Assembly: GCF_013488205.1 (NCBI RefSeq)
Contig: NZ_CP040908.1
Coordinates: forward strand, 837,501 to 901,500
Source of the DNA: Empedobacter falsenii
GTDB lineage: Bacteria; Bacteroidota; Bacteroidia; Flavobacteriales; Weeksellaceae
DNA: 64,000 nucleotides
Direction of reading: 5' to 3'
The stretch's first letter is position 1. Every line of letters starts with the position of its first letter. The position numbers and the translations under genes are program-made. Shown here piece after piece: positions 1 through 64,000 of this stretch. The notes beneath the pieces were generated by a model. It was not told where the DNA came from. It searched no databases and saw nothing but the letters and a program-made list of their open reading frames with translations.

Positions 1-24
1 ATTAATATTTTCTACCGCTAACAT
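1..24 (-). CDS. Start of the next gene of the heme importer operon, probably the ABC ATPase (partial)
   Basis: An ATG on the minus strand at 24 overlaps the TAA stop of the permease by one base (TAATG), a translational-coupling arrangement. Only eight codons are visible (M-L-A-V-E-N-I-N) before the window ends. The short stretch looks like the first strand of an ABC ATP-binding subunit, and ABC importers of this type normally have the ATPase next to the permease. The identity is inferred from position, since no catalytic motif is inside the window. Confidence 0.45.
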
Positions 25-1055
25 TACAATGATTTTTTATAATTCATTAAAATTGAAATAAAAACTGGTGCGCCCATTAACGAAGTTAAAATACCGATTG
101 GGATTTCAGATGGAGCAACCAATGTTCGACTGATTGTATCTGCAACAATGACTAATATCGCGCCTAAAAATGCAGATAAGGGAAGAATGATTACATAATT
201 TGATTTGAAGACTAATCGTAAAATATACGGAACGATTAATCCTACAAATCCGATTGTTCCTGTAAAAGAAACAATTGTTCCGACTAATAAAGCTGAGAAA
301 ACAATGATTTGTCTTTTCGTTTTTTCGACATTAATTCCCAAATGTTCAGCATCTTTTTCGCCCAACATCATCGCGTTTAGTATTTTTCCTTTTCCAATTA
401 AAAAGTAAAAACTTACACTAACTACGATTGTTAAAATTAAGATTTTGTCCCAGTTGGCACTTGCAATGCTACCTAATGTCCAAAATGTTAGATTGCGTAA
501 TTCTTCTTCTGATGATAGATATGTTAACAATCCGGTTGCAGATCCGCATAAGGCAGAAATGGCAACTCCTGCTAACAGTAAAATGGTGATATTTGTTTTT
601 TGATGATGTGAAGAAATTTTATACACAAAAACAGTGGAACACATAGCGCCGACAAATGCCATCAAACTAAGCAATGAGTAATGGATAATTTCTGGAACAA
701 AATCTTTGATATATCCTCCCAAAACAATTGTAATTGCAGCAAATAAAATACTTCCTGATGTAATCCCAATCAAATCTGGAGATGCCAACGGATTTTTGAA
801 AATACCTTGTAGACAAGTTCCTGCAACAGCCAAACCAGCACCAACCAAAATAGACATAATAATACGTGGTAATCGTAAATCGAAAAGCACATAATAATCG
901 CTGTCGTTGATGGCAGTTCTATTGGTAATAGCTTTATTGATAATAGATAGGATGGATTCGTTAAATTGATAAACACCCAAGAATAATGCAAGAATTGCAA
1001 GACCAAAGATGCCTAAACTTAATAAAGAAAGATGTATTCTGATTTGCGGATACAT
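24..1055 (-). CDS. hmuU: FecCD/BtuC-family iron or heme ABC importer permease
   Basis: A 343-residue polytopic inner-membrane protein of the usual length for FecCD/BtuC permeases. Family hallmarks are the LRLPRIIMSILVGAGLAVAG stretch near residue 60, followed by QGIFKNPLASPDLIGITSG, the LGEKDAEHLGIN loop near residue 235 that contacts the ATPase, and the GFVGLIVPYILR segment. It moves iron-siderophore or heme from the periplasmic binding protein to the cytoplasm. It lies 16 bp downstream of the HmuT-like gene and is coupled to the next gene by a TAATG overlap, so the three form one operon. Heme as substrate is inferred from the HmuT-like partner. Confidence 0.88.
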   Translation of the reverse strand: MYPQIRIHLSLLSLGIFGLAILALFLGVYQFNESILSIINKAITNRTAINDSDYYVLFDLRLPRIIMSILVGAGLAVAGTCLQGIFKNPLASPDLIGITSGSILFAAITIVLGGYIKDFVPEIIHYSLLSLMAFVGAMCSTVFVYKISSHHQKTNITILLLAGVAISALCGSATGLLTYLSSEEELRNLTFWTLGSIASANWDKILILTIVVSVSFYFLIGKGKILNAMMLGEKDAEHLGINVEKTKRQIIVFSALLVGTIVSFTGTIGFVGLIVPYILRLVFKSNYVIILPLSAFLGAILVIVADTISRTLVAPSEIPIGILTSLMGAPVFISILMNYKKSL

Positions 1056-1071
1056 ATTGTTTTAGACTTTT

Positions 1072-1941
1072 TTATTTTTGAAGTAATTGATTTAATTGCG
1101 CTGCTGCTTGTCCGACACGTGGTCCAAATCCAGAAACCAATTGACCATCCATCGCGATGATTTTTTTGTTTTTTCCTGCATTTGTAGAAGAAATACCTTC
1201 TAATTTTAATACGCCGTCAACGCCACCAATACTTTCTAAGCCTTTATCAAACATCAAAATGTAATCAGGATTTGATTTTACAACTGCTTCTGGTGTTAAT
1301 GGTTTGAAATCTTCAAATTCTGTAATAGCATTTTGTCCACCAGCAATTCCAATAATTTTTTCCATTGGTGTGTTTGTTCCAGCAACCATTAAGTTTCCTG
1401 CTCCACGAGCGTAAATGAACAATACTTTTGGTTTTGTAGCCAAAGGTTTTACAGCTTTTAAATCTGTATCAATTTTAGTAGTAATAGCATCAAAATCTTG
1501 TTTATTTAGAGAAGTTGCAACCGTTTTTACTAACTCTTTCGTTCCTTCAACTGAATAATCTTGTTTTACAATTTCAGTTTGAATTCCAGCATTTTTTAGT
1601 TGTGAAATTTGTTCTGGATTCAAGTCTTTATCCGTTGCATATACTTTTGTTGGTTTCAAAGCCAATAAAGCCTCGATTGACAGAGAACGAGTATGTCCCA
1701 AATCTGTCGCTTTTTCCTTTACAGATACAGGGTAAGTACTTGTAACGTCAACACCAACAAGGTTATTTTCTTCTCCTAAATCAGCTAAAATTTCAGTAAT
1801 TGCTCCATTTAAAGAAACAATTTTTTCGTTCGAAATCGTATTCTCTGTTTTTACTTCTTCAGTCGATTCATTTTTTGCTTCTTTATTCGTGCAGCTTGCT
1901 AATAGCGCTAAGATTGCAGTAGAAATAAATAGTTTTTTCAT
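1072..1941 (-). CDS. hmuT: HmuT-like heme/iron-binding lipoprotein of the ABC importer
   Basis: A 289-residue periplasmic substrate-binding lipoprotein. I chose the ATG at 1941 because it gives a clean signal peptide, MKKLFISTAILALLASC, with lipobox LASC; the reading frame is open 33 bases further upstream, but that start would spoil the signal. The body matches cluster-A-II (TroA-type) metal and heme binders: VSLNGAITEILADLG at the start of the mature domain, then GVDVTSTYP, and the hemin-binder-like segment around RGAGNLMVAGTNTPMEKI with GGQNAI. It captures heme and delivers it to the permease encoded 16 bp downstream. A near-perfect palindrome (2001-2033) upstream could be an iron-responsive operator. 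Confidence 0.82.
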   Translation of the reverse strand: MKKLFISTAILALLASCTNKEAKNESTEEVKTENTISNEKIVSLNGAITEILADLGEENNLVGVDVTSTYPVSVKEKATDLGHTRSLSIEALLALKPTKVYATDKDLNPEQISQLKNAGIQTEIVKQDYSVEGTKELVKTVATSLNKQDFDAITTKIDTDLKAVKPLATKPKVLFIYARGAGNLMVAGTNTPMEKIIGIAGGQNAITEFEDFKPLTPEAVVKSNPDYILMFDKGLESIGGVDGVLKLEGISSTNAGKNKKIIAMDGQLVSGFGPRVGQAAAQLNQLLQK

Positions 1942-2000
1942 TATTATTTGTATTAAGTCTAAATTAAAATACAAATATTAAGAAAAAGATTTAGTTAGAC

Positions 2001-2033
2001 AATATTTATTTAGAATAATTTAAAATAAATATT
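2001..2033. promoter_or_regulatory. Palindrome upstream of the heme importer operon, candidate Fur-type operator
   Basis: Perfect 11-base arms AATATTTATTT (2001-2011) and AAATAAATATT (2023-2033) flank a partly symmetric centre, giving the 9-1-9 core ATTTAGAATAATTTAAAAT at 2008-2026 with centre 2017. It sits 60 bases upstream of the hmuT start. The 9-1-9 geometry resembles Fur-family boxes, but the sequence is very AT-rich and the regulator assignment is inference. Confidence 0.35.
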
Positions 2034-2107
2034 ATTGAAAGATTTTTTAAATGATAAAACGAAATATTCGAGTTGAATTAAATTCAGATTATCAGATAGT
2101 TATGGAT

Positions 2108-2305
2108 TTAAAGAAGTGTCTTTTTATTGTGAATAATTAATTTGAAAATGAAGATGATAACTCCAATGATTTGAATAATGGAAGCTAAAAATAACATCAA
2201 ATTCGCAGAAATGATAAAGTGAAAATGTGTGATTTTACACAAAGCGCCAATAATAAATAGAATTGTACCACAAAGGAAAACAATTAATGGAAATGCAAAT
2301 TTCAT
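2108..2305 (-). CDS. Small two-helix membrane protein, GldL-like
   Basis: A 65-residue protein with two predicted membrane helices: a first helix in FPLIVFLCGTILFIIGALCKI and a second in LMLFLASIIQIIGVIIFIFKLI. The GALxKIxHFHF turn between them resembles the N-terminal part of the gliding and T9SS motor protein GldL and related small proteins common in Flavobacteriia. It is far shorter than true GldL and no gldM neighbour is present, so a motor role should not be assumed. It follows the DUF4256 gene by 5 bp and is probably co-transcribed with it. Confidence 0.6.
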   Translation of the reverse strand: MKFAFPLIVFLCGTILFIIGALCKITHFHFIISANLMLFLASIIQIIGVIIFIFKLIIHNKKTLL

Positions 2306-2310
2306 AGATT

Positions 2311-2871
2311 TTAAACTTTTAGAATTCCTCTAAAACCACGAGCTGCATAATAAGATTGCGCGCCGTTGTGATAAATAAAAACAGTTCCATAACGATAATC
2401 GCCAAATATAGCACCGCCTAATTCTCTAATTTTTTTTGGTGTTTTTAACCAACTTGAGGTTTTTTGATCGACAATTTCTACAGCTTGCAACAAACGATAT
2501 TCTTCTTCGGTCAATAATTCAATTTTCATACTTTTTGCGACATCAATCGCATTATTTTTTGGTTGATGTTCTTTGCGAGACGTTTGCCCTTCGTAATCAT
2601 ACGCTAAACTTCTACGCTCTTTCGGACTTTCTGCCGAACAATCTACAAAATAATACTCATCTGTTTTATCCTCATTAAAAATAATATCAGGTTCACCACC
2701 AGTAATTTCCATTTGATACAAAGACCAAATTTTTTCAGGTTGATTGATGAATTTTTCTTCCACTTTTTGCCAATCTAAATCTTGATGTCTGTGCATATTT
2801 TTCTCAAAACGTTCTTTTAAAATTTGAATGCAGTTATTTTGTTCTGCTGGAGTTAGTTCGTTTTTTGTCAT
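2311..2871 (-). CDS. DUF4256-family protein
   Basis: A 186-residue soluble protein with no signal peptide. Its pattern matches DUF4256: LKERFEKNMHRH near the start, GGEPDIIF, FVDCSAESPKERRSLAYD in the middle and FGDYRYGTVFIYHNGAQSYY near the C-terminus. The biochemical function of the family is not known to me. The length is normal for the family and the ATG at 2871 is the first good start. It precedes the small membrane protein by 5 bp. Confidence 0.72.
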   Translation of the reverse strand: MTKNELTPAEQNNCIQILKERFEKNMHRHQDLDWQKVEEKFINQPEKIWSLYQMEITGGEPDIIFNEDKTDEYYFVDCSAESPKERRSLAYDYEGQTSRKEHQPKNNAIDVAKSMKIELLTEEEYRLLQAVEIVDQKTSSWLKTPKKIRELGGAIFGDYRYGTVFIYHNGAQSYYAARGFRGILKV

Positions 2872-3098
2872 AGAATTTATTGTTTTGAGAAATTAATTTC
2901 TAACCAAATATATTAAAAAAACAGATGATTTTGGTAATTCATTTATCAAGAATAGGTTAATGACAAATGATTAATCTGAAAATTATATACATCATCTTCC
3001 AAATTGTATAATCTTTTGAAATGAAGTTGTACGAAATTTGTAACATAAGATTTTGTAAATTTAAGTGAATTAAATCGCTCAATTTCGAAGAATATATT
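2872..3098. other. Divergent intergenic region before the copper operon
   Basis: No gene is visible in these 227 bases. The only structure seen is a direct repeat TTTGTAA at 3037-3043 and 3052-3058, a 15-base offset, 41-62 bases before the regulator start. It could be a binding site for the downstream AraC-type regulator or part of the promoter. No perfect TAnnTTTG box was found. Confidence 0.3.
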
Positions 3099-3671
3099 AT
3101 GGAAAATACAAGTAAATTATTTATAAAAAATATGGTTTGTCATCGCTGTAAAGTAGTGGTTGGACGAATTTTGAAGATGAATAACATCGAAACAAATCAT
3201 ATCGAATTGGGAGAAGTTGAATTGAAAAATCCGATTGATGCTGATCAATTAGAATTGGTTAGAAATGAATTGGAAGAAGTTGGTTTTGAATTAATCGATG
3301 ATAAACGCAGCAAGTTGATTGAACAAATCAAAACATTGATTATTCAATTGGTTCATCAAGAAAATAACGAACTGAAAGTCAATTTATCTGATTATTTGAG
3401 CGAACAAACGAAGTTAGATTATAAATATATTTCGAATCTTTTTTCGGAAATGGAAGGGCAAACAATTGAGAAATATTTTATTCAACAAAAGATAGAAAAA
3501 GTTAAAGAATTAATGATTTATGATGAATTATCGTTGAGTGAAATAGCATTTCAATTGAATTATTCGAGTGTAGCACATCTTAGTGCGCAATTCAAAAAAG
3601 TAACTGGTTTGACGCCGTCTGTTTTCAAGCAATTGAGCAAACATACGCGTCGACCAATTGATAAAATCTAA
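3099..3671 (+). CDS. AraC-type regulator with N-terminal heavy-metal-binding (HMA-like) domain
   Basis: A 190-residue cytoplasmic protein. Residues 1-70 resemble an HMA ferredoxin-like domain with the motif MVCHRC (Cys14 and Cys17), the copper ligand position, and the alternating strand/helix pattern ending in LEEVGFELIDD. Residues 105-185 form the AraC double helix-turn-helix, with LSLSEIAFQLNYSSVAHLSAQFKKVTGLTPSVFKQL. It is shorter than classic AraC regulators because the cupin sensor is replaced by the metal domain. It is the first gene of the copper operon, followed by three metal-handling genes, so a one-component Cu(I) sensor is the natural reading. The target DNA is unknown. Confidence 0.8.
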   Translation: MENTSKLFIKNMVCHRCKVVVGRILKMNNIETNHIELGEVELKNPIDADQLELVRNELEEVGFELIDDKRSKLIEQIKTLIIQLVHQENNELKVNLSDYLSEQTKLDYKYISNLFSEMEGQTIEKYFIQQKIEKVKELMIYDELSLSEIAFQLNYSSVAHLSAQFKKVTGLTPSVFKQLSKHTRRPIDKI

Positions 3672-3681
3672 ATTAAAAATC

Positions 3682-4506
3682 ATGAAAAAGTATAGTTTTT
3701 TAATCATCGGAAGTTTTCTTGCTTTTGCTGCAAATGCACAATTTAAAAATCAAGAAACCAAACAATTTCAAGTGAAAGGAAATTGTGCAAATGCAAAAGA
3801 ATTAATAGAAAAAGCTGGAAATCAAGCTCGAATTTCGAAAGTAGATTTTGACGCGACGACTCAAACAGCTTCAATTTCATACAATAAAGCAAAAACAAAT
3901 TCGAATGAAATCTTGAAGAATATTGCGTTAGCAGGTTTTGATAATGCTGAATATATGGCGCCTGATGAAGCTTATGCAAAATTGGAAAAAGATTGTCAAT
4001 ATTCTCGGGATAAAAAAATGTTGATGAACCATCAAGAAATGGATCATTCTACTCATAATCAAACTGAAAATTCTCAACAAAAAAATCAATTATCACAAGT
4101 TTTTGATGCTTATTTTTCATTGAAAGATGTCTTTGTAAAAGCAAATGAAAGTGAAATTTCGAAACAAATTACAGCATTTTCTCAATCACTTTCTGCTGTA
4201 GAAATGGGTAAACTTTCGCATGAATCGCATATGGTTTGGATGGAAGTTTTGAATGATTTAGAAACAACTTCGAAACAATTAGTTCAAGAAAAAAATATTG
4301 AAAAACAACGTACAACTTTTGCAAAATTGTCACAACCAATGTACAAATTAGCTCAAAAAGCAAATCTAGGATATACAGTTTATTATCAAAATTGTCCGAT
4401 GTTTAATGGCGGTTCGAATTGGTTGAGTAAAGATTCGGCTATTAAAAATCCTTTCTACGGAAATATGATGTTGACATGCGGAAGCACAGTTGAAACATTG
4501 AAATAA
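3682..4506 (+). CDS. Exported HMA-like plus DUF3347 copper-handling protein
   Basis: A 274-residue periplasmic protein. The ATG at 3682 gives a signal peptide (MKKYSFLIIGSFLAFAANA); an in-frame ATG at 3658 overlaps the regulator and would place charged residues before it. Residues 25-105 resemble an HMA domain (VKGNCANAKELIEKAG, GFDNAEYM) but with a single Cys in place of CxxC. A His/Met-rich linker follows (MLMNHQEMDHSTHN). The C-terminal half matches DUF3347, with FDAYFSLKDVFVKAN and the ending YYQNCPMFNGGSNWLS. DUF3347 proteins recur in Bacteroidota copper and mercury loci. A role in binding or passing periplasmic copper is inferred from the context and the residues. Confidence 0.78.
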   Translation: MKKYSFLIIGSFLAFAANAQFKNQETKQFQVKGNCANAKELIEKAGNQARISKVDFDATTQTASISYNKAKTNSNEILKNIALAGFDNAEYMAPDEAYAKLEKDCQYSRDKKMLMNHQEMDHSTHNQTENSQQKNQLSQVFDAYFSLKDVFVKANESEISKQITAFSQSLSAVEMGKLSHESHMVWMEVLNDLETTSKQLVQEKNIEKQRTTFAKLSQPMYKLAQKANLGYTVYYQNCPMFNGGSNWLSKDSAIKNPFYGNMMLTCGSTVETLK

Positions 4507-4521
4507 TAATTAAAAAATTGA

Positions 4522-4956
4522 ATGAAAATGAAGAATTTAAAAATAGTTTTAGGCGTTTCAATATTATGTGTTTTTGTATTAGCATCTTGTCAAAATAAAA
4601 CAGAAGAACCAGCAGTTATTGCTCTCGAAGAACAGATGTCAGATATGATGCAACCTTCGCAAACAATGGCTTACAATGTTGGAGATAAGGTTCCGAATAA
4701 GCAAGTTTGTATGGTGAACAATGCGTATATGGGCAAAGATCAGTTTGAAGTTCCTTATGACGGAAAAACGTATTATGGGTGTTGTAATATGTGTGTAGAA
4801 AGAATTCCGAATGATGAAACGGCTCGTAAAGCAACTGATCCTTTTACAGGAAAAAAGATTGATAAAGCGAATGCGTATATCGTTTTGAAAGATCAACAAG
4901 GAAATGTTGATTATTTCGAAAATGAGGAGAATTATAAGAAGTTTAGTCAATTATAA
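4522..4956 (+). CDS. Cys-rich metal-binding lipoprotein (TRASH/YHS- or NosL-like)
   Basis: A 144-residue lipoprotein with signal and lipobox VFVLASC. The mature part carries a Cys cluster, VCMVNN and YGCCNMCVERI, spaced like a TRASH/YHS metal site. It is followed by a DPFTGKKIDKANAYIVLKD segment resembling the C-terminal part of NosL-type copper proteins. It also has Met pairs near the start of the mature chain (SDMMQPSQTM). It sits between the DUF3347 protein and the multicopper oxidase with 12-15 bp gaps, so a periplasmic copper chaperone is the likely role. The start could equally be the ATG two codons later. Confidence 0.7.
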   Translation: MKMKNLKIVLGVSILCVFVLASCQNKTEEPAVIALEEQMSDMMQPSQTMAYNVGDKVPNKQVCMVNNAYMGKDQFEVPYDGKTYYGCCNMCVERIPNDETARKATDPFTGKKIDKANAYIVLKDQQGNVDYFENEENYKKFSQL

Positions 4957-4968
4957 TCAATCATTCTC

Positions 4969-7218
4969 ATGAGGAAATTACTTTGTTTACTTTTTATTCC
5001 GTCGGCGATTGCTTTACAAGCTCAAAAACGTGTGGAATACGATTTATATGTACGTGATACCATTGTTAATTTTTCTGGGAAAGATAGAAAAGCAATTTCG
5101 GTAAATGGTCAAATTCCTATGCCAACTTTAGAGTTTACGGAAGGCGATACGGCTGTCATTCGCGTACATAATAAATTGAACGAAGATACTTCGTTGCATT
5201 GGCATGGTGTGTGGTTACCGAATAAAGAAGATGGTGTTCCGATGTTGACGCAAATGGGAATCAAACCAGGTGAAACGTACACGTATTCATTTCCGATTAT
5301 TCAGAACGGGACGCATTGGTACCATAGTCATTCGGGGTATCAAGAACAAATAGGGATGTATGGTTCGATGATTTTGAAGAAACGCAAAAATGATCCCACT
5401 TTCCGAAAAGGAATTGATGATTTACCTACAATTCCTGTAATGTTGAGTGAATGGACAGATCTTAATCCAAAAAATATTCAGCGAATGTTGCATAATGCAA
5501 ACGACTGGGCGGGAATCAAAAAAGGTTCAACGCAAAGTTATGCTGAAGCAATTCGAGAAGGGCATTTCAAAACAAAATTGACCAACGAATGGAAACGTAT
5601 GTTGGCGATGGATGTGAGTGATGTTTATTACGAAAAATTCTTGATAAATGCTCAGAATGAAAGTCAACTGAAACAATTCAAAGCAGGTGATAAAGTTCGT
5701 TTACGTATTTCGAATGGTGGTGCGTCGACTTATTTTTGGTTGCGTTATGCGGGCGGAAAAATTATGGTTGTAGCAAATGATGGAAATGATGTAGAGCCTT
5801 TAGAAGTTGATCGTTTGATTATTGGTGTTTCCGAAACCTATGATGTTGTAGTGACAGTTCCTAAAGGTGGTTTATCTTACGAATTTCAAGTAACTTCTGA
5901 AGATAGAACAGGTTCGGCTTCGTTGTTCATTGGTGATGGAAAGAAACAATTGATGGAACCACTTCCAAAATTGAAGTATTTTGAAGGAATGAAAATGATG
6001 AATGACATGATGAATATGGACGGAACAATGAACGATATGGGCATGAAAATGAGTTTGCAGCAAATGGACATGAATACCGTGATGTATCCTGAAATTACCG
6101 GCGAATCGAAAAAGAAATCCAAAAAATCAAAGAAAGATACTGCTGAAAACCATTCAGAAATGAGTGGAATGGATCATTCTTCGCATGGAAATACATCCTC
6201 AAACATCACTACTTTGAATTATGGAATGCTAAAATCTCCTGAAAATACAACACTTCCGAAAGATGCTCCAATAAAAGAAATGCGTTTCGAATTAACTGGA
6301 AATATGAATCGTTATGTGTGGAGTATGGATAACAAAGTATTCTCTGAATCGGATAAAATTCCAGTCAAAAAAGGCGAAATTCTACGTATTACCTTATACA
6401 ACAATTCGATGATGCGTCATCCGATGCATTTACATGGTTTCGATTTCCGTGTCATCAATAAAAATGGTGAATATTCTCCGCTGAAAAATGTGTTGGATAT
6501 TATGCCAATGGAAACAAATGTCATCGAATTTGAAGCGAATACAGAAGGTGATTGGTTTTTCCATTGTCATATTTTGTACCATATGATGGGCGGAATGAAC
6601 CGCGTTTTTGAAGTTGGAGATTATCAAAATCCGAATTTACCGAACAAAAAACATGCGTATAAAATGTTGCAAATGGAAAGCAATATGAAGCATGTTATGG
6701 CAGAAAATGATTTTGCAACAAATGGTTTAGATGGTATGTTGATGGTGCAAGATGCGCGTTGGGCATTGACTTCGGAATGGAGTATAGATTACAAACCAGA
6801 ACACGGTTACGAGGTTGAAACACATTTGGGACGTTTTATAGATCGAAATCAATGGTTTCAGGTTTTTGTAGGATTTGATTGGAATCAACACAAAATGTTA
6901 GCAGAACACGGAAATGTAGAGAAGAATATTTTTAGTCAAAAAACCGATCGTAACAAAGGTTTATTCAGTACAGGTTTTGTGTATAAGTTACCAATGTTGA
7001 TTGATTTCCAAACCGAAATTTATCATACAGGAAAAGTTCGTTTGCAATTTATGCGCGAAGATATTCCAATCTCAAAACGAGTTCGTGCTGGTTTTATGTG
7101 GAATACCGACAAAGAATATATGGGTGAATTGAGCTATATCTTAAACAGAAATATGCACATTAGAACTCATTACGATAGCGATATGGGCTTTGGTGTAGGA
7201 TTACGATTAGTTTATTAG
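4969..7218 (+). CDS. CopA-type multicopper oxidase with Met-rich linker and long C-terminal extension
   Basis: A 749-residue exported protein with signal peptide MRKLLCLLFIPSAIALQA. All copper motifs are present: HWHG (77-80), HWYHSH (116-121), HPMHLHGF (484-491) and HCHILYHMMGGM (532-543) with the T1 ligands His532, Cys533, His538 and Met543. A Met-rich stretch at about 343-375 and a His/Met linker (HSEMSGMDHSSHG) fit copper capture. It probably oxidises Cu(I) to Cu(II) in the periplasm. Ordinary CopA would end near residue 560; here about 190 more residues follow, rich in alternating strands and ending in VGLRLVY, like an outer-membrane beta domain. It is the last gene of the copper operon and is followed by a strong terminator. 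Confidence 0.9.
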   Translation: MRKLLCLLFIPSAIALQAQKRVEYDLYVRDTIVNFSGKDRKAISVNGQIPMPTLEFTEGDTAVIRVHNKLNEDTSLHWHGVWLPNKEDGVPMLTQMGIKPGETYTYSFPIIQNGTHWYHSHSGYQEQIGMYGSMILKKRKNDPTFRKGIDDLPTIPVMLSEWTDLNPKNIQRMLHNANDWAGIKKGSTQSYAEAIREGHFKTKLTNEWKRMLAMDVSDVYYEKFLINAQNESQLKQFKAGDKVRLRISNGGASTYFWLRYAGGKIMVVANDGNDVEPLEVDRLIIGVSETYDVVVTVPKGGLSYEFQVTSEDRTGSASLFIGDGKKQLMEPLPKLKYFEGMKMMNDMMNMDGTMNDMGMKMSLQQMDMNTVMYPEITGESKKKSKKSKKDTAENHSEMSGMDHSSHGNTSSNITTLNYGMLKSPENTTLPKDAPIKEMRFELTGNMNRYVWSMDNKVFSESDKIPVKKGEILRITLYNNSMMRHPMHLHGFDFRVINKNGEYSPLKNVLDIMPMETNVIEFEANTEGDWFFHCHILYHMMGGMNRVFEVGDYQNPNLPNKKHAYKMLQMESNMKHVMAENDFATNGLDGMLMVQDARWALTSEWSIDYKPEHGYEVETHLGRFIDRNQWFQVFVGFDWNQHKMLAEHGNVEKNIFSQKTDRNKGLFSTGFVYKLPMLIDFQTEIYHTGKVRLQFMREDIPISKRVRAGFMWNTDKEYMGELSYILNRNMHIRTHYDSDMGFGVGLRLVY

Positions 7219-7241
7219 AAATATAAATAGTACAAAACAAA

Positions 7242-7272
7242 AAGCTTCGAGAAAATTCTCGAAGCTTTTTTA
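7242..7272. terminator. Bidirectional intrinsic terminator
   Basis: A perfect 12-base stem AAGCTTCGAGAA (7242-7253) and TTCTCGAAGCTT (7256-7267) is followed by T-runs on both strands. It separates the copper operon from the convergent TlpA-like gene. Confidence 0.85.
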
Positions 7273-7294
7273 TGTTTTTATAATTCTTAAAAGA

Positions 7295-7873
7295 TTAATT
7301 CATCGCTTTCAATTCATTCAAGAAATCAACAATATCTTGTCCAGAATAATCCGCCATTCCCATTGTTGTATGTGCAATATTTCCTTTCTTGTCTAAAATA
7401 ACAGTTGTTGGTAAAGAACCGTTAAAAAACTCAGTAGGAATAGTTGAATTTGGATAAACTACAGGCAACGATAAATTTTTACGTTCCATAAATTTCGCTA
7501 CTTTATCACGTTTTCCTTCTACTTCAACCGTCAAAATAACGATGTCTTTGTCATCTTTTACTTTATCATACAATTTTTGAATTGATGGCATTTCCGCAAT
7601 ACAAGGCGGACACCAAGTTGCCCAAAAATTCATGAAAACAACTTTACCTTTCAAATCTTCCATATTGACAGATTTTCCATCAGCATACACCATTTCGAAC
7701 GTATAATTCGCTTCAGATTTTGGTTGAGTTGTTGGTTCAACTTTTTCTAATTTCGGTTCAAATAAGCCTAATTTCATTAAACCTTGTTGCATCATTGCTT
7801 TTGCTTCTGGCACAAAAAGTAAGACCAAAGCCAGCGCTCCTATGATAATTGTTGAATAATTTCTTTTTAACAT
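7295..7873 (-). CDS. TlpA/ResA-like membrane-anchored thiol-disulfide oxidoreductase
   Basis: A 192-residue protein from the ATG at 7873, with an N-terminal membrane anchor (STIIIGALALVLLFVPEA) and a periplasmic thioredoxin fold. The redox motif is WATWCPPC, Cys88 and Cys91 with this start, followed by the TlpA-type elements LPTTVILDKKGNIAHT and cis-Pro. I chose 7873 because it begins 2 bp after the stop of the upstream gene; an alternative ATG at 7903 would overlap it by 28 bases. It probably reduces or maintains thiols of extracytoplasmic proteins. Being the last gene of the DoxD-type operon, it may exchange electrons with that membrane protein, which is inference. Confidence 0.82.
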   Translation of the reverse strand: MLKRNYSTIIIGALALVLLFVPEAKAMMQQGLMKLGLFEPKLEKVEPTTQPKSEANYTFEMVYADGKSVNMEDLKGKVVFMNFWATWCPPCIAEMPSIQKLYDKVKDDKDIVILTVEVEGKRDKVAKFMERKNLSLPVVYPNSTIPTEFFNGSLPTTVILDKKGNIAHTTMGMADYSGQDIVDFLNELKAMN

Positions 7874-7875
7874 TG

Positions 7876-8850
7876 CTATAAATTTGTTATTGTTTGTTCC
7901 CATTGTAATCCGCTTATATCGGTTAAAACTACTTTGTGAATTTTGTCTGAAATATCAAAATTCAGATTTGCTTTCGCACCCAAAGGTAACACCAAACTGT
8001 GTTTGTGCGGTGTAACTTTTGCTACATAATAATTCGAAATTTGTTGTTTGTCCAAATTTGATAACTCTTTCATATCCAAACTTTCAATTATTTCATTTTG
8101 ATGATTATGAAAATCGATTTGAATCAAAAAAGAGCCATAAACATCCGCGCCTTCTATTCGCATTACATCAAATGAAACCTTGTTTTGATGTTGTTTTAAA
8201 TTTGAGATTTCTACTTTTGGTTTGACAGATTTATTGTGCAAAGTTCCGTAAACTCCACCATGAAAAACCTGATTTGTAAACAAAGTAACGAATAAAATAA
8301 AAAAACTAAAACCTATAAAATAAGGTCTATATTTTTGGAATGAAATCGAATTCCAATTATTTTCTTGTTGAATAAATTGGTTTTTATTGAAGAAATAATC
8401 CAACGAAATTTTTCCTGAACCAGCCTGAAATAGCGTAAAACCTCCAGCTAATCCTAAAACGCCAATTTGCCATTCGTCCAAACAAGTTGTACCAATCCAG
8501 CCCGAACCAAGTAAAATTCCCATTGCCAAAAAGAAAACGGCAATACTCATGATTCGTGTTTTGTAACCAAGCATTAAGAGTAAGCCAACAACGCCTTCTA
8601 CGATGGTAAAAATCCACATATTCCAAAGCAACGCTTCAGGATTTTCGACTAAATATTGAATAAGTGGTTTGATGAAAAGGGCATTTGGTAAAAAATGATT
8701 GAATTTTTCGCCAATATAACCCGCAGCTTCTGGATCGAGTTTATTTTCTAAAATTAAACGCCTCCAAAAGGCAGAAAAGTACGTCCAACCAATGACTAAA
8801 CGTAACGCCAATACAGCATTACCCATTGATAAAACAGATTTATTTTGCAT
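7876..8850 (-). CDS. DoxD-DoxA-like membrane protein (thiosulfate:quinone oxidoreductase-type)
   Basis: A 324-residue protein. Residues 1-165 are a DoxX/DoxD-type four-helix membrane domain, starting ALRLVIGWTYFSAFWRR and containing the long loop EKFNHFLPNALF. A further membrane helix lies near residue 180, followed by about 130 extracytoplasmic residues that resemble DoxA. In Acidianus, DoxD and DoxA are separate subunits of thiosulfate:quinone oxidoreductase; a fused form is common in Bacteroidota, where thiosulfate oxidation has not been shown to my knowledge. Pairing with a TlpA-type thioredoxin suggests membrane redox work on thiols. The operon order is small exported protein, DoxDA, TlpA. 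Confidence 0.75.
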   Translation of the reverse strand: MQNKSVLSMGNAVLALRLVIGWTYFSAFWRRLILENKLDPEAAGYIGEKFNHFLPNALFIKPLIQYLVENPEALLWNMWIFTIVEGVVGLLLMLGYKTRIMSIAVFFLAMGILLGSGWIGTTCLDEWQIGVLGLAGGFTLFQAGSGKISLDYFFNKNQFIQQENNWNSISFQKYRPYFIGFSFFILFVTLFTNQVFHGGVYGTLHNKSVKPKVEISNLKQHQNKVSFDVMRIEGADVYGSFLIQIDFHNHQNEIIESLDMKELSNLDKQQISNYYVAKVTPHKHSLVLPLGAKANLNFDISDKIHKVVLTDISGLQWEQTITNL

Positions 8851-8902
8851 GAATTTTTATATAAGTGATTGAATATTTGTTGTCTAAATTAATTGTGAAA
8901 AA

Positions 8903-9265
8903 TTAAGACATCAACGAATATTTCAATTGCTTATACAACAGATAAAAAGGTATTTTTGGTGATTGAATTTCATTCGAATCTATATCTTCTTCGATTAATG
9001 AAGAACGTGCTAACCCAATGAAATGAATCGATGAATCGGGTAAATCAAAATTCGGAACATCAAGATTTTTTGTTGATTTTTTTATCGTTTCAAACTTAAC
9101 AACAGAACATGAATTCGAATGATTTTGATTGATTTTGACTTGAGAAGTTTTTGTTTGATGAACATTTTCTACGTCCAAAATAGTATGAATAGAAGCTTTG
9201 ATGCTACATGGCGTAAGTAGCACAAAAATCGAAGAGATAATTAAAACGAAACTTCTAAAATTCAT
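8903..9265 (-). CDS. Small exported protein of unknown function
   Basis: A 120-residue protein with an N-terminal signal peptide (MNFRSFVLIISSIFVLLTPCSIKA). The remainder is polar and ends in IPFYLLYKQLKYSLM, a pattern I associate with small uncharacterised Bacteroidota proteins near metal and redox genes. A lone Cys lies at the end of the signal (TPCS) and another in NSCSV. It is probably the first gene of the operon with the DoxD-type and TlpA-type genes, 52 bp upstream of the former. No function can be assigned. Confidence 0.6.
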   Translation of the reverse strand: MNFRSFVLIISSIFVLLTPCSIKASIHTILDVENVHQTKTSQVKINQNHSNSCSVVKFETIKKSTKNLDVPNFDLPDSSIHFIGLARSSLIEEDIDSNEIQSPKIPFYLLYKQLKYSLMS

Positions 9266-9319
9266 GAAACGAAACTAATCATTAATTTTCAATAAAAACC
9301 AATTCACAATTAAACTTTA

Positions 9320-9338
9320 AGAAATTATTAGAATTTCT
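9320..9338. promoter_or_regulatory. 9-1-9 palindrome in the promoter of the second iron importer
   Basis: AGAAATTATTAGAATTTCT is symmetric about 9329 with one mismatched pair, and its last base is the first base of the -7 box at 9338. It shares the half-site TTAGAAT with the palindrome upstream of hmuT, so both may be sites of the same iron-responsive repressor, for example Fur. This is inference. Confidence 0.35.
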
Positions 9339-9345
9339 ATCTTTG
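9338..9345 (+). promoter_or_regulatory. -7 promoter box TAnnTTTG
   Basis: TATCTTTG is a perfect match to the Bacteroidota -7 consensus and lies only 5 bases before the ATG at 9351. A weak -33-like TTTA lies at 9316-9319. The predicted transcript would begin at or next to the start codon. Confidence 0.5.
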
Positions 9346-9350
9346 TCTTG

Positions 9351-10355
9351 ATGAAAGAAAAACCACTATTTTTTGTTTTAATAATTCTGACACTTTTACT
9401 TTTTGTTTTGAGTTTAAGCGTTGGAAAAGTCTCGATTTTTTTCACCGAAATTTTTAATGTATTTTCTGGTCAATCAGACGAAATGTTGCACAATCTTGTG
9501 CTCAATTTTCGTTTACCAAAATCATTAACAGCTTTATTGGTTGGTATTTCGTTGCCGATTTCAGGTTTTTTGATGCAAGAATTATTCAAAAATCCGTTGG
9601 CAGAACCTTCTGTTTTGGGAATAACTTCGATGGCAAGTTTAGGCGTTGCGATTGTGATTTTTCTTTTTTCGATGATTGGTTTAGGAGAATTTCTCAATAA
9701 TCCTTGGATTACAATTATTGCTTCATTTTTAGGTGCAATTGTCGCCTTGTTTTTAGTGATTTCGTTATCATTTCGTATCAAATCATCTGCCTCTTTGGTG
9801 ATTATAGGATTTATGATTGCAGGTTTAGCGGGCGCATTAATTGGCATGATGCAATATTTTGCTCCTTCCGATAAAATTAAAGCCTATTTAGTTTGGGGAT
9901 TCGGTTCGTTGAGCGGTTTATCGTGGGAACAATTAGGCGTTTTTGGTTTATTTGTTTTGAGCGGAATTATTGTTTCATTATTTACTTTACGAGGAATTAC
10001 AGCCTTATTATTAGGTGAAAAATATGCACAATCTTTAGGGATTAATATCAAAAAATTACGTTTTACAATTTTAATTTCAACAGCTTTATTAACGGCTTCA
10101 GCAACGGCTTTTGCAGGTCCAATTAGTTTTATTGGATTGGCAGTTCCACATATTTGTAGAACATTGTTACGAACAGGTGATATGAAAATTTTGTACCGAT
10201 GGATTTTCGTTTCAGGTATATTTTTCATGTTATTATTCTCGATTTTGACCGAAGTTTTTCCGTTCGGAACGTTACCGATTAATATCATTACCGCGTTGTT
10301 TGGAGCTCCAATTGTCATTAGTATTTTGTTGAATAATAAAAACGAAGTGCGATGA
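9351..10355 (+). CDS. FecCD-family iron-siderophore/cobalamin ABC importer permease
   Basis: A 334-residue polytopic membrane protein. Family motifs are FRLPKSLTALLVGISLPISG, ELFKNPLAEPSVLGITS, LLLGEKYAQSLGIN (the ATPase contact loop) and FIGLAVPHICR. I start at ATG 9351; the preceding TTG is in frame but less likely. It overlaps the ATPase gene by 4 bases (ATGA), so the two are coupled. No binding-protein gene is adjacent, so the solute-binding subunit must be encoded elsewhere or shared. The substrate (iron-siderophore, heme or B12) cannot be told from the sequence. It is the second such permease within 9 kb. Confidence 0.87.
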   Translation: MKEKPLFFVLIILTLLLFVLSLSVGKVSIFFTEIFNVFSGQSDEMLHNLVLNFRLPKSLTALLVGISLPISGFLMQELFKNPLAEPSVLGITSMASLGVAIVIFLFSMIGLGEFLNNPWITIIASFLGAIVALFLVISLSFRIKSSASLVIIGFMIAGLAGALIGMMQYFAPSDKIKAYLVWGFGSLSGLSWEQLGVFGLFVLSGIIVSLFTLRGITALLLGEKYAQSLGINIKKLRFTILISTALLTASATAFAGPISFIGLAVPHICRTLLRTGDMKILYRWIFVSGIFFMLLFSILTEVFPFGTLPINIITALFGAPIVISILLNNKNEVR

Positions 10356-11341
10356 AAAATACCATTTTGAAATTAGAAAATCTTTCGGTTGGATATGGTT
10401 CAAAAGAAATTGTTTCAACCATAAATGCGAGTATAAATTCGAATGAATTAGTTGCTGTTTTAGGTAAAAATGGTGCAGGAAAATCAACGTTGATTAATTC
10501 GATTTTAGGTTTTCAGAAAACACTGAATGGAGAAATTTATTTAGAAAATAATTCGATCAAAAAATTATCTTCTCAAGAAATTGCGCAGCAAATTGCAGTT
10601 GTTTTACCACGTTTGTCGATTGTTCCAAAAATTAAAGTTTCGGAATTGGTTGCGATGGGACGTTTGCCTTATCACAACGTTTTGAAAAAGATTTCTGAGG
10701 AAGAACAAAACCTAATTGATGAGGTTTTAGAATTGGTTGGAATTTCGAATTTGGCAAATCAATTTGCGAATGAAATCAGCGAAGGTCAATTGCAATTGGT
10801 GATGATTGCGCGCGCGTTGTGTCAAGATGCGAAATTGGTGATTTTAGATGAACCAACTTCTAATTTAGATTTAGCGAATCAATATCGTATTTTCAATTTG
10901 TTGAATGAATTAAAATTGAAAACAGATAAATCGTTTTTGATGATCACACACGAAGTTGATTTTGCATTGGAAAAAGCGGATAAAATTTGGTGGATTGAAA
11001 ATGGAAACCTTTTTGAAAATATTCCAGAACAAATGGCTTTTGAACATCAAATTATTCAAAAATTATCCAACCAAAATTTAACGTATGATGAAAAAAATAA
11101 TCGTTTTTCAACACAAAAATCATTTTCTAAAACGATTGGTGTAAAAGGAAATTCGGAATTGGCTTTTTGGGTAAAAAATGCCTTAATTCGAAATGGAATT
11201 TCTGTCGAAAATAATGCGGAAAATCATATTGAAATCACAGAAAATAACATCATCTTTGATGGAATAAAGTTTGAAACGATAGAAGAAATTGTAAATTTTG
11301 TACAACATTATGAAAAATATAATTGTAACGGGAGCGAGTAG
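10352..11341 (+). CDS. ABC importer ATP-binding protein with a C-terminal extension
   Basis: A 329-residue ATPase partner of the FecCD permease. It shows Walker A GKNGAGKST near residue 38, the Q-loop region, a degenerate signature SEGQLQ, Walker B LVILDEPTSNLDL and the switch His in MITHEVDFAL. FecE/BtuD-type ATPases end near 255 residues; here about 75 more follow (from NNRFSTQKS on) with a small alpha/beta pattern that I do not recognise. It overlaps the permease by 4 bases and the SDR gene by 32 bases, so all three are one transcript. Confidence 0.87.
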   Translation: MKNTILKLENLSVGYGSKEIVSTINASINSNELVAVLGKNGAGKSTLINSILGFQKTLNGEIYLENNSIKKLSSQEIAQQIAVVLPRLSIVPKIKVSELVAMGRLPYHNVLKKISEEEQNLIDEVLELVGISNLANQFANEISEGQLQLVMIARALCQDAKLVILDEPTSNLDLANQYRIFNLLNELKLKTDKSFLMITHEVDFALEKADKIWWIENGNLFENIPEQMAFEHQIIQKLSNQNLTYDEKNNRFSTQKSFSKTIGVKGNSELAFWVKNALIRNGISVENNAENHIEITENNIIFDGIKFETIEEIVNFVQHYEKYNCNGSE

Positions 11342-11999
11342 AGGAATTGGTTTTGAATTGGCAAAACAACATTTGGAATTAGGAAATCGAGTGTTGACAG
11401 TCTCTCGAAATGTAGATAAATTGAAGGAATTAACAGCTTTTGCAAAAGAAAATCAATATCAGTTTATCGGTGTTGATTTGGCTAATTTTGATGAGATTTC
11501 AGATGTTTTGAAAGCTGTGGAATCTTGGAATAAAGTAGATGTTTTGTACAATAATGCGGGAGTTTGTATCAACAAACCATTCATAGAAATGCAACAAGAG
11601 GATTTGTTAACTTCTTGGCAGATTAATTTTATGGCGCCTTATCGCTTGATACAAGTTTTGATGCCAAAATTTGATACATCTTCTCATGTAGTTAATATTT
11701 CGACAATGGGAGCAGTACAAGGTTCGGTGAAATTTCCAGGTTTGTCTGTTTATTCGTCTTCAAAATCGGCAACGGTTAATTTGACTGAATTATTAGCAGA
11801 AGAATTGAAAGATCATGGACCAAGAATAAACGCTGTGGCGTTGGGAGCGGTGCAAACAGAGATGTTGGAGGAAGCTTTTCCGGGCTATATTGCGCCTTTG
11901 CAACCAGATGAAATGGCCGAATATTTGGTCGATTTTGGATTGAATGGTTGGAAATATTTCAACGGAAAAGTTCAACAAGCTTCTATTTCTACGCCATAA
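11310..11999 (+). CDS. Short-chain dehydrogenase/reductase (SDR)
   Basis: A 229-residue classical SDR. The NAD(P) motif is TGASRGIGFELA near the N-terminus, followed by NNAGV, the catalytic Ser in VNISTMG and the YSSSK active site. The ATG at 11310 overlaps the ATPase gene by 32 bases, and a TTG 12 bases upstream is rejected. The substrate is unknown; its place at the end of the iron-importer operon may be accidental or may point to siderophore processing. A decayed copy of its last codons lies at 20701-20789, on the far side of the metal-efflux island. Confidence 0.85.
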   Translation: MKNIIVTGASRGIGFELAKQHLELGNRVLTVSRNVDKLKELTAFAKENQYQFIGVDLANFDEISDVLKAVESWNKVDVLYNNAGVCINKPFIEMQQEDLLTSWQINFMAPYRLIQVLMPKFDTSSHVVNISTMGAVQGSVKFPGLSVYSSSKSATVNLTELLAEELKDHGPRINAVALGAVQTEMLEEAFPGYIAPLQPDEMAEYLVDFGLNGWKYFNGKVQQASISTP

Positions 12000-12032
12000 A
12001 AAAAACGTAATAAGAATCTATATAAAAGATAT

Positions 12033-12072
12033 AATCTGCATAAAAAAATAAGTTTTTATGCAGATTTTTTTT
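12033..12072 (+). terminator. Intrinsic terminator after the SDR operon
   Basis: A 14-base stem AATCTGCATAAAAA (12033-12046) and TTTTTATGCAGATT (12053-12066) with a 6-base loop and an 8-base T-run. It ends the iron-importer/SDR transcript at the left edge of the metal-efflux island. Confidence 0.8.
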
Positions 12073-12109
12073 ATTTGAAATTAATGGAATATCCTTAAAA
12101 CTAAAACCT

Positions 12110-12117
12110 TATTTTTG
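12110..12117 (+). promoter_or_regulatory. -7 promoter box TAnnTTTG
   Basis: TATTTTTG is a perfect consensus match 4 bases before the ATG of the response regulator. The expected start site falls on the ATG, suggesting a leaderless message. No clear -33 box is visible. Confidence 0.5.
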
Positions 12118-12121
12118 TAGT

Positions 12122-12811
12122 ATGCATATTTTAGTAGTAGAAGATGATCAAAGAATGTCTGAATTAATTCGAAGAGGATTAGTAGAAAATGGATTCGAAG
12201 TTACTGTAGTTTATGATGGTGAAATGGCACTTAAATTAGCTCTTCGCGAAGAGTATGATTTAATTGTATCTGACATAATTTTACCTAAATTAAGTGGATT
12301 AGATTTTTGTCAAGAAATCAAAAAGAAGAAACCTTTTCTTCCTATTATTATGTTAACAGCTCTTGGAACAACAGATGATAAAGTAGAAGGATTTGATGCT
12401 GGTGCAGATGATTATATGGTGAAACCTTTTGAAATGCGAGAACTTGTTGCTAGAATAAGGGTTTTATCAAAAAGAAATTTTAATCATAATTCACAATCCT
12501 TTTTATTAAAATATGATACTTTAGAGATGAATCTTCATACTAAAATTATAAAAAGAGAAGAAAAAGAAATTGATTTAACTCCTAAAGAATTTCGACTGCT
12601 TCAATATATGTTAGAAAACAAAGAACGAGTTTTGTCTAGAAATGAAATAGCAGAAAATGTTTGGGACACACATTTTGATACAGGAACTAATTTTATTGAT
12701 GTTTATATAAATTATTTAAGAAATAAAATTGATAAACATTTTCCTACAAAACTAATTCACACAAAAACAGGTCAGGGATTTATATTTAAAAAAGATGAAA
12801 ATAAAAGTTAA
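12122..12811 (+). CDS. OmpR/CusR-type response regulator
   Basis: A 229-residue two-component regulator. The receiver domain (1-120) has the acidic pocket VVEDDQ, phosphoacceptor Asp51 in VSDIILPKLSG and the conserved Lys in MVKPFEM. The C-terminal winged helix (130-225) carries LTPKEFRLLQYMLENKERVLSRNEI, typical of OmpR/PhoB DNA binders. Its gene overlaps the kinase gene by 17 bases. Four TTCTAA repeats at 11-bp spacing lie directly upstream of the efflux operon and are the obvious candidate binding site. Genes from here to 20677 contain few CG dinucleotides and prefer codons such as TCT/TCA and AGA, compared with the TCG-rich genes before them, a hint of transfer. Confidence 0.9.
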   Translation: MHILVVEDDQRMSELIRRGLVENGFEVTVVYDGEMALKLALREEYDLIVSDIILPKLSGLDFCQEIKKKKPFLPIIMLTALGTTDDKVEGFDAGADDYMVKPFEMRELVARIRVLSKRNFNHNSQSFLLKYDTLEMNLHTKIIKREEKEIDLTPKEFRLLQYMLENKERVLSRNEIAENVWDTHFDTGTNFIDVYINYLRNKIDKHFPTKLIHTKTGQGFIFKKDENKS

Positions 12812-14162
12812 ACTGACGATTTTATTCACTCTACTTACAGCTGCAATACTTTTCTTTTTTGCTTTTATTATTTATTATTCAGCTAAAAAAGATAGAGAAA
12901 AAGAGTTTTTTGAATTATTGAAAAAAGAAGCAATTACAAAATCAAATCTTTTTCTTAAAGCTAAAGTTCCTTCAGAAGTTTTACATAATATTTATCATAA
13001 TAATAGACAAACAATCAATGAAGTAGAAGTTGCGGTTTATAATCAAAACAAAAAACTACTTTATCATGATGCTGTTGAAATAGATTTTGTAAAAGAAACT
13101 GACGAATTATTTGATGAAATACAACAAAAAGGATTTGTAATTTTTTATCAAGATAAATGGCAAGTAATTGGAATGAATTATGTTGTAGATGGCAATCATT
13201 ACATTGTAACAGCGGCCGCTTTAGACGAATATGGATACAGTAAGATGAACAATTTATTGAAAAACATCATACTGATTTATATTTTTTCTTTGCTATTAAT
13301 TATTTTGTCTGCTTTCTTTTTTACAAATAAAGCAATCAATCCAGTAAAAGAAATAACAAATAAAGCCAAACAAATTTCTGCTTCGAATTTAGATTTGAGA
13401 ATTGAATTGAAATCAAAAGGAGATGAGTTAGCAGAATTAACAACAACAATTAATCAAATGTTGCAACGATTAGAAAACTCTTTTGATACACAAAAAAACT
13501 TTGTTTCTAATATTGCGCATGAACTTCGTACACCTTTGGCGGCAATTATAACAGAGTTAGAAATGGCTTTAGATAAAGAGCATACTAACGAAGAATATCA
13601 ACAGTTAATCCAATTTGCATTGAATGATACGAAAAGAATTGTTCGTCTTTCAAATAGTTTACTTGATATGGCAAAAGCAAGTTATGATCCTTCGGAAATA
13701 AATTTTAAAACGATTCGGATTGATGAAATACTTTTAGATTCTGTTGCGCAAATTCAAAAAAGCAATAAAGAGTATAAAGTAGATTTAAATTTTATTAGAA
13801 TACCAGAAGAAGAAAACGAAGTTGCAGTTATAGGAAATGAGTATTTATTAAAGGTTGCTTTTACTAATTTAATAGAAAATGCTTGCAAATATTCAATTGA
13901 TAATAGTTGTATTGTTCAAGTTGATTTTGATGATAAAGAAGTGAAAATTAATTTTATTAATAAAGGAGATAAAATTGATCAAGAAGAATTAGCATTGATT
14001 TTTAAACCTTTTTTTAGAAGTGATAAACATAAAAATATTCAAGGACAAGGAATAGGATTACCTTTAACAAAGAAAATTGTCGATTTACATGATGCTCGTT
14101 TAGAATTATATTCCGAAGAAGGAAAAGAGACTATTTTTCAGATCGTATTGAAGAAGTCATAA
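12795..14162 (+). CDS. Sensor histidine kinase, metal-responsive type
   Basis: A 455-residue membrane kinase: transmembrane helix 1 near residues 7-28, a periplasmic sensor of about 120 residues, helix 2 near 155-175, a HAMP linker (INPVKEITNKAKQI), HisKA with His242 in NIAHELRTPLAA, and an HATPase domain with N-box NLIENACKYS and G2-type motif GQGIGLPLTKKI. The architecture equals CusS/CzcS-type kinases. The periplasmic domain shows no obvious His/Cys cluster, so the ligand is inferred from the efflux pump downstream. Its start overlaps the regulator by 17 bases, and a strong terminator follows. Confidence 0.88.
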   Translation: MKIKVKLTILFTLLTAAILFFFAFIIYYSAKKDREKEFFELLKKEAITKSNLFLKAKVPSEVLHNIYHNNRQTINEVEVAVYNQNKKLLYHDAVEIDFVKETDELFDEIQQKGFVIFYQDKWQVIGMNYVVDGNHYIVTAAALDEYGYSKMNNLLKNIILIYIFSLLLIILSAFFFTNKAINPVKEITNKAKQISASNLDLRIELKSKGDELAELTTTINQMLQRLENSFDTQKNFVSNIAHELRTPLAAIITELEMALDKEHTNEEYQQLIQFALNDTKRIVRLSNSLLDMAKASYDPSEINFKTIRIDEILLDSVAQIQKSNKEYKVDLNFIRIPEEENEVAVIGNEYLLKVAFTNLIENACKYSIDNSCIVQVDFDDKEVKINFINKGDKIDQEELALIFKPFFRSDKHKNIQGQGIGLPLTKKIVDLHDARLELYSEEGKETIFQIVLKKS

Positions 14163-14193
14163 TAAAACTTAAATCATTAAAAAAATATAATGG

Positions 14194-14220
14194 AAGCCTG
14201 CTATTTAGCAGGCTTTTTTT
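14194..14220 (+). terminator. Intrinsic terminator after the two-component genes
   Basis: A 10-base perfect stem AAGCCTGCTA (14194-14203) and TAGCAGGCTT (14206-14215), extended by a T-run to 14220. It separates the regulator pair from the efflux operon. Confidence 0.85.
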
Positions 14221-14221
14221 G

Positions 14222-14260
14222 TTCTAATAAAATTCTAATATTCTTCTAAAGGGTTTCTAA
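14222..14260 (+). promoter_or_regulatory. Four TTCTAA direct repeats at 11-bp period, candidate response-regulator operator
   Basis: Exact TTCTAA hexamers start at 14222, 14233, 14244 and 14255, one helical turn apart. The array begins right after the upstream terminator and ends about 24 bases before the -7 box at 14284, covering the -33 region. OmpR-family regulators bind tandem direct repeats with 10-11 bp spacing, so this is a likely operator for the regulator at 12122. Confidence 0.65.
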
Positions 14261-14283
14261 CAGCAGTAGCTTTTGATGTATTG

Positions 14284-14291
14284 TAGATTTG
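14284..14291 (+). promoter_or_regulatory. -7 promoter box of the metal-efflux operon
   Basis: TAGATTTG is a perfect TAnnTTTG match, placed downstream of the TTCTAA array and 119 bases before the mgtC-like start. This leaves a leader of roughly 110-115 bases that contains a ten-codon open frame and a hairpin. Confidence 0.6.
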
Positions 14292-14308
14292 CACCAGAAA
14301 AAAATATA

Positions 14309-14341
14309 ATGGAAACAGATTCCCAATTTGTCAAACAATAA
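14309..14341 (+). CDS. Possible ten-residue leader peptide upstream of the mgtC-like gene
   Basis: ATG-GAA-ACA through TAA encodes M-E-T-D-S-Q-F-V-K-Q. It begins about 18 bases after the -7 box, and its stop codon overlaps the 5' arm of the leader hairpin (14340-14348). Salmonella mgtC is known to have regulatory leader ORFs, but this peptide is not proline-rich and no sequence similarity is claimed. It may be chance. Confidence 0.25.
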   Translation: METDSQFVKQ

Positions 14342-14390
14342 ACCTAAGATTCATTTATAACTGCTTTTGAGATAATTGAAACTTAGGTTT
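14340..14390 (+). promoter_or_regulatory. Leader hairpin before the mgtC-like gene
   Basis: AAACCTAAG (14340-14348) pairs perfectly with CTTAGGTTT (14382-14390) across a 33-base loop, 20 bases before the start codon. No T-run follows, so it is not a terminator. It could control translation or mRNA stability. Confidence 0.4.
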
Positions 14391-14409
14391 GTCTTAAAAA
14401 AGGAAAAAA

Positions 14410-15108
14410 ATGAATTTAGTGAATTTTACAATGCAGCTAGGATTAGCTTTTCTATTAGGAGCTGCAATAGGTTTAGAGCGAGAATATCGCCAAAAAAGTG
14501 CTGGATTAAGAACAAATACTTTAGTATGTGTAGGTTCAGCAGCGTTTATATTAATGTCTTATTCTATCGGAGGTGATGCAGTAGGACGAATAGCTTCATA
14601 TGTTATCAGCGGAATAGGTTTTTTGGGCGCTGGAGTAATCATGAAAGATGGATTAAGTGTAAGAGGATTGAATACTGCAGCTACGATTTGGTGTTCAGCA
14701 GCAATTGGGTTATTTGTCGGTTCAGGACTTTCAATAGAAGCAGTTATACTTACTTCAATTATAATGTTAGCCCATCTATTATTAAGACCAATTAGCAATC
14801 ACATTTATCGTTATTCTTTCAAAAATAAAAACCACAAGGATACTGAATATTTATTGGTAATAAAATGTAGAAATGATGTAGAAAATCATTTGAGAGTATT
14901 ACTAATGCGATCAATAGAGAATAATGAAAATCTTATGATGAAGTCTCTTTCAAGTGATGATGATTTAATAAATGATTCTGTAATGATTTCAGCAGAAATA
15001 TCAGCTTTAAATCAACAAGATAGTCTTTTAGAAAAAATAGCAAGTCGATTAACAATTGAAAAAGATGTCCAGAAAATTCGTTGGGAAATTATAAGTAACG
15101 AAGTGTAA
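14410..15108 (+). CDS. MgtC/SapB-family membrane protein
   Basis: A 232-residue protein. Residues 1-130 are the MgtC core with four to five helices and the family motif LGAAIGLEREYRQKSAGLRTNTLVCVG, followed by GIGFLGAGVIMKDG and GLNTAATIWCSAAIG. Residues 145-230 form a soluble ACT-like C-terminal domain (EYLLVIKCRNDVENHLRVLL). MgtC proteins modulate membrane ATPase and ion homeostasis and are linked to low-Mg and metal stress. Here it heads an RND metal-efflux operon, 41 bp before the CzcB-like gene, so it probably serves metal stress. The molecular role is unknown. Confidence 0.85.
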   Translation: MNLVNFTMQLGLAFLLGAAIGLEREYRQKSAGLRTNTLVCVGSAAFILMSYSIGGDAVGRIASYVISGIGFLGAGVIMKDGLSVRGLNTAATIWCSAAIGLFVGSGLSIEAVILTSIIMLAHLLLRPISNHIYRYSFKNKNHKDTEYLLVIKCRNDVENHLRVLLMRSIENNENLMMKSLSSDDDLINDSVMISAEISALNQQDSLLEKIASRLTIEKDVQKIRWEIISNEV

Positions 15109-15149
15109 AAATAATAAACAGTAATAAGAATATACAGAAAAAATATCTC

Positions 15150-16280
15150 ATGAAAATAACAAGATTAACTCATTTTATACTGCTTTTAGTAGGAAGTGCA
15201 ATGTTTTTGACGAATAGTTGTAAAAATAAAACAGAGCAAACTGATAATCCAGATTTTTATTGGGTAAATAATGAAATAGAATTATCAGAAAATTCTCTAA
15301 TAGAATCTAAATTGAAATTAGAAACAACAAAACTTCAAACGATAGAATCGGAGTTAAGTTCGACAGGAGTTGTAAAAGCAATTCCTGAACGATTTGCTCA
15401 GGTAGCATCACCTTTTGCAGGACGCATAGTAAAATCTTTCGTCACATTGGGACAGGATGTACAAAAAGGCTCTCCCATTTTTGAAATAAAATCTTCAGAA
15501 TATTTTTCAGCTCAGCAAGAATATTTTTCAGCTCAGCAAGAGTTAAAACAAGCAGAAATGAATTTGAAACGTCAAAAAGATTTATACAATCATGCTGTAG
15601 GTGTAAAAAGAGAATTAGAGGAGGCTGAGACAGATTACAAGTTAAAGAAAATAGCAACAGATCAAACTGCTGCATCATTGAAAGTTTTTAATTCATCTTC
15701 TAGAGTAGGAATGGGGCAATCTTTAATTGTTCGGTCTCCTATTTCTGGACGAGTTGTAAGCAGTGATTTAGTTGTTGGACAATTCATAAAAGAAGATCAT
15801 GAAGCTTTAGTTACAGTAGCAGAATTATCAAAGGTATGGATTTCGGCACAAGTAAAAGAACATAATTTAGGTTTCTTAGAAGAGTTAAAACATATAACAT
15901 TTACAGTTGATGCTTTTCCATCAAAAATATTCGAAGGAAAAGTAATTAATATAGGACAATTATTAAATGAAGAAACGAGGAGTGTTGATGTGCTTATAGA
16001 AACGGATAATAATCAATTTGTTTTAAAACCAGGAATGTATGTTAACGTAACATTGAATAGTCTAGATAAAGAAGAGATAATCCTTCCTGCTAAAGCTGTT
16101 TTTCAAGAAAAAGAAAATCAATATGTTTTTGTGAAAATAGGTGATAGAAAATATCGAAAAGTAAATGTAAAAGCAATTGGAACTTCAGAAAATAACGATT
16201 TTGTTCGTGTTACAGATGGTTTAAAAGTAGGAGAAAGAGTAGTGATTGAAGGAGGTATCTTTTTAATGGGAGCAAAATAA
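15150..16280 (+). CDS. CzcB-like RND periplasmic adaptor (membrane fusion) lipoprotein
   Basis: A 376-residue adaptor with a signal and lipobox-like FLTNSC. The order is a barrel-sandwich half (VVKAIPERFAQVASPFAGRIVKSFVTLGQDVQKG), a coiled-coil hairpin at about 110-180, the second barrel half (LIVRSPISGRVVSSDLVVGQFIKE), a beta-barrel and the membrane-proximal domain ending VIEGGIFLMGAK. The hairpin contains a DNA-exact 21-bp tandem duplication (15498-15539) giving EYFSAQQ twice, one heptad each. It links the CzcA-like pump to the CzcC-like channel; the genes follow with 13 and 1 bp gaps. Confidence 0.87.
   Translation: MKITRLTHFILLLVGSAMFLTNSCKNKTEQTDNPDFYWVNNEIELSENSLIESKLKLETTKLQTIESELSSTGVVKAIPERFAQVASPFAGRIVKSFVTLGQDVQKGSPIFEIKSSEYFSAQQEYFSAQQELKQAEMNLKRQKDLYNHAVGVKRELEEAETDYKLKKIATDQTAASLKVFNSSSRVGMGQSLIVRSPISGRVVSSDLVVGQFIKEDHEALVTVAELSKVWISAQVKEHNLGFLEELKHITFTVDAFPSKIFEGKVINIGQLLNEETRSVDVLIETDNNQFVLKPGMYVNVTLNSLDKEEIILPAKAVFQEKENQYVFVKIGDRKYRKVNVKAIGTSENNDFVRVTDGLKVGERVVIEGGIFLMGAK
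15498..15539 (+). repeat. Exact 21-bp tandem duplication inside the adaptor gene
   Basis: Two identical 21-base units, 15498-15518 and 15519-15539, encode EYFSAQQ twice in the coiled-coil hairpin. The unit equals one heptad, so frame and coil register are kept. Confidence 0.85.
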
Positions 16281-16293
16281 ATAAGCTATTGAG

Positions 16294-19200
16294 ATGAATA
16301 AACTAATAGAAATGGCGATTGCCAAAAAATGGTTAATGGTAGCTTTGTTTTCTTTGGCTGCATTCTTTGGATATTATTCTTGGAAACAATTATCTATCGA
16401 AGCTTATCCTGATATCGCAGATGTAACTTCACAAGTTGTAACTCAAGTTCCTGGGTTGGCTGCGGAAGAAGTAGAACAACAAATAACAATTCCAATAGAA
16501 AGAGAGCTAAATGGTTTACCAGGTATGCATGTTATGCGTAGCAAAAGTACATTTGGATTATCTATAATTACGATTGTATTTAAAGATGGAGTAGATGATT
16601 ATTGGGCTCGTATGAGAATTCAAGAACGATTGAATGATATTGAGTTGCCGTATGGAGCTGAACCAGGATTAGATCCTTTAACATCTCCTATTGGAGAAGT
16701 ATTTCGTTATATTATTGAAAGTGACACAAAAAGTTTAAGAGAATTAACAGATTTACAACGTTTTGTTATTGTACCAAGAATTAATCAAGTTTCAGGAGTT
16801 GCAGAAGTAACAAATTTTGGAGGAATCACAACGCAATATCAAATAGAAATAGATCCAAATAAATTAACTCAGTATGATGTATCGTTAAATGATGTTGTAG
16901 AAACAATAGAAAAAAACAACATTAATGCAGGAGGAAGTACATTACCTCAAGGAGATATAGGATATGTGATTAGAGGAATAGGTCTTGTAAAAGATTTAGA
17001 AGATTTTGGTAAGATTGTTATTAAATCAGAAAAAGGTGTAACTGTTTTATTATCAGATATTGGAGAGTTAAAATATGGAAACTTAGAACGAAAAGGAATT
17101 TTAGGTTATAGCGATAAAAGCCGAAATCATAGTGACGGAATTGAAGGGATAGTTTTATTGTTAAAAGGAGAAGATACTTCTGTAGTTTTAGAAGGTATTC
17201 ATGAAGCTGTAGATGAATTGAATAATGATTTGTTGCCAAAAGATGTAAAAATACATGCATTTTTAGATCGTACAGATTTAGTCGATACAACACTTAATAC
17301 TGTTTCATACACATTAATGGAAGGTATTTGTTTAGTCGTTATTGTACTTATTGTATTTCTTGGAAGTTGGAGAGGAGCTCTTCTAGTAGCGATAACAATT
17401 CCTATTTCATTGCTTATTGCATTTATATTAATGCATTTTACATCTATTCCAGCTAATCTACTTTCGTTAGGAGCTATAGATTTCGGAATTATTGTAGATG
17501 GAGCTATTGTGATGATGGAAACTGTTTTGAAAAAAAGAGAGGAAAATCCAAAAGAAGAATTAAAGGAGAAAACTATTTCAACGGTTGCAAAGCAAGTAGC
17601 AAAACCAATATTTTTTGCAACACTAATTATTATAACAGCTTATTTACCATTGTTCGCTTTTGAAAGAGTAGAACGTAAACTTTTTACTCCGATGGCTTTT
17701 ACTGTTGGTTATGCATTATTTGGAGCTTTATCAGTTGCACTTTTATTAATCCCAGGATTAGCATTTGTAATGTATAAAAAACCAAGAAAAATTTATCATA
17801 ATAAATGGTTGGAAAAGCTGACGAAATCTTATTCAAAGGTTATCAAAAAAATAGTTGCTAAACCCAAAAAAGTTATTCTACCATTACTTCTAATTCTTGC
17901 TAGCGCGATAGTATTATCTATTTCTGTTGGAAAAGATTTTTTACCAACATTAGACGAAGGTTCTATTTGGTTACAAGTAGAATTACCTCCAGGATTATCG
18001 GTAGAGAAGTCAAAAGAAATGAGCGATGTATTGAGAGAACATACAATGAAATATGATGAAGTTACTTATGTAATGGTTCAAGCTGGTAGAAATGATGACG
18101 GAACAGATCCATGGACAGCATCTCATTTTGAAGTTTCAATAGGACTGAAACCATATAAAGAATGGCCTAGAGGAAAAACTAAGAATGATTTGATTCGAGA
18201 ATTAGAATCAGAGTATGCTAGTATGCCAGGATATACAGTTGGTTTTTCTCAACCAATGATTGATGGGGTTATGGATAAAATTTCAGGAGCACATAGTGAG
18301 TTGGCTGTAAAAATATATGGGAAAGATTTTACTGAAACACGCAAAATAACTGAGAATATCATGAAAGAATTAAAAATGGTAAAAGGTGCTGCTGATGTAT
18401 CAATAGATCAAGAACCGCCTTTACCTCAACTTCAAATTCATGCTAATCGAGATAAAATTGCACAATATGGATTGAATGTTTCTGATGTTTCAGAATTAAT
18501 AGAAGTCGCAATTGGAGGAAAAGCTATTTCTCAAATATTTTCAGATGATAGAGTATATGATTTTACTTGTAGATATAAAGAAGATAGTAGAAATACACCA
18601 GAAAAAATACGACAATTAACTTTGACAAATGTAGATGGTATAAAAATACCATTAGCGCAAGTTGCCGATGTAAAGCTAAATACAGGAGAAAGTACAATTA
18701 CGCGTGAAATGAATAAACGTCATTTGACAATAAAACTGAATTTGAGAGACCGTGATTTAAGTTCTTTCCTAAAAGAAGCTCAAAATAAAATAGAACAAAA
18801 CATTGATTATGATCATAGTCAATATCATATTAAATGGAGTGGACAGTTTGAAAATCAAGACAGAGCTTATAAAAGACTTTCAGTTATTATTCCAATTGCA
18901 ATATTAGTCATGTTTATACTTTTATATGCAGCATTCGGTAAATTGAGACAAGCTTTGCTTTTAATAGGAATTATTCCTTTGGCGATATTCGGTGGAATGT
19001 TAGCTTTAAATGTAAGAGGAATGACGTTGAATGTATCTTCAGCAGTTGGTTTTATTGCATTATTCGGAGTTGCAATTCAGAATGGAGTGATTATGATTTC
19101 TCAAATCAATTTACTGAAAAATAAAGGAATGGAACTTTCTCAAGCTGTTATAGAAGGTACAAAAAATCGTTTCAGACCTATTTTGATGACAGCCACAGTT

Positions 19201-19401
19201 GCGATTCTAGGATTATTACCAGCTTCATTAGCAACAGGAATAGGATCAGATGTTCAACGTCCATTAGCAACGGTTATCGTATACGGATTATTATTCTCAA
19301 CAATCATTACACTTTTTGCCCTTCCAGCTTTGTATTATATGATCGAAAAGAAATGGGGAAAAGATTCAGTAGAAAAATCAGTTAATCAAAAACAAGATTA
19401 A
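16294..19401 (+). CDS. CzcA-like heavy-metal RND efflux pump (divalent-cation type)
   Basis: A 1035-residue inner-membrane proton antiporter of normal HME-RND length. It has 12 helices with two large periplasmic loops. Helix 4 carries LGAIDFGIIVDGAIVMME, with Asp396, Asp402 and Glu409 in the DFG...DG...E arrangement of CzcA/CnrA pumps for Zn, Co, Cd or Ni. The CusA-type methionines for Cu(I)/Ag(I) were not seen. The ending RPILMTATVAILGLLPASLATGIGSDVQRPLATVIVYG is classic for the family. It works with the CzcB- and CzcC-like proteins encoded on either side. The precise metal cannot be told. Confidence 0.92.
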   Translation: MNKLIEMAIAKKWLMVALFSLAAFFGYYSWKQLSIEAYPDIADVTSQVVTQVPGLAAEEVEQQITIPIERELNGLPGMHVMRSKSTFGLSIITIVFKDGVDDYWARMRIQERLNDIELPYGAEPGLDPLTSPIGEVFRYIIESDTKSLRELTDLQRFVIVPRINQVSGVAEVTNFGGITTQYQIEIDPNKLTQYDVSLNDVVETIEKNNINAGGSTLPQGDIGYVIRGIGLVKDLEDFGKIVIKSEKGVTVLLSDIGELKYGNLERKGILGYSDKSRNHSDGIEGIVLLLKGEDTSVVLEGIHEAVDELNNDLLPKDVKIHAFLDRTDLVDTTLNTVSYTLMEGICLVVIVLIVFLGSWRGALLVAITIPISLLIAFILMHFTSIPANLLSLGAIDFGIIVDGAIVMMETVLKKREENPKEELKEKTISTVAKQVAKPIFFATLIIITAYLPLFAFERVERKLFTPMAFTVGYALFGALSVALLLIPGLAFVMYKKPRKIYHNKWLEKLTKSYSKVIKKIVAKPKKVILPLLLILASAIVLSISVGKDFLPTLDEGSIWLQVELPPGLSVEKSKEMSDVLREHTMKYDEVTYVMVQAGRNDDGTDPWTASHFEVSIGLKPYKEWPRGKTKNDLIRELESEYASMPGYTVGFSQPMIDGVMDKISGAHSELAVKIYGKDFTETRKITENIMKELKMVKGAADVSIDQEPPLPQLQIHANRDKIAQYGLNVSDVSELIEVAIGGKAISQIFSDDRVYDFTCRYKEDSRNTPEKIRQLTLTNVDGIKIPLAQVADVKLNTGESTITREMNKRHLTIKLNLRDRDLSSFLKEAQNKIEQNIDYDHSQYHIKWSGQFENQDRAYKRLSVIIPIAILVMFILLYAAFGKLRQALLLIGIIPLAIFGGMLALNVRGMTLNVSSAVGFIALFGVAIQNGVIMISQINLLKNKGMELSQAVIEGTKNRFRPILMTATVAILGLLPASLATGIGSDVQRPLATVIVYGLLFSTIITLFALPALYYMIEKKWGKDSVEKSVNQKQD

Positions 19402-19402
19402 A

Positions 19403-20677
19403 ATGAAAAAATATTGGTTATTAGTTGTGTGTAGTTTATTTATAGTAAATACTAAATTAATTGCTCAAACAACAAATGAAAGCGAATTAGATTATAAAAA
19501 ATTTATAGAAACAGTTCAAGCAAACAATATTTCTTATACAGCAGAGCGCTTTAATGTAGATATTGCCGAAACAGAAATTTTAAGTGCAAAAGCATTTGCG
19601 GATCCCGAACTTCAATTTGAATATTTTGATAATGGAGAAGCCAAAAGAAAAATGGGACTTGGATATTCAGCAGAAGTTGGATGGGTTTTAGAATTAGGAG
19701 GAAAAAGAAAAGCTCGAATTAATTTAGCTAAAAGTGAATTTGAATTAACGAAATTAATTCTTTTAGATTATTTCAAAAACTTGAAAGCAGACGCAACGTT
19801 AGGATTTCTTCAAACAATCTATCAGAAAGAAATGTTGAATGTAAAAGAGAATTCTTATAACATGATGAATCAGTTAGCAAATTCGGATGAAATAAGATTC
19901 AAATTAGGAGAGATTTCTGAAACTGATGCAAGACAAAGTCGATTAGAAACTCAATCATTAAAAAATGAAATAATACAAGCAGAAACAGATTTTGCTACAT
20001 CAAAAATTCGATTATCAACTTTTATGGGAATCGATCAATATGCAGATTTATTTTCTACAGTAGGAGATTTGAAAACGTTTCAACGTGATTTTGATTTAAT
20101 CAATTTGACTGAAATGGCCTTAAGTAATCGAACAGATTTATTAGTTACCTTGCAAAGTAAAGATGTTAGTCAAAGAATGATTGAGTTAGCTAAAGCAAAT
20201 CGTGCAATAGATTTGGGACTGATTTTAGGATTAGAGCATTCAACAGCTGTTAGAAATTTGATAGCAGAAACTCCTCAGTTCACACAAATTAAAGGAGGAG
20301 TAAATATTCCATTGAAATTTTCGAATAAATATAATAATGAGTTGAATGTTGCTAAAATGCAATTTAAACAAGAGGAGCTAAATTATAAACAAACAGAATT
20401 AGAGATAAAATCTCAAGTAAAAGAAGCATATGAGTTGTATGAAGGTTATAAAAAACAGTTGAAACAATTTGATATTGAAATATTAAAAAACGCGAATTTA
20501 ATATTAGAGGCTAAAAAATACAGTTACAAAAGAGGAAATTCGTCTTTGTTAGAGGTTTTAGATGCTCAACGAACTTATAATGAAATTCAAAATCAATATT
20601 TGGAAACTCTTTATAATTGTGCTTCAGGTCTTATTGATTTAGAAAGAGTAGTAGGAATTTGGGATATTGATTTTTAA
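19403..20677 (+). CDS. CzcC/TolC-like outer-membrane efflux channel
   Basis: A 424-residue outer-membrane factor with signal peptide MKKYWLLVVCSLFIVNTKLIAQ. It has two TolC repeats rich in long helices; SAKAFADPELQFEYFDNG and LGYSAEVGWVLELGGKRKARI are CzcC-like, and the second repeat ends in SYKRGNSSLLEVLDAQRTYNEIQNQYLETLYN, the standard TolC pattern. It starts 1 bp after the pump stop. It is the last gene of the island before the decayed SDR tail. Confidence 0.88.
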   Translation: MKKYWLLVVCSLFIVNTKLIAQTTNESELDYKKFIETVQANNISYTAERFNVDIAETEILSAKAFADPELQFEYFDNGEAKRKMGLGYSAEVGWVLELGGKRKARINLAKSEFELTKLILLDYFKNLKADATLGFLQTIYQKEMLNVKENSYNMMNQLANSDEIRFKLGEISETDARQSRLETQSLKNEIIQAETDFATSKIRLSTFMGIDQYADLFSTVGDLKTFQRDFDLINLTEMALSNRTDLLVTLQSKDVSQRMIELAKANRAIDLGLILGLEHSTAVRNLIAETPQFTQIKGGVNIPLKFSNKYNNELNVAKMQFKQEELNYKQTELEIKSQVKEAYELYEGYKKQLKQFDIEILKNANLILEAKKYSYKRGNSSLLEVLDAQRTYNEIQNQYLETLYNCASGLIDLERVVGIWDIDF

Positions 20678-20700
20678 ATCTTTACTAATTCTAAAGATTT

Positions 20701-20789
20701 ATGAATTATATTCGTGATGATTTTTCAATTAAATGTCTAGGACATATTTCAACGGAAAAATTCAAAAATCTTTTATTTCAACACTTTAG
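20701..20789 (+). pseudogene. Decayed second copy of the SDR 3' end
   Basis: The 46 bases 20744-20789 align without gaps to the last 46 bases of the SDR gene (11954-11999), beginning with the exact 16-mer ATATTTCAACGGAAAA. They keep the frame and the stop: YFNGKIQKSFISTL-stop against YFNGKVQQASISTP-stop. One base has been inserted upstream, and before it NYIRDDFSIKCL resembles EYLVDFGLNGW of the SDR. Nothing more of the gene is left. The fragment lies on the far side of the 12.1-20.7 kb island. Confidence 0.7.
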
Positions 20790-20814
20790 GAAAATAGAAT
20801 TTAGATGAAATAGT

Positions 20815-20840
20815 AAAAGTCGTTTTAGTGCGACTTTTAT
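20815..20840. terminator. Bidirectional terminator between the island and the MATE gene
   Basis: AAAAGTCG (20815-20822) pairs with CGACTTTT (20831-20838), with T-runs on both strands. It serves the minus-strand MATE gene and transcripts from the left. Confidence 0.7.
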
Positions 20841-22171
20841 TATTGATTTAAAACTCGTTTTCTAAAAATGTACATTAACGGAAAACTGCGTAAAAACATC
20901 CAAATTCCGAATGCAATCCAAATTCCATAAATATTTAAACCAAAGTAATCTGCAAGATAAATGGTTGGTAGAAATCCAAGAAATGTTGCGATAATTAAGT
21001 TGTTTCGCAAGAGTTTTGCATCGCCCATTCCCTTGAAAAATCCATCAAAAATATAAGCCAATGTGTTGATTGGTTGCATCAGTAAAACCATCCAAAATAC
21101 AGAATTGAAAATGATCAAAACATTTGGATCTTGATTGAAAATTTGCCCAATTTGATTATAAAAAATGAAACAAATCGCAATTAAAATACACGCAATTAAA
21201 ACTGAATATTTGGAAATATCTTTGCTTAAAATCCAAAGTTTAGGATAGTTTCGTTCGCCTTGTAAACGACCTGCCATCGCGTTTCCAGCACCTGCATATC
21301 CGTCAATAAAGAATGAAAAGAACAACCAAATATTCATCAAAATACTTTGCGCGGCGATATAATTTTTTCCGTAATCGGTGGCGTAAGAATTCGCAAGAAA
21401 AAATGCAACATTCAACGAAGCTGTTCGTAAAATAAAATTGAAACTTAAGTTGATATATTTCTTAAAAAGTGGATGAATGGTTTTTCCTGGATTTAATCCA
21501 AATGAAGTTTTCGTGAAATAGTAGTAAAACGCCATAATTACCATAATCAATTGTGCAATCAAACTTGCATAAGCAGCGCCTTTAATATGATAAGCGGGAA
21601 TTATCCCATTTACTCCAAAGATTAGAATATAGTCTAAAAAGACATGAACAAATGCAGCTGTTAAACTACATTTCATTGCCCAAACGGTGTTTTGCATTCC
21701 TCTAAATGCTCCAAAAAGAGTGAGCGAAATAAGTGTTAATGGAAAACCAAATGCTCTGATTTTGTAATAATCTACTGAAAATTGAAGAACCAAATCTTTT
21801 GCATTGTACAATTCGAATAGATTTTGTGCAAAAAAATACGTTGGAACAAAAATAAGTAAACTCAAAAATAGATTGAAATACAACGCTTGCGGAACTAAAG
21901 TTTTGAGACTTTCCAATTTATTTGCACCAAAACTTTGCGAAACCAAAGACGAAATAGAGGTTTTGGTTTGGGCAACAATCCAGATAATTCCTGAAAGAAA
22001 AGAACCAACTAAACCAGTAGCAGCAAGTGCTTCAACCGAATATTCTTTTACATTACCCACCATCGCAATATCGGTTAAGGTAATAAGAGATTCTGCAATT
22101 CCCGAAAAAATAGCAGGAATCGCTAATTGATTAATTTGTTTGAACGTAATTCTATCCGAAACCAAACTCAT
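20840..22171 (-). CDS. MATE-family multidrug/sodium antiporter
   Basis: A 443-residue inner-membrane protein with about 12 helices in two homologous halves. MATE signatures include INQLAIPAIFSGIAESLITLTDIAMVGN near the N-terminus and the second-half equivalent ASLNVAFFLANSYATDYGKNYIAAQSI, plus GYAGAGNAMAGRLQGE. It is of the DinF-like type found in Bacteroidota. It exports cationic drugs or metabolites using a Na+ or H+ gradient; the substrate is unknown. It lies 10 bp downstream of the small membrane protein gene. Confidence 0.88.
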   Translation of the reverse strand: MSLVSDRITFKQINQLAIPAIFSGIAESLITLTDIAMVGNVKEYSVEALAATGLVGSFLSGIIWIVAQTKTSISSLVSQSFGANKLESLKTLVPQALYFNLFLSLLIFVPTYFFAQNLFELYNAKDLVLQFSVDYYKIRAFGFPLTLISLTLFGAFRGMQNTVWAMKCSLTAAFVHVFLDYILIFGVNGIIPAYHIKGAAYASLIAQLIMVIMAFYYYFTKTSFGLNPGKTIHPLFKKYINLSFNFILRTASLNVAFFLANSYATDYGKNYIAAQSILMNIWLFFSFFIDGYAGAGNAMAGRLQGERNYPKLWILSKDISKYSVLIACILIAICFIFYNQIGQIFNQDPNVLIIFNSVFWMVLLMQPINTLAYIFDGFFKGMGDAKLLRNNLIIATFLGFLPTIYLADYFGLNIYGIWIAFGIWMFLRSFPLMYIFRKRVLNQ

Positions 22172-22180
22172 TTCGAAAAA

Positions 22181-22567
22181 TTATTTTTTTACGCGTTTAT
22201 ATGGCGGTTTGTTTTTGATGATTTGACTCAACATAAATAAGGTAGTTCCGACCAATGTGAAATAACCCAAAAGTGGTAAGCCAGGAATGTGATAATCGTT
22301 GTATTTGAACATAAAAATACATGCTAAATATCCAGCGAAAATCAAATAATAAATTACTTTTTTGAATGATCCGTATGTAAATTTTCCACGAATATATTCA
22401 ATCAAATTCAACAGAATTAAGAAGAAATAAAAACCGAAAAAGATATAGCGTAATGGATTAATCGGACGATCGGTTGTTCTTATATTCACCATTAAATTGT
22501 AATTGTAAACACCGTTATAAATTAATAACAATAAGATAAGAACGATAATGATACGAAGTATTTTCAT
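22181..22567 (-). CDS. Small four-helix membrane protein of unknown function
   Basis: A 128-residue protein from the ATG at 22567 (MKILRIIIVLILLLLIYN). An ATG at 22582 is also in frame but lies 3 bases from the preceding terminator hairpin. Four hydrophobic segments are visible, about residues 4-18, 35-55, 70-90 and 100-118, joined by short basic loops, ending KPPYKRVKK. I do not recognise the family. It sits between msrB and the MATE gene on the same strand, beyond the msrB terminator. Confidence 0.6.
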   Translation of the reverse strand: MKILRIIIVLILLLLIYNGVYNYNLMVNIRTTDRPINPLRYIFFGFYFFLILLNLIEYIRGKFTYGSFKKVIYYLIFAGYLACIFMFKYNDYHIPGLPLLGYFTLVGTTLFMLSQIIKNKPPYKRVKK

Positions 22568-22584
22568 AAAGTATTTTTGCATTA

Positions 22585-22609
22585 AAAAAAGCTGTCGAAA
22601 CAGCTTTTT
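22585..22609 (-). terminator. Intrinsic terminator after aroB-msrB
   Basis: AAAAAGCTGT pairs with ACAGCTTTTT around a short CGA loop, with a T-run on the minus strand, 5 bases downstream of the msrB stop. Confidence 0.8.
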
Positions 22610-22613
22610 GATT

Positions 22614-23150
22614 TTATTTTACAGGTTTGAAATCTAACGAAAGCGAATTTACACAATAACGTAAACCAGTTTCTGTAGGTCCGTCATCAAAAACGTGTCC
22701 CAAGTGGCTTCCGCAATTTCCACAAAGAATTTCTGTTCTCTTCATTCCGTGTGAAGTGTCTACGCGTTCTACGATTTTACCTTCTTTTATTTCTTTGTCG
22801 AAACTTGGCCAACCACAATGTCCGTCAAATTTAGAAGAAGAAGAAAACAATTCTTCTCCACACGCATTACACGTATAAATTCCGTTCTCGAAATGCATGT
22901 TGAATTTTCCTGTAAAAGGACGTTCTGTACCAGCTTCTCTTAAAACATAATACTCTTCAGAAGAAAGTTCTTTTTTCCATTCTTCGTTTGACTTATTGAT
23001 ATTGAATTGAGGTTTTTCGTTCATCGTAACAGTGTTTGAAGGTTGTTCTACTTTAGCATCTTCTTTCTTGTGTTGAGATGTACAAGCAACCATAAGGCTT
23101 AATATTAATCCAACAACAAAAAAAGAAATATTTTTTTTTAGGCAATCCAT
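22614..23150 (-). CDS. msrB: Lipoprotein peptide-methionine (R)-S-oxide reductase MsrB
   Basis: A 178-residue MsrB with an N-terminal lipoprotein signal ([14 protein letters not shown]), so it repairs oxidised methionine in the periplasm. The catalytic domain starts near residue 55 ([25 protein letters not shown]). It has two zinc CxxC pairs (CNAC and CGNC) and the catalytic Cys in [10 protein letters not shown]. It overlaps aroB by 13 bases and shares its transcript. MsrB enzymes are usually cytosolic or fused to MsrA; an exported stand-alone form is less usual, though known in Bacteroidota. Confidence 0.9.
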
Positions 23151-24190
23151 TGATTATATTTTTCAAAAGCTTGTCTGATTTCTTCTTCAGTACAAACTAC
23201 ATCATAACGACAATTTCCAATCTTGTTGATCAAACTAAAGTTGATTGAATTGTTTTGATTTTTTTTGTCGTGTTTCATCCATTCCATTAAGTTCGGAAAA
23301 ATTTTCATATCAATTGTATTTAAAGCATACATTGACGAAAAACTTTCACAAACTTCTTCTACATCAGCTTTAGAAATTAATTCTTGATCATAACTAAGGA
23401 ACGTTTCAATAATCATTCCGATTACAATTGCTTCACCATGTAAAAGTGGAAAATCAGTTTCTAAGGATTCACTTTCGATGGCATGACCAATTGTATGACC
23501 AAAATTTAAAATTTTGCGTTCACCTTTTTCATACGGATCATTGTCAACCACATTTTCTTTGATATGAATAGAATCCATGATAAAAGGCGCCAAAGCTTCA
23601 GCATCGTGCGAAGGTAATTGCACCAAATTATCCCAATGATCACGATTTTTGATTAAACCATGTTTCAACATTTCTGCCAAACCAGATTTTACTTGACGTT
23701 GTTCTAATGTCAACAAAAATTTAGGATCAACTAACACCATTTCTGGCTGTGTAAATGTCCCGATCATGTTTTTCATTCCTTCTAAATCAATTCCATTTTT
23801 TCCGCCAGCAGAAGCATCGACTTGCGATAATAAGGTAGTTGGAATGTTAATAAATTTGATTCCACGCTTGAAAGTAGAGGCCATAAAACCTCCCATATCC
23901 GTTAAAACTCCACCACCAACATTGATAACTAATGAATGACGATCTGCACCCAATTCGCTTAATGCTAACCAAAGATTGGTTACAGTATCAATGTTTTTAT
24001 TTTCTTCTCCAGAGTCAATTTCAAGGATTTCGTAAGCAGAAATATTGTCCAAATCGGCTAATAATAGCGGTAAACAATGCACATGAGTGTTCTCATCTAC
24101 CAAAAAGAAGATAGAAGAAAAAGTGTTATTTGCAAGGTAATCGTCTAATATATATGCGATTGAACCAAAATGAATCGGAGCTGATTTCAA
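23138..24190 (-). CDS. aroB: 3-dehydroquinate synthase
   Basis: A 350-residue enzyme of the shikimate pathway, converting DAHP to 3-dehydroquinate with NAD and a divalent metal. Motifs are [23 protein letters not shown] for NAD binding, [34 protein letters not shown] with metal-binding Glu, and the metal His residues in [12 protein letters not shown] and [11 protein letters not shown]. The usual GGKTG reads GGKNG here. The start appears to be TTG at 24190: the first in-frame ATG upstream (24241) runs straight into a stop, and homologues begin at this point. Confidence 0.92.
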
Positions 24191-24278
24191 AATGAAAAAT
24201 GTTTTTAAAATGTGCCTAAAATTACGACGACCTTTTTACATCGACCAAATATTTTGAATGATTTATTTTAGGAGGGCT

Positions 24279-24334
24279 GTCGATAGAATCTATATTGATA
24301 TTATCGACTTATAAAATAATTATTTTTAAATTTG
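24279..24334 (+). promoter_or_regulatory. Promoter of the sugar nucleotidyltransferase-like gene, with an upstream dyad
   Basis: A perfect -7 box TAAATTTG lies at 24327-24334, 17 bases before the ATG at 24352. Upstream, GTCGATA (24279-24285) and TATCGAC (24302-24308) form a 7-base inverted repeat over the expected -33 area. The dyad may be an operator. Confidence 0.45.
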
Positions 24335-24351
24335 CACAAATTCATAGATCA

Positions 24352-25506
24352 ATGAACATAGTTCTTTTTGATGGCGAAGAATGGGAAGATTTTTTGCCCC
24401 TAACATTTACAAGACCTGTAGCAGCCCTAAGAATGGGAATATTGAGTTTTGCAGAACGTTGGGAAAAAATACTAAATACAGAGGTTTCTTATCAAACGAA
24501 ACCTTATTTGCAAGAAAAATTTCCTGCTAAACTTCAAACAGAAAATACATTTATCAACCCAACTTTTTTTCCGAATGAAAAATTAATTGAAGCGATAAAG
24601 GATTTAAAACCAAATCAAACCCTAATTTTTGACAATCAACTTGTAGCAGTTAAATCAACTGAAGAAACTCCAAAAATCACATCAGACGTTATTCAATTTG
24701 AAGATGAAGTAATACATCTACAACATTCTTGGGATATGTTTACATACAATTTTCAAGCAATTGAATTTGATTTTGATTTAGTTACAAAAGGAAGAACTTC
24801 TCAACCAATATCAGCAACCAACCAAGTTTTAGCTCCCGAAAAAATATTTATTGAAGAAGGTGCGAAAGTTGAATTTTCTATTTTGAATGCATCAGAAGGT
24901 CCAATTTATATCGGAAAAGATGCCGAAATTATGGAAGGTTCTATGATTCGTGGCGGATTAGCTTTATGCGAGCATGCAAAAATAAATATGGGTGCAAAAA
25001 TATACGCTGGTTGTACGATTGGTCCTTTTTGTAAAGTTGGTGGTGAATTAAATAATTCAATCTTAACAGCATATTCAAATAAAGGACATGATGGGTTTTT
25101 AGGGAATTCTGTAATTGGAGAATGGTGCAATTTAGGCGCGGATACAAATAACTCAAACTTGAAAAATAATTATGCAGAAGTAAAGTTATGGAGTTATAAC
25201 CAAAAAAGATTTGTAAAAACAGGTTTGCAATTTTGTGGTTTAATAATGGGCGATTATGCTAAATCTGCAATCAATACACAATTTAATACTGGTACAGTTG
25301 TTGGAGTTTGTGCGAACGTTTTTCAATCAGGTTTTCCACCAAATATGATTAAACATTATAGTTGGGGTGGACAATCAAACGCTCCTGTTTTTAATTTTGA
25401 TAAAGCTTGTGAAGCTGCAGAAAAAATGATGGAAAGAAGAAAAATTGCTTTTACACTTGCTGATAAAAGAATTTTAGAACATATTTTTAATTTAAATAAT
25501 AACTAA
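24352..25506 (+). CDS. GlmU-like putative sugar nucleotidyltransferase/acyltransferase
   Basis: A 384-residue protein. The ATG at 24352 gives MNIVLFDGEEWEDFLPLTFTRPVAALRMG, the N-terminus of the alternative Bacteroidota GlmU-like family. The C-terminal half is a left-handed beta-helix with hexapeptide repeats (IYIGKDAEIMEGSMIRGG, INMGAKIYAGCTIGPFC). A frame open to 24295 is rejected because the promoter box lies inside it. It probably makes a nucleotide-activated sugar for envelope synthesis. The Rossmann loop of classical GlmU (GxGTRMxS) is not visible, so whether it is a uridylyltransferase is open. Confidence 0.75.
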   Translation: MNIVLFDGEEWEDFLPLTFTRPVAALRMGILSFAERWEKILNTEVSYQTKPYLQEKFPAKLQTENTFINPTFFPNEKLIEAIKDLKPNQTLIFDNQLVAVKSTEETPKITSDVIQFEDEVIHLQHSWDMFTYNFQAIEFDFDLVTKGRTSQPISATNQVLAPEKIFIEEGAKVEFSILNASEGPIYIGKDAEIMEGSMIRGGLALCEHAKINMGAKIYAGCTIGPFCKVGGELNNSILTAYSNKGHDGFLGNSVIGEWCNLGADTNNSNLKNNYAEVKLWSYNQKRFVKTGLQFCGLIMGDYAKSAINTQFNTGTVVGVCANVFQSGFPPNMIKHYSWGGQSNAPVFNFDKACEAAEKMMERRKIAFTLADKRILEHIFNLNNN

Positions 25507-25599
25507 TTTAATAACGAGTAAATCATAAGAATTTTAGTTTAAAATTGTAATATGATTAATTTTACGTGTTAATCTTTTAACAATTAATTAAAAAATCCT

Positions 25600-25607
25600 T
25601 AATTTTG
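25600..25607 (+). promoter_or_regulatory. -7 promoter box of the CBS-type gene
   Basis: TAATTTTG is a perfect TAnnTTTG match 28 bases before the ATG at 25636, in an AT-rich intergenic stretch. Confidence 0.5.
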
Positions 25608-25635
25608 CTTTTTGTTAGAAAAGAATATTTGTGAA

Positions 25636-26673
25636 ATGACTGGTAAATATAAAAACGTTTTAGAGTTAATTGGAGATACTCCATTAGTTCAATTAAACAG
25701 AATTAACCAAGACATTCCAGGCGAAGTTTATGCAAAGTTAGAATGTTACAATCCTGGACATTCAACAAAAGACAGAATAGCTTTACATATTATAGAAGAG
25801 GCTGAAAAAAATGGTCTATTAAAACCTGGTGCTACGATTGTAGAAACAACTTCAGGTAACACTGGATTTGCTGTAGCTATGGTGGCTATCGTAAAAGGGT
25901 ACAAATGTATCTTAGCGGTATCGGATAAAACAAAGGCAGAAAAGATTTCATTCTTGAAAGCGATGGGAGCAAAAGTATTTTTGTGCCCTGCGAATGTACC
26001 TGCTGATGATCCAAGATCATATTACGAAGTAGCAAAACGTATTGCTGCGGAAACGCCAAATTCTCTTTATATTAATCAATATTTTAATCAAGGGAATACA
26101 GAAGCTCACTATTTAACAACAGGTCCTGAAATCTGGAATCAAACAGAGGGTAAAATTACTCACCTAATCGGTTGTACAGGTACAGGAGGAACTTTGACAG
26201 GTAGTGCACGTTATATAAAAGAGCAAAACCCAGATGTAAAAATCATCGGAGTTGATGCTTATGGATCAATCTTGAAAGGTTATCACGAAACTGGTAAAAT
26301 TGATCAAAATGATATCTATCCTTACAGAATCGAAGGAATGGGAAAAAATTTGGTTCCTGGAGCTTTAGATTTTGAAATGGTTGATTCTTTTATCAAAGTG
26401 ACAGACGAAGAAGCTGCTTATCGCACAAGAGAAATTGCTTTGAAAGAAGGAATTATGGCAGGATATACTTCTGGTGCTGCTACACAAGCATATAAACAAT
26501 TGGCTGAAGCTGGAGAATTTGACGAAAATTCTTTAGTTGTAATTTTGTATCCAGACCACGGATCACGTTATATGACAAAAGTCTTTAGTGATGATTGGAT
26601 GGCAGAGCAAGGCTTTACAAATAGCAGACTCAATGGTTTAGAAGCTCGAGCAACAGTCGAAAGAATCAAATAA
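25636..26673 (+). CDS. CBS/cysteine-synthase-type PLP enzyme, candidate cysteate synthase
   Basis: A 345-residue fold-type-II PLP enzyme. The ATG at 25636 is preferred to the in-frame TTG at 25612. PLP lysine is Lys45 in GHSTKDRIA, with TSGNTG and GTGGTLTG for the substrate and phosphate loops. The ending [16 protein letters not shown] resembles the catalytic core of cystathionine beta-synthase, and CBS regulatory domains are absent. The next gene is an alpha-oxoamine synthase, and serC-serA, which supply O-phosphoserine, follow. Such an enzyme beside an acyltransferase fits cysteate synthesis from phosphoserine and sulfite for sulfonolipids. Ordinary cysteine or cystathionine synthesis is the alternative. 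Confidence 0.75.
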
Positions 26674-26677
26674 TACG

Positions 26678-26685
26678 TATATTTG
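26678..26685 (+). promoter_or_regulatory. -7-like box after the CBS-type gene
   Basis: TATATTTG, a perfect consensus match, lies 5 bases after the stop of the CBS-type gene and 81 bases before the oxoamine-synthase start. A transcript from here would run through the hairpin at 26702-26738. Confidence 0.4.
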
Positions 26686-26701
26686 TAAAAATTAAATATT
26701 T

Positions 26702-26738
26702 AAAGTAGGTAGTGTTCGTTCACTTTCTACTTTTTTTC
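26702..26738 (+). terminator. Hairpin with T-run before the oxoamine-synthase gene
   Basis: AAAGTAGGTAGTG folds on CACTTTCTACTTT with one internal mismatch and a G-T pair, followed by seven T. It is either the terminator of the CBS-type gene or an attenuator in the leader of the next gene, because a promoter box precedes it. Confidence 0.5.
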
Positions 26739-26766
26739 AATTAATAAAAAATTAAACTATAATAAA

Positions 26767-28026
26767 ATGGACATTTTTGAACGTTTAAAACAGAACCCTG
26801 GACCATTAGGTCAATTCGCTGATTATGGTGAAGGTTATTATGTTTTTCCACAGTTAAAAGGAGAAATTGGACCCGTAATGGAATTCCAAGGTAAAAAAGT
26901 AATTACTTGGTCAATCAATAACTACTTAGGTTTAGCTAATCACCCAGAAGTTCGTAAAGCGGATGCTGATGCTGCGGCACAATATGGTATGGCTTATCCA
27001 ATGGGAGCTCGTGCAATGTCTGGTCAAACAGATTATCACGCTCAATTAGAGCAAGAATTGGCTGATTTCGTTCAAAAAGAATCTGCTTATTTAATGAATT
27101 TCGGGTACCAAGGTATGGTATCTACAATTGATGCTTTAGTATCTAAAAATGATGTAATCGTTTATGATGCTGAATGTCATGCTTGTATTGTTGATGGTGT
27201 TCGTTTACACTTTGGTAAACGTTTTATTTATCAACACAATAATATCGAGAGTTTCGAAAAAACAATTATTCGTGCACGTAAATTAGCTGACAAACAAGGC
27301 GGTGGAATTTTAGTGATTACAGAAGGTGTTTTCGGAATGACAGGTAAACAAGGAATCTTGAAAGAGATTGCAGCTTACAAAGACGAATACAAATTCCGTT
27401 TATTGGTAGACGATGCACATGGTTTTGGTACTTTAGGTAAAACTGGAGCTGGAGCTGGAGAGGAGCAAGGTTGTCAAGATAAGATTGATATCTATTTCTC
27501 AACTTTCGCAAAATCTATGGCAGGTTTCGGAGCATTTATCGCTGGTAACAAAGATATTATCCGTATTTTAAAATATAATTTACGTTCTCAAATTTTCGCT
27601 AAATCATTGACAATGCCAATGGTAATCGGAGGTTTAAAACGTCTTGAATTGTTACGTTCTCAACCAGAACTTAAAGATAAGTTATGGCACAATGTAGAAA
27701 AAATTCAGAAAGGATTAGAAGAAAGAGGATTTGATATTGGAGGTTCTAACACGTGTGTTACACCAATCGTATTGAATGGTTCTCCTATCGAAGCGACTGT
27801 ATTAGCGAAAGAAATGCGTGAAGAATATGGTATTTTCGTTTCTGTAGTGGTTTATCCAGTTATTCCAAAAGGAATGATTATTTTCCGTATTATCCCAACT
27901 GCTGCTCACGAAGACGAGCACATCGAATATACGTTAAACTCATTTGCTGAGATTAAAGATAAATTAGCTGACGGATATTACAAACGCAAAGCAGAAGAAT
28001 TGAATGTTGATTTTGTTCAATACTAA
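26767..28026 (+). CDS. Serine-palmitoyltransferase-like alpha-oxoamine synthase, candidate cysteate acyltransferase
   Basis: A 419-residue fold-type-I PLP enzyme. His138 in DAECHACIVDG stacks on PLP, Asp216 and His218 lie in VDDAHGFG, and the Schiff-base lysine is Lys249 in STFAKSMAGFGAF. The family condenses an amino acid with acyl-CoA or acyl-ACP and releases CO2. It is more diverged from Bacteroides serine palmitoyltransferase than I would expect of an orthologue (FAKSMAGFGAF against FSKSLASIGGF). In Flavobacteriia this class includes the cysteate acyltransferase of capnine and sulfobacin synthesis. Placement after a possible cysteate synthase favours that role; sphingolipid synthesis from serine is the alternative. 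A terminator follows. Confidence 0.78.
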   Translation: MDIFERLKQNPGPLGQFADYGEGYYVFPQLKGEIGPVMEFQGKKVITWSINNYLGLANHPEVRKADADAAAQYGMAYPMGARAMSGQTDYHAQLEQELADFVQKESAYLMNFGYQGMVSTIDALVSKNDVIVYDAECHACIVDGVRLHFGKRFIYQHNNIESFEKTIIRARKLADKQGGGILVITEGVFGMTGKQGILKEIAAYKDEYKFRLLVDDAHGFGTLGKTGAGAGEEQGCQDKIDIYFSTFAKSMAGFGAFIAGNKDIIRILKYNLRSQIFAKSLTMPMVIGGLKRLELLRSQPELKDKLWHNVEKIQKGLEERGFDIGGSNTCVTPIVLNGSPIEATVLAKEMREEYGIFVSVVVYPVIPKGMIIFRIIPTAAHEDEHIEYTLNSFAEIKDKLADGYYKRKAEELNVDFVQY

Positions 28027-28051
28027 AATAAATATTCAATCAAATAATAGA

Positions 28052-28086
28052 AAAACCCTAAACTAAATAAGTTTAGGGTTTTTTGT
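28052..28086 (+). terminator. Intrinsic terminator
   Basis: AAAACCCTAAAC (28052-28063) pairs perfectly with GTTTAGGGTTTT (28071-28082), followed by T. It separates the oxoamine-synthase gene from serC. Confidence 0.85.
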
Positions 28087-28141
28087 TTGTATTCTGTTCA
28101 AAAGTTAAGTAATTATTCCCTTCTTTCCACATTTGATTTAC

Positions 28142-28149
28142 TATATTTG
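28142..28149 (+). promoter_or_regulatory. -7 promoter box of serC
   Basis: TATATTTG matches TAnnTTTG exactly, 39 bases before the serC ATG. serC-serA therefore probably has its own promoter. Confidence 0.5.
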
Positions 28150-28188
28150 TTTACAAATTAAACACACAAACACACAACAATTTTAATT

Positions 28189-29259
28189 ATGAAAATTCAC
28201 AATTTTAGTGCAGGACCATGCATTTTACCACAAGTTGTTTTTGACAAAATGGCTCAAGCTTGTTTAGATTTCAACAATTCAGGAACATCAATTTTAGAAA
28301 TTTCTCACCGTCGCAAAGATGCGGTAGAAGTGATTGATACAGCAAGAGCGTTGGTAAAAGAATTGATGAATGTTCCAGAAACGCATGACGTAGTTTTTAT
28401 GCAAGGCGGAGCTTCATTGCAATTTCCTACTGTAGCTTACAATTTATTGAAAGAAGGCGGAAAAGCAGCTTATACACAAACAGGAAAATGGGCAGAAAAT
28501 GCTATCAAAGAAGCGAAGCGTTTCGGAGAAATTGAAGTTATAGCTTCTTCAAAAGATCAAAATTATAATTATATTCCGAAAGGATATACTGTTCCTTCAG
28601 ATGTAGATTATTTTCACTGCACATCAAATAATACTATTTTTGGAACACAAATGAAAGAGTTTCCAAATTCTCCAGTTCCAATGGTTTGTGATATGTCTTC
28701 GGATATTTTATCTCGCACAATTGATGTTTCTAAATTCGGAGTAATCTATGCTGGAGCTCAAAAAAATATGGGACCTGCAGGTTCTGCCGTTGCAATCGTT
28801 CAAAAAGATTTATTAGGTAAAACAGGACGTAATATTCCTGATTATTTAAACTACGAAACACATATCAAAAAAGAATCATCGTTTAACACTTGGCCAGTAA
28901 TTGCAATTTACGGTGTTATGTTAAATTTACAATGGTTAAAAGAGCAAGGTGGAGTAGAAGCGATTGCAAAAATTAATACTGCAAAAGCGGATGCAATGTA
29001 TGCTGAAATTGATCGTAACGGATTATTTACAGGAACTGCTACAACAGAAGATCGTTCTCAAATGAATGCTACTTTTGTCTTAAATAACGAAGATTTCAAA
29101 GCTGATTTTGACGCAATGTTAAAAGAAGCTGGAGTTGTTTCTTTGGCTGGTCACCGCGATGTTGGTGGATACCGTGCGTCAATGTACAACGCTTTACCAT
29201 TAGAATCTGTTCAAGTTTTGGTAGAAGTAATGAAACAATTTGAACAAAAATTTGGTTAA
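28189..29259 (+). CDS. serC: Phosphoserine aminotransferase
   Basis: A 356-residue PLP enzyme that makes O-phospho-L-serine from 3-phosphohydroxypyruvate and glutamate. The family start is NFSAGPCILPQVV, then EISHRRKD, MQGGASLQF, the PLP lysine Lys192 in YAGAQKNMGPAG, and the end GHRDVGGYRASMYNALPLESVQVL. It is followed by serA on the same strand. The order serC-serA is usual in Bacteroidota. O-phosphoserine would feed serine synthesis and, in this neighbourhood, possibly cysteate synthesis. Confidence 0.95.
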   Translation: MKIHNFSAGPCILPQVVFDKMAQACLDFNNSGTSILEISHRRKDAVEVIDTARALVKELMNVPETHDVVFMQGGASLQFPTVAYNLLKEGGKAAYTQTGKWAENAIKEAKRFGEIEVIASSKDQNYNYIPKGYTVPSDVDYFHCTSNNTIFGTQMKEFPNSPVPMVCDMSSDILSRTIDVSKFGVIYAGAQKNMGPAGSAVAIVQKDLLGKTGRNIPDYLNYETHIKKESSFNTWPVIAIYGVMLNLQWLKEQGGVEAIAKINTAKADAMYAEIDRNGLFTGTATTEDRSQMNATFVLNNEDFKADFDAMLKEAGVVSLAGHRDVGGYRASMYNALPLESVQVLVEVMKQFEQKFG

Positions 29260-29264
29260 TCAGC

Positions 29265-29314
29265 AGATATTAGACGCTAGATATTAGTATTGAGAAATAT
29301 ATTATCTAACATCT
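29265..29314. repeat. Short degenerate repeat between serC and serA
   Basis: AGATATTAG occurs at 29265-29273 and 29279-29287, and a near inverse CTAACATCT at 29306-29314 could pair with either. It looks like a remnant of a small extragenic repeat or a weak mRNA hairpin. Confidence 0.35.
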
Positions 29315-29346
29315 AAAATTTCGCATCTTAATTCTATAATAAAAAC

Positions 29347-30297
29347 ATGAAAATATTAGCAAACGACGGAATTTCTAAGGCAGGAATAGAAGCTTTAGAA
29401 GCAAAAGGTTTCGAAGTAATAACTGCTCACGTAGCACAAGAACAATTAGAAAATTATATCAACGAAAACGGAATAGAAGTACTTTTAGTACGTTCTGCGA
29501 CTAAAGTTCGTCAACCTTTGATTGATGCGACAAATCTTAAAATTATTGGTCGTGGTGGAGTTGGTATGGACAATATCGATGTTGCTTATGCACGCGAAAA
29601 AGGAATTCAAGTCATTAATACGCCAGCATCTTCTTCTCAATCGGTAGCAGAATTTGTGATTGCGCATTTGTTTTCTATCGTTCGTAATTTGCACCAAGCC
29701 AATCGTAATATGCCTTTAGAAGGAGATTCTAACTTCAATGGATTGAAAAAAGCTTACGCAAAAGCAATCGAATTGAGAGGGAAAACAATGGGTGTGATCG
29801 GTTTTGGTCGTATCGGTGTAGAAGTAATTCGTGAAGCGATTGGTTTAGGAATGAATATTTTAGTGTATGATAAATTTCCAGCAACACGTGACATCGAATT
29901 AGAATTTTTTGATGGTCAAAAATTAACGTTTACAATCACTTCTGTTGATTTTGATGAAGTCATTACAAAAGCAGATTTCATTTCGTTACATGTTCCAGCG
30001 CAAGATGGATATATTTTGGGCGAGAAAGAATTTGCAAAAATGAAAGATGGCGTGATTGTAATTAACACGGCTCGTGGAGGAGTTGTTGATGAAAAAGCGT
30101 TAGTTGATGCAATCGAAGATGGTAAAGTTGCAGGTGCGGCTTTAGATGTTTTCGAGAATGAGCCAACACCAGAAATGGGCTTGTTGATGAACGAATCGTT
30201 GTCGTTATCTCCTCATATTGCAGGTTCTACGAATGAAGCGCAGGACAGAATTGGAACTGAATTAGCTTCGCAAATCGTTGAGATTTACGGAAAATAA
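29347..30297 (+). CDS. serA: D-3-phosphoglycerate dehydrogenase (short form)
   Basis: A 316-residue NAD-dependent D-2-hydroxyacid dehydrogenase that commits 3-phosphoglycerate to serine synthesis. It shows GRGGVGMDNIDV, the Rossmann motif GFGRIGVEV, INTARGGVVDEKAL with the catalytic Arg, and the catalytic His in SPHIAGSTNEAQ. The C-terminal ACT/ASB domains of longer SerA enzymes are missing, so serine feedback through ACT is not expected. It lies 87 bp after serC. Confidence 0.93.
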   Translation: MKILANDGISKAGIEALEAKGFEVITAHVAQEQLENYINENGIEVLLVRSATKVRQPLIDATNLKIIGRGGVGMDNIDVAYAREKGIQVINTPASSSQSVAEFVIAHLFSIVRNLHQANRNMPLEGDSNFNGLKKAYAKAIELRGKTMGVIGFGRIGVEVIREAIGLGMNILVYDKFPATRDIELEFFDGQKLTFTITSVDFDEVITKADFISLHVPAQDGYILGEKEFAKMKDGVIVINTARGGVVDEKALVDAIEDGKVAGAALDVFENEPTPEMGLLMNESLSLSPHIAGSTNEAQDRIGTELASQIVEIYGK

Positions 30298-30330
30298 TTT
30301 TGAGTTTCATTCTATCTAAAACTATTCAAA

Positions 30331-31578
30331 ATGCCTCAATTTAAACCATTCAAAGGAATTCGACCTACAGAAGAAACTTCTCAAGAATTTGTAACGCTTG
30401 CCGTTAATCAATATTCGAAAGAAGAATTGGACTATTATATCAATAACAGAGAACACTCTTTTTTGCATATTATTTTGCCAACTTGGGACGAAACGATTCA
30501 AGATCCGAAAGAAAAATTCAGAAAAGTTCGCGAGAATTTCGAGAATTTTATTTCGAAAAAAATATTAACGCAAGACAAGTCTTCTTTTTATATTTATCAA
30601 GTGATACAGCCTGATGGACGCGAAACAAAAGGACTTTTGGGCTTGGTGAATATTGATGATTATCGTCAAAATAAAATTAAAAAACACGAAGAAACATTGG
30701 AACGTCGTGTGGAATTATTTGCTGATTATTTGAAGGAATCTCACTTCCATGCGGAGCCTGTTTTATTGACTTATAAACCTGCTCAACGTGTAGATTTGTT
30801 AATTGATACAGAAATGAAACGCAAGCCGATTCTAAAAATAGAAGAAGAAAACGGAACGCAACATTTATTGTGGAGAGTTGATAATCGATTGAATTTAAAA
30901 CAATTAAAAGATTCGATCGAGAAATTGGACGAATTGTACATTGCAGATGGACATCATCGTATGGAAAGTTCGGAACGATACACAAAATTTGCGGTTGAAA
31001 ATTCGAAAGATGAAGTCTATGGTGATGAAGCGTTTAATTATACGTTAGCACTTTTAGTTTCGAATGAAGATTTGATTATCAATGATTATAATCGATTAAT
31101 TAAAGATTTAAATGGCTTAACTCCAGAAGCATTTTTAACTGCTTTAGAAGTTGATTTTGAAATTATTCCGAAAGTTGATGAATTAGTTGTGCCAACAAAA
31201 AAACATCATATTGTGATGTATTTAGATGGTCAATTTTATAGTTTATATGTCAAAAATAACTTATTGACAACCGAAGGATTAAGCGAGTTGGATACGTATA
31301 TTTTCGAAGAAAATGTGATGAAACCAATTCTTAATATTCAAGATTCTAAAAAGGATAAACGTGTTCATTACGAATGTGGAACGCGTAATAGAGAAGGAGT
31401 GGAAGCACTTAAAAACAAGGTTGATCATCACGATTATATTGCTGCTTTTGCTTTCTATCCAGTGGATGTGAAGGATTTGCAATTGATTGCAGATTTAGGG
31501 CTTAAAATGCCTCCAAAAAGTACATATATCGAACCAAAACCTTTAAGCGGTTTTGCTGTATTCGATTTGAAAGAATAA
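30331..31578 (+). CDS. DUF1015-family protein
   Basis: A 415-residue soluble protein matching DUF1015: MPQFKPFKGIRPT start, FYIYQVIQPDGRETKGLLGLVNIDDYRQNKI, the core IADGHHRMESSERY and FAFYPVDVKDLQLIADLGLKMPPKSTYIEPK near the end. The family often lies next to serA and PLP genes across bacteria, as it does here between serA (33 bp before) and the PLP homeostasis gene (3 bp after). Its activity is not known to me. The HHR segment resembles a metal or phosphate site. Confidence 0.88.
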   Translation: MPQFKPFKGIRPTEETSQEFVTLAVNQYSKEELDYYINNREHSFLHIILPTWDETIQDPKEKFRKVRENFENFISKKILTQDKSSFYIYQVIQPDGRETKGLLGLVNIDDYRQNKIKKHEETLERRVELFADYLKESHFHAEPVLLTYKPAQRVDLLIDTEMKRKPILKIEEENGTQHLLWRVDNRLNLKQLKDSIEKLDELYIADGHHRMESSERYTKFAVENSKDEVYGDEAFNYTLALLVSNEDLIINDYNRLIKDLNGLTPEAFLTALEVDFEIIPKVDELVVPTKKHHIVMYLDGQFYSLYVKNNLLTTEGLSELDTYIFEENVMKPILNIQDSKKDKRVHYECGTRNREGVEALKNKVDHHDYIAAFAFYPVDVKDLQLIADLGLKMPPKSTYIEPKPLSGFAVFDLKE

Positions 31579-31581
31579 AAA

Positions 31582-32241
31582 ATGAGTATTCAAGAAAATT
31601 TAAAAACAATCGAAGCTACAATTCCTGCTCATGTGACATTGGTAGCGGTTTCTAAGACAAAACCTGTAGAGGATTTGCAAGAAGCTTATGCGGCTGGAAT
31701 GCGAGATTTTGGAGAAAACAAAATTCAAGAAATGTGTGATAAATACGAAGTTCTTCCAAAGGATATTCGTTGGCATATGATTGGACATGTACAAACCAAC
31801 AAAGTGAAGTATATGGCGCCTTTTGTGCATTTAATTCATGGAGTTGATAGTCTAAAATTGTTGAAAGAAATTCACAAACAAGCCGAAAAAAATAATCGCG
31901 TAATTGATGTATTGTTGCAACAATTTATAGCAGATGAAGAAACTAAATTTGGTTTGGATCAAGAAGAAATTCAACAAATTATGCAAGAAGAAGTTCAGCA
32001 TTTACCAAATGTTCGCGTAGTTGGATTGATGGGAATGGCAACGTTTACGGAAGATGAAAATCAAATTAGAGAAGAGTTTCGTTCTTTAAAATCTAACTTT
32101 GATTCGTTGAAAAATAATTTCGAAAATCTAACTATTTTATCAATGGGAATGTCCGGAGATTATCAAATTGCGATAGAAGAAGGTAGTACAATGGTTCGCA
32201 TTGGAAGTTCGATCTTTGGACATCGTAATTATTCGATTTAA
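31582..32241 (+). CDS. YggS/PLPBP-family PLP homeostasis protein
   Basis: A 219-residue single-domain alanine-racemase-fold protein that binds PLP but has no known catalysis and buffers vitamin B6. Motifs are LVAVSKTKP with the PLP lysine, FGENKIQE, WHMIGHVQTNKVKY and LSMGMSGDYQIAIEEGSTMVRIGSSIFG. It starts 3 bp after the DUF1015 gene. Its presence fits a region with several PLP enzymes. A strong terminator follows. Confidence 0.93.
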   Translation: MSIQENLKTIEATIPAHVTLVAVSKTKPVEDLQEAYAAGMRDFGENKIQEMCDKYEVLPKDIRWHMIGHVQTNKVKYMAPFVHLIHGVDSLKLLKEIHKQAEKNNRVIDVLLQQFIADEETKFGLDQEEIQQIMQEEVQHLPNVRVVGLMGMATFTEDENQIREEFRSLKSNFDSLKNNFENLTILSMGMSGDYQIAIEEGSTMVRIGSSIFGHRNYSI

Positions 32242-32261
32242 TAGAATATTTTTACAATACA

Positions 32262-32298
32262 AAACCCCTAAAATTTATGTTTTAGGGGTTTATTTTTT
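32262..32298. terminator. Bidirectional terminator
   Basis: AAACCCCTAAAA (32262-32273) pairs with TTTTAGGGGTTT (32280-32291), followed by a T-rich stretch, between convergent genes. Confidence 0.85.
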
Positions 32299-32318
32299 TA
32301 TTATTTATAGAAAAATTT

Positions 32319-33254
32319 TTAAAAAGGTAAAGTGTCTAAATTGACATTTCCACCAGAAACGATTATCCCTATATTCATATTTTTATGACTTTCTTTTTCT
32401 TTGATTAATGCAGCTAAAGCCACAGCAGAAGAAGGTTCGCAAACAATTTTTAAACGTTCCCAAATTAATTTCATTGCTGCAATTATTTCTTGTTCTGTTA
32501 CACGTATTATTTTTTCTACACCTTTTTGGATGATGGGAAAATTAATATCACCTAATTCTGTTTTCAAACCATCTGCAATTGTATTTGTTGTAATGTTAGA
32601 TTCTATTTTTCCACTTTCTAACGAACGATAGGCATCATCTGCTTCAAAAGGTTCTCCACCGATTACTTTACAATTTTCACCAAAATTTTCCACAGCAATA
32701 GCTGTTCCCGCAATTAAACCTCCACCACCAACAGGAGTAAATATATAATTCAGGTCTGGATGTATTTCTAATAATTCTTTCGCTGCAGTTCCTTGTCCAA
32801 GAATAACATTGAGATCATTTGAAGGATGAATAAACGTTGCACCTTTTTGTATTTCGATTTGTTTTGCTGTTTTCTCTCTCGCTTCTAAAGTTGGTTCACA
32901 CTCGATTATTTGCCCATTGTATCCTTTTACAGCGTCTTTTTTAACTTGTGGAGCAGTTTTGGGCATTACAATAAAAGCTTCAATTCCCAAGCTTTTTGCT
33001 GCAAGTGCTAAAGCTTGAGCAAAATTACCAGAAGAATGTGTCACAACTCCTTTTTGCTTTTGTTCGTCTGTAAGTTGCATGATAGCATTTGTTGCACCAC
33101 GCATTTTGAAGGCACCCATTTTTTGAAAGTTTTCGCATTTAAAAAACAACTTCGCTCCAACTATTTCGTTCAATAAACTTGACGTTAAGATTGGTGTATT
33201 GTGAATAAAAGGTGAAATTCGTTGATGAGTTTCTATAATAGCTTGTTTGTACAT
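32319..33254 (-). CDS. Threonine/serine dehydratase or serine racemase (PLP)
   Basis: A 311-residue fold-type-II PLP enzyme of the catabolic, single-domain type. Lys50 in GAFKMRGATNA is the Schiff-base lysine; the substrate loop is SSGNFAQA and the phosphate loop is PVGGGGLIAG. No C-terminal ACT domain exists, so it is not biosynthetic IlvA. Serine racemase and threo-3-hydroxyaspartate dehydratase share this fold, and the choice cannot be made from sequence alone. The gene lies 2 bp downstream of a RidA-family gene, whose product hydrolyses the reactive enamine made by such dehydratases. Confidence 0.85.
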   Translation of the reverse strand: MYKQAIIETHQRISPFIHNTPILTSSLLNEIVGAKLFFKCENFQKMGAFKMRGATNAIMQLTDEQKQKGVVTHSSGNFAQALALAAKSLGIEAFIVMPKTAPQVKKDAVKGYNGQIIECEPTLEAREKTAKQIEIQKGATFIHPSNDLNVILGQGTAAKELLEIHPDLNYIFTPVGGGGLIAGTAIAVENFGENCKVIGGEPFEADDAYRSLESGKIESNITTNTIADGLKTELGDINFPIIQKGVEKIIRVTEQEIIAAMKLIWERLKIVCEPSSAVALAALIKEKESHKNMNIGIIVSGGNVNLDTLPF

Positions 33255-33256
33255 CG

Positions 33257-33634
33257 TTAGGATTTTTTGATTGCGGTTACTTCAACTTCGATTAATGCGC
33301 CATAGTGCAATTTATTTGTAGGAATAACACATCTCGTTGGTTTATGAGTTCCGAAAAAGTTACTGTAAACGGTATTTACTTCATCCCACAATTGAATATT
33401 CGGAATGTAAATTCGAACCTGTAATATATGGTTTTTATCGCTATTAGCTTCATGTAATATCGTTTCGATATTTTTTAAAACTAAGTTAGTTTGCTCTGAA
33501 ATTGTTGTTGGAATTTTCTTGGTTTTGCGGTCAATTGGTAATTGACCAGAAAGATATAGAATTCCATTATGTTCTATGCATTGTGAGTAATGTCCATTTG
33601 CAATTGGCATATTTTCGGTTTGAATAATTTTCAT
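33257..33634 (-). CDS. ridA: RidA-family enamine/imine deaminase
   Basis: A 125-residue YjgF/YER057c/UK114 protein that normally forms a trimer with active sites between subunits. Seen are HNGILYLSGQLPID, QVRIYIPNI and the key Arg101 in KPTRCVIPTNKL, followed by LIEVEVTA with the conserved Glu. It is slightly more diverged than core RidA but keeps the catalytic Arg. It is co-transcribed with the dehydratase (2 bp gap) and divergent from a MarR regulator; twin palindromes lie in the shared promoter region. Confidence 0.87.
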   Translation of the reverse strand: MKIIQTENMPIANGHYSQCIEHNGILYLSGQLPIDRKTKKIPTTISEQTNLVLKNIETILHEANSDKNHILQVRIYIPNIQLWDEVNTVYSNFFGTHKPTRCVIPTNKLHYGALIEVEVTAIKKS

Positions 33635-33644
33635 TTTCTTATTG

Positions 33645-33682
33645 ATTTTAAATATATCTTTATATCAAGATATATTTAAAAT
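33645..33682. promoter_or_regulatory. Palindrome 1 in the ridA-marR intergenic region
   Basis: Perfect 16-base arms (33645-33660 and 33667-33682) surround a 6-base centre; the core is TATCTTTATATCAAGATA at 33655-33672. It begins 11 bases upstream of the ridA start. It is probably bound by the MarR regulator encoded at 33740. Confidence 0.65.
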
Positions 33683-33686
33683 ATAT

Positions 33687-33714
33687 CAAATTATCTTTAC
33701 ATCAAGATAATTTG
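33687..33714. promoter_or_regulatory. Palindrome 2 in the ridA-marR intergenic region
   Basis: Perfect 11-base arms (33687-33697 and 33704-33714) share the core TATCTTTACATCAAGATA (33692-33709), identical to palindrome 1 at 17 of 18 positions and offset by 37 bp. It abuts the -7 box of marR at 33715, where a bound repressor would block the polymerase. Confidence 0.65.
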
Positions 33715-33722
33715 TACATTTG
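33715..33722 (+). promoter_or_regulatory. -7 promoter box of marR
   Basis: TACATTTG matches TAnnTTTG exactly, 17 bases before the ATG at 33740 and touching palindrome 2. Confidence 0.55.
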
Positions 33723-33739
33723 TTTTTCAATTAATTGTG

Positions 33740-34237
33740 ATGAAAAAAGATAAAGATTTAATTGATGCATTAATTGCTGATTGGAATATAGAACGTCCAG
33801 ATTTGGATGTTGATGCAATGCAGATTGTAGGTAGAGTGATGAAATTGGGTAAGATTTTCGAGAATAGAGCAAGTTTGGCTTTAAAGGAAAATGGAATCTA
33901 TTATACTGATTTAGATGTGTTAGCAACGCTTCGTCGTTCAGGAGAACCTTATCAATTAACGCCAAAACAATTGATGGAATCTGTTGTAATTACTTCCGGA
34001 GCGATGACAGCACTTTTGAATCGCTTAACAAAATTAGAATTAATTTATCGTGCGGCAGATGAAAATGATGGACGAATAAGTTTGGCTGGACTTACAGAAA
34101 AAGGAAAGAAAATTATTGATGAAGCTATCAAAAAAAGATTTGATGAAGCTAAAAATTCAATTCAAATTTTGAATAAAAAAGAACAAGAGAATTTATCTAT
34201 TCTATTAAAAAAGCTTTTGATAGAATTGGATCAATAA
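33740..34237 (+). CDS. MarR-family transcriptional regulator
   Basis: A 165-residue winged-helix regulator. The ATG at 33740 is chosen over the GTG immediately before it. The recognition region is LTPKQLMESVVITSGAMTALLNRLTKLELI, and the wing carries RAADENDGRISLAGLTEKGKKI, the conserved DxR of MarR. Dimerisation helices lie at both ends. It is divergent from the ridA-dehydratase operon with two near-identical palindromes between, so it probably represses itself and that operon. The effector is unknown; amino-acid derivatives such as enamines are possible but speculative. Confidence 0.88.
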   Translation: MKKDKDLIDALIADWNIERPDLDVDAMQIVGRVMKLGKIFENRASLALKENGIYYTDLDVLATLRRSGEPYQLTPKQLMESVVITSGAMTALLNRLTKLELIYRAADENDGRISLAGLTEKGKKIIDEAIKKRFDEAKNSIQILNKKEQENLSILLKKLLIELDQ

Positions 34238-34248
34238 TTATTATAAAA

Positions 34249-34280
34249 AAAACCTGAACAGATTTGTTCAGGTTTTATTC
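34249..34280. terminator. Bidirectional terminator between marR and the TonB receptor
   Basis: AAAACCTGAACA (34249-34260) pairs with TGTTCAGGTTTT (34265-34276) around GATT, with T-runs on both strands. Confidence 0.85.
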
Positions 34281-34295
34281 ATTCAGGAATAAATT

Positions 34296-36698
34296 TTAAC
34301 CATTTCCTCCACTACTGCTTTGTTCTTGGTTAGATTTTGAACGTTCTATATTAAATTGTTTTCCGAAATTGTAACTAATTCCAATACGATACATTCTGAA
34401 TGGTTGACTAATACTTGTGCTGACTACGTCGTTTGATACATTTGTGTAAGTTCCATTTCTATTTTCGAAAAGGTTAGAGATATTTGCCGAAAGTTGCAAT
34501 TTCTTATTAAATACCATTGCTCTTAATCCTATATTATGGCGCATAAAATCTCCAGATTTCTCCAAACCATCTGTACTTTTAGTGTAATATGAATACGTAT
34601 AATTCGCAAAAAGTGTTTTCTTTTTATTTAAATCTAAATTATTTGTAATTCTAAATTCCCCATTCATTCCATCCAATGTATAATTCATTTCCGGAATTTT
34701 ACTTGTTGTTTTACGATAGAAAACATCTGCCGAGGCATTTATTTTCCACCATTTATAAGGTTTTATATTAATGTTTTCACTTAGACCAATACTATATGTT
34801 TTTCCAATATTATAAGGCTTAGAAAGTGTAATCTTTGTATCAGGATCTTTTATGCTTACTTGTTCAAAAAGATCGTTCGCATTGCGGTAATACAAACTTG
34901 TTACCAATAAATCTTTGTACGCATGTTCTAACTCGAAATTATTTGAATTAGAAGGTGTTAAATTTGGATTACCTTCCGAATAACTATATTCATTTTGTTT
35001 CGTTCTTCTCGGATTTAAATACCAAATAAATGGACGATCCACACGACGACTATAGTTTAAAGTAAATGAATGATTTTCTGAAGATTGATACATTAAATAA
35101 GCAGTTGGATATAAGCCATCGTAAGTTTTTTCGTAATTATCTTTCGGATCTTCCATAATACTTTTCACTTGTGCATGCTCATAACGTAAACCAACTTTTC
35201 CTGTTAACTTTTCGCTCAATTTTTTTTCTATCGAATAGTATAACGCATAGACATTTTCCTTGTATTTGTATTTGCTAGCAAAATCAGTATCTTCATGGAA
35301 ATCATTATTCGGATTAAGTTTTAAAAATCGTTGATTTTCTGCTTCATCTGTTGCCCAACGTAAACGTGTTCCATAATTCATCTTCCACGAATTAATAGGA
35401 TGCTCCATATCGATGCTTGCATTGAATCGGTTTGAAGAACCATTATTTAAGCTGTAATTATTTTGGTATTTACCAGGAATTTCTGTCCAATTAGGATTAA
35501 ACTCATTGCTGATATTTTTGAGATTCATATCATTTTCATTGTTCGAATAATCAAAATCGAAGGTTAACTTTTGTCCATCCGTTTTGAATTTTTTGATGAT
35601 ATGGTAATTCAATCCTAGATAATTCCAATTCCACTTTCCACCATCTCTATTCGTTGTCATATAACGATCTGTTGTGTTATTTTCTAAATCGAAAATATCA
35701 AAGATTGAACCTCCTTTATTTTTTCCTTCACTCTTCGAAATATTAAAATTGAAACCTGTGATTAAATTGTCATTAATTTGATAATCGACTCCAATTCGAC
35801 CGCCATAATAATTATTATCATTTTTATTGATGTCATCCGAACTCCATTTTTCGTCGGGATACAAAGTTGTATTTTTACTTTTATCATACCAATTTCCTGC
35901 ACCGTTGTAAATATTAGAAGTTAAGGTCCATTTTCCTTTGCGGTAATTGATATTTCCACTCAAATTAAATCCACCGTATTTTTGCTGATTGTACGAAGTA
36001 GAAATAGAACCATTCATGCTATCTTGTTTTGCATTTTTCAATACAATGTTGATGATTCCACTGTTTCCTGTCGCATCGTATTTGGCTGGAGGATTTGTAA
36101 TGACTTCAATTTTATCAATATCTTCTGTTCGAATGGTTTTCAGATAATTTGCCAATTGTTCACTACTCATTTGCATTAATCGGTCATTAATCATGACGCT
36201 AACCGAGCCTTTTCCAATAATAGAAATAGCGTCTGTCGCTTCTTCCACCTTAATACGAGGAGCAAGTTTTAACGCATCTAAGGCATTTCCTCCTTTTGCA
36301 CCTTCTGCTTGATCGACATTGAAAATTAATCGGTCTACTTTCTTTTCAACTAATTTTTTTTGTCCTGTTACAACGGCTTCCGTTAACGTTACATTTTCAT
36401 TTTTTGGAACTAAAATAACACCTAAATCAGCATTTTTAGTAACTTGTAGCGTAACTGAATGTAATGTAACACCAGCTTCTTCTATTTTGAAAGTATACGA
36501 ACCTTCATCTAAAACTACTGAGAAATGTCCATTTTCGTCTGTAGAGATTTCATCTACAATTTTATCACCCTGCGAAATCACAACATCTGCTAAAGCTACA
36601 GGTGTTTGATTGGTGTATTGAATAATTCCTTTTACATTTTGTTGCGCATACGTTTGAATTGCTGCAATGCAAACAATAGGAAAAAAGTATTTTTTCAT
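34296..36698 (-). CDS. TonB-dependent outer-membrane receptor (outer membrane beta-barrel family)
   Basis: An 800-residue outer-membrane protein with signal peptide MKKYFFPIVCIAAIQTYA. A carboxypeptidase-regulatory-like domain follows (about 22-105), then a plug domain (about 120-230; PPAKYDATGNSGIINIVLK) and a barrel of the OMP_b-brl_3 type ending in YRIGISYNFGKQF, followed by a short Ser/Asn/Gln/Gly tail. This subfamily often lacks a partner SusD lipoprotein, and none is here. The ligand is unknown. Ten copies of an 8-bp repeat begin 2 bases upstream of the ATG and so form the leader or promoter. Confidence 0.87.
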   Translation of the reverse strand: MKKYFFPIVCIAAIQTYAQQNVKGIIQYTNQTPVALADVVISQGDKIVDEISTDENGHFSVVLDEGSYTFKIEEAGVTLHSVTLQVTKNADLGVILVPKNENVTLTEAVVTGQKKLVEKKVDRLIFNVDQAEGAKGGNALDALKLAPRIKVEEATDAISIIGKGSVSVMINDRLMQMSSEQLANYLKTIRTEDIDKIEVITNPPAKYDATGNSGIINIVLKNAKQDSMNGSISTSYNQQKYGGFNLSGNINYRKGKWTLTSNIYNGAGNWYDKSKNTTLYPDEKWSSDDINKNDNNYYGGRIGVDYQINDNLITGFNFNISKSEGKNKGGSIFDIFDLENNTTDRYMTTNRDGGKWNWNYLGLNYHIIKKFKTDGQKLTFDFDYSNNENDMNLKNISNEFNPNWTEIPGKYQNNYSLNNGSSNRFNASIDMEHPINSWKMNYGTRLRWATDEAENQRFLKLNPNNDFHEDTDFASKYKYKENVYALYYSIEKKLSEKLTGKVGLRYEHAQVKSIMEDPKDNYEKTYDGLYPTAYLMYQSSENHSFTLNYSRRVDRPFIWYLNPRRTKQNEYSYSEGNPNLTPSNSNNFELEHAYKDLLVTSLYYRNANDLFEQVSIKDPDTKITLSKPYNIGKTYSIGLSENINIKPYKWWKINASADVFYRKTTSKIPEMNYTLDGMNGEFRITNNLDLNKKKTLFANYTYSYYTKSTDGLEKSGDFMRHNIGLRAMVFNKKLQLSANISNLFENRNGTYTNVSNDVVSTSISQPFRMYRIGISYNFGKQFNIERSKSNQEQSSSGGNG

Positions 36699-36700
36699 AG

Positions 36701-36787
36701 TTATTAAGTTATTAAGTTATTAAGTTATTAAGTTATTAAGTTATTAAGTTATTAAGTTATTAAGTTATTAAGTTATTAAGTTATTAA
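36701..36787. repeat. 8-bp tandem repeat, ten exact copies, before the TonB receptor
   Basis: TTATTAAG is repeated exactly ten times (36701-36780), followed by a 7-base partial copy to 36787. The first unit begins 2 bases upstream of the receptor ATG (36698, minus strand), so the array occupies the ribosome-binding region. Copy-number change by slippage would alter promoter-to-start spacing in 8-bp steps without affecting the reading frame. Confidence 0.95.
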
Positions 36788-36880
36788 TATTAATAAGGCG
36801 CAACAACATTTGAAAAGTTACATGGCTAAATGTTAAACAATTCTTAAATATATTTAATGTGAAGTATGATTGATAAAAAT

Positions 36881-37243
36881 TTAAAAACTGTTAATTTTAT
36901 AATCAACAAAAACGGTGTCATTTTTAATAATTATTTGCATATTTTTATCTAAAGGTTTACCATTTGTAAAATATCCAGTATTAATAGATTTAGTTAGATT
37001 GTTAATTTTATATGTTAATTGATAGGATCCATCACCATGAGAAATATTGTTCATATCAAGTACATTATTGAAATTTTTCCCTTTTTCAAGTTTTTTTACA
37101 TATATAAATGAATTTTCAGCAGAAAATTTTACGTTTTCTATTTTAAAACTAGAATCATTTATTATTTTAATCTTGATTCCTTTTTTATACGTACAAGATG
37201 TAATTAAAAACAATAATATTATTAATTTAAGATTTTGTTTCAT
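36881..37243 (-). CDS. Small lipoprotein of unknown function
   Basis: A 120-residue protein with signal and lipobox LLFLITSC. The mature part is rich in Lys, Asn and Ile with a beta-rich pattern (IKIINDSSFKIENVKFSAEN, SYQLTYKINNLTK). I do not recognise a family. The base composition is more AT-rich than that of the neighbours. It lies between the receptor and the MutS-like gene on the same strand with gaps of 182 and 54 bp, so it may be monocistronic. Confidence 0.6.
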   Translation of the reverse strand: MKQNLKLIILLFLITSCTYKKGIKIKIINDSSFKIENVKFSAENSFIYVKKLEKGKNFNNVLDMNNISHGDGSYQLTYKINNLTKSINTGYFTNGKPLDKNMQIIIKNDTVFVDYKINSF

Positions 37244-37297
37244 AAAAGTGCTTTGAAAAACAAAGTAAGAAGTTATTTATTAATTTTAAAATATATT

Positions 37298-38539
37298 TTA
37301 TAATAATTTTTCTAATCCTTCTTTCTCAAAAATTAATTGTCCAACTCGAATGTCGGAAGAACCATTTTTTATTTTGTAGGTATAAATTGGCAAATTATCT
37401 TCAATAATACATTCCAAATGCAGAAATTCTGTGTTATCAAGTTGTTGTAATTCGTCCAGAATTTCATTGAGATGTGTTGAAATAAATGTCAAGGTATTTT
37501 GATGTGAATCTAGACCTTTTATTGTTTTTGTTAATAAATTCGTTGCATCTATCGAATTTGTTCCGCTAAACAATTCATCGAAAATAGCAAAACTATAACC
37601 TGCTTCTTTACTCGAAATGAGATAATTTTTTAGGTTCATAATTTCATTCATAAAATGACTATATCCTTTCAACACATTGTCTGTATGATTGATATTGATA
37701 CTAATAGTTTGATAAAAAGGAATTGTTGCTGATTTGCATGAAACTGGAAGTCCAAGATTTCCCAAATAACTACAAAAAGCAATTGCACGAAAAAAAGTTG
37801 ATTTTCCTGACATATTTGCACTTGTTAATACAACAACATTTTTAGAAGTTTTGAAATTATTTTTGACAGGATTTTTGAGTAATGGATAATAAAAGTCAAC
37901 TAAATCGAGTTCGTTTTGTGGTGAAATAGTCGGAAAAATAAATCGATGTTCAATTACTTTTAAACTAATAGATAAATATGCTTCGAAGAGATGAAGTTGC
38001 TCGAAAAATGAATTGATTTGTGCTTTGTTTTCAATCAATAAATCGTTTGCGTTTAGAATTTCCTTGCTCTTAAATTTTCTATTTCGAATGAATTGATAAT
38101 TTTTTTCCGTTTCAATTGACATCAATGTAGCAATCATATTGTCTAATAGATTTCGAAATTTAGTTGGAAACAATTGTACTTCTAACGATTGCAAAAACGT
38201 ATAAATTTTATTGAAGAAAATATAAAGTTGTGTTAGCGAACTTTCGAGAGTAGATTTAACAGATGAATAGAATTTTATCTTTAGAAAATCGACTGATTCA
38301 ACGTTATTTATTGTATTCAAAACCTCGTTATATTCCGTTTTAGAATAATTGTATAGCGACTTTCCTTCCACTTGTTGTACAAAACTTTTGATAATATTTT
38401 GTCTATCTATGACTTCTTGTAACGTTTTCGGTTTTGTATCCAATAATTGGAGTAACGTTGAACGTGAATTATAATTCAATGTTACATTAAAAAGAGGTAG
38501 AATATCTTTTTCTACATTCAAATTATCAATGTTCATCAT
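37298..38539 (-). CDS. MutS-like ATPase without mismatch-recognition domain
   Basis: A 413-residue protein from the ATG at 38539; the frame extends only to a TTG at 38548. The N-terminal two thirds are helical, like the MutS lever/clamp region. The C-terminal third is the MutS ATPase: Walker A reads TSANMSGKST (family norm TGPNMGGKST), Walker B FAIFDELFSGTN (norm DEIGRGT), and a switch His lies in FISTHLNEI. Mismatch-binding domain I (Phe-x-Glu) and the Smr nuclease of MutS2 are absent. Such small MutS relatives recur in Bacteroidota; the role is unknown and classic mismatch repair is unlikely. Confidence 0.78.
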   Translation of the reverse strand: MMNIDNLNVEKDILPLFNVTLNYNSRSTLLQLLDTKPKTLQEVIDRQNIIKSFVQQVEGKSLYNYSKTEYNEVLNTINNVESVDFLKIKFYSSVKSTLESSLTQLYIFFNKIYTFLQSLEVQLFPTKFRNLLDNMIATLMSIETEKNYQFIRNRKFKSKEILNANDLLIENKAQINSFFEQLHLFEAYLSISLKVIEHRFIFPTISPQNELDLVDFYYPLLKNPVKNNFKTSKNVVVLTSANMSGKSTFFRAIAFCSYLGNLGLPVSCKSATIPFYQTISININHTDNVLKGYSHFMNEIMNLKNYLISSKEAGYSFAIFDELFSGTNSIDATNLLTKTIKGLDSHQNTLTFISTHLNEILDELQQLDNTEFLHLECIIEDNLPIYTYKIKNGSSDIRVGQLIFEKEGLEKLL

Positions 38540-38640
38540 GGTTGGCAATTATTTCTATTGAAACTATTTTTCAAGATAATCATATTTGATTAAATTACTG
38601 AACAAAATAGTATTTAACACCAATTTAAAAACTACACAAT

Positions 38641-39066
38641 ATGAAAAATGAAATTTATCCATGTCTATGGTTTGATGGACAAGCGCAAGAAGCCGCAAAT
38701 TTTTATTGTTCGATTTTTCCTAACTCAAAAATTATAACCGATAATCAGATGGTGGTTATTTTTGAGTTGAACGGAAAAAAGTTTATGGGATTGAATGGAG
38801 GTCCAAATTTTAAGTTTAATGAAGCGACTTCATTTGTTATCGATTGTGAAACGCAAGAAGAAATTGATTTTTATTGGAATAATCTTACTTTGGATGGAGG
38901 AGAAGAAGGGAATTGTGGTTGGTTAAAAGATAAATTTGGTCTTTCTTGGCAAGTTGTACCAACTGTTTTACCAAAACTTTTGAGTAATCCAGATAAAGCT
39001 CAAAGCGTGATGCAAGCTTTTATGAAAATGAAAAAGTTTGATATCGCTGCATTGGAAAATGCTTAA
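38641..39066 (+). CDS. VOC-family (PhnB/glyoxalase-like) protein
   Basis: A 141-residue protein of the 3-demethylubiquinone-methyltransferase-like VOC group (PhnB type). Hallmarks are IYPCLWFDGQAQEAANFYCSIFPNSKI at the start, GKKFMGLNGGPNFKFNEA with the conserved GG, and GNCGWLKDKFGLSWQVVPTVL, ending in MMKMKKFDI-like helices. Members are annotated as methyltransferases by old similarity, but no such activity should be assumed. It stands alone, with a possible promoter upstream. Confidence 0.85.
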   Translation: MKNEIYPCLWFDGQAQEAANFYCSIFPNSKIITDNQMVVIFELNGKKFMGLNGGPNFKFNEATSFVIDCETQEEIDFYWNNLTLDGGEEGNCGWLKDKFGLSWQVVPTVLPKLLSNPDKAQSVMQAFMKMKKFDIAALENA

Positions 39067-39129
39067 TTGGTAGGAAAATTTTACAGATTATTTCTCCTAA
39101 AACTACTTTCGGAGCTCATCATATTTGAC

Positions 39130-39137
39130 TAAATTTG
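39130..39137 (+). promoter_or_regulatory. -7 promoter box of menC
   Basis: TAAATTTG is a perfect consensus match only 4 bases before the ATG at 39142. A weak -33-like TTTC lies 20 bases upstream. A leaderless or near-leaderless message is predicted. Confidence 0.5.
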
Positions 39138-39141
39138 AAGT

Positions 39142-40182
39142 ATGAAAGCAAGTTTTAAACCTTATATTTTGAAATTCAAAAATCCAAGCGGTACTTCGCG
39201 CGGCGTTTTGACAGAGAAATTGACCTATCTTTTTACATTAGAAGAAGATGGGAAAGAATATGTTGGTGAATGTGGATTGTTTAAAGGATTGAGTTTTGAT
39301 GATCGTCCTGATTATGAAGAAAAATTGCAATGGGTTTGTGACAATATTGACTTAGGAGTTGATGAATTGTGGCGTGAATTGCGTGAATGGCCTTCGATTC
39401 AGTTTGGTATAGAGCAGGCTTTTCAGAGTATGTTTGCGAATCGTTACAATGAAAATTATACAGATAAATTGAATCCTGATATGTATGAATCAGCTTTTTC
39501 GACAGGTGATCAAGGTATTCAAACTAATGGTTTAATTTGGATGGGTTCGATTGATTTTATGCGCGAACAAATCAAAGAAAAATTAGCGATTGGTTTCAAC
39601 TGTATCAAGCTGAAAATTGGTGTTGATTGGGAAAATGAGCATAAGATTATTCAACAATTAAGACAAGATTTTTCTGCAGATCAATTAGAATTAAGAGTAG
39701 ACGCGAACGGAGGTTTTACGTTTGAGGAAGCAAAAGGGGTGTTGCAACAATTGGCTGATTTAAAAATACATTCGATTGAACAACCTATCAAAGCAGGACA
39801 AGTAGAGTTGATGGCAGAGTTATGCGCTGCTACACCAACACCAATCGCTTTGGACGAAGAATTAATCGGAATTGTTCATCAAGAAGATAAATTCAAATTA
39901 TTAGAACAAATCAAACCGCAATATATTATTTTAAAACCAAGTTTGGTTGGCGGAATTAGAGGTTCGTTGGAATGGATTAATGCAGCAGATACATACGAAA
40001 TCCCGTTTTGGATAACATCAGCTTTGGAAAGTAATATAGGCTTAAACGCTATTGCACAATGGACAGCTATTTTATACCCAGAAATGCCACAAGGATTGGG
40101 AACAGGCGGTTTGTTTACAAACAATTTCCCAAGTCGATTAGAATTAAGAGGAGAATATTTATTTCGAAACAAATTAGCATGA
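39142..40182 (+). CDS. menC: o-Succinylbenzoate synthase (enolase superfamily)
   Basis: A 346-residue enzyme. Catalytic features of the muconate-lactonizing subgroup are CIKLKIGVDW (KxK base), RVDANGGF (metal Asp), IEQP (metal Glu), ALDEEL (metal Asp) and YIILKPSLVGG (second Lys). The dipeptide epimerases share this fold, but menE lies 2 genes downstream, which settles the call as menaquinone synthesis. It converts SHCHC to o-succinylbenzoate. Its stop overlaps the start of the DUF1684 gene (ATGA). Confidence 0.88.
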   Translation: MKASFKPYILKFKNPSGTSRGVLTEKLTYLFTLEEDGKEYVGECGLFKGLSFDDRPDYEEKLQWVCDNIDLGVDELWRELREWPSIQFGIEQAFQSMFANRYNENYTDKLNPDMYESAFSTGDQGIQTNGLIWMGSIDFMREQIKEKLAIGFNCIKLKIGVDWENEHKIIQQLRQDFSADQLELRVDANGGFTFEEAKGVLQQLADLKIHSIEQPIKAGQVELMAELCAATPTPIALDEELIGIVHQEDKFKLLEQIKPQYIILKPSLVGGIRGSLEWINAADTYEIPFWITSALESNIGLNAIAQWTAILYPEMPQGLGTGGLFTNNFPSRLELRGEYLFRNKLA

Positions 40183-40790
40183 ATAAAATAATTATCGCAT
40201 TTTTTGCAACAATCGTTTTAATGAGTTGTCAAACGACAAAAAAAACAATTGATTTAGCTGCGATCCAAAAATATCAAACCGAATTGGCTACTTTTTATAC
40301 TGATCCTAAAACGACGCCATTGGTAGACGAAGAAAAAACGAATTTCAAAGGAATTACATTTTTTCCGATTAGCGAAAAATATATTGTGAAAGCGAAATTT
40401 ACGCCAATCAAAGATGGAAAGGTGATTCCGTTTCCTACTTCTGCGAAGAAAATCAAAAATTACAAAGAATACGGAACGGTGACATTTATGTTGGATAATG
40501 TTGAACAAACGTTGACGGTTTATCAATCTTCTCCAATTATGGAGAAATATGCTGACAGTTTGTTTTTACCTTTTATGGACGAAACAAACGGCGTGACGTC
40601 TTATGGAGGCGGACGTTATTTGGATTTGACAACAAAAGATTTGGGTACAAAAGCCAATGAAATAACGTTGGATTTTAACCAAGTGTACAATCCTTATTGT
40701 GCATATAGCAAACATTACAATTGTCCGATTCCGCCAGCTAATAATGTGTTGGATGTCGAAATTAATGCAGGTGTAAGTTATCATAAATAG
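40179..40790 (+). CDS. DUF1684-family lipoprotein
   Basis: A 203-residue protein from ATG 40179, which overlaps the menC stop by 4 bases; the frame is open further upstream inside menC, but that has no signal peptide. Signal and lipobox are IIAFFATIVLMSC. The mature part matches DUF1684 (FYTDPKTTPL, FFPISEKYIVKAKF, FMDETNGVTSYGGGRYLDL, FNQVYNPYCAYS-x-x-YNCPIPPANN). The function of the family is unknown. Being coupled between menC and menE, it is co-expressed with menaquinone genes, although an exported lipoprotein has no clear step there. Confidence 0.82.
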   Translation: MNKIIIAFFATIVLMSCQTTKKTIDLAAIQKYQTELATFYTDPKTTPLVDEEKTNFKGITFFPISEKYIVKAKFTPIKDGKVIPFPTSAKKIKNYKEYGTVTFMLDNVEQTLTVYQSSPIMEKYADSLFLPFMDETNGVTSYGGGRYLDLTTKDLGTKANEITLDFNQVYNPYCAYSKHYNCPIPPANNVLDVEINAGVSYHK

Positions 40791-40791
40791 A

Positions 40792-41814
40792 ATGTTGTAT
40801 TTAGATTTTTCTCAACCTAATTTTGATGTCAACGCTATTCAATTTACCAATGAATTTGAGCAGTCGGTTAAAGATTTTTTGGTTGAATGGTTTTCTGATT
40901 CTGAGGTGATGATTGCGCATACTTCTGGCTCAACAGGAACTCCGAAAGAGATTATTTTGACCAAAGAAAATATGCGAAAAAGTGCGAATATGACGGGGAA
41001 ATATTTGCAGTTAGAAAAAGGAAATTCAGCTTTATTGGTGATGCCTGTTACTTATATTGCTGGAAAATTGATGTTGATTCGTGCAGTAGAAATCGGATTG
41101 AAATTGATTTGTATGCAACCAACTTCGCATATTTCTTTGGATGAAATTAATCGTGGAATTTCGCAAAATTTTACCTCGATTGATTTTGTTGCGTTAACGC
41201 CTATGCAAGTCGAAAATTCGTTAGATTTTGTTTCAAGATGTCAGAAGTTAATCATAGGAGGAGCGCCTCTTTCGGTGAAAGTGAAACAAGAATTGTTTGC
41301 TTTTGAGAACGAAGTCTATGAAACGTATGCGATGACGGAGACGATTACGCATATTGCGTTTAAACAAGTTGCAAATCAAAAATATCCTAATGCAGAACAA
41401 TTTTTTGAAGCGTTTGATGAGGTAAATATTTCGCAAGATGAACGCGGTTGTTTGGTGATTGATACGCCTTATGACGGTTTGCAAGTTGTAACGAATGATG
41501 TGGTTGAAATCATCGATCAACGTAAATTTAACTGGATTGGAAGAGCGGATAATGTGATTAATTCGGGTGGAATAAAATTATTTCCTGAACAAATAGAAAA
41601 TAAGCTGAAATCGTTCATTAATTCTGATTTTTATATCACTTCAAAAACGGATGAATTATTAGGCCAGAAATTAATTTTAGTTGTGGAAGGAGAGGAGAGG
41701 AGCTTGGATTTTTCTTCCGCAGATTTAACTAAATACCAACAACCGAAAGAAATTGTTTTTATCGATCAATTTCCACGAACTGAAAGTGGAAAAGTAAAAA
41801 GACAACAGTTTTAG
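40792..41814 (+). CDS. menE: o-Succinylbenzoate-CoA ligase (AMP-binding)
   Basis: A 340-residue adenylate-forming enzyme, short as usual for Bacteroidota MenE. The P-loop-like motif is HTSGSTGTPKEI, the core motif YAMTETITH, then WIGRADNVINSGGIKLFPEQIE, and the catalytic C-terminal lysine in PRTESGKVKRQQF. It activates o-succinylbenzoate with CoA. It starts 1 bp after the DUF1684 gene. The menaquinone genes menD, menF, menB and menA are not in the window. Confidence 0.88.
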   Translation: MLYLDFSQPNFDVNAIQFTNEFEQSVKDFLVEWFSDSEVMIAHTSGSTGTPKEIILTKENMRKSANMTGKYLQLEKGNSALLVMPVTYIAGKLMLIRAVEIGLKLICMQPTSHISLDEINRGISQNFTSIDFVALTPMQVENSLDFVSRCQKLIIGGAPLSVKVKQELFAFENEVYETYAMTETITHIAFKQVANQKYPNAEQFFEAFDEVNISQDERGCLVIDTPYDGLQVVTNDVVEIIDQRKFNWIGRADNVINSGGIKLFPEQIENKLKSFINSDFYITSKTDELLGQKLILVVEGEERSLDFSSADLTKYQQPKEIVFIDQFPRTESGKVKRQQF

Positions 41815-41892
41815 AACCGACCTATTTTTTATTTTGTTCGTGTATTTTACCTAAAAATAGCTTAATTTTAGCACTACTAAAAAACTTATACT

Positions 41893-42765
41893 GTGGATTA
41901 CAATAAACTTTTTAATGATATTTTTTTCTTGATTCTTGACGACGAGATGGATGAGAATCAATATCCCATTTGGAAAAGTTTTTCGTTTATTCACAATCCG
42001 ATTCAGCAATTAATTAAGGCACAAGATTTATTAAATCAGTTGCTACACGAATATCCAAAAGATAAAAAAGCACTTTTTCTGAAAGGAGTTGTTCAGCGCA
42101 ATTTAAACTTCAACGAAGAGTCGATTTTGTATCTTTTAGAAGCAAAAAAGGAAGATTATTACTTGTATGCGGCGAATTTCTACATTGCCGAATATTATAT
42201 TCATAAATTGAAATTTGAGGAAGCACAAAAGTATTTGAAAGAAATAGAAATTGTGTATCCTACCAATCAACGATTTCTTTTCTTATCAATTTTAGTGAGT
42301 TTGGAATTGTTTGAATTTGATGAAGCTAAACGATATTTGAATATTTTGTATCAATTGGTTGAGGATAAACAAGTTTTAGAATTATTGAGTAAAAATCTTC
42401 AGATCACAGAAGAAATTGTCTTGAAAACGACGAATCGATTGGTCTTAAAAAATTTCAAGTTGAGAAGTTTTAATTATAATCTTCAGCTCAAAACAAATTT
42501 GATTGCTTTTTATAAGAATTTCGCTGATATCGGGGTTAATTTTAATGGAATCAATTGTTTTATTATGGCACTTACCTTAAAGCAAATTACGTTGTATCCT
42601 ACGTTTCATAATCTTGAACTTTATAATGTTCAAACGATTTTAGATTACATTGATGTTGATAAAAAAGGCGTGCAAATGCGCTTAGAAGACATTGATTTTG
42701 AACATGATTTTGTCAAAAATTACCACGAATATTTAGAAGTAGAGATTTTATTGAAAGAGGATTAG
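41893..42765 (+). CDS. TPR-like cytosolic protein
   Basis: A 290-residue protein with no signal peptide. It is mainly helical with at least two degenerate TPR-like pairs, around LLNQLLHEYPKDKKALFLKGVVQRNLNFNEESILYLLEAKK and FYIAEYYIHKLKFEEAQKYLKEIEIVYPTN. The start is GTG at 41893; no ATG is available near it. A one-mismatch -7 box lies upstream (TAATTTTA). It probably acts as a scaffold for protein contacts; no enzyme motif is visible. Confidence 0.65.
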   Translation: MDYNKLFNDIFFLILDDEMDENQYPIWKSFSFIHNPIQQLIKAQDLLNQLLHEYPKDKKALFLKGVVQRNLNFNEESILYLLEAKKEDYYLYAANFYIAEYYIHKLKFEEAQKYLKEIEIVYPTNQRFLFLSILVSLELFEFDEAKRYLNILYQLVEDKQVLELLSKNLQITEEIVLKTTNRLVLKNFKLRSFNYNLQLKTNLIAFYKNFADIGVNFNGINCFIMALTLKQITLYPTFHNLELYNVQTILDYIDVDKKGVQMRLEDIDFEHDFVKNYHEYLEVEILLKED

Positions 42766-42888
42766 TTTTTTAACACAACTACATTTCTCTCAAGGGAATA
42801 TTTTTGTTGTGATCTGATCTTGAAACGAGTGAAAGATGACTGAGTAGTTTAGAATGATAACTTTATTAAGTTAAATTTAGAAAAAAAA

Positions 42889-43548
42889 CTACAAAAACTC
42901 GTCTTCATCATCAAAATCATCTTCCATTTCGTCGTCGTCTGGAGAATAATCTTCTATAAAAACTTTGAATAATCTTGGGCAAATGATTTGTAAATTGGTT
43001 AAATTTTCGTCATCCCAATCAAAATCAGGTTTTGGAGATTTTTCGGTATAAAATTTAAAACATTCTTTGTCTACAAAATCAATAATTTTGTGTTCAAATT
43101 TTTCGTAGAAAACATCATCAGCGATTAAATGAAAATCTTCAAATTCATATAAATCATCTTCGTTAAAGCCTTCGTTAAAATAATCGGCTAAATTATCAGG
43201 ATTCAAAATTGCCTTTTCAAACAATTCTTGTCCTTGCGAAATAATCCAATTTTTGAAATAATAGAAATGCGTAGGATCTGTATCGTCATTCATAATACAA
43301 GCAGCACACCATATTTCAGGCGAATGTAATGAATACGAATAGAACTCTAATCGAAGTTGAAACCCAATAATGTCCTCGGCAGTTAGATCTTCTAATTCTT
43401 GCTCCAAAGCCTTTTCTTGATCTTGCAAATTATTGGCATTGAGCAAAGAATTTTCTATAATTTGCCAAAACAAATCTTCTTCGAGCATACGCGAAATGCG
43501 CTCTGTGGGAAGGGTTGAAGAGTTAAACAAATCATCTAAAAAATCCAT
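42889..43548 (-). CDS. Acidic DUF4240-like protein
   Basis: A 219-residue soluble protein. FWQIIENSLLNANN at the N-terminus, WCAACIMNDDTDPTHFYYFKNWIISQGQELFEKAI in the middle and the following LADYF match DUF4240. The C-terminus is strongly acidic (DDDEMEDDFDDEDEFL). DUF4240 proteins are often predicted immunity-like or regulatory proteins, but no toxin gene lies beside it. It is monocistronic, with 233 bp upstream of it. Confidence 0.62.
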   Translation of the reverse strand: MDFLDDLFNSSTLPTERISRMLEEDLFWQIIENSLLNANNLQDQEKALEQELEDLTAEDIIGFQLRLEFYSYSLHSPEIWCAACIMNDDTDPTHFYYFKNWIISQGQELFEKAILNPDNLADYFNEGFNEDDLYEFEDFHLIADDVFYEKFEHKIIDFVDKECFKFYTEKSPKPDFDWDDENLTNLQIICPRLFKVFIEDYSPDDDEMEDDFDDEDEFL

Positions 43549-43741
43549 ATTTCTACTTTTTGGTTTGTATTTAGTTGGTTTTGATTCGTGAAAAATTATC
43601 TAACGTTTTATTTCTTAAACCTTTAATTGATAAAACATTTTAACAGAATCTTTTTATAATTTATGAAATAAATACGATGAAACCTACGAATTTTTAAACT
43701 ATTTGCAATTTTTGAGCTAATTATTTGATTTTGTTCCAACT

Positions 43742-43775
43742 AAAAAAGTCTAATTCGGAGTGAAATTAGACTTTT
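43742..43775 (-). terminator. Intrinsic terminator after the DUF1851/ygiBC-like operon
   Basis: A stem AAAAAGTCTAATT with AATTAGACTTTTT and an 8-base loop lies just below the stop at 43782. It is strong on the minus strand. Confidence 0.8.
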
Positions 43776-43781
43776 TAATTT

Positions 43782-44216
43782 TTATTTATTTAATGTTTTG
43801 AAAATAATTCTTTGACCATTTGCTAAATTATTTACTTGAAAAGCTAAATCAGCTGAAATACTTATTAATTCCTCGAAATTAATCTTACTTATATTAGAAG
43901 TTTCGTATTTGCCTCCGAGAATAGCCGGAATTATTAAATAATATTTTTCATTTAGTTCTAAATTACCAATTTCTTCCTTGCATTTATTTACTAAATGTTC
44001 AAAATTCCAATCAATAATAAAATCATTATCTAATTTTAAACTATTAAAATCTTCTAAATTGATTGCTATTTTTATACATTCTAATTCTTCTGGGCAGATT
44101 CTCCAAATTGAATTATCAATGTTTTGAAAAATAATATTTCCAAAATCATTTTGATCAATTATTTTGATAGCATTTACGCCTTTCCATTTCCAATTTTCGT
44201 TGATTGTTGTTAACAT
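43782..44216 (-). CDS. Tdi1 C-terminal/DUF1851-like protein
   Basis: A 144-residue protein with no signal peptide. IKIIDQNDFGNIIFQNIDNSIWRICPEEL at the N-terminus and YYLIIPAILGGKYETSNISKINFEELISISADLAFQVNNL at the C-terminus match DUF1851, the family of the T6SS immunity protein Tdi1 C-terminal part. Orphan members are common and need not be immunity proteins. Its start overlaps the stop of the glutathionylspermidine-synthase-like gene by one base, so it belongs to the ygiBC-like operon. Confidence 0.68.
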   Translation of the reverse strand: MLTTINENWKWKGVNAIKIIDQNDFGNIIFQNIDNSIWRICPEELECIKIAINLEDFNSLKLDNDFIIDWNFEHLVNKCKEEIGNLELNEKYYLIIPAILGGKYETSNISKINFEELISISADLAFQVNNLANGQRIIFKTLNK

Positions 44217-45352
44217 TACTCAATAATATGCGGAACAAAACGACTTTTATCGGTTGTAATAAATTCGTCACTTTCGCGGAAAGTAATTCCACACGATTCT
44301 TGTCCAATAATCCAACTTCCGATAATAGTATAACCCGTATCTTCGTGATGTAAATTTGCTAAAGCTTGATAAATAAAACCTTCTTCACCATATTCGCCCG
44401 AAGTTTGTTCAGAAATAGTGCCGTTTTTTACAACTTCTACATTTGCACCTTCACGCGATAACAATGGTTTTTTGACATAATTTTTCATCTCATTCGGCGA
44501 ATCTGCATAAGCTTCTAACAACAACGGATGATTTGGATATAATTCCCACAAAATAGGCAAAATAGCTTTGTTTGAAAGAATCATTTTCCAAGCTGGTTCT
44601 ATCCAATTTGCGTTGATTTCATCATTTTTGATGTTGTACGCAAACAACTCGTTCATCATCCATTCCCACGGATAAAGTTTGAAAATATCTGTAATTGGTT
44701 CTTCTTCTAAATCAACAAAATTGACATTATTCCAACCGATTTCGTCGACGTAAATTAATTTGGTATTAATTCCGGCTTGTATTGCACAATCTCTGATATA
44801 TTCGATATTCGTCAAATCTTCTAACGATTCTCTCACGCACGAAAAATGTAAAGTTTCACCATTCAAATAAGGTTTTAACATTTTCCACGTTTCAATTAAT
44901 TTATCATGAACAGAATTGAATTGATCTTTCGTTTCTCCAAAATAATTCTCCATCCAAAGCCATTGTATAACACCACATTCGAACAAAGAAGTTGGTGTAT
45001 CAGCATTGAATTCTAACATTTTTAATTGATCATTATCATAAGCAAAATCAAAACGACCATAAATACTTGGCGCATCATTTTCCCATGTATCAATCAAATA
45101 AGGTTGAATAAATTTTGGAATTTTAAATTCGTCCAAACGATTATTTTGAATCACATGTTCGACAGCATTCAAGCACATTTCCCATAATTCGTTTGTCGCT
45201 TCAAAAATTTTATCCGCTTCTTTTTCTGAAATCGAATAATAATAATCTTCTACCCAATAGGTTTGTTTATTTTCGTCTGTATGATAACCAAAGCCGATAT
45301 TTTCTAACCTTTCTTGCCAGTTTTCGTCAGCTTTTATTCTTTTTAATTGCAT
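44216..45352 (-). CDS. Glutathionylspermidine synthase-family ATP-grasp protein (YgiC-like)
   Basis: A 378-residue protein of the GSP-synth/YgiC/YjfC family. YGRFDFAYDNDQLKMLEFNADTPTSLFE is the conserved substrate and pre-ATP-grasp segment, and KPLLSREGANVEVV and EEGFIYQA lie in the ATP-grasp part. The E. coli homologues YgiC and YjfC resemble only the synthetase half of Gss and do not make glutathionylspermidine in vitro to my knowledge; the substrate is unknown. It is preceded by a YgiB-like lipoprotein gene (9 bp), as in the E. coli ygiBC pair. Confidence 0.85.
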   Translation of the reverse strand: MQLKRIKADENWQERLENIGFGYHTDENKQTYWVEDYYYSISEKEADKIFEATNELWEMCLNAVEHVIQNNRLDEFKIPKFIQPYLIDTWENDAPSIYGRFDFAYDNDQLKMLEFNADTPTSLFECGVIQWLWMENYFGETKDQFNSVHDKLIETWKMLKPYLNGETLHFSCVRESLEDLTNIEYIRDCAIQAGINTKLIYVDEIGWNNVNFVDLEEEPITDIFKLYPWEWMMNELFAYNIKNDEINANWIEPAWKMILSNKAILPILWELYPNHPLLLEAYADSPNEMKNYVKKPLLSREGANVEVVKNGTISEQTSGEYGEEGFIYQALANLHHEDTGYTIIGSWIIGQESCGITFRESDEFITTDKSRFVPHIIE

Positions 45353-45361
45353 AAAATTTGT

Positions 45362-45751
45362 TTAAGATGAAACTGAACGAGAAGAAGCAGATTTTCCGAA
45401 TCCACCACGAACAGTTTGACTTTTGTACGCTTGTGCTTTTGCCGCGTTTGTTCCGACATTAGATTGTTGATGCAAACCTTGACTTGCATAGCCCATTCCA
45501 CCACCAGTTAAGCTACGAAAAGCCATAAACCAAAGCAACGAACTTCCCATTCCGCCGTGATGTGAACCACCAGAATGCGACGAATAATTTGACGTAACAT
45601 CTGTGTAAGGCGCAGTAGAATCTGCACGCATATATACCTTTTGCGCATTGTTCGTAACGGGTGCTTCTTCACGATTCATACATGAACTAAGAACCGAAGA
45701 AATTAACACTAAAGTTACAACTTTACTTGCTCTTTTTTCTTTTTTATTCAT
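45362..45751 (-). CDS. YgiB-like (DUF1190) lipoprotein
   Basis: A 129-residue lipoprotein, lipobox SSVLSSC. The mature chain is low-complexity with a Gly/His/Ser stretch (SHSGGSHHGGMG), a hydrophobic middle segment LLWFMAFRSLTGGGMGYA and the C-terminus VRGGFGKSASSRSVSS, which resembles the end of E. coli YgiB. It is shorter than YgiB (about 220 residues). It lies directly upstream of the YgiC-like gene, which supports the call. Its function is unknown. Confidence 0.7.
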   Translation of the reverse strand: MNKKEKRASKVVTLVLISSVLSSCMNREEAPVTNNAQKVYMRADSTAPYTDVTSNYSSHSGGSHHGGMGSSLLWFMAFRSLTGGGMGYASQGLHQQSNVGTNAAKAQAYKSQTVRGGFGKSASSRSVSS

Positions 45752-45757
45752 GGTAGA

Positions 45758-46036
45758 TTATTGAATGGTTACGTAAATAGGAATTTTAGTAGAATCGGTA
45801 GGTGTATATTGTTTGTGCGTAATCAACGTATCTACTTTTTCTGCAATCATCAAATCGTTTGACCAAATTTTTTGTTTAGTAATATGTAAAACAGAATCGC
45901 CTTTTGTTTCGGTTGTTAAAACAACTTCACGAGCCGATTTTTTATCAATTTGTTCTAAATTCTGATTTTCGTTTTGATTAGATTGACACGCGAAAAAAGT
46001 TGTCAATGGTAGTGTTATTAAAAGTATTTTTTTCAT
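45758..46036 (-). CDS. Small lipoprotein, first gene of the ygiBC-like operon
   Basis: A 92-residue protein with signal and lipobox LTTFFAC. The mature part is charged, followed by a beta-rich segment (SVLHITKQKIWSNDLMIAEKVDTL). No family is recognised. It sits 6 bp before the YgiB-like gene and is probably co-transcribed with it, which suggests a role in the same envelope function. Confidence 0.6.
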   Translation of the reverse strand: MKKILLITLPLTTFFACQSNQNENQNLEQIDKKSAREVVLTTETKGDSVLHITKQKIWSNDLMIAEKVDTLITHKQYTPTDSTKIPIYVTIQ

Positions 46037-46076
46037 GTTTCTTAGACTTCTAACAAAGTTACATTATTTCACAAAA

Positions 46077-46109
46077 AAAGCACAATCCAGAAATTCTGAA
46101 TTATGCTTT
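46077..46109 (-). terminator. Intrinsic terminator of the CoA-transferase gene
   Basis: A 16-base stem formed by AAAGCATAATTCAGAA and its partner, with two G-U pairs in the minus-strand RNA, followed by a T-run on that strand. It lies 31 bases below the stop. Confidence 0.75.
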
Positions 46110-46139
46110 AAAAAAAGTATAGTCTTATTATTTATTATT

Positions 46140-47651
46140 CTAATGATTTAAAACTAATAATTCTTCTTTTTTCATAGAACCTGTTTGTTTCAATCTTGTG
46201 TGCCAAGAGAACGCTTCTTCTAAGATATGTGGCGTTTGACCACCTCTTTCTGCACAAGCTCTTTCGAAGTAAGATAATAATTCTGCTTTATAATCTGGGT
46301 GAACACAGTTATTGATGATTTCGATGGCTCTTTCGCGTGGCGCTAAACCTCTCAAATCAGCTAAACCTTGCTCTGTTACAATAATATCTACATCGTGTTC
46401 TGTGTGATCTGTGTGAGAAACCATAGGAACGATAGACGAAATATTACCACCTTTTGCGATAGAAGCTGTAACGAAGATTGAGATAAATGCATTACGAGCA
46501 AAATCTCCAGAACCTCCAATACCGTTCATTATATGAGTACCAGAAACGTGAGTTGAGTTTACGTTACCATAAATATCACACTCTAAAGATGTATTGATTC
46601 CGATAATTCCTAAACGACGAATAACTTCGGCAGAGTTAGAAATAGATTGTGGACGTAAAACAATTTTATCTTTATAATTGTCGATGTTTCCAATTACACG
46701 ATCGTAACATTCTTGTGAAACTGTCATAGAAGATGCTGAAGCAAATTTCATTTTTCCAGAATCGATTAAGTCAAATGTAGAATCTTGTAAAACTTCTGAA
46801 TACATGACTAAATCTTCAAAATCAGAATGTTCTAAACCACCTAAAACAGCGTTTGCAACTTTACCAATACCACATTGTAATGGCATTAATGATTTTGTAA
46901 GACGACCTTCTTCGACTTCATTTTCGAAGAATTTTACAATGTTTTGAGCGATTGCAGAAGTCGCTTCATCAGCTGGTTGAATGTCTCCAGGAGCATCTTG
47001 AATGTCGTGAAAAACAATTCCAACAATTTTAGAAGGATCTACTTTTATTGTTTCTGTTCCAATTTTTGTATCACAAGCAGTGATGTTAATTGGAGTACGT
47101 TTTCCATATTCTTCTACACTATAAATATCGTGAATACCTTTGATATTTGTAGGAATAGACGTGTTAATCTCGATGATTAATTTGTCTGCATTTGCAGCAA
47201 TTTCAGCATTATTACCGATAGAAGTTGTAGGTACTAAAGAACCATCTTCTAAAATTTCAGCAACTTCTAAAACACCTAAATTAATTTTAAATTGTCCATC
47301 TAAAATATGTTCAGCAGTTTCTCCTAAATGCTGATCGATAAATAAAACATTACCTGCATTTATATTTTTACGCATTACAGTGTCTACTTGGAATGGTAAA
47401 CGTTTTTTTAATGCTCCACTTTCTACTAAAGCTGCGTCTGTACCATGTCCTAATGAAGCTCCTGTTACTAAAGTGATTTTTAAATTTTCAGATTTGGCAC
47501 GCTCCGCAACAGCTTTTAATACAACTTTTGTATCGCCTCCTCTTGTAAAACCACTAGAACCAACAGTCATTCCATCTTCAAAAAATTTGGCAGACTCCTC
47601 TGCTGTCATTACTTTTGACTGTAAGTTAGTTAATTTTATTCTTTCCAACAT
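46140..47651 (-). CDS. Succinate:acetate CoA-transferase / acetyl-CoA hydrolase family
   Basis: A 503-residue enzyme of the AarC/Cat1 family. MTVGSSGFTRGGDTKVV near the N-terminus, GIGKVANAVLGGL, MYSEVLQDSTFDLIDSGKM with the catalytic Glu, and HIMNGIGGSGDFARNA are family motifs. It moves CoA between succinyl-CoA and acetate or related acids. It stands alone on the minus strand between a terminator and a leader dyad (47689-47709), and is divergent from an AraC regulator that could control it. Preferred acyl groups cannot be told. Confidence 0.9.
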   Translation of the reverse strand: MLERIKLTNLQSKVMTAEESAKFFEDGMTVGSSGFTRGGDTKVVLKAVAERAKSENLKITLVTGASLGHGTDAALVESGALKKRLPFQVDTVMRKNINAGNVLFIDQHLGETAEHILDGQFKINLGVLEVAEILEDGSLVPTTSIGNNAEIAANADKLIIEINTSIPTNIKGIHDIYSVEEYGKRTPINITACDTKIGTETIKVDPSKIVGIVFHDIQDAPGDIQPADEATSAIAQNIVKFFENEVEEGRLTKSLMPLQCGIGKVANAVLGGLEHSDFEDLVMYSEVLQDSTFDLIDSGKMKFASASSMTVSQECYDRVIGNIDNYKDKIVLRPQSISNSAEVIRRLGIIGINTSLECDIYGNVNSTHVSGTHIMNGIGGSGDFARNAFISIFVTASIAKGGNISSIVPMVSHTDHTEHDVDIIVTEQGLADLRGLAPRERAIEIINNCVHPDYKAELLSYFERACAERGGQTPHILEEAFSWHTRLKQTGSMKKEELLVLNH

Positions 47652-47688
47652 AATGCAACTTTTTCTTTCTAATACTATTCAATAATTG

Positions 47689-47720
47689 TTCCCTTCTGAA
47701 CGAAGGGAATTACAAATATT
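47689..47720 (-). promoter_or_regulatory. Dyad and -7-like box upstream of the CoA-transferase
   Basis: TTCCCTTC (47689-47696) and GAAGGGAA (47702-47709) form a perfect 8-base dyad, 38 bases upstream of the ATG. A near-consensus -7 box (AATATTTG on the minus strand, 47713-47720) lies just above, so the dyad would be at the transcript start, either as a 5' hairpin or an operator for the divergent AraC regulator. Confidence 0.4.
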
Positions 47721-47846
47721 GGATTAATTAATAAAAAGTTAATATTAAAAATAGTCAAATAATTATCTATTTCGGACATTTTTATTTGTGTACATTATAC
47801 ATCATATCAAATAAATTATTATATTAGTTCGCAGATTAAAGAAACT

Positions 47847-48668
47847 ATGAATATACATTTGGATAATAAGTTCGAAACACGATATTACCTAACCGAAATT
47901 GACAAATTACCAACCTCAATTTTCTGTTACCATAAGGAAATTTCGGAAGCATACGTGGTAGAACATAAACATAACAAAGCGCAATTTCTTTATTGTGAGG
48001 GAGGAATAGTTTATGTAAAAATAGGAAAAGATACTTTTTATTTACCTGCAAGACACTATATGTGGATACCGCCTCATGTGGAACATAGTATACACCCAAA
48101 TACACCAGAGGTGATTATGAGAAATTTATATTTCCCTATTAATGAAAGTGATAATTCGTTTTATAAAAAAGTAGGAATCTATCCTGCTGATGGATTGTTG
48201 TTAGAGCTTTTATTATTTTCTAACCAATGGAAAGGAGATATTGTTCCAGAAAACAGAAGCGAATATGTAATTGCACAAGCTTTTAAAGAAATATTACCTA
48301 AAGTAAGCAAAAGTAGTTTACGATTAGCTCTTCCATTACCACACGACGAACGTCTGAAAAAAATCGTTCAATTCTTAGATGATAATATGGATTCTTCGAT
48401 TACAATGAAGAAAATTACAGCCGAATTCGGTTTCTCTGAACGATCATTATCACGATTATTCCAAAAAGATTTGAATATGACATTTGTTCAATATTTCACT
48501 ATTTTAAGAATGTTACGCGCTTTACAATTGTTAATTGATAATACGTATTCAATCAGTGAAATTTCGACAATGGTTGGTTACAATAGTTTACCAACATTTA
48601 GTAATACATTCCAAAAAGTAATTGGAGTTCGTCCAACAGATTACTCAAAGAAAAAAGATATATTATAA
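47847..48668 (+). CDS. AraC-family regulator with cupin sensor domain
   Basis: A 273-residue regulator. The N-terminal cupin half has HKHNKAQFLYCEGGIVYVKIGKDTFYLPARHYMWIPPHVEHSI. The C-terminal half is the double helix-turn-helix, with SITMKKITAEFGFSERSLSRLFQKDLNMTFVQY and the ending SEISTMVGYNSLPTFSNTFQKVIGVRPTDY. It is divergent from the succinate CoA-transferase gene (195 bp between them) and 8 bp upstream of a hydrolase gene. The ligand is unknown. Confidence 0.88.
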   Translation: MNIHLDNKFETRYYLTEIDKLPTSIFCYHKEISEAYVVEHKHNKAQFLYCEGGIVYVKIGKDTFYLPARHYMWIPPHVEHSIHPNTPEVIMRNLYFPINESDNSFYKKVGIYPADGLLLELLLFSNQWKGDIVPENRSEYVIAQAFKEILPKVSKSSLRLALPLPHDERLKKIVQFLDDNMDSSITMKKITAEFGFSERSLSRLFQKDLNMTFVQYFTILRMLRALQLLIDNTYSISEISTMVGYNSLPTFSNTFQKVIGVRPTDYSKKKDIL

Positions 48669-48676
48669 ATTAAGGT

Positions 48677-49339
48677 ATGAAAATTTATCAAGTAAGTGGA
48701 TTAGGCGCAAACGCAAATGCTTTTCGAAATCTACGCTTGGAACAAGATTTTGAGCAAGTTTATATTCCTTGGTTAGATCCAGAGAAAGATGAAACTTTGG
48801 CTCATTATACCGAAAGATTATTAGATAAAATAAATCCCACAGAAGATTTTCTTTTGATGGGATTATCTTTTGGTGGAATAATTGTGCAGGAAATGAATCG
48901 TTTTATTAATCCAAAACATACATTTCTGATTTCGACAGTGAAGAATAGGGCAGAGCTTCCGAAGTTATTTCGATTCTCGGCTTCTATTAATGCACACAAA
49001 ATAATTCCGATGAGTTTCTTAACTTCGGATCGGACATTTTCGTACATGATGATGCGAAAATTATATTATACTGATCGAGAAAAAGATAATATTGACGATA
49101 TTTTTGAGTTTCGAAACAAAGAATATTTAAGTTGGTCGATTCATAAGATTGTAAACTGGGAACATTCTACAGCTTATCACGAAGAAAATATCACACATAT
49201 TCATGGTACAAAAGATATTGTTTTTCCGATTGAATATATCAAAGATGCAATACAAATAGAAGGCGGAACACATATTATGGTGATGCAAAAGCCAAAATTA
49301 GTGAGCGATGAAATAAATAAAGTATTAATCACTTTATAA
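48677..49339 (+). CDS. Alpha/beta-hydrolase family protein
   Basis: A 220-residue cytosolic hydrolase. The nucleophile elbow is GLSFGG, the acid Asp is in HGTKDIVF and the catalytic His in GGTHIMVM. The start is MKIYQVSGLGANANAFRN. It resembles small YdeN/RBBP9-type esterases. It follows the AraC gene by 8 bp and is probably co-expressed with it. The substrate is unknown. Confidence 0.8.
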   Translation: MKIYQVSGLGANANAFRNLRLEQDFEQVYIPWLDPEKDETLAHYTERLLDKINPTEDFLLMGLSFGGIIVQEMNRFINPKHTFLISTVKNRAELPKLFRFSASINAHKIIPMSFLTSDRTFSYMMMRKLYYTDREKDNIDDIFEFRNKEYLSWSIHKIVNWEHSTAYHEENITHIHGTKDIVFPIEYIKDAIQIEGGTHIMVMQKPKLVSDEINKVLITL

Positions 49340-49344
49340 CTAAA

Positions 49345-49373
49345 AAAAGCTTGAACATTTGTTCAAGCTTTTC
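49345..49373. terminator. Bidirectional terminator
   Basis: AAAAGCTTGAACA (49345-49357) pairs with TGTTCAAGCTTTT (49360-49372) around a two-base loop, between convergent genes. Confidence 0.85.
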
Positions 49374-49378
49374 TGATT

Positions 49379-50089
49379 TTATACTTCTTCTGTTGTATTT
49401 TCTTCTTCAAAATAGCTTTTTTCTAAAGCGAAATTTTCAGCATTGATGACATCAAATTCGCCAATTTTTGTACGACGAAGTGCTGTTAAATATCCACCAG
49501 AATTGACTGCTTTTCCAAAATCAAAAGCCAAAGAACGAATGTAGGTTCCTTTGCTACAATTCACTTCAAAATCGACAAAAGGTAAATCTATTTTTGTAAT
49601 TTTAAAATCGTGAATCGTTATTTTACGTGCTTTACGTTCTATTTCTTGACCTTCGCGAGCTAATTCATACAAACGTTTTCCATCTACTTTTACTGCTGAA
49701 TGCATTGGTGGAAATTGTTCAATCTCTCCAATAAATTGCTTCGTTGCTTCGTGAATGATTTCTTCTGTGATATGTTCAGTAGGAAAAGTATGATCTTCTT
49801 CCGATTCCAAATCATATGTAGGCGTCGTTACACCTAATTTAATTGTACCAGTATAAGTCTTTTCTTGCGCCTGAAATTCATCAATGCGTTTTGTCCATTT
49901 CCCTGTACAAACCAATAAAAGTCCAGTAGCTTTTGGATCTAAAGTCCCAGCATGTCCAACTTTTATTTTCTTTAAGTTATATGCTTTTCTAATGTTCCAA
50001 CGAATCTTATTTACGACATCAAAAGATGTCCAATCAAGTGGTTTATCAATCAAAAAAACGTGACCTTCTTGTATTTTTTCTACATTCAT
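49379..50089 (-). CDS. truB: tRNA pseudouridine(55) synthase
   Basis: A 236-residue TruB, which makes pseudouridine 55 in the T-loop of tRNAs. Motifs are LIDKPLDWTSFDVV, the catalytic Asp in GHAGTLDPKATGLL, and CSKGTYIRSLAFDFG with GGYLTALRRTKIG. The C-terminal PUA domain is absent or very short, as in many Bacteroidota. It is the last gene of the ftsX-DUF3098-uppP-truB cluster, starting 1 bp after uppP. Confidence 0.94.
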   Translation of the reverse strand: MNVEKIQEGHVFLIDKPLDWTSFDVVNKIRWNIRKAYNLKKIKVGHAGTLDPKATGLLLVCTGKWTKRIDEFQAQEKTYTGTIKLGVTTPTYDLESEEDHTFPTEHITEEIIHEATKQFIGEIEQFPPMHSAVKVDGKRLYELAREGQEIERKARKITIHDFKITKIDLPFVDFEVNCSKGTYIRSLAFDFGKAVNSGGYLTALRRTKIGEFDVINAENFALEKSYFEEENTTEEV

Positions 50090-50090
50090 C

Positions 50091-50975
50091 TTATTTGTGC
50101 TGAATCATTGTAGTTTCTACTGAAGAGGCATTGTCTTTTTCTGCTTGTGTTGGAGAATTATATGAGAAATAAATCAATAAAATAATTCCGATAATAATTC
50201 TGTACCACCCCCAAAATTTGAAACCATATTTTGTTAAAACTGCGATAAATGTTTTCACTGCGATTAATGCTACAATAAATGCGACAACATTACCAATTAC
50301 AAACAATATAATATGATTCTGATCTTGTAAAATCATTTCATAGCCTTTCATTGGTGTTGGACCTTCTTTTCCCCAAGTTTTTACAAAAACAGAATAAACT
50401 GTAACTGCTAACATGGTAGGAACAGCCAAAAAGAATGAAAATTCTGCAGCAGCTTTACGTGATAATCCTTGTGTCATACCACCAATAATAGAGGCAGCAG
50501 AACGAGAAGTTCCTGGCATCATTGCCAAACATTGCCAAAAACCGATAATAATAGCTTGTTTTAAAGAAATGTCTTTTTCATCATCAATTTTAGGATTTTT
50601 GAACCATTTGTCTACAAATAATAAAACAACTCCTCCAAAAACCAACATTCCAGAAATATAGAATTGTTCTTTTAAAACAGCTTCGATTTTATCATCAAAT
50701 AATTTTCCTAAAACTAAAGCGGGTACAACTGCACATGCTAATTTGATGTAAAAATTGATGTTGAAGTTTTTGAAGTCAAAGAATTTTTTCGAATACAAAA
50801 CAACGATAGATAAAATAGCTCCAAATTGTATTGATACTTGAAACATACTTAAGAAATCACTTGGTTCCATACCCATCAACGCAGCGGTAAATCCCATGTG
50901 CGCTGTAGAAGAAATCGGTAAATATTCGGTAAGACCTTCTATAATAGCAATGATAATTGCTTGTAAAGTGTTCAT
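50091..50975 (-). CDS. uppP: Undecaprenyl-diphosphatase (UppP/BacA)
   Basis: A 294-residue polytopic membrane phosphatase that recycles undecaprenyl pyrophosphate for cell-wall and envelope synthesis. Both signature segments are present: EGLTEYLPISSTAH near residue 14 and PGTSRSAASIIGGM near residue 155. About eight helices are visible. The C-terminal 25 residues are polar. It overlaps the DUF3098 gene by one base. Confidence 0.94.
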   Translation of the reverse strand: MNTLQAIIIAIIEGLTEYLPISSTAHMGFTAALMGMEPSDFLSMFQVSIQFGAILSIVVLYSKKFFDFKNFNINFYIKLACAVVPALVLGKLFDDKIEAVLKEQFYISGMLVFGGVVLLFVDKWFKNPKIDDEKDISLKQAIIIGFWQCLAMMPGTSRSAASIIGGMTQGLSRKAAAEFSFFLAVPTMLAVTVYSVFVKTWGKEGPTPMKGYEMILQDQNHIILFVIGNVVAFIVALIAVKTFIAVLTKYGFKFWGWYRIIIGIILLIYFSYNSPTQAEKDNASSVETTMIQHK

Positions 50976-51277
50976 TATTTTTCTTTATTCGGATTGATTA
51001 AAATGGCATAAATCTCGACGATGAAACCAACGACAACTAAAAATGGCGCTAATCTAATTCTACGAAAAGAATAGATTTCGTCGTTCCAATAATTTGCATC
51101 CCACGTTCCGTCTGGTCTTGTGTTCGCATCGTGTCCTGTCATCAATAAAAATCCAAGACCAATTAGCGCAACACCAATTGCCATGAAAATGTAATTTCTT
51201 TTTCCGAATAAAAAAGTAAAACCAGCATCATTTGTAGATGCTGATTTTTTTGTTGTATCGATAGAATTTGATTTCAT
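50975..51277 (-). CDS. DUF3098-family small membrane protein
   Basis: A 100-residue protein with two helices, around RNYIFMAIGVALIGLGFLLM and RRIRLAPFLVVVGFIVEIYAI. FTFLFGKRNYIFM and EIYSFRRIRLAPFLVVVGF are typical of DUF3098, which is nearly always between ftsX and uppP in Flavobacteriia. It shares one base with each neighbour's stop or start codon. A role with FtsX or lipid-carrier recycling is plausible but unproven. Confidence 0.85.
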   Translation of the reverse strand: MKSNSIDTTKKSASTNDAGFTFLFGKRNYIFMAIGVALIGLGFLLMTGHDANTRPDGTWDANYWNDEIYSFRRIRLAPFLVVVGFIVEIYAILINPNKEK

Positions 51278-52170
51278 TAATAAAGTTGATCAGTTTTTAA
51301 TCTTAAATAACGCCATGCAGCAAACAATGTACTGAAAACGGCAATGATAACTCCAATTCCAATTAAGATAATAATAAGTGGAGTGAAGCTTGGGTTCCAA
51401 AGTACTAAACCAACTTTTGTTGCTAAAATGTACCATAAGAAACCTAATCCTATAGCTGCAATAAATGCTGCTAAGAAACCTAAAATCGCAGCTTCTATCA
51501 AGAAAGGTTTTACAATAAAACGTCTACGCGCACCAACTAATTGCATCGTTTTGATGCTGAAACGTTTTGCGTAAATTTTCAGACGAATAGAGTTGTTGAT
51601 TAATACAACAACGATCACTAAGAAAATAATAGCAAAAATCATAATCCAGAAAGTAATTTTGTTGATGCTGTGGTAAATCGTTACCATCGCTTCTTTGTCA
51701 CTTTTTACTTCGTCTACAATCGGATTTTTAGCCAATACCTTATTAATAGAATCAATTTGTTCAACAGATTGTATTAATGCAGGGTTCAATGTAATTTGAA
51801 CTGATGCAGGGAAAATACTTTCTTCGAAGAAATCACTACCATCCGTACCCAAATCTTTTTTCGCAATTTTAGCTGCATCCTCTTTGCTGATATACTGTGT
51901 AGCTTCAACAAAAGGATACTTCACTTTCAACGAATCGATATAAGATTTTTGTAAATCAAGCTCCTTATCTTTTAATTTTGGATCTTCGACATCTTTAAAA
52001 TATGCCTCGATTTTTAACTCTCTTTTTAGATGTTCTGCGTAACTTTGTGCATTAATGACAATTAAGCCGAAAATACCTAATAGAAATAAAACAAGCGAAA
52101 TACTAATCACAACAGTGATGTTAGAAGATCGCAGTCTTTTTTTCTCAAATTTATCGTTCGTTTTTGACAT
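51277..52170 (-). CDS. ftsX: Cell-division ABC transporter permease-like protein FtsX
   Basis: A 297-residue inner-membrane protein with four helices: one near residue 22-40, a periplasmic domain of about 120 residues (FKDVEDPKLKDKELDLQ, ATQYISKEDAAKI) and three C-terminal helices from residue 180 with KRFSIKTMQLVGARRRFIVKPFLIEA, the FtsX coupling segment. It works with FtsE (not in the window) in septal peptidoglycan hydrolase control. It is the first gene of the cluster that continues with DUF3098, uppP and truB. Confidence 0.92.
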   Translation of the reverse strand: MSKTNDKFEKKRLRSSNITVVISISLVLFLLGIFGLIVINAQSYAEHLKRELKIEAYFKDVEDPKLKDKELDLQKSYIDSLKVKYPFVEATQYISKEDAAKIAKKDLGTDGSDFFEESIFPASVQITLNPALIQSVEQIDSINKVLAKNPIVDEVKSDKEAMVTIYHSINKITFWIMIFAIIFLVIVVVLINNSIRLKIYAKRFSIKTMQLVGARRRFIVKPFLIEAAILGFLAAFIAAIGLGFLWYILATKVGLVLWNPSFTPLIIILIGIGVIIAVFSTLFAAWRYLRLKTDQLY

Positions 52171-52276
52171 TTGGGTTAATTTTGGGGCTAAGATAAAAAA
52201 AACTTATTTCGCAAGAAAGATATTCCGTATATATTCTACGGTAAGTTGGTTAAAGAAAACTTAAAATTTAGAATTT

Positions 52277-53044
52277 TTGAAAGTAAAAGCTAAAAAACAT
52301 TTAGGTCAGCATTTTTTGAATGATGAAAATATTGCACGAGACATCGCCGAAGGGTTAACTTGGGAAGGTTATGATCGTGTCTTAGAAATTGGTCCAGGAA
52401 TGGGCGTGTTGACAAAATATATTTTACAAGCAAAGAAAAATATAGAGGTTGTGGAGATTGATACAGAATCAGTCGAATATTTAAAAGAATATTATCAACC
52501 ATTTTACCCAGGATTTAAAATTCATTCCGAAGATTTCTTAAAAATGGACTTTTCATCAAAGTTTGATGAACAAATTGCTATTTTAGGAAATTTTCCGTAT
52601 AATATATCTTCGCAAATTATTTTTAAAGCTTTAGAAGAGCGTTATACTGTTCCCGAAATTTGTGGAATGTTTCAGAAAGAAGTAGCCGAACGTATCGCTT
52701 CTAAAAAAGGTACAAAAGATTATGGTATACTTTCTGTATTAGCGCAAGCTTATTATCATTGCGAGTATTTGTTCACCGTTCCAGAACACGTTTTTACACC
52801 ACCACCAAAAGTGAAATCGGGCGTTATTATTATGAAACGCTACCGAACAGAAATTGAAGGAGTTGAACAGAAACGATTTTTTCAAGTGGTAAAAGCTGGT
52901 TTTGGACAAAGAAGAAAAACGCTTCGTAATTCGTTGAAAGCTTTGGGGATTCCTGAAGATTTAAACGATCACGAGTTTTTGAACATGCGCGCAGAACAAT
53001 TATCTGTCGAAGATTTTATTGAGTTAACGAAAAGAATGAAATAG
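52277..53044 (+). CDS. rsmA: 16S rRNA (adenine1518/1519-N6)-dimethyltransferase
   Basis: A 255-residue KsgA/RsmA. The family N-terminus [18 protein letters not shown] begins at a TTG start (52277): a stop lies 15 bases upstream in frame and the next ATG would remove the conserved [12 protein letters not shown]-binding motif [12 protein letters not shown] and catalytic NFPYNIS (for NLPYNIS) are intact, as is [10 protein letters not shown] near the end. It modifies two adenines in helix 45 during 30S assembly. mgtE follows after 3 bp. Confidence 0.93.
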
Positions 53045-53047
53045 ATT

Positions 53048-54403
53048 ATGGAGGTAAAAATTACAAAAGATTTTATTGAACATTTAAACGAAAGTATTAA
53101 TCAGCAAAATGCTAAAGCGGTTAAGGAGATGTTGCAAGATTTGCACCCCGCTGATATTGCTGAATTGTTTGATGAGCTTTCGACCAAAGAACAGTCTTTT
53201 GTAATTGATTTACTCGATAATGAAATTTCTGCAGATATCCTTCTTGAATTAGAGGAAGATGATCGACGCAAATTCCTGAAAACGCTTACTGCAAAAGAAA
53301 TTGCTGAAGATGTCATCAATGAGATGGATACCGATGATGCTGTTGACGTCATTAATGAGCTTTCTGATGAAAAGAAAGATGAGGTAATTGCGCAATTAGA
53401 AGACCAAGAACATGCCCGTGAAATTGTAGATCTTTTACGTTATGACGAAGATACGGCTGGAGGTTTGATGGGAAAAGAGTTGATAAAAGTCAACAAAGAT
53501 TGGTCGGTAATCACAGCAGTAAAACAAATGCGAAAACAAGCTGAGGATTTAGAAGAGGTTTTTTCAATTTATGTTGTTGATGAAGATGAAAAATTACTTG
53601 GAACATTGAGTTTGAAGCGTTTGTTGACGACTTCTGCGAATACAAAAGTGGCAGATGTTTACAATGAAAAGATCCAATATGTAAAGACCTATACAAAAGA
53701 TATGGAGGTTGCGAAAGTAATCGAAAAATATGATTTGTACGAAGTACCTGTTGTAGATGAATTAATGCGTTTGGTTGGTGTAATTACGGTGGATGATGTG
53801 ATTGATGTGATTCGTGAAGAAGCTGAAGAAAATTATCAATTAGCAGCCGGGATTACTCAAAATGTCGATTCTGATGATAATATATTGAAATTAACTCGCG
53901 CTCGTTTGCCCTGGCTTTTATTGGCTTTGGTAGGTAGTTTTGTTGCAGTTAATGTGTCGCAAAGTTTTAGCGATGCGATGAATTTGTATCCGCAATTATT
54001 CTTTTTTACGCCGCTTGTTGCTGCCATGGCAGGAAATGTAGGTGTGCAATCTTCCGCGATTATTGTGCAAGGTTTGGCGAATAGTAATATTTCGGGTTCT
54101 ATTTGGAAAAGATTAGGAAAAGAAATGTTATTGGCTTTATTAAACAGTACATTATTAGCTTTTGTACTTTTATTGGCGACGCATTTTTTAATGAGTACGA
54201 GTTACGAAATTTCCTCAACCATTGTATTAGCTTTAGTTATTGTGATGATTTTAGCAAGTTTGATTGGGACATTTATTCCAATTATGTTGCATAAATATGG
54301 TGTTGATCCTGCGATTGCTACAGGTCCATTTATCACAACAAGTAATGATATTTTTGGTTTGTTGATTTATTTTTCAATTGCGAAAATGATTTTAGGATTT
54401 TAA
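53048..54403 (+). CDS. mgtE: Magnesium transporter MgtE
   Basis: A 451-residue Mg2+ channel. The N-terminal acidic helical domain has LHPADIAELFDELS, then two CBS domains (about 135-255; DEDEKLLGTLSLKRLL and EVPVVDELMRLVGVITVDDVIDVIREE) and five helices from about residue 285. The pore signature is PLVAAMAGNVGVQSSAIIVQGLA, and PAIATGPFITTSNDIFGLLIYF ends the protein. Mg2+ binding to the N and CBS domains closes the pore. It lies 3 bp after rsmA. Confidence 0.93.
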   Translation: MEVKITKDFIEHLNESINQQNAKAVKEMLQDLHPADIAELFDELSTKEQSFVIDLLDNEISADILLELEEDDRRKFLKTLTAKEIAEDVINEMDTDDAVDVINELSDEKKDEVIAQLEDQEHAREIVDLLRYDEDTAGGLMGKELIKVNKDWSVITAVKQMRKQAEDLEEVFSIYVVDEDEKLLGTLSLKRLLTTSANTKVADVYNEKIQYVKTYTKDMEVAKVIEKYDLYEVPVVDELMRLVGVITVDDVIDVIREEAEENYQLAAGITQNVDSDDNILKLTRARLPWLLLALVGSFVAVNVSQSFSDAMNLYPQLFFFTPLVAAMAGNVGVQSSAIIVQGLANSNISGSIWKRLGKEMLLALLNSTLLAFVLLLATHFLMSTSYEISSTIVLALVIVMILASLIGTFIPIMLHKYGVDPAIATGPFITTSNDIFGLLIYFSIAKMILGF

Positions 54404-54412
54404 AAAAATAAA

Positions 54413-54862
54413 ATGAATACATTAAAAATTATAGGAATAGCAACTCAAACGTCTAATAACGATAGTCAAGCGATTGAAGATTTAGGAAAACTGTGGCATC
54501 AATTTTTTGGTGAGAATATAATGACTAAAATTCCAAATACAATTAGTTCTAATATTTATTCTGTTTACACAGATTACGAAAGTGATTTTACAGGAAAGTA
54601 TATGACAATTATTGGTTTAGAAGTTTCTTCATTAGATGAAATTCCAGAAGGTATGGTTGGTCGTGAATTTGAGCCACAAACATTCAAAAAATATATTGCC
54701 AAAGGAGAATTGCACGAAGCAGTTGGGAAAACTTGGACAGAAATTTGGAATGATGATGCAAATCTAAATCGCACGTATAAATATGATTACGAATTGTACA
54801 CCGAAAAAGCTCAAAATCCTGCTGATGCAGAAATTGAGATTTATATTGGTGTAAAAGAATAG
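54413..54862 (+). CDS. GyrI-like/effector-binding domain protein
   Basis: A 149-residue single-domain protein with no signal peptide. The SOUL/GyrI-like fold is suggested by TLKIIGIATQTSNN, IYSVYTDYESDFTGKYMTIIGLEVSS, FKKYIAKGELHEAVGKTWTEIW and YDYELYTEKAQNPADAEIEIYIGVKE. Such stand-alone effector-binding proteins bind small molecules and may be hydrolases. It lies 9 bp after mgtE and may be read with it. No partner regulator is adjacent. Confidence 0.75.
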   Translation: MNTLKIIGIATQTSNNDSQAIEDLGKLWHQFFGENIMTKIPNTISSNIYSVYTDYESDFTGKYMTIIGLEVSSLDEIPEGMVGREFEPQTFKKYIAKGELHEAVGKTWTEIWNDDANLNRTYKYDYELYTEKAQNPADAEIEIYIGVKE

Positions 54863-54896
54863 TAATTAATACTGATATATTAGAAAATAATATTAA

Positions 54897-54936
54897 AAAA
54901 ATGAGCTGAAAGTAAAACTTTTCAGCTCATTTTTTA
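54897..54936. terminator. Terminator after the mgtE transcript
   Basis: AAAAATGAGCTGAAAG and CTTTTCAGCTCATTTTT form a long stem with a T-run, ending the plus-strand transcript. It also overlaps the last codon of the decayed toxin on the minus strand. Confidence 0.8.
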
Positions 54937-55207
54937 TTTTGGATATTTTGTAGGATTTCTATGCGCATTAAAAACTGCATAAATAAAAAAGTTTTTTCTT
55001 CTTCATTAGTTTCAAAAAAAAACAAATAAGGAAAAGATCTAAAAGGTTTTGAACGCAAATTTCTATAGTTCACTTGATAGAAAGGATTATTTCCAAAGTT
55101 TCCAAAACTTAAGATTTTGCCGCAGATGTAGAAAAGTTTGAATAATAAGAAAGAGCTTGTTCAATATCTTGGGCAGCTTCAGAAGAAATTCTAGTCTTAT
55201 AAATCAT
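54934..55207 (-). pseudogene. Decayed RelE/ParE-type toxin gene
   Basis: On the minus strand from ATG 55207 the frame reads MIYKTRISSEAAQDIEQALSYYSNF and stops early at a frameshift. The next frame continues ILSFGNFGNNPFYQVNYRNL and RSKPFRSFPYLFFFETNEEE. A second shift gives FIYAVFNAHRNPTKYP before a stop at 54934-54936. Together these match a RelE/ParE toxin (about 95 residues), with at least two frameshifts and probably an internal deletion near SAAK. It is therefore inactive. It fills most of the otherwise gene-free 54863-55338 stretch. Confidence 0.75.
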
Positions 55208-55247
55208 ATTTTTCGTGTAATTCTTTCAATACATCTTTTGCGTTCAT
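55197..55247 (-). pseudogene. Remnant of the partner antitoxin gene
   Basis: A 16-codon frame, MNAKDVLKELHEKYDL, overlaps the toxin start by 11 bases, the usual antitoxin-toxin overlap. An antitoxin would be about 60-80 residues, so only its C-terminal end seems to remain. The ATG may be accidental. No further antitoxin sequence was seen between 55248 and 55338. Confidence 0.5.
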
Positions 55248-55338
55248 AATTATTAATTTTACAAAACAGTTGTCGTTCTAACAAAGTCACAAAAAGTATA
55301 CCTCATTATATAATCAAGATTTTGTGTAATATTTCTGA

Positions 55339-56490
55339 TTATTTTTTCAATAAAATCTTAAACTCAGTTCCGATTTCTTTGGATGATTTGGCAACAAATA
55401 TTTTTCCTTTGTGGTAATCTTCGATAATTCGTTTAGCTAATGATAATCCCAATCCCCAACCGCGTTTTTTGGTTGTAAAGCCTGGTTGAAAAATTTTTTT
55501 CTGTAATTTGGTCGGAATTCCAGAACCTGTATCAGCAATAGAAATTTCGACAAATTTACCCTTCGTTTTTATATCGACATCCAAAACGCCCTTATTTTGC
55601 ATGGCGTCAGCTGCATTTTTCATCAAATTTTCGATAACCCAACTGTATAAAGAAGAATTAAGATTAATATTAAATTCTTCTACATCTGTAACAAAATTTA
55701 CTTCAATTCCTTTGGAAATGCGTTGGGAAATATAATCCACTGTTTGTTTGGAAGTTGAAATAATATCAGTTTGTTTGAGTTCAGAAGTTGAACCAATTTT
55801 TGAGAAACGTTCGGCAATATGTTTCAATCGATCCACATCTTTTTCAATTTCGATAACCGAAGTTTGATCGATTTCTTCCAATTTCAATAATTCTACCCAA
55901 CCCATCAACGAAGAAAGTGGCGTTCCAATTTGATGCGCCGTTTCTTTTGCCATTCCGGCCCATAAATAACTTTTTTCGGTGTCACGAATTGTTTTGAAAT
56001 ACCAATACGAAAATCCAAAAAACAATAAAATCAATAAAATAATGATGAGCGGATAATATTGTAATTGACTAAGAAGTTTTGAATTTTTGAAATAAACATA
56101 ATTTTTAGTTCCGATTAATTCAACATCGATTGTTTGTTCGGACGATTTCATTTTGTTGACATATTTTTTTAATTGAACCGAATCTTTTACGATCGATTCA
56201 TCAATATTTTTGGTGTCTACAATAATGCCTTTTTCGTCTACAAGTGCAACAGGAATTGATTTGTTGTCTTCAATTAATTTGAATAGAAAATCTTGCGTTT
56301 TCGGATCTAAAAATTCGGATGAGCTTATCAACTCTAACGATCGCGCATAATTCTCTACACGTTTGTGTTCTTCACGTTTTAGCTCTTGTACAATTTTGTT
56401 ACTCGACCATATTGTAATAGCGAAAATCACAAATATTATAAAGAATCCAATCCAACGTTTGTTTATTTTTTTTGTTAGAAAATTTCTCAT
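55339..56490 (-). CDS. Orphan sensor histidine kinase
   Basis: A 383-residue membrane kinase. Helix 1 lies near residues 13-30, the sensor at about 31-145 (PVALVDEKGIIVDTKNID, PAS/CHASE-like), helix 2 near 150-168, then HisKA with His186 in AKETAHQIGTPLSSLMGW and HATPase with NLMKNAADAMQNKGVLDV, DTGSGIP and GWGLGLSLAKRI. HAMP is missing. The HQIGTPLSSL form of the H-box is common in Flavobacteriia. No response regulator is adjacent, so the partner is encoded elsewhere. Confidence 0.88.
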   Translation of the reverse strand: MRNFLTKKINKRWIGFFIIFVIFAITIWSSNKIVQELKREEHKRVENYARSLELISSSEFLDPKTQDFLFKLIEDNKSIPVALVDEKGIIVDTKNIDESIVKDSVQLKKYVNKMKSSEQTIDVELIGTKNYVYFKNSKLLSQLQYYPLIIILLILLFFGFSYWYFKTIRDTEKSYLWAGMAKETAHQIGTPLSSLMGWVELLKLEEIDQTSVIEIEKDVDRLKHIAERFSKIGSTSELKQTDIISTSKQTVDYISQRISKGIEVNFVTDVEEFNINLNSSLYSWVIENLMKNAADAMQNKGVLDVDIKTKGKFVEISIADTGSGIPTKLQKKIFQPGFTTKKRGWGLGLSLAKRIIEDYHKGKIFVAKSSKEIGTEFKILLKK

Positions 56491-56611
56491 CTAAATGTAA
56501 AATCTTTCTTAAATTTATATCAAATGTAATGATTATTTGATTATAATATATTTTTATGGCGAGATAAGATAAATATGATGAAAGTAATTTTTTTTAAAGC
56601 CTTAAATAGTT

Positions 56612-56619
56612 TATTTTTG
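56612..56619 (+). promoter_or_regulatory. -7 promoter box of sucA
   Basis: TATTTTTG is an exact consensus match 28 bases before the sucA ATG, in the divergent region with the kinase gene. Confidence 0.55.
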
Positions 56620-56647
56620 TAGCTAAATCTCATAGAGAGTAAAATTT

Positions 56648-59437
56648 ATGGATCGTTTTTCGTTTTTAAATGCCGCTCATTTAGAGTTTATAGGCGACTT
56701 ATATGATCAATACGTCCAATATCCGGATAGTATTGAACCAAGTTGGAAAGCTTTTTTCCAAGGGTATGACTTTGCGAATGCAACATATGATGGAGAGCCA
56801 TTATTTGCACCAGCAACACAAACAGCTCCTAACAGAGCTAGTCAAACAACGCAAGCAGTAGTTAATCCTGCAGTAGTATCTCAAGTTCCAGACAACGTAC
56901 AGAAAGAATTTAAAGTTATCAATTTGATTGATGCTTACCGTACGCGTGGACACTTATTTACAAAGACTAACCCGGTTAGAGCGCGTAGAACTTTTGAACC
57001 TTCTTTAGACATCAAAAACTTTGGTTTATCTGATGCTGATTTAGATTTAACATTCAACGCTGGTGAAATTTTAGGTATCGGTGGACCAATCACTTTACGT
57101 GAAATCATTGGACACTTAGAAAACATGTACTGCGAATCTATCGGAATCGAGTATATGTATGTAAGAGAACCTCAAAGAATTAATTGGATTCAGAATTGGT
57201 TAAACCAAAACTTGAATCAACCAAAATTATCTAAGGAGGAGAAAGAACGTGTTTTAGAAAAGTTGAATGAAGCAACTGCTTTTGAAAACTTTATGCACAC
57301 GAAATATGTTGGACAAAAACGTTTCTCGGTAGAAGGAAATGAATCTTTGATTCCTGCTTTGGATACATTGATTAATCGTTCTGCAGATCACGGCGTACAA
57401 GAGGTTATCGTAGGGATGGCTCACCGTGGACGTTTGAATGTTTTGGCTAACATTTTTGGAAAATCATATTCTCAAATCTTTTCAGAATTCGAAGGAAAAG
57501 CTTTTGATACAGATTTAATGGCTGGTGATGTTAAATATCACATGGGATCATCTAATCAAATCAAAGCATTGAATGGAAAAGATATCCGAATCAATTTAGC
57601 ACCAAACCCATCTCACTTAGAGACTGTAGATGCAGTTGTAGAAGGGATTACTCGTGCAAAAGTTGAGGAAGATTATAAAGATGATTATTCTAAAATTATT
57701 CCAATCTTAATTCATGGTGATGCTGCTGTAGCTGGACAAGGAATCGTTTACGAGGTTGTTCAAATGGCAGGATTAGACGGATACAAAACAGGTGGAACAG
57801 TACACGTTGTGGTAAATAACCAAATTGGGTTTACAACAAACTATTTAGATGCGCGTACATCTACATATTGTACAGATGTTGCAAAAGTAACATTGTCTCC
57901 TGTAATGCATGTAAATTCTGATGATGTAGAAGCGGTAGTTCACGCTTTCCGTTTTGCAGCAGATTATCGTGCAGAGTTCGGTTCTGATGTATTCATCGAT
58001 TTATTAGGATACCGTAAATATGGACATAACGAAGGTGATGAGCCAAAATTCACTCAACCTAAATTATATAACTTAATCGCTAAGCACCCAAATCCTCGTG
58101 AAATTTACAAGGATAAATTATTAAAAGAAGGTGTAATTGGTGAGGAAATCGTTAAACAAAAAGAAGCTGAATTTAAAGCTTTATTAGAAACGAATTTTGA
58201 AGCTTCTAAAGAAATTGAGCGTAATCACATTTTCCCTTTCATGCCAGAAGAGTGGGAAGGATTTGAAATTGCTGATGATGCAAAAGTTTTTGAACAAGCA
58301 AATACTGCTTACGACGAAGCAAAATTAAAAGAAATTGCAAAAGCTGTTTCTACCGTTCCAGAAGGTAAAAAATTAATTAAAAAAGTTTCTCGTTTAATTG
58401 AAGGACGAGGAAAAATGATTGAGGAAGATAAAATCGACTGGGGATTAGGAGAAGCTTTAGCTTTCGGTTCTATCTTAACAGACGGGCGTAACGTGCGTGT
58501 TTCTGGGGAAGATGTAGAACGCGGAACGTTCTCTCACCGTCATGCAGTTGTAAAAACTGAAGACACAGAAGAAGAAATTATCTTATTAAACCATATTAAT
58601 GATGAACAAGGTCAATTAAGAATCTACAACTCATTATTATCTGAATATGCAGTTTTAGGTTTCGATTATGGATATGCTATGGCAAATCCTAAAGCGTTAA
58701 CTATTTGGGAAGCTCAATTTGGAGATTTTGTGAATGGAGCACAAATCGTAATCGACCAATATATTTCTGCAGCAGAAGATAAATGGAAATTACAAAACGG
58801 TTTAGTAATGTTATTGCCTCATGGATATGAAGGGCAAGGAGCAGAGCACTCTTCAGCACGTTTAGAGCGTTTCTTACAAATGTGTGCTGGTAACAATATG
58901 TTTGTTGCTAATATCACAACTCCAGCTAACTTCTTCCATGCATTAAGAAGACAGGTTGTAACAGATTACCGCAAACCATTGGTTGTAATGTCACCAAAAT
59001 CATTATTACGTCATCCATCAGCAGTATCATCATTAGCAGATTTCTCAAACGGAGGTTTCCAAGAAATTATCGAAGATGTAACAGTAGATGCGAAAAAAGT
59101 GAAAAAAGTAGTTTTCTGTTCAGGAAAAATCTACTACGATTTAGACAAAAAACGCCAAGAATTAGGAGATAAAGAAACTGCAATTATTCGTTTAGAGCAA
59201 TTATATCCTTTAAATGAAGAAAAAGTAGATGCTATCATCTCTAAATTTGGTAATGCTAAATTGGTTTGGGCACAAGAAGAACCAGAAAATATGGGAGCTT
59301 GGATGTACATCTTACGTAAATTAAGAAAATATCCATTCGATGTCGTTTCTCCAGCAGAAAGTGCTGCCACAGCACCAGGTTCAAGCAAACGTTGGGCTGC
59401 AATTTACGAAGAGGTAATTAATAAAGTATTCAATTAA
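56648..59437 (+). CDS. sucA: 2-Oxoglutarate dehydrogenase E1 component
   Basis: A 929-residue thiamine-diphosphate enzyme of the TCA cycle that decarboxylates 2-oxoglutarate and loads the succinyl group on E2. The N-terminus FLNAAHLEFIGDLYDQYVQYPDSIEPSWKAFF is typical. ThDP and active-site segments are VIVGMAHRGRLNVL, HGDAAVAGQGIVYE, NNQIGFTT, LLGYRKYGHNEGDEP and, in the C-terminal half, LLPHGYEGQGAEHSSARLERFLQ. The codon usage is that of a highly expressed gene. sucB follows after 18 bp. Confidence 0.96.
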   Translation: MDRFSFLNAAHLEFIGDLYDQYVQYPDSIEPSWKAFFQGYDFANATYDGEPLFAPATQTAPNRASQTTQAVVNPAVVSQVPDNVQKEFKVINLIDAYRTRGHLFTKTNPVRARRTFEPSLDIKNFGLSDADLDLTFNAGEILGIGGPITLREIIGHLENMYCESIGIEYMYVREPQRINWIQNWLNQNLNQPKLSKEEKERVLEKLNEATAFENFMHTKYVGQKRFSVEGNESLIPALDTLINRSADHGVQEVIVGMAHRGRLNVLANIFGKSYSQIFSEFEGKAFDTDLMAGDVKYHMGSSNQIKALNGKDIRINLAPNPSHLETVDAVVEGITRAKVEEDYKDDYSKIIPILIHGDAAVAGQGIVYEVVQMAGLDGYKTGGTVHVVVNNQIGFTTNYLDARTSTYCTDVAKVTLSPVMHVNSDDVEAVVHAFRFAADYRAEFGSDVFIDLLGYRKYGHNEGDEPKFTQPKLYNLIAKHPNPREIYKDKLLKEGVIGEEIVKQKEAEFKALLETNFEASKEIERNHIFPFMPEEWEGFEIADDAKVFEQANTAYDEAKLKEIAKAVSTVPEGKKLIKKVSRLIEGRGKMIEEDKIDWGLGEALAFGSILTDGRNVRVSGEDVERGTFSHRHAVVKTEDTEEEIILLNHINDEQGQLRIYNSLLSEYAVLGFDYGYAMANPKALTIWEAQFGDFVNGAQIVIDQYISAAEDKWKLQNGLVMLLPHGYEGQGAEHSSARLERFLQMCAGNNMFVANITTPANFFHALRRQVVTDYRKPLVVMSPKSLLRHPSAVSSLADFSNGGFQEIIEDVTVDAKKVKKVVFCSGKIYYDLDKKRQELGDKETAIIRLEQLYPLNEEKVDAIISKFGNAKLVWAQEEPENMGAWMYILRKLRKYPFDVVSPAESAATAPGSSKRWAAIYEEVINKVFN

Positions 59438-59455
59438 AAAATAAAGCTAATAGAT

Positions 59456-60688
59456 ATGTTAGAAATGAAAGTCCCATCACCAGGGGAATCAATCACAGAA
59501 GTAGAGATCGCTACGTGGTTAGTAAAAGACGGTGATTACGTAGAAAAAGACCAAGCAATTGCAGAGGTTGACTCAGATAAAGCGACATTAGAATTGCCAG
59601 CAGAAGAAAGTGGAATTATTACTTTAAAAGCTGAAGAAGGTGATGTTGTAGAAGTAGGACAAGTTGTTTGTCTTATTGATACGGATGCTCCAAGACCAGA
59701 AGGAGGTAGCGCACCAGCTGCGGAAGCTCCTAAGGCTGAAGTTAAAGAAGAAGTAAAAGCTGTTCCAGCTCCAGTTGCTACACCAGCACCTGCTGCTCCA
59801 GCTGCAACTTACGCTACGGGAACTCCATCTCCAGCGGCTAAAAAAGTTTTAGACGAAAAAGGTATCGATGCTTCTCAAGTAAAAGGTTCAGGACGTGACG
59901 GACGTATCACTCAAGATGATGCAGCTCGTTTTACACCAGCAATGGGAACTTCTACTCAAGGAACTCGTGCTCAATCAGAGAAAAAATTATCATCATTACG
60001 TCGTAAAATTGCACAACGTTTAGTTTCTGTTAAAAATGAAACTGCAATGTTAACTACATTCAACGAAGTTGATATGTCTGCAATTTTTGCTTTACGTAAC
60101 CAATATAAAGACGAATTCAAAGCTAAACACGGTGTTGGTTTAGGATTTATGTCTTTCTTTACAAAAGCAGTTACACGTGCATTAGAGTTATACCCAGACG
60201 TAAACTCTATGATTGACGGTGACTACCAAGTAAAATTTGACTTTGCTGACGTTTCTGTTGCAGTATCAGGACCAAAAGGTTTGATGGTACCAGTAGTACG
60301 TAATGCAGAAAACTTAACTTTCCGTGGTGTTGAGCAATCTATCAAAGATTTAGCAATCAAAGTACGTGACGGAAAAATTTCTGTTGATGAAATGACAGGA
60401 GGTACATTTACAATCACTAATGGTGGTGTATTTGGATCTATGATGTCTACACCAATCATCAACCCACCTCAATCAGGTATCTTAGGAATGCACAATATTG
60501 TTGAACGTCCAGTTGTTAAAAACGGACAAATCGTTATCGCTCCAATGATGTATGTTGCTTTATCTTATGACCACCGTATCATCGACGGACGCGAATCTGT
60601 AGGATTCTTAGTTGCAGTTAAAGAAGCGGTAGAAGATCCATTAAACGTATTAATGGGCGGTGACGCTAAAAGAGCTTTAGAATTGTAA
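59456..60688 (+). CDS. sucB: Dihydrolipoyllysine succinyltransferase (E2 of 2-oxoglutarate dehydrogenase)
   Basis: A 410-residue E2. The lipoyl domain (1-76) has lipoyl-Lys42 in [14 protein letters not shown] Pro/Ala/Glu linker follows, then a peripheral subunit-binding domain at about 122-158 ([21 protein letters not shown]), and a catalytic domain from about 175 with His373 and Asp377 in [16 protein letters not shown]. It transfers succinyl from E1 to CoA. The E3 gene lpd is not in the window. Confidence 0.96.
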
Positions 60689-60720
60689 TACATAAAAACA
60701 TTCTAACAATCCATAAATTG

Positions 60721-60747
60721 AAAGCCATTCGAAAGAATGGCTTTTTT
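60721..60747 (+). terminator. Intrinsic terminator after sucAB
   Basis: AAAGCCATTC (60721-60730), loop GAAA, GAATGGCTTTTTT. The tetraloop hairpin with T-run is strong. The next 220 bases to 60969 are very AT-rich and show nothing besides a weak dyad TTTCCTT/AAGGAAA near 60873-60889. Confidence 0.85.
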
Positions 60748-60969
60748 GGTTTATGTAATGATTTGATTTATAATATTATTTTTTTGTGTTTTTGTAATTG
60801 ATTTAAAGAAATTCAGTTTTTTAAATAATGTAATTTTTAATAGATAATTTATTTATTATAAGCATTTTATATTTTCCTTTTTAAGGAAATTAATTCTTTA
60901 AATTATTACTGATTAATACATGTTGAAATATAATATAATTTTAAAGTAATGAATTAACACAATAAAATT

Positions 60970-62253
60970 ATGAAGAAAATTTACTTTAGTGTATTAACGT
61001 TGTTAATACTTTTACAATCAAATGCTCAGGTGTATGATGTGGGTACATGGGCTCAAGTTACAGATATCTCTAATGACGGTGTAGCTGTAGGAAATGCTGC
61101 AGGAGTATTGCATTTTAAATGGACAAAAGAAGAAGGTCCTGTAGTAATTGGAGAAATTGGAGGAAATAATGATTATATAGCAGGTAATACAACGATTTCT
61201 GCTGATGGAAAATTAGTATCAGGAACAATGACAAATCCAGCTACAGGAATCGATGAAATGGCTTTATATGATACAACTACGCAAACATGGGAGTATTTAG
61301 GAGCGAGTGCGAATGGTAGTGATACTTCTTCATGGGGAATGTCAAGCGATGGTAAAACGATCGTTGGATTAGGATGGAAATCTGCTTCTCAAGCTATAGG
61401 AGTTATTTGGAATAGAGCAAATGGAATGAAAGATTTGGGCTCTACAGTTGCAGGTAAAAGTTCAAGACCAAATTCTGTAAATGGAGATGGAACTGTTGTT
61501 GTAGGATGGCAAGATTCTGAAAATGGTTTCCGTAAAGGAGTTTATTGGAAAAACGGTGTACAAACATTTATTAAAGATAAACAAGGTAATCTTGTAGGAG
61601 AGGCGTTAGCAGTTTCTGCTGATGGAAATATTATTGTTGGTTTCAACGAACCTGAAGCATATATTTACAATGCAACAACTAATACTTATACAGAAATAGT
61701 TCATTCAGATCCAGATTATAACACGTCAATTGTAGCTGTTTCTGATGATGGAAATACAGCGGTGGGTTATTGGAAGCCTTGGTATGCTACAAATACAGAA
61801 GGAGAAGGTTTTATTTGGTTTAAAGATAAAGGAGTTGTTAAAATTGATGATTATGTAAAAGAGGTTGGGTATGATAGCAAAAGTTTTACTTTTGTGCTGC
61901 CTACAGGTATTTCTCCGAATGGAAAATATATAGGAGGTATAGGAATCAATTGGGATGAAATGGATCTTAAAGGTTTTGTAATAGAATTGAAAGAAGCTTT
62001 GTCTACAAATGAAAATGTTTTGGATAAAATTATTACAACAATTTCTCCAAATCCTGTTATGAATGAAATGACAATTCATACAAAAGCTATCATAAATTCT
62101 GCTGAAGTGTATAATTTAGCAGGTCAAAAAGTTTGGAACTCAGACAATATTATGAATAATAAAATTGATTTAAGTTTCTTAAATAAAGGAGTTTATATCA
62201 TAAAAATAAAAACTGATTCAACAAATGAATCAATTAAGTTTATTAAAAACTAA
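60970..62253 (+). CDS. Secreted beta-propeller-like protein with T9SS sorting tail
   Basis: A 427-residue protein with signal peptide MKKIYFSVLTLLILLQSNAQ. The body has repeated units of the kind ISADGKLVSGTMT, SSDGKTIVGLGW, NGDGTVVVGWQ, SADGNIIVGFN and SDDGNTAVGYW, spaced about 45-55 residues (HAF-like repeats). The C-terminal 80 residues are a type A T9SS sorting domain with TISPNPVMNEMTIHTKA and LNKGVYIIKIKTDSTNESIKFIKN. It is exported across the outer membrane by T9SS. Its function is unknown. Confidence 0.87.
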   Translation: MKKIYFSVLTLLILLQSNAQVYDVGTWAQVTDISNDGVAVGNAAGVLHFKWTKEEGPVVIGEIGGNNDYIAGNTTISADGKLVSGTMTNPATGIDEMALYDTTTQTWEYLGASANGSDTSSWGMSSDGKTIVGLGWKSASQAIGVIWNRANGMKDLGSTVAGKSSRPNSVNGDGTVVVGWQDSENGFRKGVYWKNGVQTFIKDKQGNLVGEALAVSADGNIIVGFNEPEAYIYNATTNTYTEIVHSDPDYNTSIVAVSDDGNTAVGYWKPWYATNTEGEGFIWFKDKGVVKIDDYVKEVGYDSKSFTFVLPTGISPNGKYIGGIGINWDEMDLKGFVIELKEALSTNENVLDKIITTISPNPVMNEMTIHTKAIINSAEVYNLAGQKVWNSDNIMNNKIDLSFLNKGVYIIKIKTDSTNESIKFIKN

Positions 62254-62267
62254 TTCAGATAATTATA

Positions 62268-62296
62268 AAAAAAGTCACTCATTGAGTGACTTTTTT
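62268..62296. terminator. Bidirectional terminator
   Basis: AAAAGTCACT pairs with AGTGACTTTT around a CATTG loop, with T-runs on both strands, between convergent genes. Confidence 0.8.
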
Positions 62297-63425
62297 ATTC
62301 AATTTTATAATCCATAGGAACCATGTTTGCTATTTTTTCCCAACTCCAATATCCTTCAACAACCAAATTAGCAGGATGATAATAAGTTCCATTTTCTTCA
62401 ATTTTTAGTAAATCGCTTTTTATAGCGAAAATAGAAAGTTGGTTCGAAATATATTTTGCGCCATTTTGTTTTGCATAGTCCAAATCCTCTTTTTCATTTT
62501 TATATTCAACTGAATACAATCCTTTAAAATTAAGATACTGATCATTATTATCAACGATTTTCAAACTATCAGATGGAACTTTTTGATTAACTAAATAAGT
62601 AATAATTTTTGGAGGAACTTTACCTACGATTCTACCTCCTAACAAAGTTTCTTCTTTAAATTTTATATATTCTGGATTATCCTTGCGAATCAATCGTTTT
62701 ATATCATATCCTTCTTCCTCAATTTTATTATCATAAACTGCTTTCATAAAATGAGTCACACTTCCTAAATAAGATTTACGACGATTTTCTTGCCATTTTT
62801 TTTCTTTAGAAGCTGATGATTTTAGCTCAGTAAAAAGTGCTGTTCCAAGAGTTAAGACATAATTTGACTTGAAATCAACATTAAAATCAACCAAATCATA
62901 TTCTATTTTATAACCTAGGTAATTGTTTGTAATGATTAAAGGATTTCGGGAAGTAGCAGATAATTGTCGTGTATTTTTATCATATTTAAACCTTAAATCT
63001 TTCGAGTTTTCGATTTTACATTTTTTTGCAGCTTCATTACTTCCCAAAAACAATCTCAAAAAAGTCTGATAATAATACAACCAATCTTCTTTAGATATTG
63101 CTTGAACAACTGTTTCTTGTAACGCTACCACTTCAGGCTCTAATATAACTTTATAAAAATTAGTTTGATTTGTATTAACATTCAGAATATAATTTTCAAA
63201 CAAACTTGCACGAACGATTAAATTATATTGTCCATTAGGAAGATTTAATTCAAATTCACCTTTTTCATTTGTTTTTGATTTAATCGTAGAATTATCGACA
63301 TAGATTTCAGCATTAATAATTGGAAGCGATTTTTCATCAATCACTTTTCCTTTTATCATATTCTGAGCAAATAGATTACCACTAATCAATAGAAAACCTA
63401 AAATAAAAATTTGTTTAAAATTCAT
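62295..63425 (-). CDS. Exported protein with carboxypeptidase-regulatory-like domain
   Basis: A 376-residue protein with signal peptide MNFKQIFILGFLLISGNLFAQ. Residues 22-100 are a CarboxypepD_reg-like beta sandwich (KGKVIDEKSLPIINAEIYVDNSTIKSKTNEKGEFELNLPNG). The remainder is not a TonB plug or barrel; it contains about 260 residues with KYDKNTRQLSATSRNPLIITNNYLGYKIEYDLVDF, a pattern of uncharacterised Bacteroidota proteins. It is probably periplasmic or on the cell surface. The T9SS gene is convergent with it and the PorT-like gene lies upstream. Confidence 0.8.
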   Translation of the reverse strand: MNFKQIFILGFLLISGNLFAQNMIKGKVIDEKSLPIINAEIYVDNSTIKSKTNEKGEFELNLPNGQYNLIVRASLFENYILNVNTNQTNFYKVILEPEVVALQETVVQAISKEDWLYYYQTFLRLFLGSNEAAKKCKIENSKDLRFKYDKNTRQLSATSRNPLIITNNYLGYKIEYDLVDFNVDFKSNYVLTLGTALFTELKSSASKEKKWQENRRKSYLGSVTHFMKAVYDNKIEEEGYDIKRLIRKDNPEYIKFKEETLLGGRIVGKVPPKIITYLVNQKVPSDSLKIVDNNDQYLNFKGLYSVEYKNEKEDLDYAKQNGAKYISNQLSIFAIKSDLLKIEENGTYYHPANLVVEGYWSWEKIANMVPMDYKIE

Positions 63426-63453
63426 TGACTAAATTTTAAAACAAGATAATAAA

Positions 63454-63475
63454 AAAACCGCTATAAAGCGGTTTT
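63454..63475 (-). terminator. Terminator of the PorT-like gene
   Basis: AAAACCGCT and AGCGGTTTT flank a 4-base loop, with a T-run on the minus strand, just below the stop of the PorT-like gene. Confidence 0.8.
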
Positions 63476-63479
63476 GAAT

Positions 63480-64000
63480 TTATTTGAAGAAATATGTAAT
63501 TCCTAAAGTTAAAAATGATGAACGATTTGTTCCGTTATCCCAACGATTATAGTCGTAAGTATCAATTAAGCCATATTGATATCTTAAATTAATTTCGTAT
63601 TTTCTATCAATAGAATATCCAACACCAATATTAAATGCTAAATCAAACGATTTTGGAACATTATTAGTTCTTTCTGGCTCATCTTCATCAAATTTTTCTG
63701 ATACTTTGAAACCTAATTGAGGACCACCTTCCACGAAGAAATCCTTTCCTTGATCATCAAAATAGTATTTGTACATAATTGGAATATTGATGTAATTTAA
63801 GAACGCTTTGTATTTTTCTCCACCTTCTTTATATAACGAATATTCACCTTGAGTAGTATATAAAACTTCGGCTTGTAAATAATGGTTTTCGTTTCGCGTA
63901 GTTAATTGATATTTCGCAACTCCCCCAGCTAAAAATCCAACTCTCTCTTTAGAAACTCCATGAACAATAGTTGTGTTACTAAGTCCAACACCACCTTTTA
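63480..64000 (-). CDS. PorT-family outer-membrane beta-barrel protein (5' end outside the window)
   Basis: The reading frame stays open beyond the internal ATG at 63776 up to the window edge, giving 172 visible residues. GVGLSNTTIVHGVSKERVGFLAGGVAKYQL, then YLQAEVLYTTQGEYSLYK, YINIPIMYKYYF, FFVEGGPQLGFKVSEKF and the last strand SSFLTLGITYFFK match the PorT/OMP_b-brl_2 family of small barrels. PorT itself takes part in T9SS in Porphyromonas, but most relatives are of unknown role. The signal peptide would be outside the window. The protein is cut at its N-terminus. Confidence 0.8.
   Translation of the reverse strand, partial: KGGVGLSNTTIVHGVSKERVGFLAGGVAKYQLTTRNENHYLQAEVLYTTQGEYSLYKEGGEKYKAFLNYINIPIMYKYYFDDQGKDFFVEGGPQLGFKVSEKFDEDEPERTNNVPKSFDLAFNIGVGYSIDRKYEINLRYQYGLIDTYDYNRWDNGTNRSSFLTLGITYFFK

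What the first reader, a model, noticed from the sequence alone, without database searches (positions are those of the whole stretch)
14222..14291. Four TTCTAA hexamers at an exact 11-bp period in front of the metal-efflux promoter
Sequence: TTCTAA starts at 14222, 14233, 14244 and 14255, directly after a terminator and ending about 24 bp before a perfect -7 box (14284-14291). Knowledge: OmpR-family regulators bind tandem direct repeats one helical turn apart, often next to the promoter they activate. Inference: this is the operator of the two-component system encoded at 12122-14162 and the switch of the mgtC-czcBAC-like operon. I know of no described site of this form in Bacteroidota.
Basis: partly seen in the sequence, partly recalled or inferred. 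Interest (0 to 1): 0.72.

Follow-up and report, generated by a model that had tools for sequence, protein, structure and literature searches.

The report
Four-repeat switch before magnesium/metal-transport operon
Four evenly spaced copies of a six-letter DNA word, seen in front of the same transport genes in many related bacteria, are most likely the landing site of the neighbouring sensor system's regulator; the RNA made from that promoter then begins with a tiny conserved peptide gene that resembles a known magnesium-sensing one.

Summary
In detail: TTCTAA at 14222, 14233, 14244 and 14255, then TAnnTTTG at 14284. It is not chance. The exact triple occurs in 94 of 320 family genomes, the reversed control in 3. 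At 98 of 125 distinct sites the last unit lies exactly 29 bp before the box, and four units are the rule. Array-plus-box and the regulator orthologue co-occur: 132 of 138 regulator genomes, 132 of 137 array genomes.

Two corrections. First, the promoter is an mgtC promoter; in relatives a Mg2+ P-type ATPase often follows, with the efflux genes behind. Second, the transcript begins with a conserved 9-14-codon leader ORF, M[D/E]x[D/G][P/S], at 64 of 66 mgtC array sites examined; the window's is METDSQFVKQ. Its acidic positions 2 and 4 match E. coli MgtL's EPDP motif. A structured RNA follows. I propose a Bacteroidota counterpart of the PhoP-mgtCB/MgtL circuit. The operator is a new variant of a known kind; the Mg2+ leader is the bolder, unproven part.

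The parts
12122..12811 (+). response regulator gene, OmpR/PhoB family (receiver + Trans_reg_C)
   Evidence: Pfam PF00072 and PF00486 over cut-off; the stretch FD(T/S)GTN(F/Y)IDVY(I/M)(N/A)Y, which I take from recall to be the recognition helix, is kept in the 19 aligned regulators
12795..14162 (+). sensor histidine kinase gene
   Evidence: HAMP, HisKA, HATPase_c; sensor domain modelled at pLDDT 85.8, weak PAS-like matches incl. CusS, CzcS, PhoQ, none with E under 0.001
14196..14220 (+). intrinsic terminator closing the regulator-kinase transcript
   Evidence: GCCTGC-TATTTA-GCAGGC-T7; a stem with T run is kept in the five same-genus intergenic regions read (L039-L043)
14222..14260 (+). operator: four TTCTAA units, 11-bp period (14222, 14233, 14244, 14255)
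14284..14291 (+). -7 box TAGATTTG (TAnnTTTG); predicted +1 near 14296; no TTG near -33
   Evidence: sequence; the box lies at -12 to -5 in F. psychrophilum (PMC9723704, passages); same 29-bp spacing at 98 of 125 sites
14309..14341 (+). leader ORF, 10 codons, METDSQFVKQ
   Evidence: first ORF after the promoter; M[DE]x[DG][PS] at 64 of 66 mgtC arrays, codon third positions vary
14338..14392 (+). leader RNA stem-loop overlapping the leader ORF stop codon
   Evidence: MFE -17.5 kcal/mol, z -4.0, 0 of 200 shuffles as stable
14410..15108 (+). mgtC-family membrane protein gene
   Evidence: PF02308 and PF21770 over cut-off
15150..16280 (+). czcB/cusB-like RND adaptor gene
   Evidence: PF16576, TIGR01730 over cut-off
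16294..19401 (+). czcA/cusA-like heavy-metal RND pump gene
   Evidence: TIGR00914 928.8 bits, cut-off 701.45
19403..20677 (+). outer-membrane efflux protein gene
   Evidence: PF02321

Best explanation
The array is the operator of the response regulator encoded just upstream. Two regulator dimers, each on two tandem half-sites, line up on one face of the DNA from about -74 to -36 and recruit RNA polymerase to a promoter that has a good -7 box but no TTG near -33 (class II activation). This switches on mgtC-czcB-czcA-OMP (mgtC-mgtA-czcBA in many relatives). Second layer, less certain: the transcript starts with a short acidic leader peptide and a structured RNA. By analogy with MgtL, ribosomes would fall off the leader when Mg2+ is low, changing the RNA fold and freeing mgtC expression. 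Shown here: the array, its phasing to the box, its co-occurrence with the regulator, the gene order, leader conservation and predicted structure. Inferred: binding, activation, the signal, and the Mg2+ mechanism. The confidence given is for the operator part; I put the leader being a translated regulatory ORF at about 0.65 and the Mg2+ gauge at about 0.4.
For: Exact triple in 94 of 320 family genomes vs reversed control in 3, and in 16 of 395 phylum genomes vs control in 1. Last exact unit to box: 29 bp at 98 of 125 distinct sites, 40 (=29+11) at 17, 39 at 3, 30 at 1, 50 at 1, no box at 5; control rate of the box 200-259 bp downstream 1 of 7500 positions. These sites were picked by the triple alone, so the spacing is an independent result. 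Four units, not three or five. Regulator/array overlap 132 of 138 and 132 of 137. 34 of 43 named loci have at most 3 mismatches of 30 to four units + box. DNA-binding helix region kept in 19 regulators, including two class B ones. Leader ORF at 64 of 66 mgtC arrays; no such short ORF at 53 other arrays. 8 of 8 leaders folded have z from -2.5 to -4.3.
Against: No binding or expression data. Six regulator genomes lack the composite (G063, G089, G113, G132, G157, G291); G089 and G113 have a more degenerate array; for G291 no pair was seen but the locus held may be too short; G063, G132 and G157 were not inspected. Five array genomes lack a regulator hit at E 1e-70 (G006, G090, G106, G176, G224): G090 lies on a 5.6-kb contig and gave a partial regulator match, G224 two partial matches; the other three are unexplained. 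Four named loci have the array without regulator-kinase beside it. Genomes are related, so the Fisher p (4e-75) overstates independence. For the leader: the window's peptide has no proline; its pairing to the mgtC start is weak (score 11 vs mean 18.8 of 56); 5 of 29 leader ORFs in named genomes lack an acidic residue 2 and eight named array loci have no leader ORF. In one search the swapped control was high too (mean 15.4 vs 18.8). The sensor fold does not discriminate Cu, Zn or Mg2+.
Confidence: 0.82

Rival explanations
1. Same regulator, opposite sign: the array is a repressor site that blocks polymerase until the signal arrives.
For: Last unit covers about -41 to -36.
Against: Fixed one-spacing geometry and no TTG near -33 fit activation; the upstream edge reaches about -74, more than a blocker needs (inference).
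Confidence: 0.1
2. The array is read by another regulator (a paralogue, or several cross-talking ones), not mainly by the adjacent one.
For: Exact TTCTAA pairs follow the kinase in three of five paralogous RR-HK-...-CzcB-CzcA loci inspected (L050, L051, L053; not L052, L054); class B arrays lie beside a 54-57% identical regulator; some arrays precede genes that by eye look like TonB receptors, SulP or TetR, without an adjacent homologue of the window genes; four named loci have the array without adjacent regulator.
Against: Presence tracks the orthologue genome by genome, and 33 of 33 named loci with regulator-kinase upstream of mgtC have it at 9 mismatches of 30 or fewer, 30 of them at 3 or fewer.
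Confidence: 0.12
3. A non-regulatory repeat: replication slippage, DNA curvature or chance.
For: AT-rich genome; one exact array in G618 has identical spacers and looks like a simple tandem repeat (S124).
Against: Hexamers are kept while spacers vary; controls and fixed box spacing.
Confidence: 0.01
4. The leader ORF is incidental and the conserved stretch is only a start-region RNA structure.
For: ORF lengths vary 9-14 codons; eight named array loci have no leader.
Against: Codon 2 is GAC/GAT/GAA/GAG and codon 4 GAT/GAC/GGT among 46 distinct ORFs, with variable third positions.
Confidence: 0.2

Closest known systems
Pho box / PmrA box / PhoP box and the four-hexamer B. subtilis PhoP site (recalled, no call)
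   Same: OmpR/PhoB-family regulator, hexamer-like direct repeats with 11-bp period, next to the polymerase site; B. subtilis PhoP even uses four
   Different: Word is TTCTAA; four units phased to a Bacteroidota TAnnTTTG box
AgrR/CopR/PcoR metal regulators of proteobacteria (PMC7380067, passages)
   Same: OmpR-family, metal-resistance targets, AgrR site just upstream of promoters with no or poor -35
   Different: Those bind a 16-bp inverted repeat (AgrR 6-4-6, sometimes with an extra direct half-site); here four direct repeats
R. anatipestifer PhoP motif TTTAACA (PMC9603813, abstract, outline and passages)
   Same: Two-component regulator of what I recall as the same bacterial family (its OmpR-type class is recalled too)
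   Different: Other sequence, 583 peaks, resembles the ArcA motif
MgtL leader of E. coli/Salmonella mgtA (PMC11282234, PMC11552253, passages)
   Same: Short leader ORF with acidic residues 2 and 4 before a Mg2+ gene under a two-component system; RNA structure follows
   Different: Here before mgtC; residue 5 proline in 34 of 46 distinct ORFs but not in the window; Rho control and Mg2+ response untested

Membership tests
Tandem direct-repeat operator of an OmpR/PhoB-family regulator | adjacent regulator has receiver and Trans_reg_C domains | tested here: met
Tandem direct-repeat operator of an OmpR/PhoB-family regulator | two or more direct repeats one helical turn apart | tested here: met
Tandem direct-repeat operator of an OmpR/PhoB-family regulator | fixed position next to the promoter | tested here: met
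   29 bp (or 29+11) to TAnnTTTG at 115 of 125 distinct sites
Tandem direct-repeat operator of an OmpR/PhoB-family regulator | the regulator binds it | not testable with these tools
   needs a footprint; co-occurrence only
CopR/PcoR/AgrR-type metal box | 16-bp inverted repeat (6-4-6 for AgrR) | tested here: not met
   units are direct repeats; definition from PMC7380067 passages
TIGR01387 heavy metal response regulator | score over curated cut-off | tested here: not met
   218 bits, cut-off 279.2
MgtL-type leader peptide | short ORF in the leader of a Mg2+-linked gene | tested here: met
   (that mgtC is Mg2+-linked is recalled; mgtA follows in relatives)
MgtL-type leader peptide | acidic residues at 2 and 4 | tested here: met
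   window E2, D4; 46 of 46 distinct ORFs acidic at 2, 44 of 46 Asp at 4 (the set was picked with this motif, 64 of 66 sites)
MgtL-type leader peptide | proline in the destabilising motif (EPDP) | tested here: inconclusive
   codon 5 Pro in 34 of 46 distinct ORFs, Ser in 12 including the window
MgtL-type leader peptide | Mg2+-dependent ribosome drop-off and Rho control | not testable with these tools
   experiment needed

The most novel reading that the evidence does not exclude
Bacteroidota carry a complete counterpart of the enterobacterial PhoPQ-mgtCB/mgtA-MgtL circuit: a two-component regulator on a four-unit TTCTAA operator drives mgtC-mgtA-czcBA, and a conserved acidic leader peptide acts as an intracellular Mg2+ gauge by ribosome destabilisation, switching an RNA that hides the mgtC start. 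It would tie Mg2+ uptake and divalent-metal efflux into one regulon across the phylum.
Probability: 0.4. Interest if true: 0.82.

Novelty: new variant of a known kind. Interest (0 to 1): 0.62.

Why it matters
It gives a sharply defined operator, promoter spacing and regulon for a two-component system in Bacteroidota, where my searches turned up few mapped operators, and makes direct tests cheap. If the leader works as proposed, Mg2+ sensing by nascent-peptide ribosome destabilisation is not an enterobacterial speciality, and it operates in bacteria whose mRNAs lack Shine-Dalgarno sequences (PMC6847099, start of abstract in the listing).

Tried and rejected
Weak matches in the own genome (up to 3 mismatches) were rejected as noise because the reversed control scored higher. 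Exact pairs elsewhere in the own genome: of the six outside the array, five were inspected; four are in coding sequence, one (L006) lies between an EF-P-like gene and the next gene on the same strand, with no TAnnTTTG within 120 bp; the sixth (near 3071796) was not inspected. A 3-mismatch site beside the paralogous regulator at 1084724 has no convincing promoter or gene downstream. RNAalifold on a free alignment of 56 leaders gave no consensus fold (energy 0.00), I think because gaps misplace the pairing element; pairing was then scored per sequence by best match, with controls (own 18.8, swapped 15.4, shuffled 11.5; own 17.66, swapped 12.57, shuffled 9.85; both members changed between C-G and T-A at -3, -4, -8 and -9). 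Whether the stem-loop and the start-region pairing exclude each other or form a pseudoknot was not settled. The sensor-domain model gave only weak matches (best E 0.003) and its profile no sequence match to a solved structure. In one search the random-stretch control is bimodal: 29 of 860 stretches scored 0-3, which I take to be real arrays that they happened to cover; the rest scored 10-17. Literature: the listings, and passages of six papers, showed no TTCTAA operator and no MgtL-like leader in Bacteroidota. The library is open-access only; I saw titles and abstract starts, and (8,903 papers; 85; 25) only the first 30, 25 and 15. In PMC3646045 (passages) TTCTAAT occurs only in a primer.

Rows dropped before counts, and selection: S097 and S098 (duplicates of S114 and S024) from then on; sites with identical 120-bp surroundings merged; because sites were picked by an exact triple, the units at -40 and -51 are exact by construction, and only -29, -62, -73 and -18 are informative; sites without a TAnnTTTG or without mgtC within 500 bp left out; S047 and non-matching leaders left out; S126 and the leaders beginning ME (among them the window's own) left out, so the covariation rests on 50 Chryseobacterium/Elizabethkingia-like leaders. 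Of the 80 loci, 43 went into, 14 more only into, 23 into none. An earlier count said 63 leaders; the counted figure is 64.

Full report
Observation. Spacers differ between units, so the hexamers are what is kept. In the own genome this is the only array at 0-1 mismatch; weaker hits are fewer than the control's.

More than chance, and in the same place elsewhere. In the five same-genus genomes inspected with the same operon (G009, G008, G002, G013, G010) the array lies in the kinase-mgtC gap, in one of them with one unit changed. An exact triple is found in 94 of 320 genomes of the family, the reversed control in 3; in a phylum sample 16 of 395 against 1. One search took 127 sites from the loci held (125 without two duplicates; the same sequence in several genomes counts once). 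The last exact unit starts 29 bp before TAnnTTTG at 98 of 125 and 40 bp (one unit further) at 17; the box occurs at 1 of 7500 control positions 200-259 bp downstream. Aligned on the box, class A (82 distinct) has TTCTAA with at most one mismatch at -29 in 82 and at -62 in 81; class B (31 distinct) in 31 and 18. At -73 no site of either class is within one mismatch; at -18 one of 82 class A and none of 31 class B sites is. The units at -40 and -51 are exact by selection. The canonical site therefore has four units. With the box at -12 to -5 (F. psychrophilum, PMC9723704, passages) the array covers about -74 to -36.

It follows the regulator. A composite of three units plus box at up to 2 mismatches hits 137 of 320 genomes, control 2; the regulator orthologue at E 1e-70 hits 138 of 320; 132 are shared, 6 have only the regulator, 5 only the array, 177 neither. 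Two of the six have a more degenerate array. The genomes are related, so the p-value is not to be taken at face value. The 19 aligned regulators, two of them from class B loci, share FD(T/S)GTN(F/Y)IDVY(I/M)(N/A)Y, which from recall of the family is the recognition helix.

What it drives. Of the 127 sites mgtC lies within 600 bp downstream at 67 and czcB at 14; at 31 a regulator lies divergently behind the array (class B, 54-57% identical); at 4 (S097, S098, S099, S116) only the kinase was found, upstream, three of these being cut loci of sites or genomes counted elsewhere; at 11 nothing was recognised. Ten of the 11 were looked at: one is a contig end behind the Mg2+ ATPase of a second array, several precede genes that by eye look like TetR, SulP or outer-membrane receptors, one is a simple tandem repeat; the eleventh (S120) has czcB at 641 bp. 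The class B downstream protein examined (442 aa, L048) matched no family. Three P-type ATPases following mgtC score 1231-1274 bits to TIGR01524, magnesium-translocating, cut-off 611. The own genome has none over the cut-off (best 284.7 bits).

Named genomes. Of 80 loci from the mgtC scan (a capped list of the best), 43 were analysed for array and gene order (L266-L307 and L345). 34 of 43 have at most 3 mismatches of 30 to four units plus box, three more have 5, 6 and 9, six are at background (12-14). Regulator and kinase lie just upstream of mgtC in 33; 30 of these are among the 34 and the other three are those with 5, 6 and 9. Of the 10 without them, six are the background ones (L299, L300, L302, L304, L305, L306; L299 holds only 894 nt upstream) and four have the array (L266, L273, L295, L296), so the regulator would act from elsewhere there. 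In 26 of 43 the run regulator-kinase-mgtC-[mgtA]-czcB-czcA is seen, among them Weeksella, Chryseobacterium, Pedobacter, Myroides, Filimonas, Pseudarcicella, Thermoflexibacter and a Candidatus Kapaibacterium genome. Fourteen further loci (mostly Proteobacteria and Actinomycetes, but also L312 Ignavibacteriae and L313 Bacteroidia) showed neither a pair at 0-1 mismatch nor an M[DE]x[DEG] leader in 320 nt; 23 were not examined. Contig lengths and coordinates link G103 to Chryseobacterium flavum, G251 to Elizabethkingia miricola and G340 to Weeksella massiliensis (inference).

The leader. At 66 mgtC array sites with a box, the first ORF is M[DE]x[DG][PS] and 9-14 codons long at 64; S028 and S118 differ. 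Among the 46 distinct sequences codon 2 is GAC 23, GAT 18, GAA 4, GAG 1; codon 4 GAT 41, GAC 3, GGT 2; codon 5 Pro 34, Ser 12: third positions vary, as in translated sequence. None of 53 other arrays starts with such a short ORF. In named genomes 24 of 29 leader ORFs have an acidic second residue, for example MDAGP (Pseudarcicella), MDSGP and MDKPP (Pedobacter), MENIPP (Mongoliibacter); L291, L292, L296, L298 and L303 do not; eight array loci have no leader (my count from its rows). In E. coli MgtL the destabilising motif is EPDP; changing Glu2 and Asp4 abolished the effect (PMC11282234, passages), and at low Mg2+ inefficient mgtL translation goes with mgtA expression (PMC11552253, passages). 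The window's METDSQFVKQ has E2 and D4 but no proline.

The leader RNA. Eight leaders folded, all more stable than the shuffle mean (z -2.5 to -4.3; window -4.0). In 50 distinct Chryseobacterium/Elizabethkingia-like leaders an upstream element pairs with nt -9 to -2 before the mgtC start, 7.64 Watson-Crick pairs of 8 on average, with changes on both sides. In the window this pairing is weak, and it was not in that set.

Model. Shown: anatomy, conservation, phasing, co-occurrence. Inferred: the phosphorylated regulator binds as two tandem dimers and activates; complete translation of the leader keeps the mgtC start hidden, and early ribosome loss at low Mg2+ frees it. The kinase's sensor domain is PAS-like with weak resemblance to CusS, CzcS and PhoQ, so the signal is open: Mg2+ shortage, excess of competing divalent metals, or both.

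Known or new. Direct-repeat operators with 11-bp period are a known kind (Pho, PmrA and PhoP boxes, recalled). Proteobacterial metal regulators such as AgrR use inverted repeats (PMC7380067, passages). R. anatipestifer PhoP has motif TTTAACA (PMC9603813, abstract, outline and passages). I found no paper with this operator or leader in the searches named in Tried and rejected.

Noticed in passing
14309-14341 and 14338-14392: Conserved acidic leader ORF and stem-loop before mgtC; became part of the report.
   Followed up: yes
14180-14195 and 14299-14314: Perfect 16-bp direct repeat AAAAAATATAATGGAA, once before the terminator and once over the leader ORF start.
   Followed up: no
L050, L051, L053 (and by eye weaker in L052, L054), after the kinase: Paralogous RR-HK loci with CzcB and CzcA carry TTCTAAT pairs or near-pairs, suggesting a wider regulator group with the same half-site.
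   Followed up: partly
L048 near 11931, L126 and other class B loci: Same array between a 54-57% identical regulator and a divergent 442-aa protein that matches no Pfam or NCBIfam family (one copy tested).
   Followed up: partly
L043, mgtC at 4280-4964 of the reversed locus: mgtC of G010 matches in two overlapping frames; sequencing error or frameshift, only described.
   Followed up: no
L203, L205, L207, L201, L130: Arrays before genes that by eye look like TonB receptors, SulP and TetR, with no homologue of the window's regulator or pump in the stretch held.
   Followed up: partly
L006 (own genome, 2297958-2297974, minus strand): Exact TTCTAA pair between an EF-P-like gene and the next gene, without a -7 box within 120 bp.
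   Followed up: partly
L292 (Candidatus Kapaibacterium): The whole module with array, mgtC, mgtA and czcBA outside typical Bacteroidota; transfer or ancient origin not tested.
   Followed up: no
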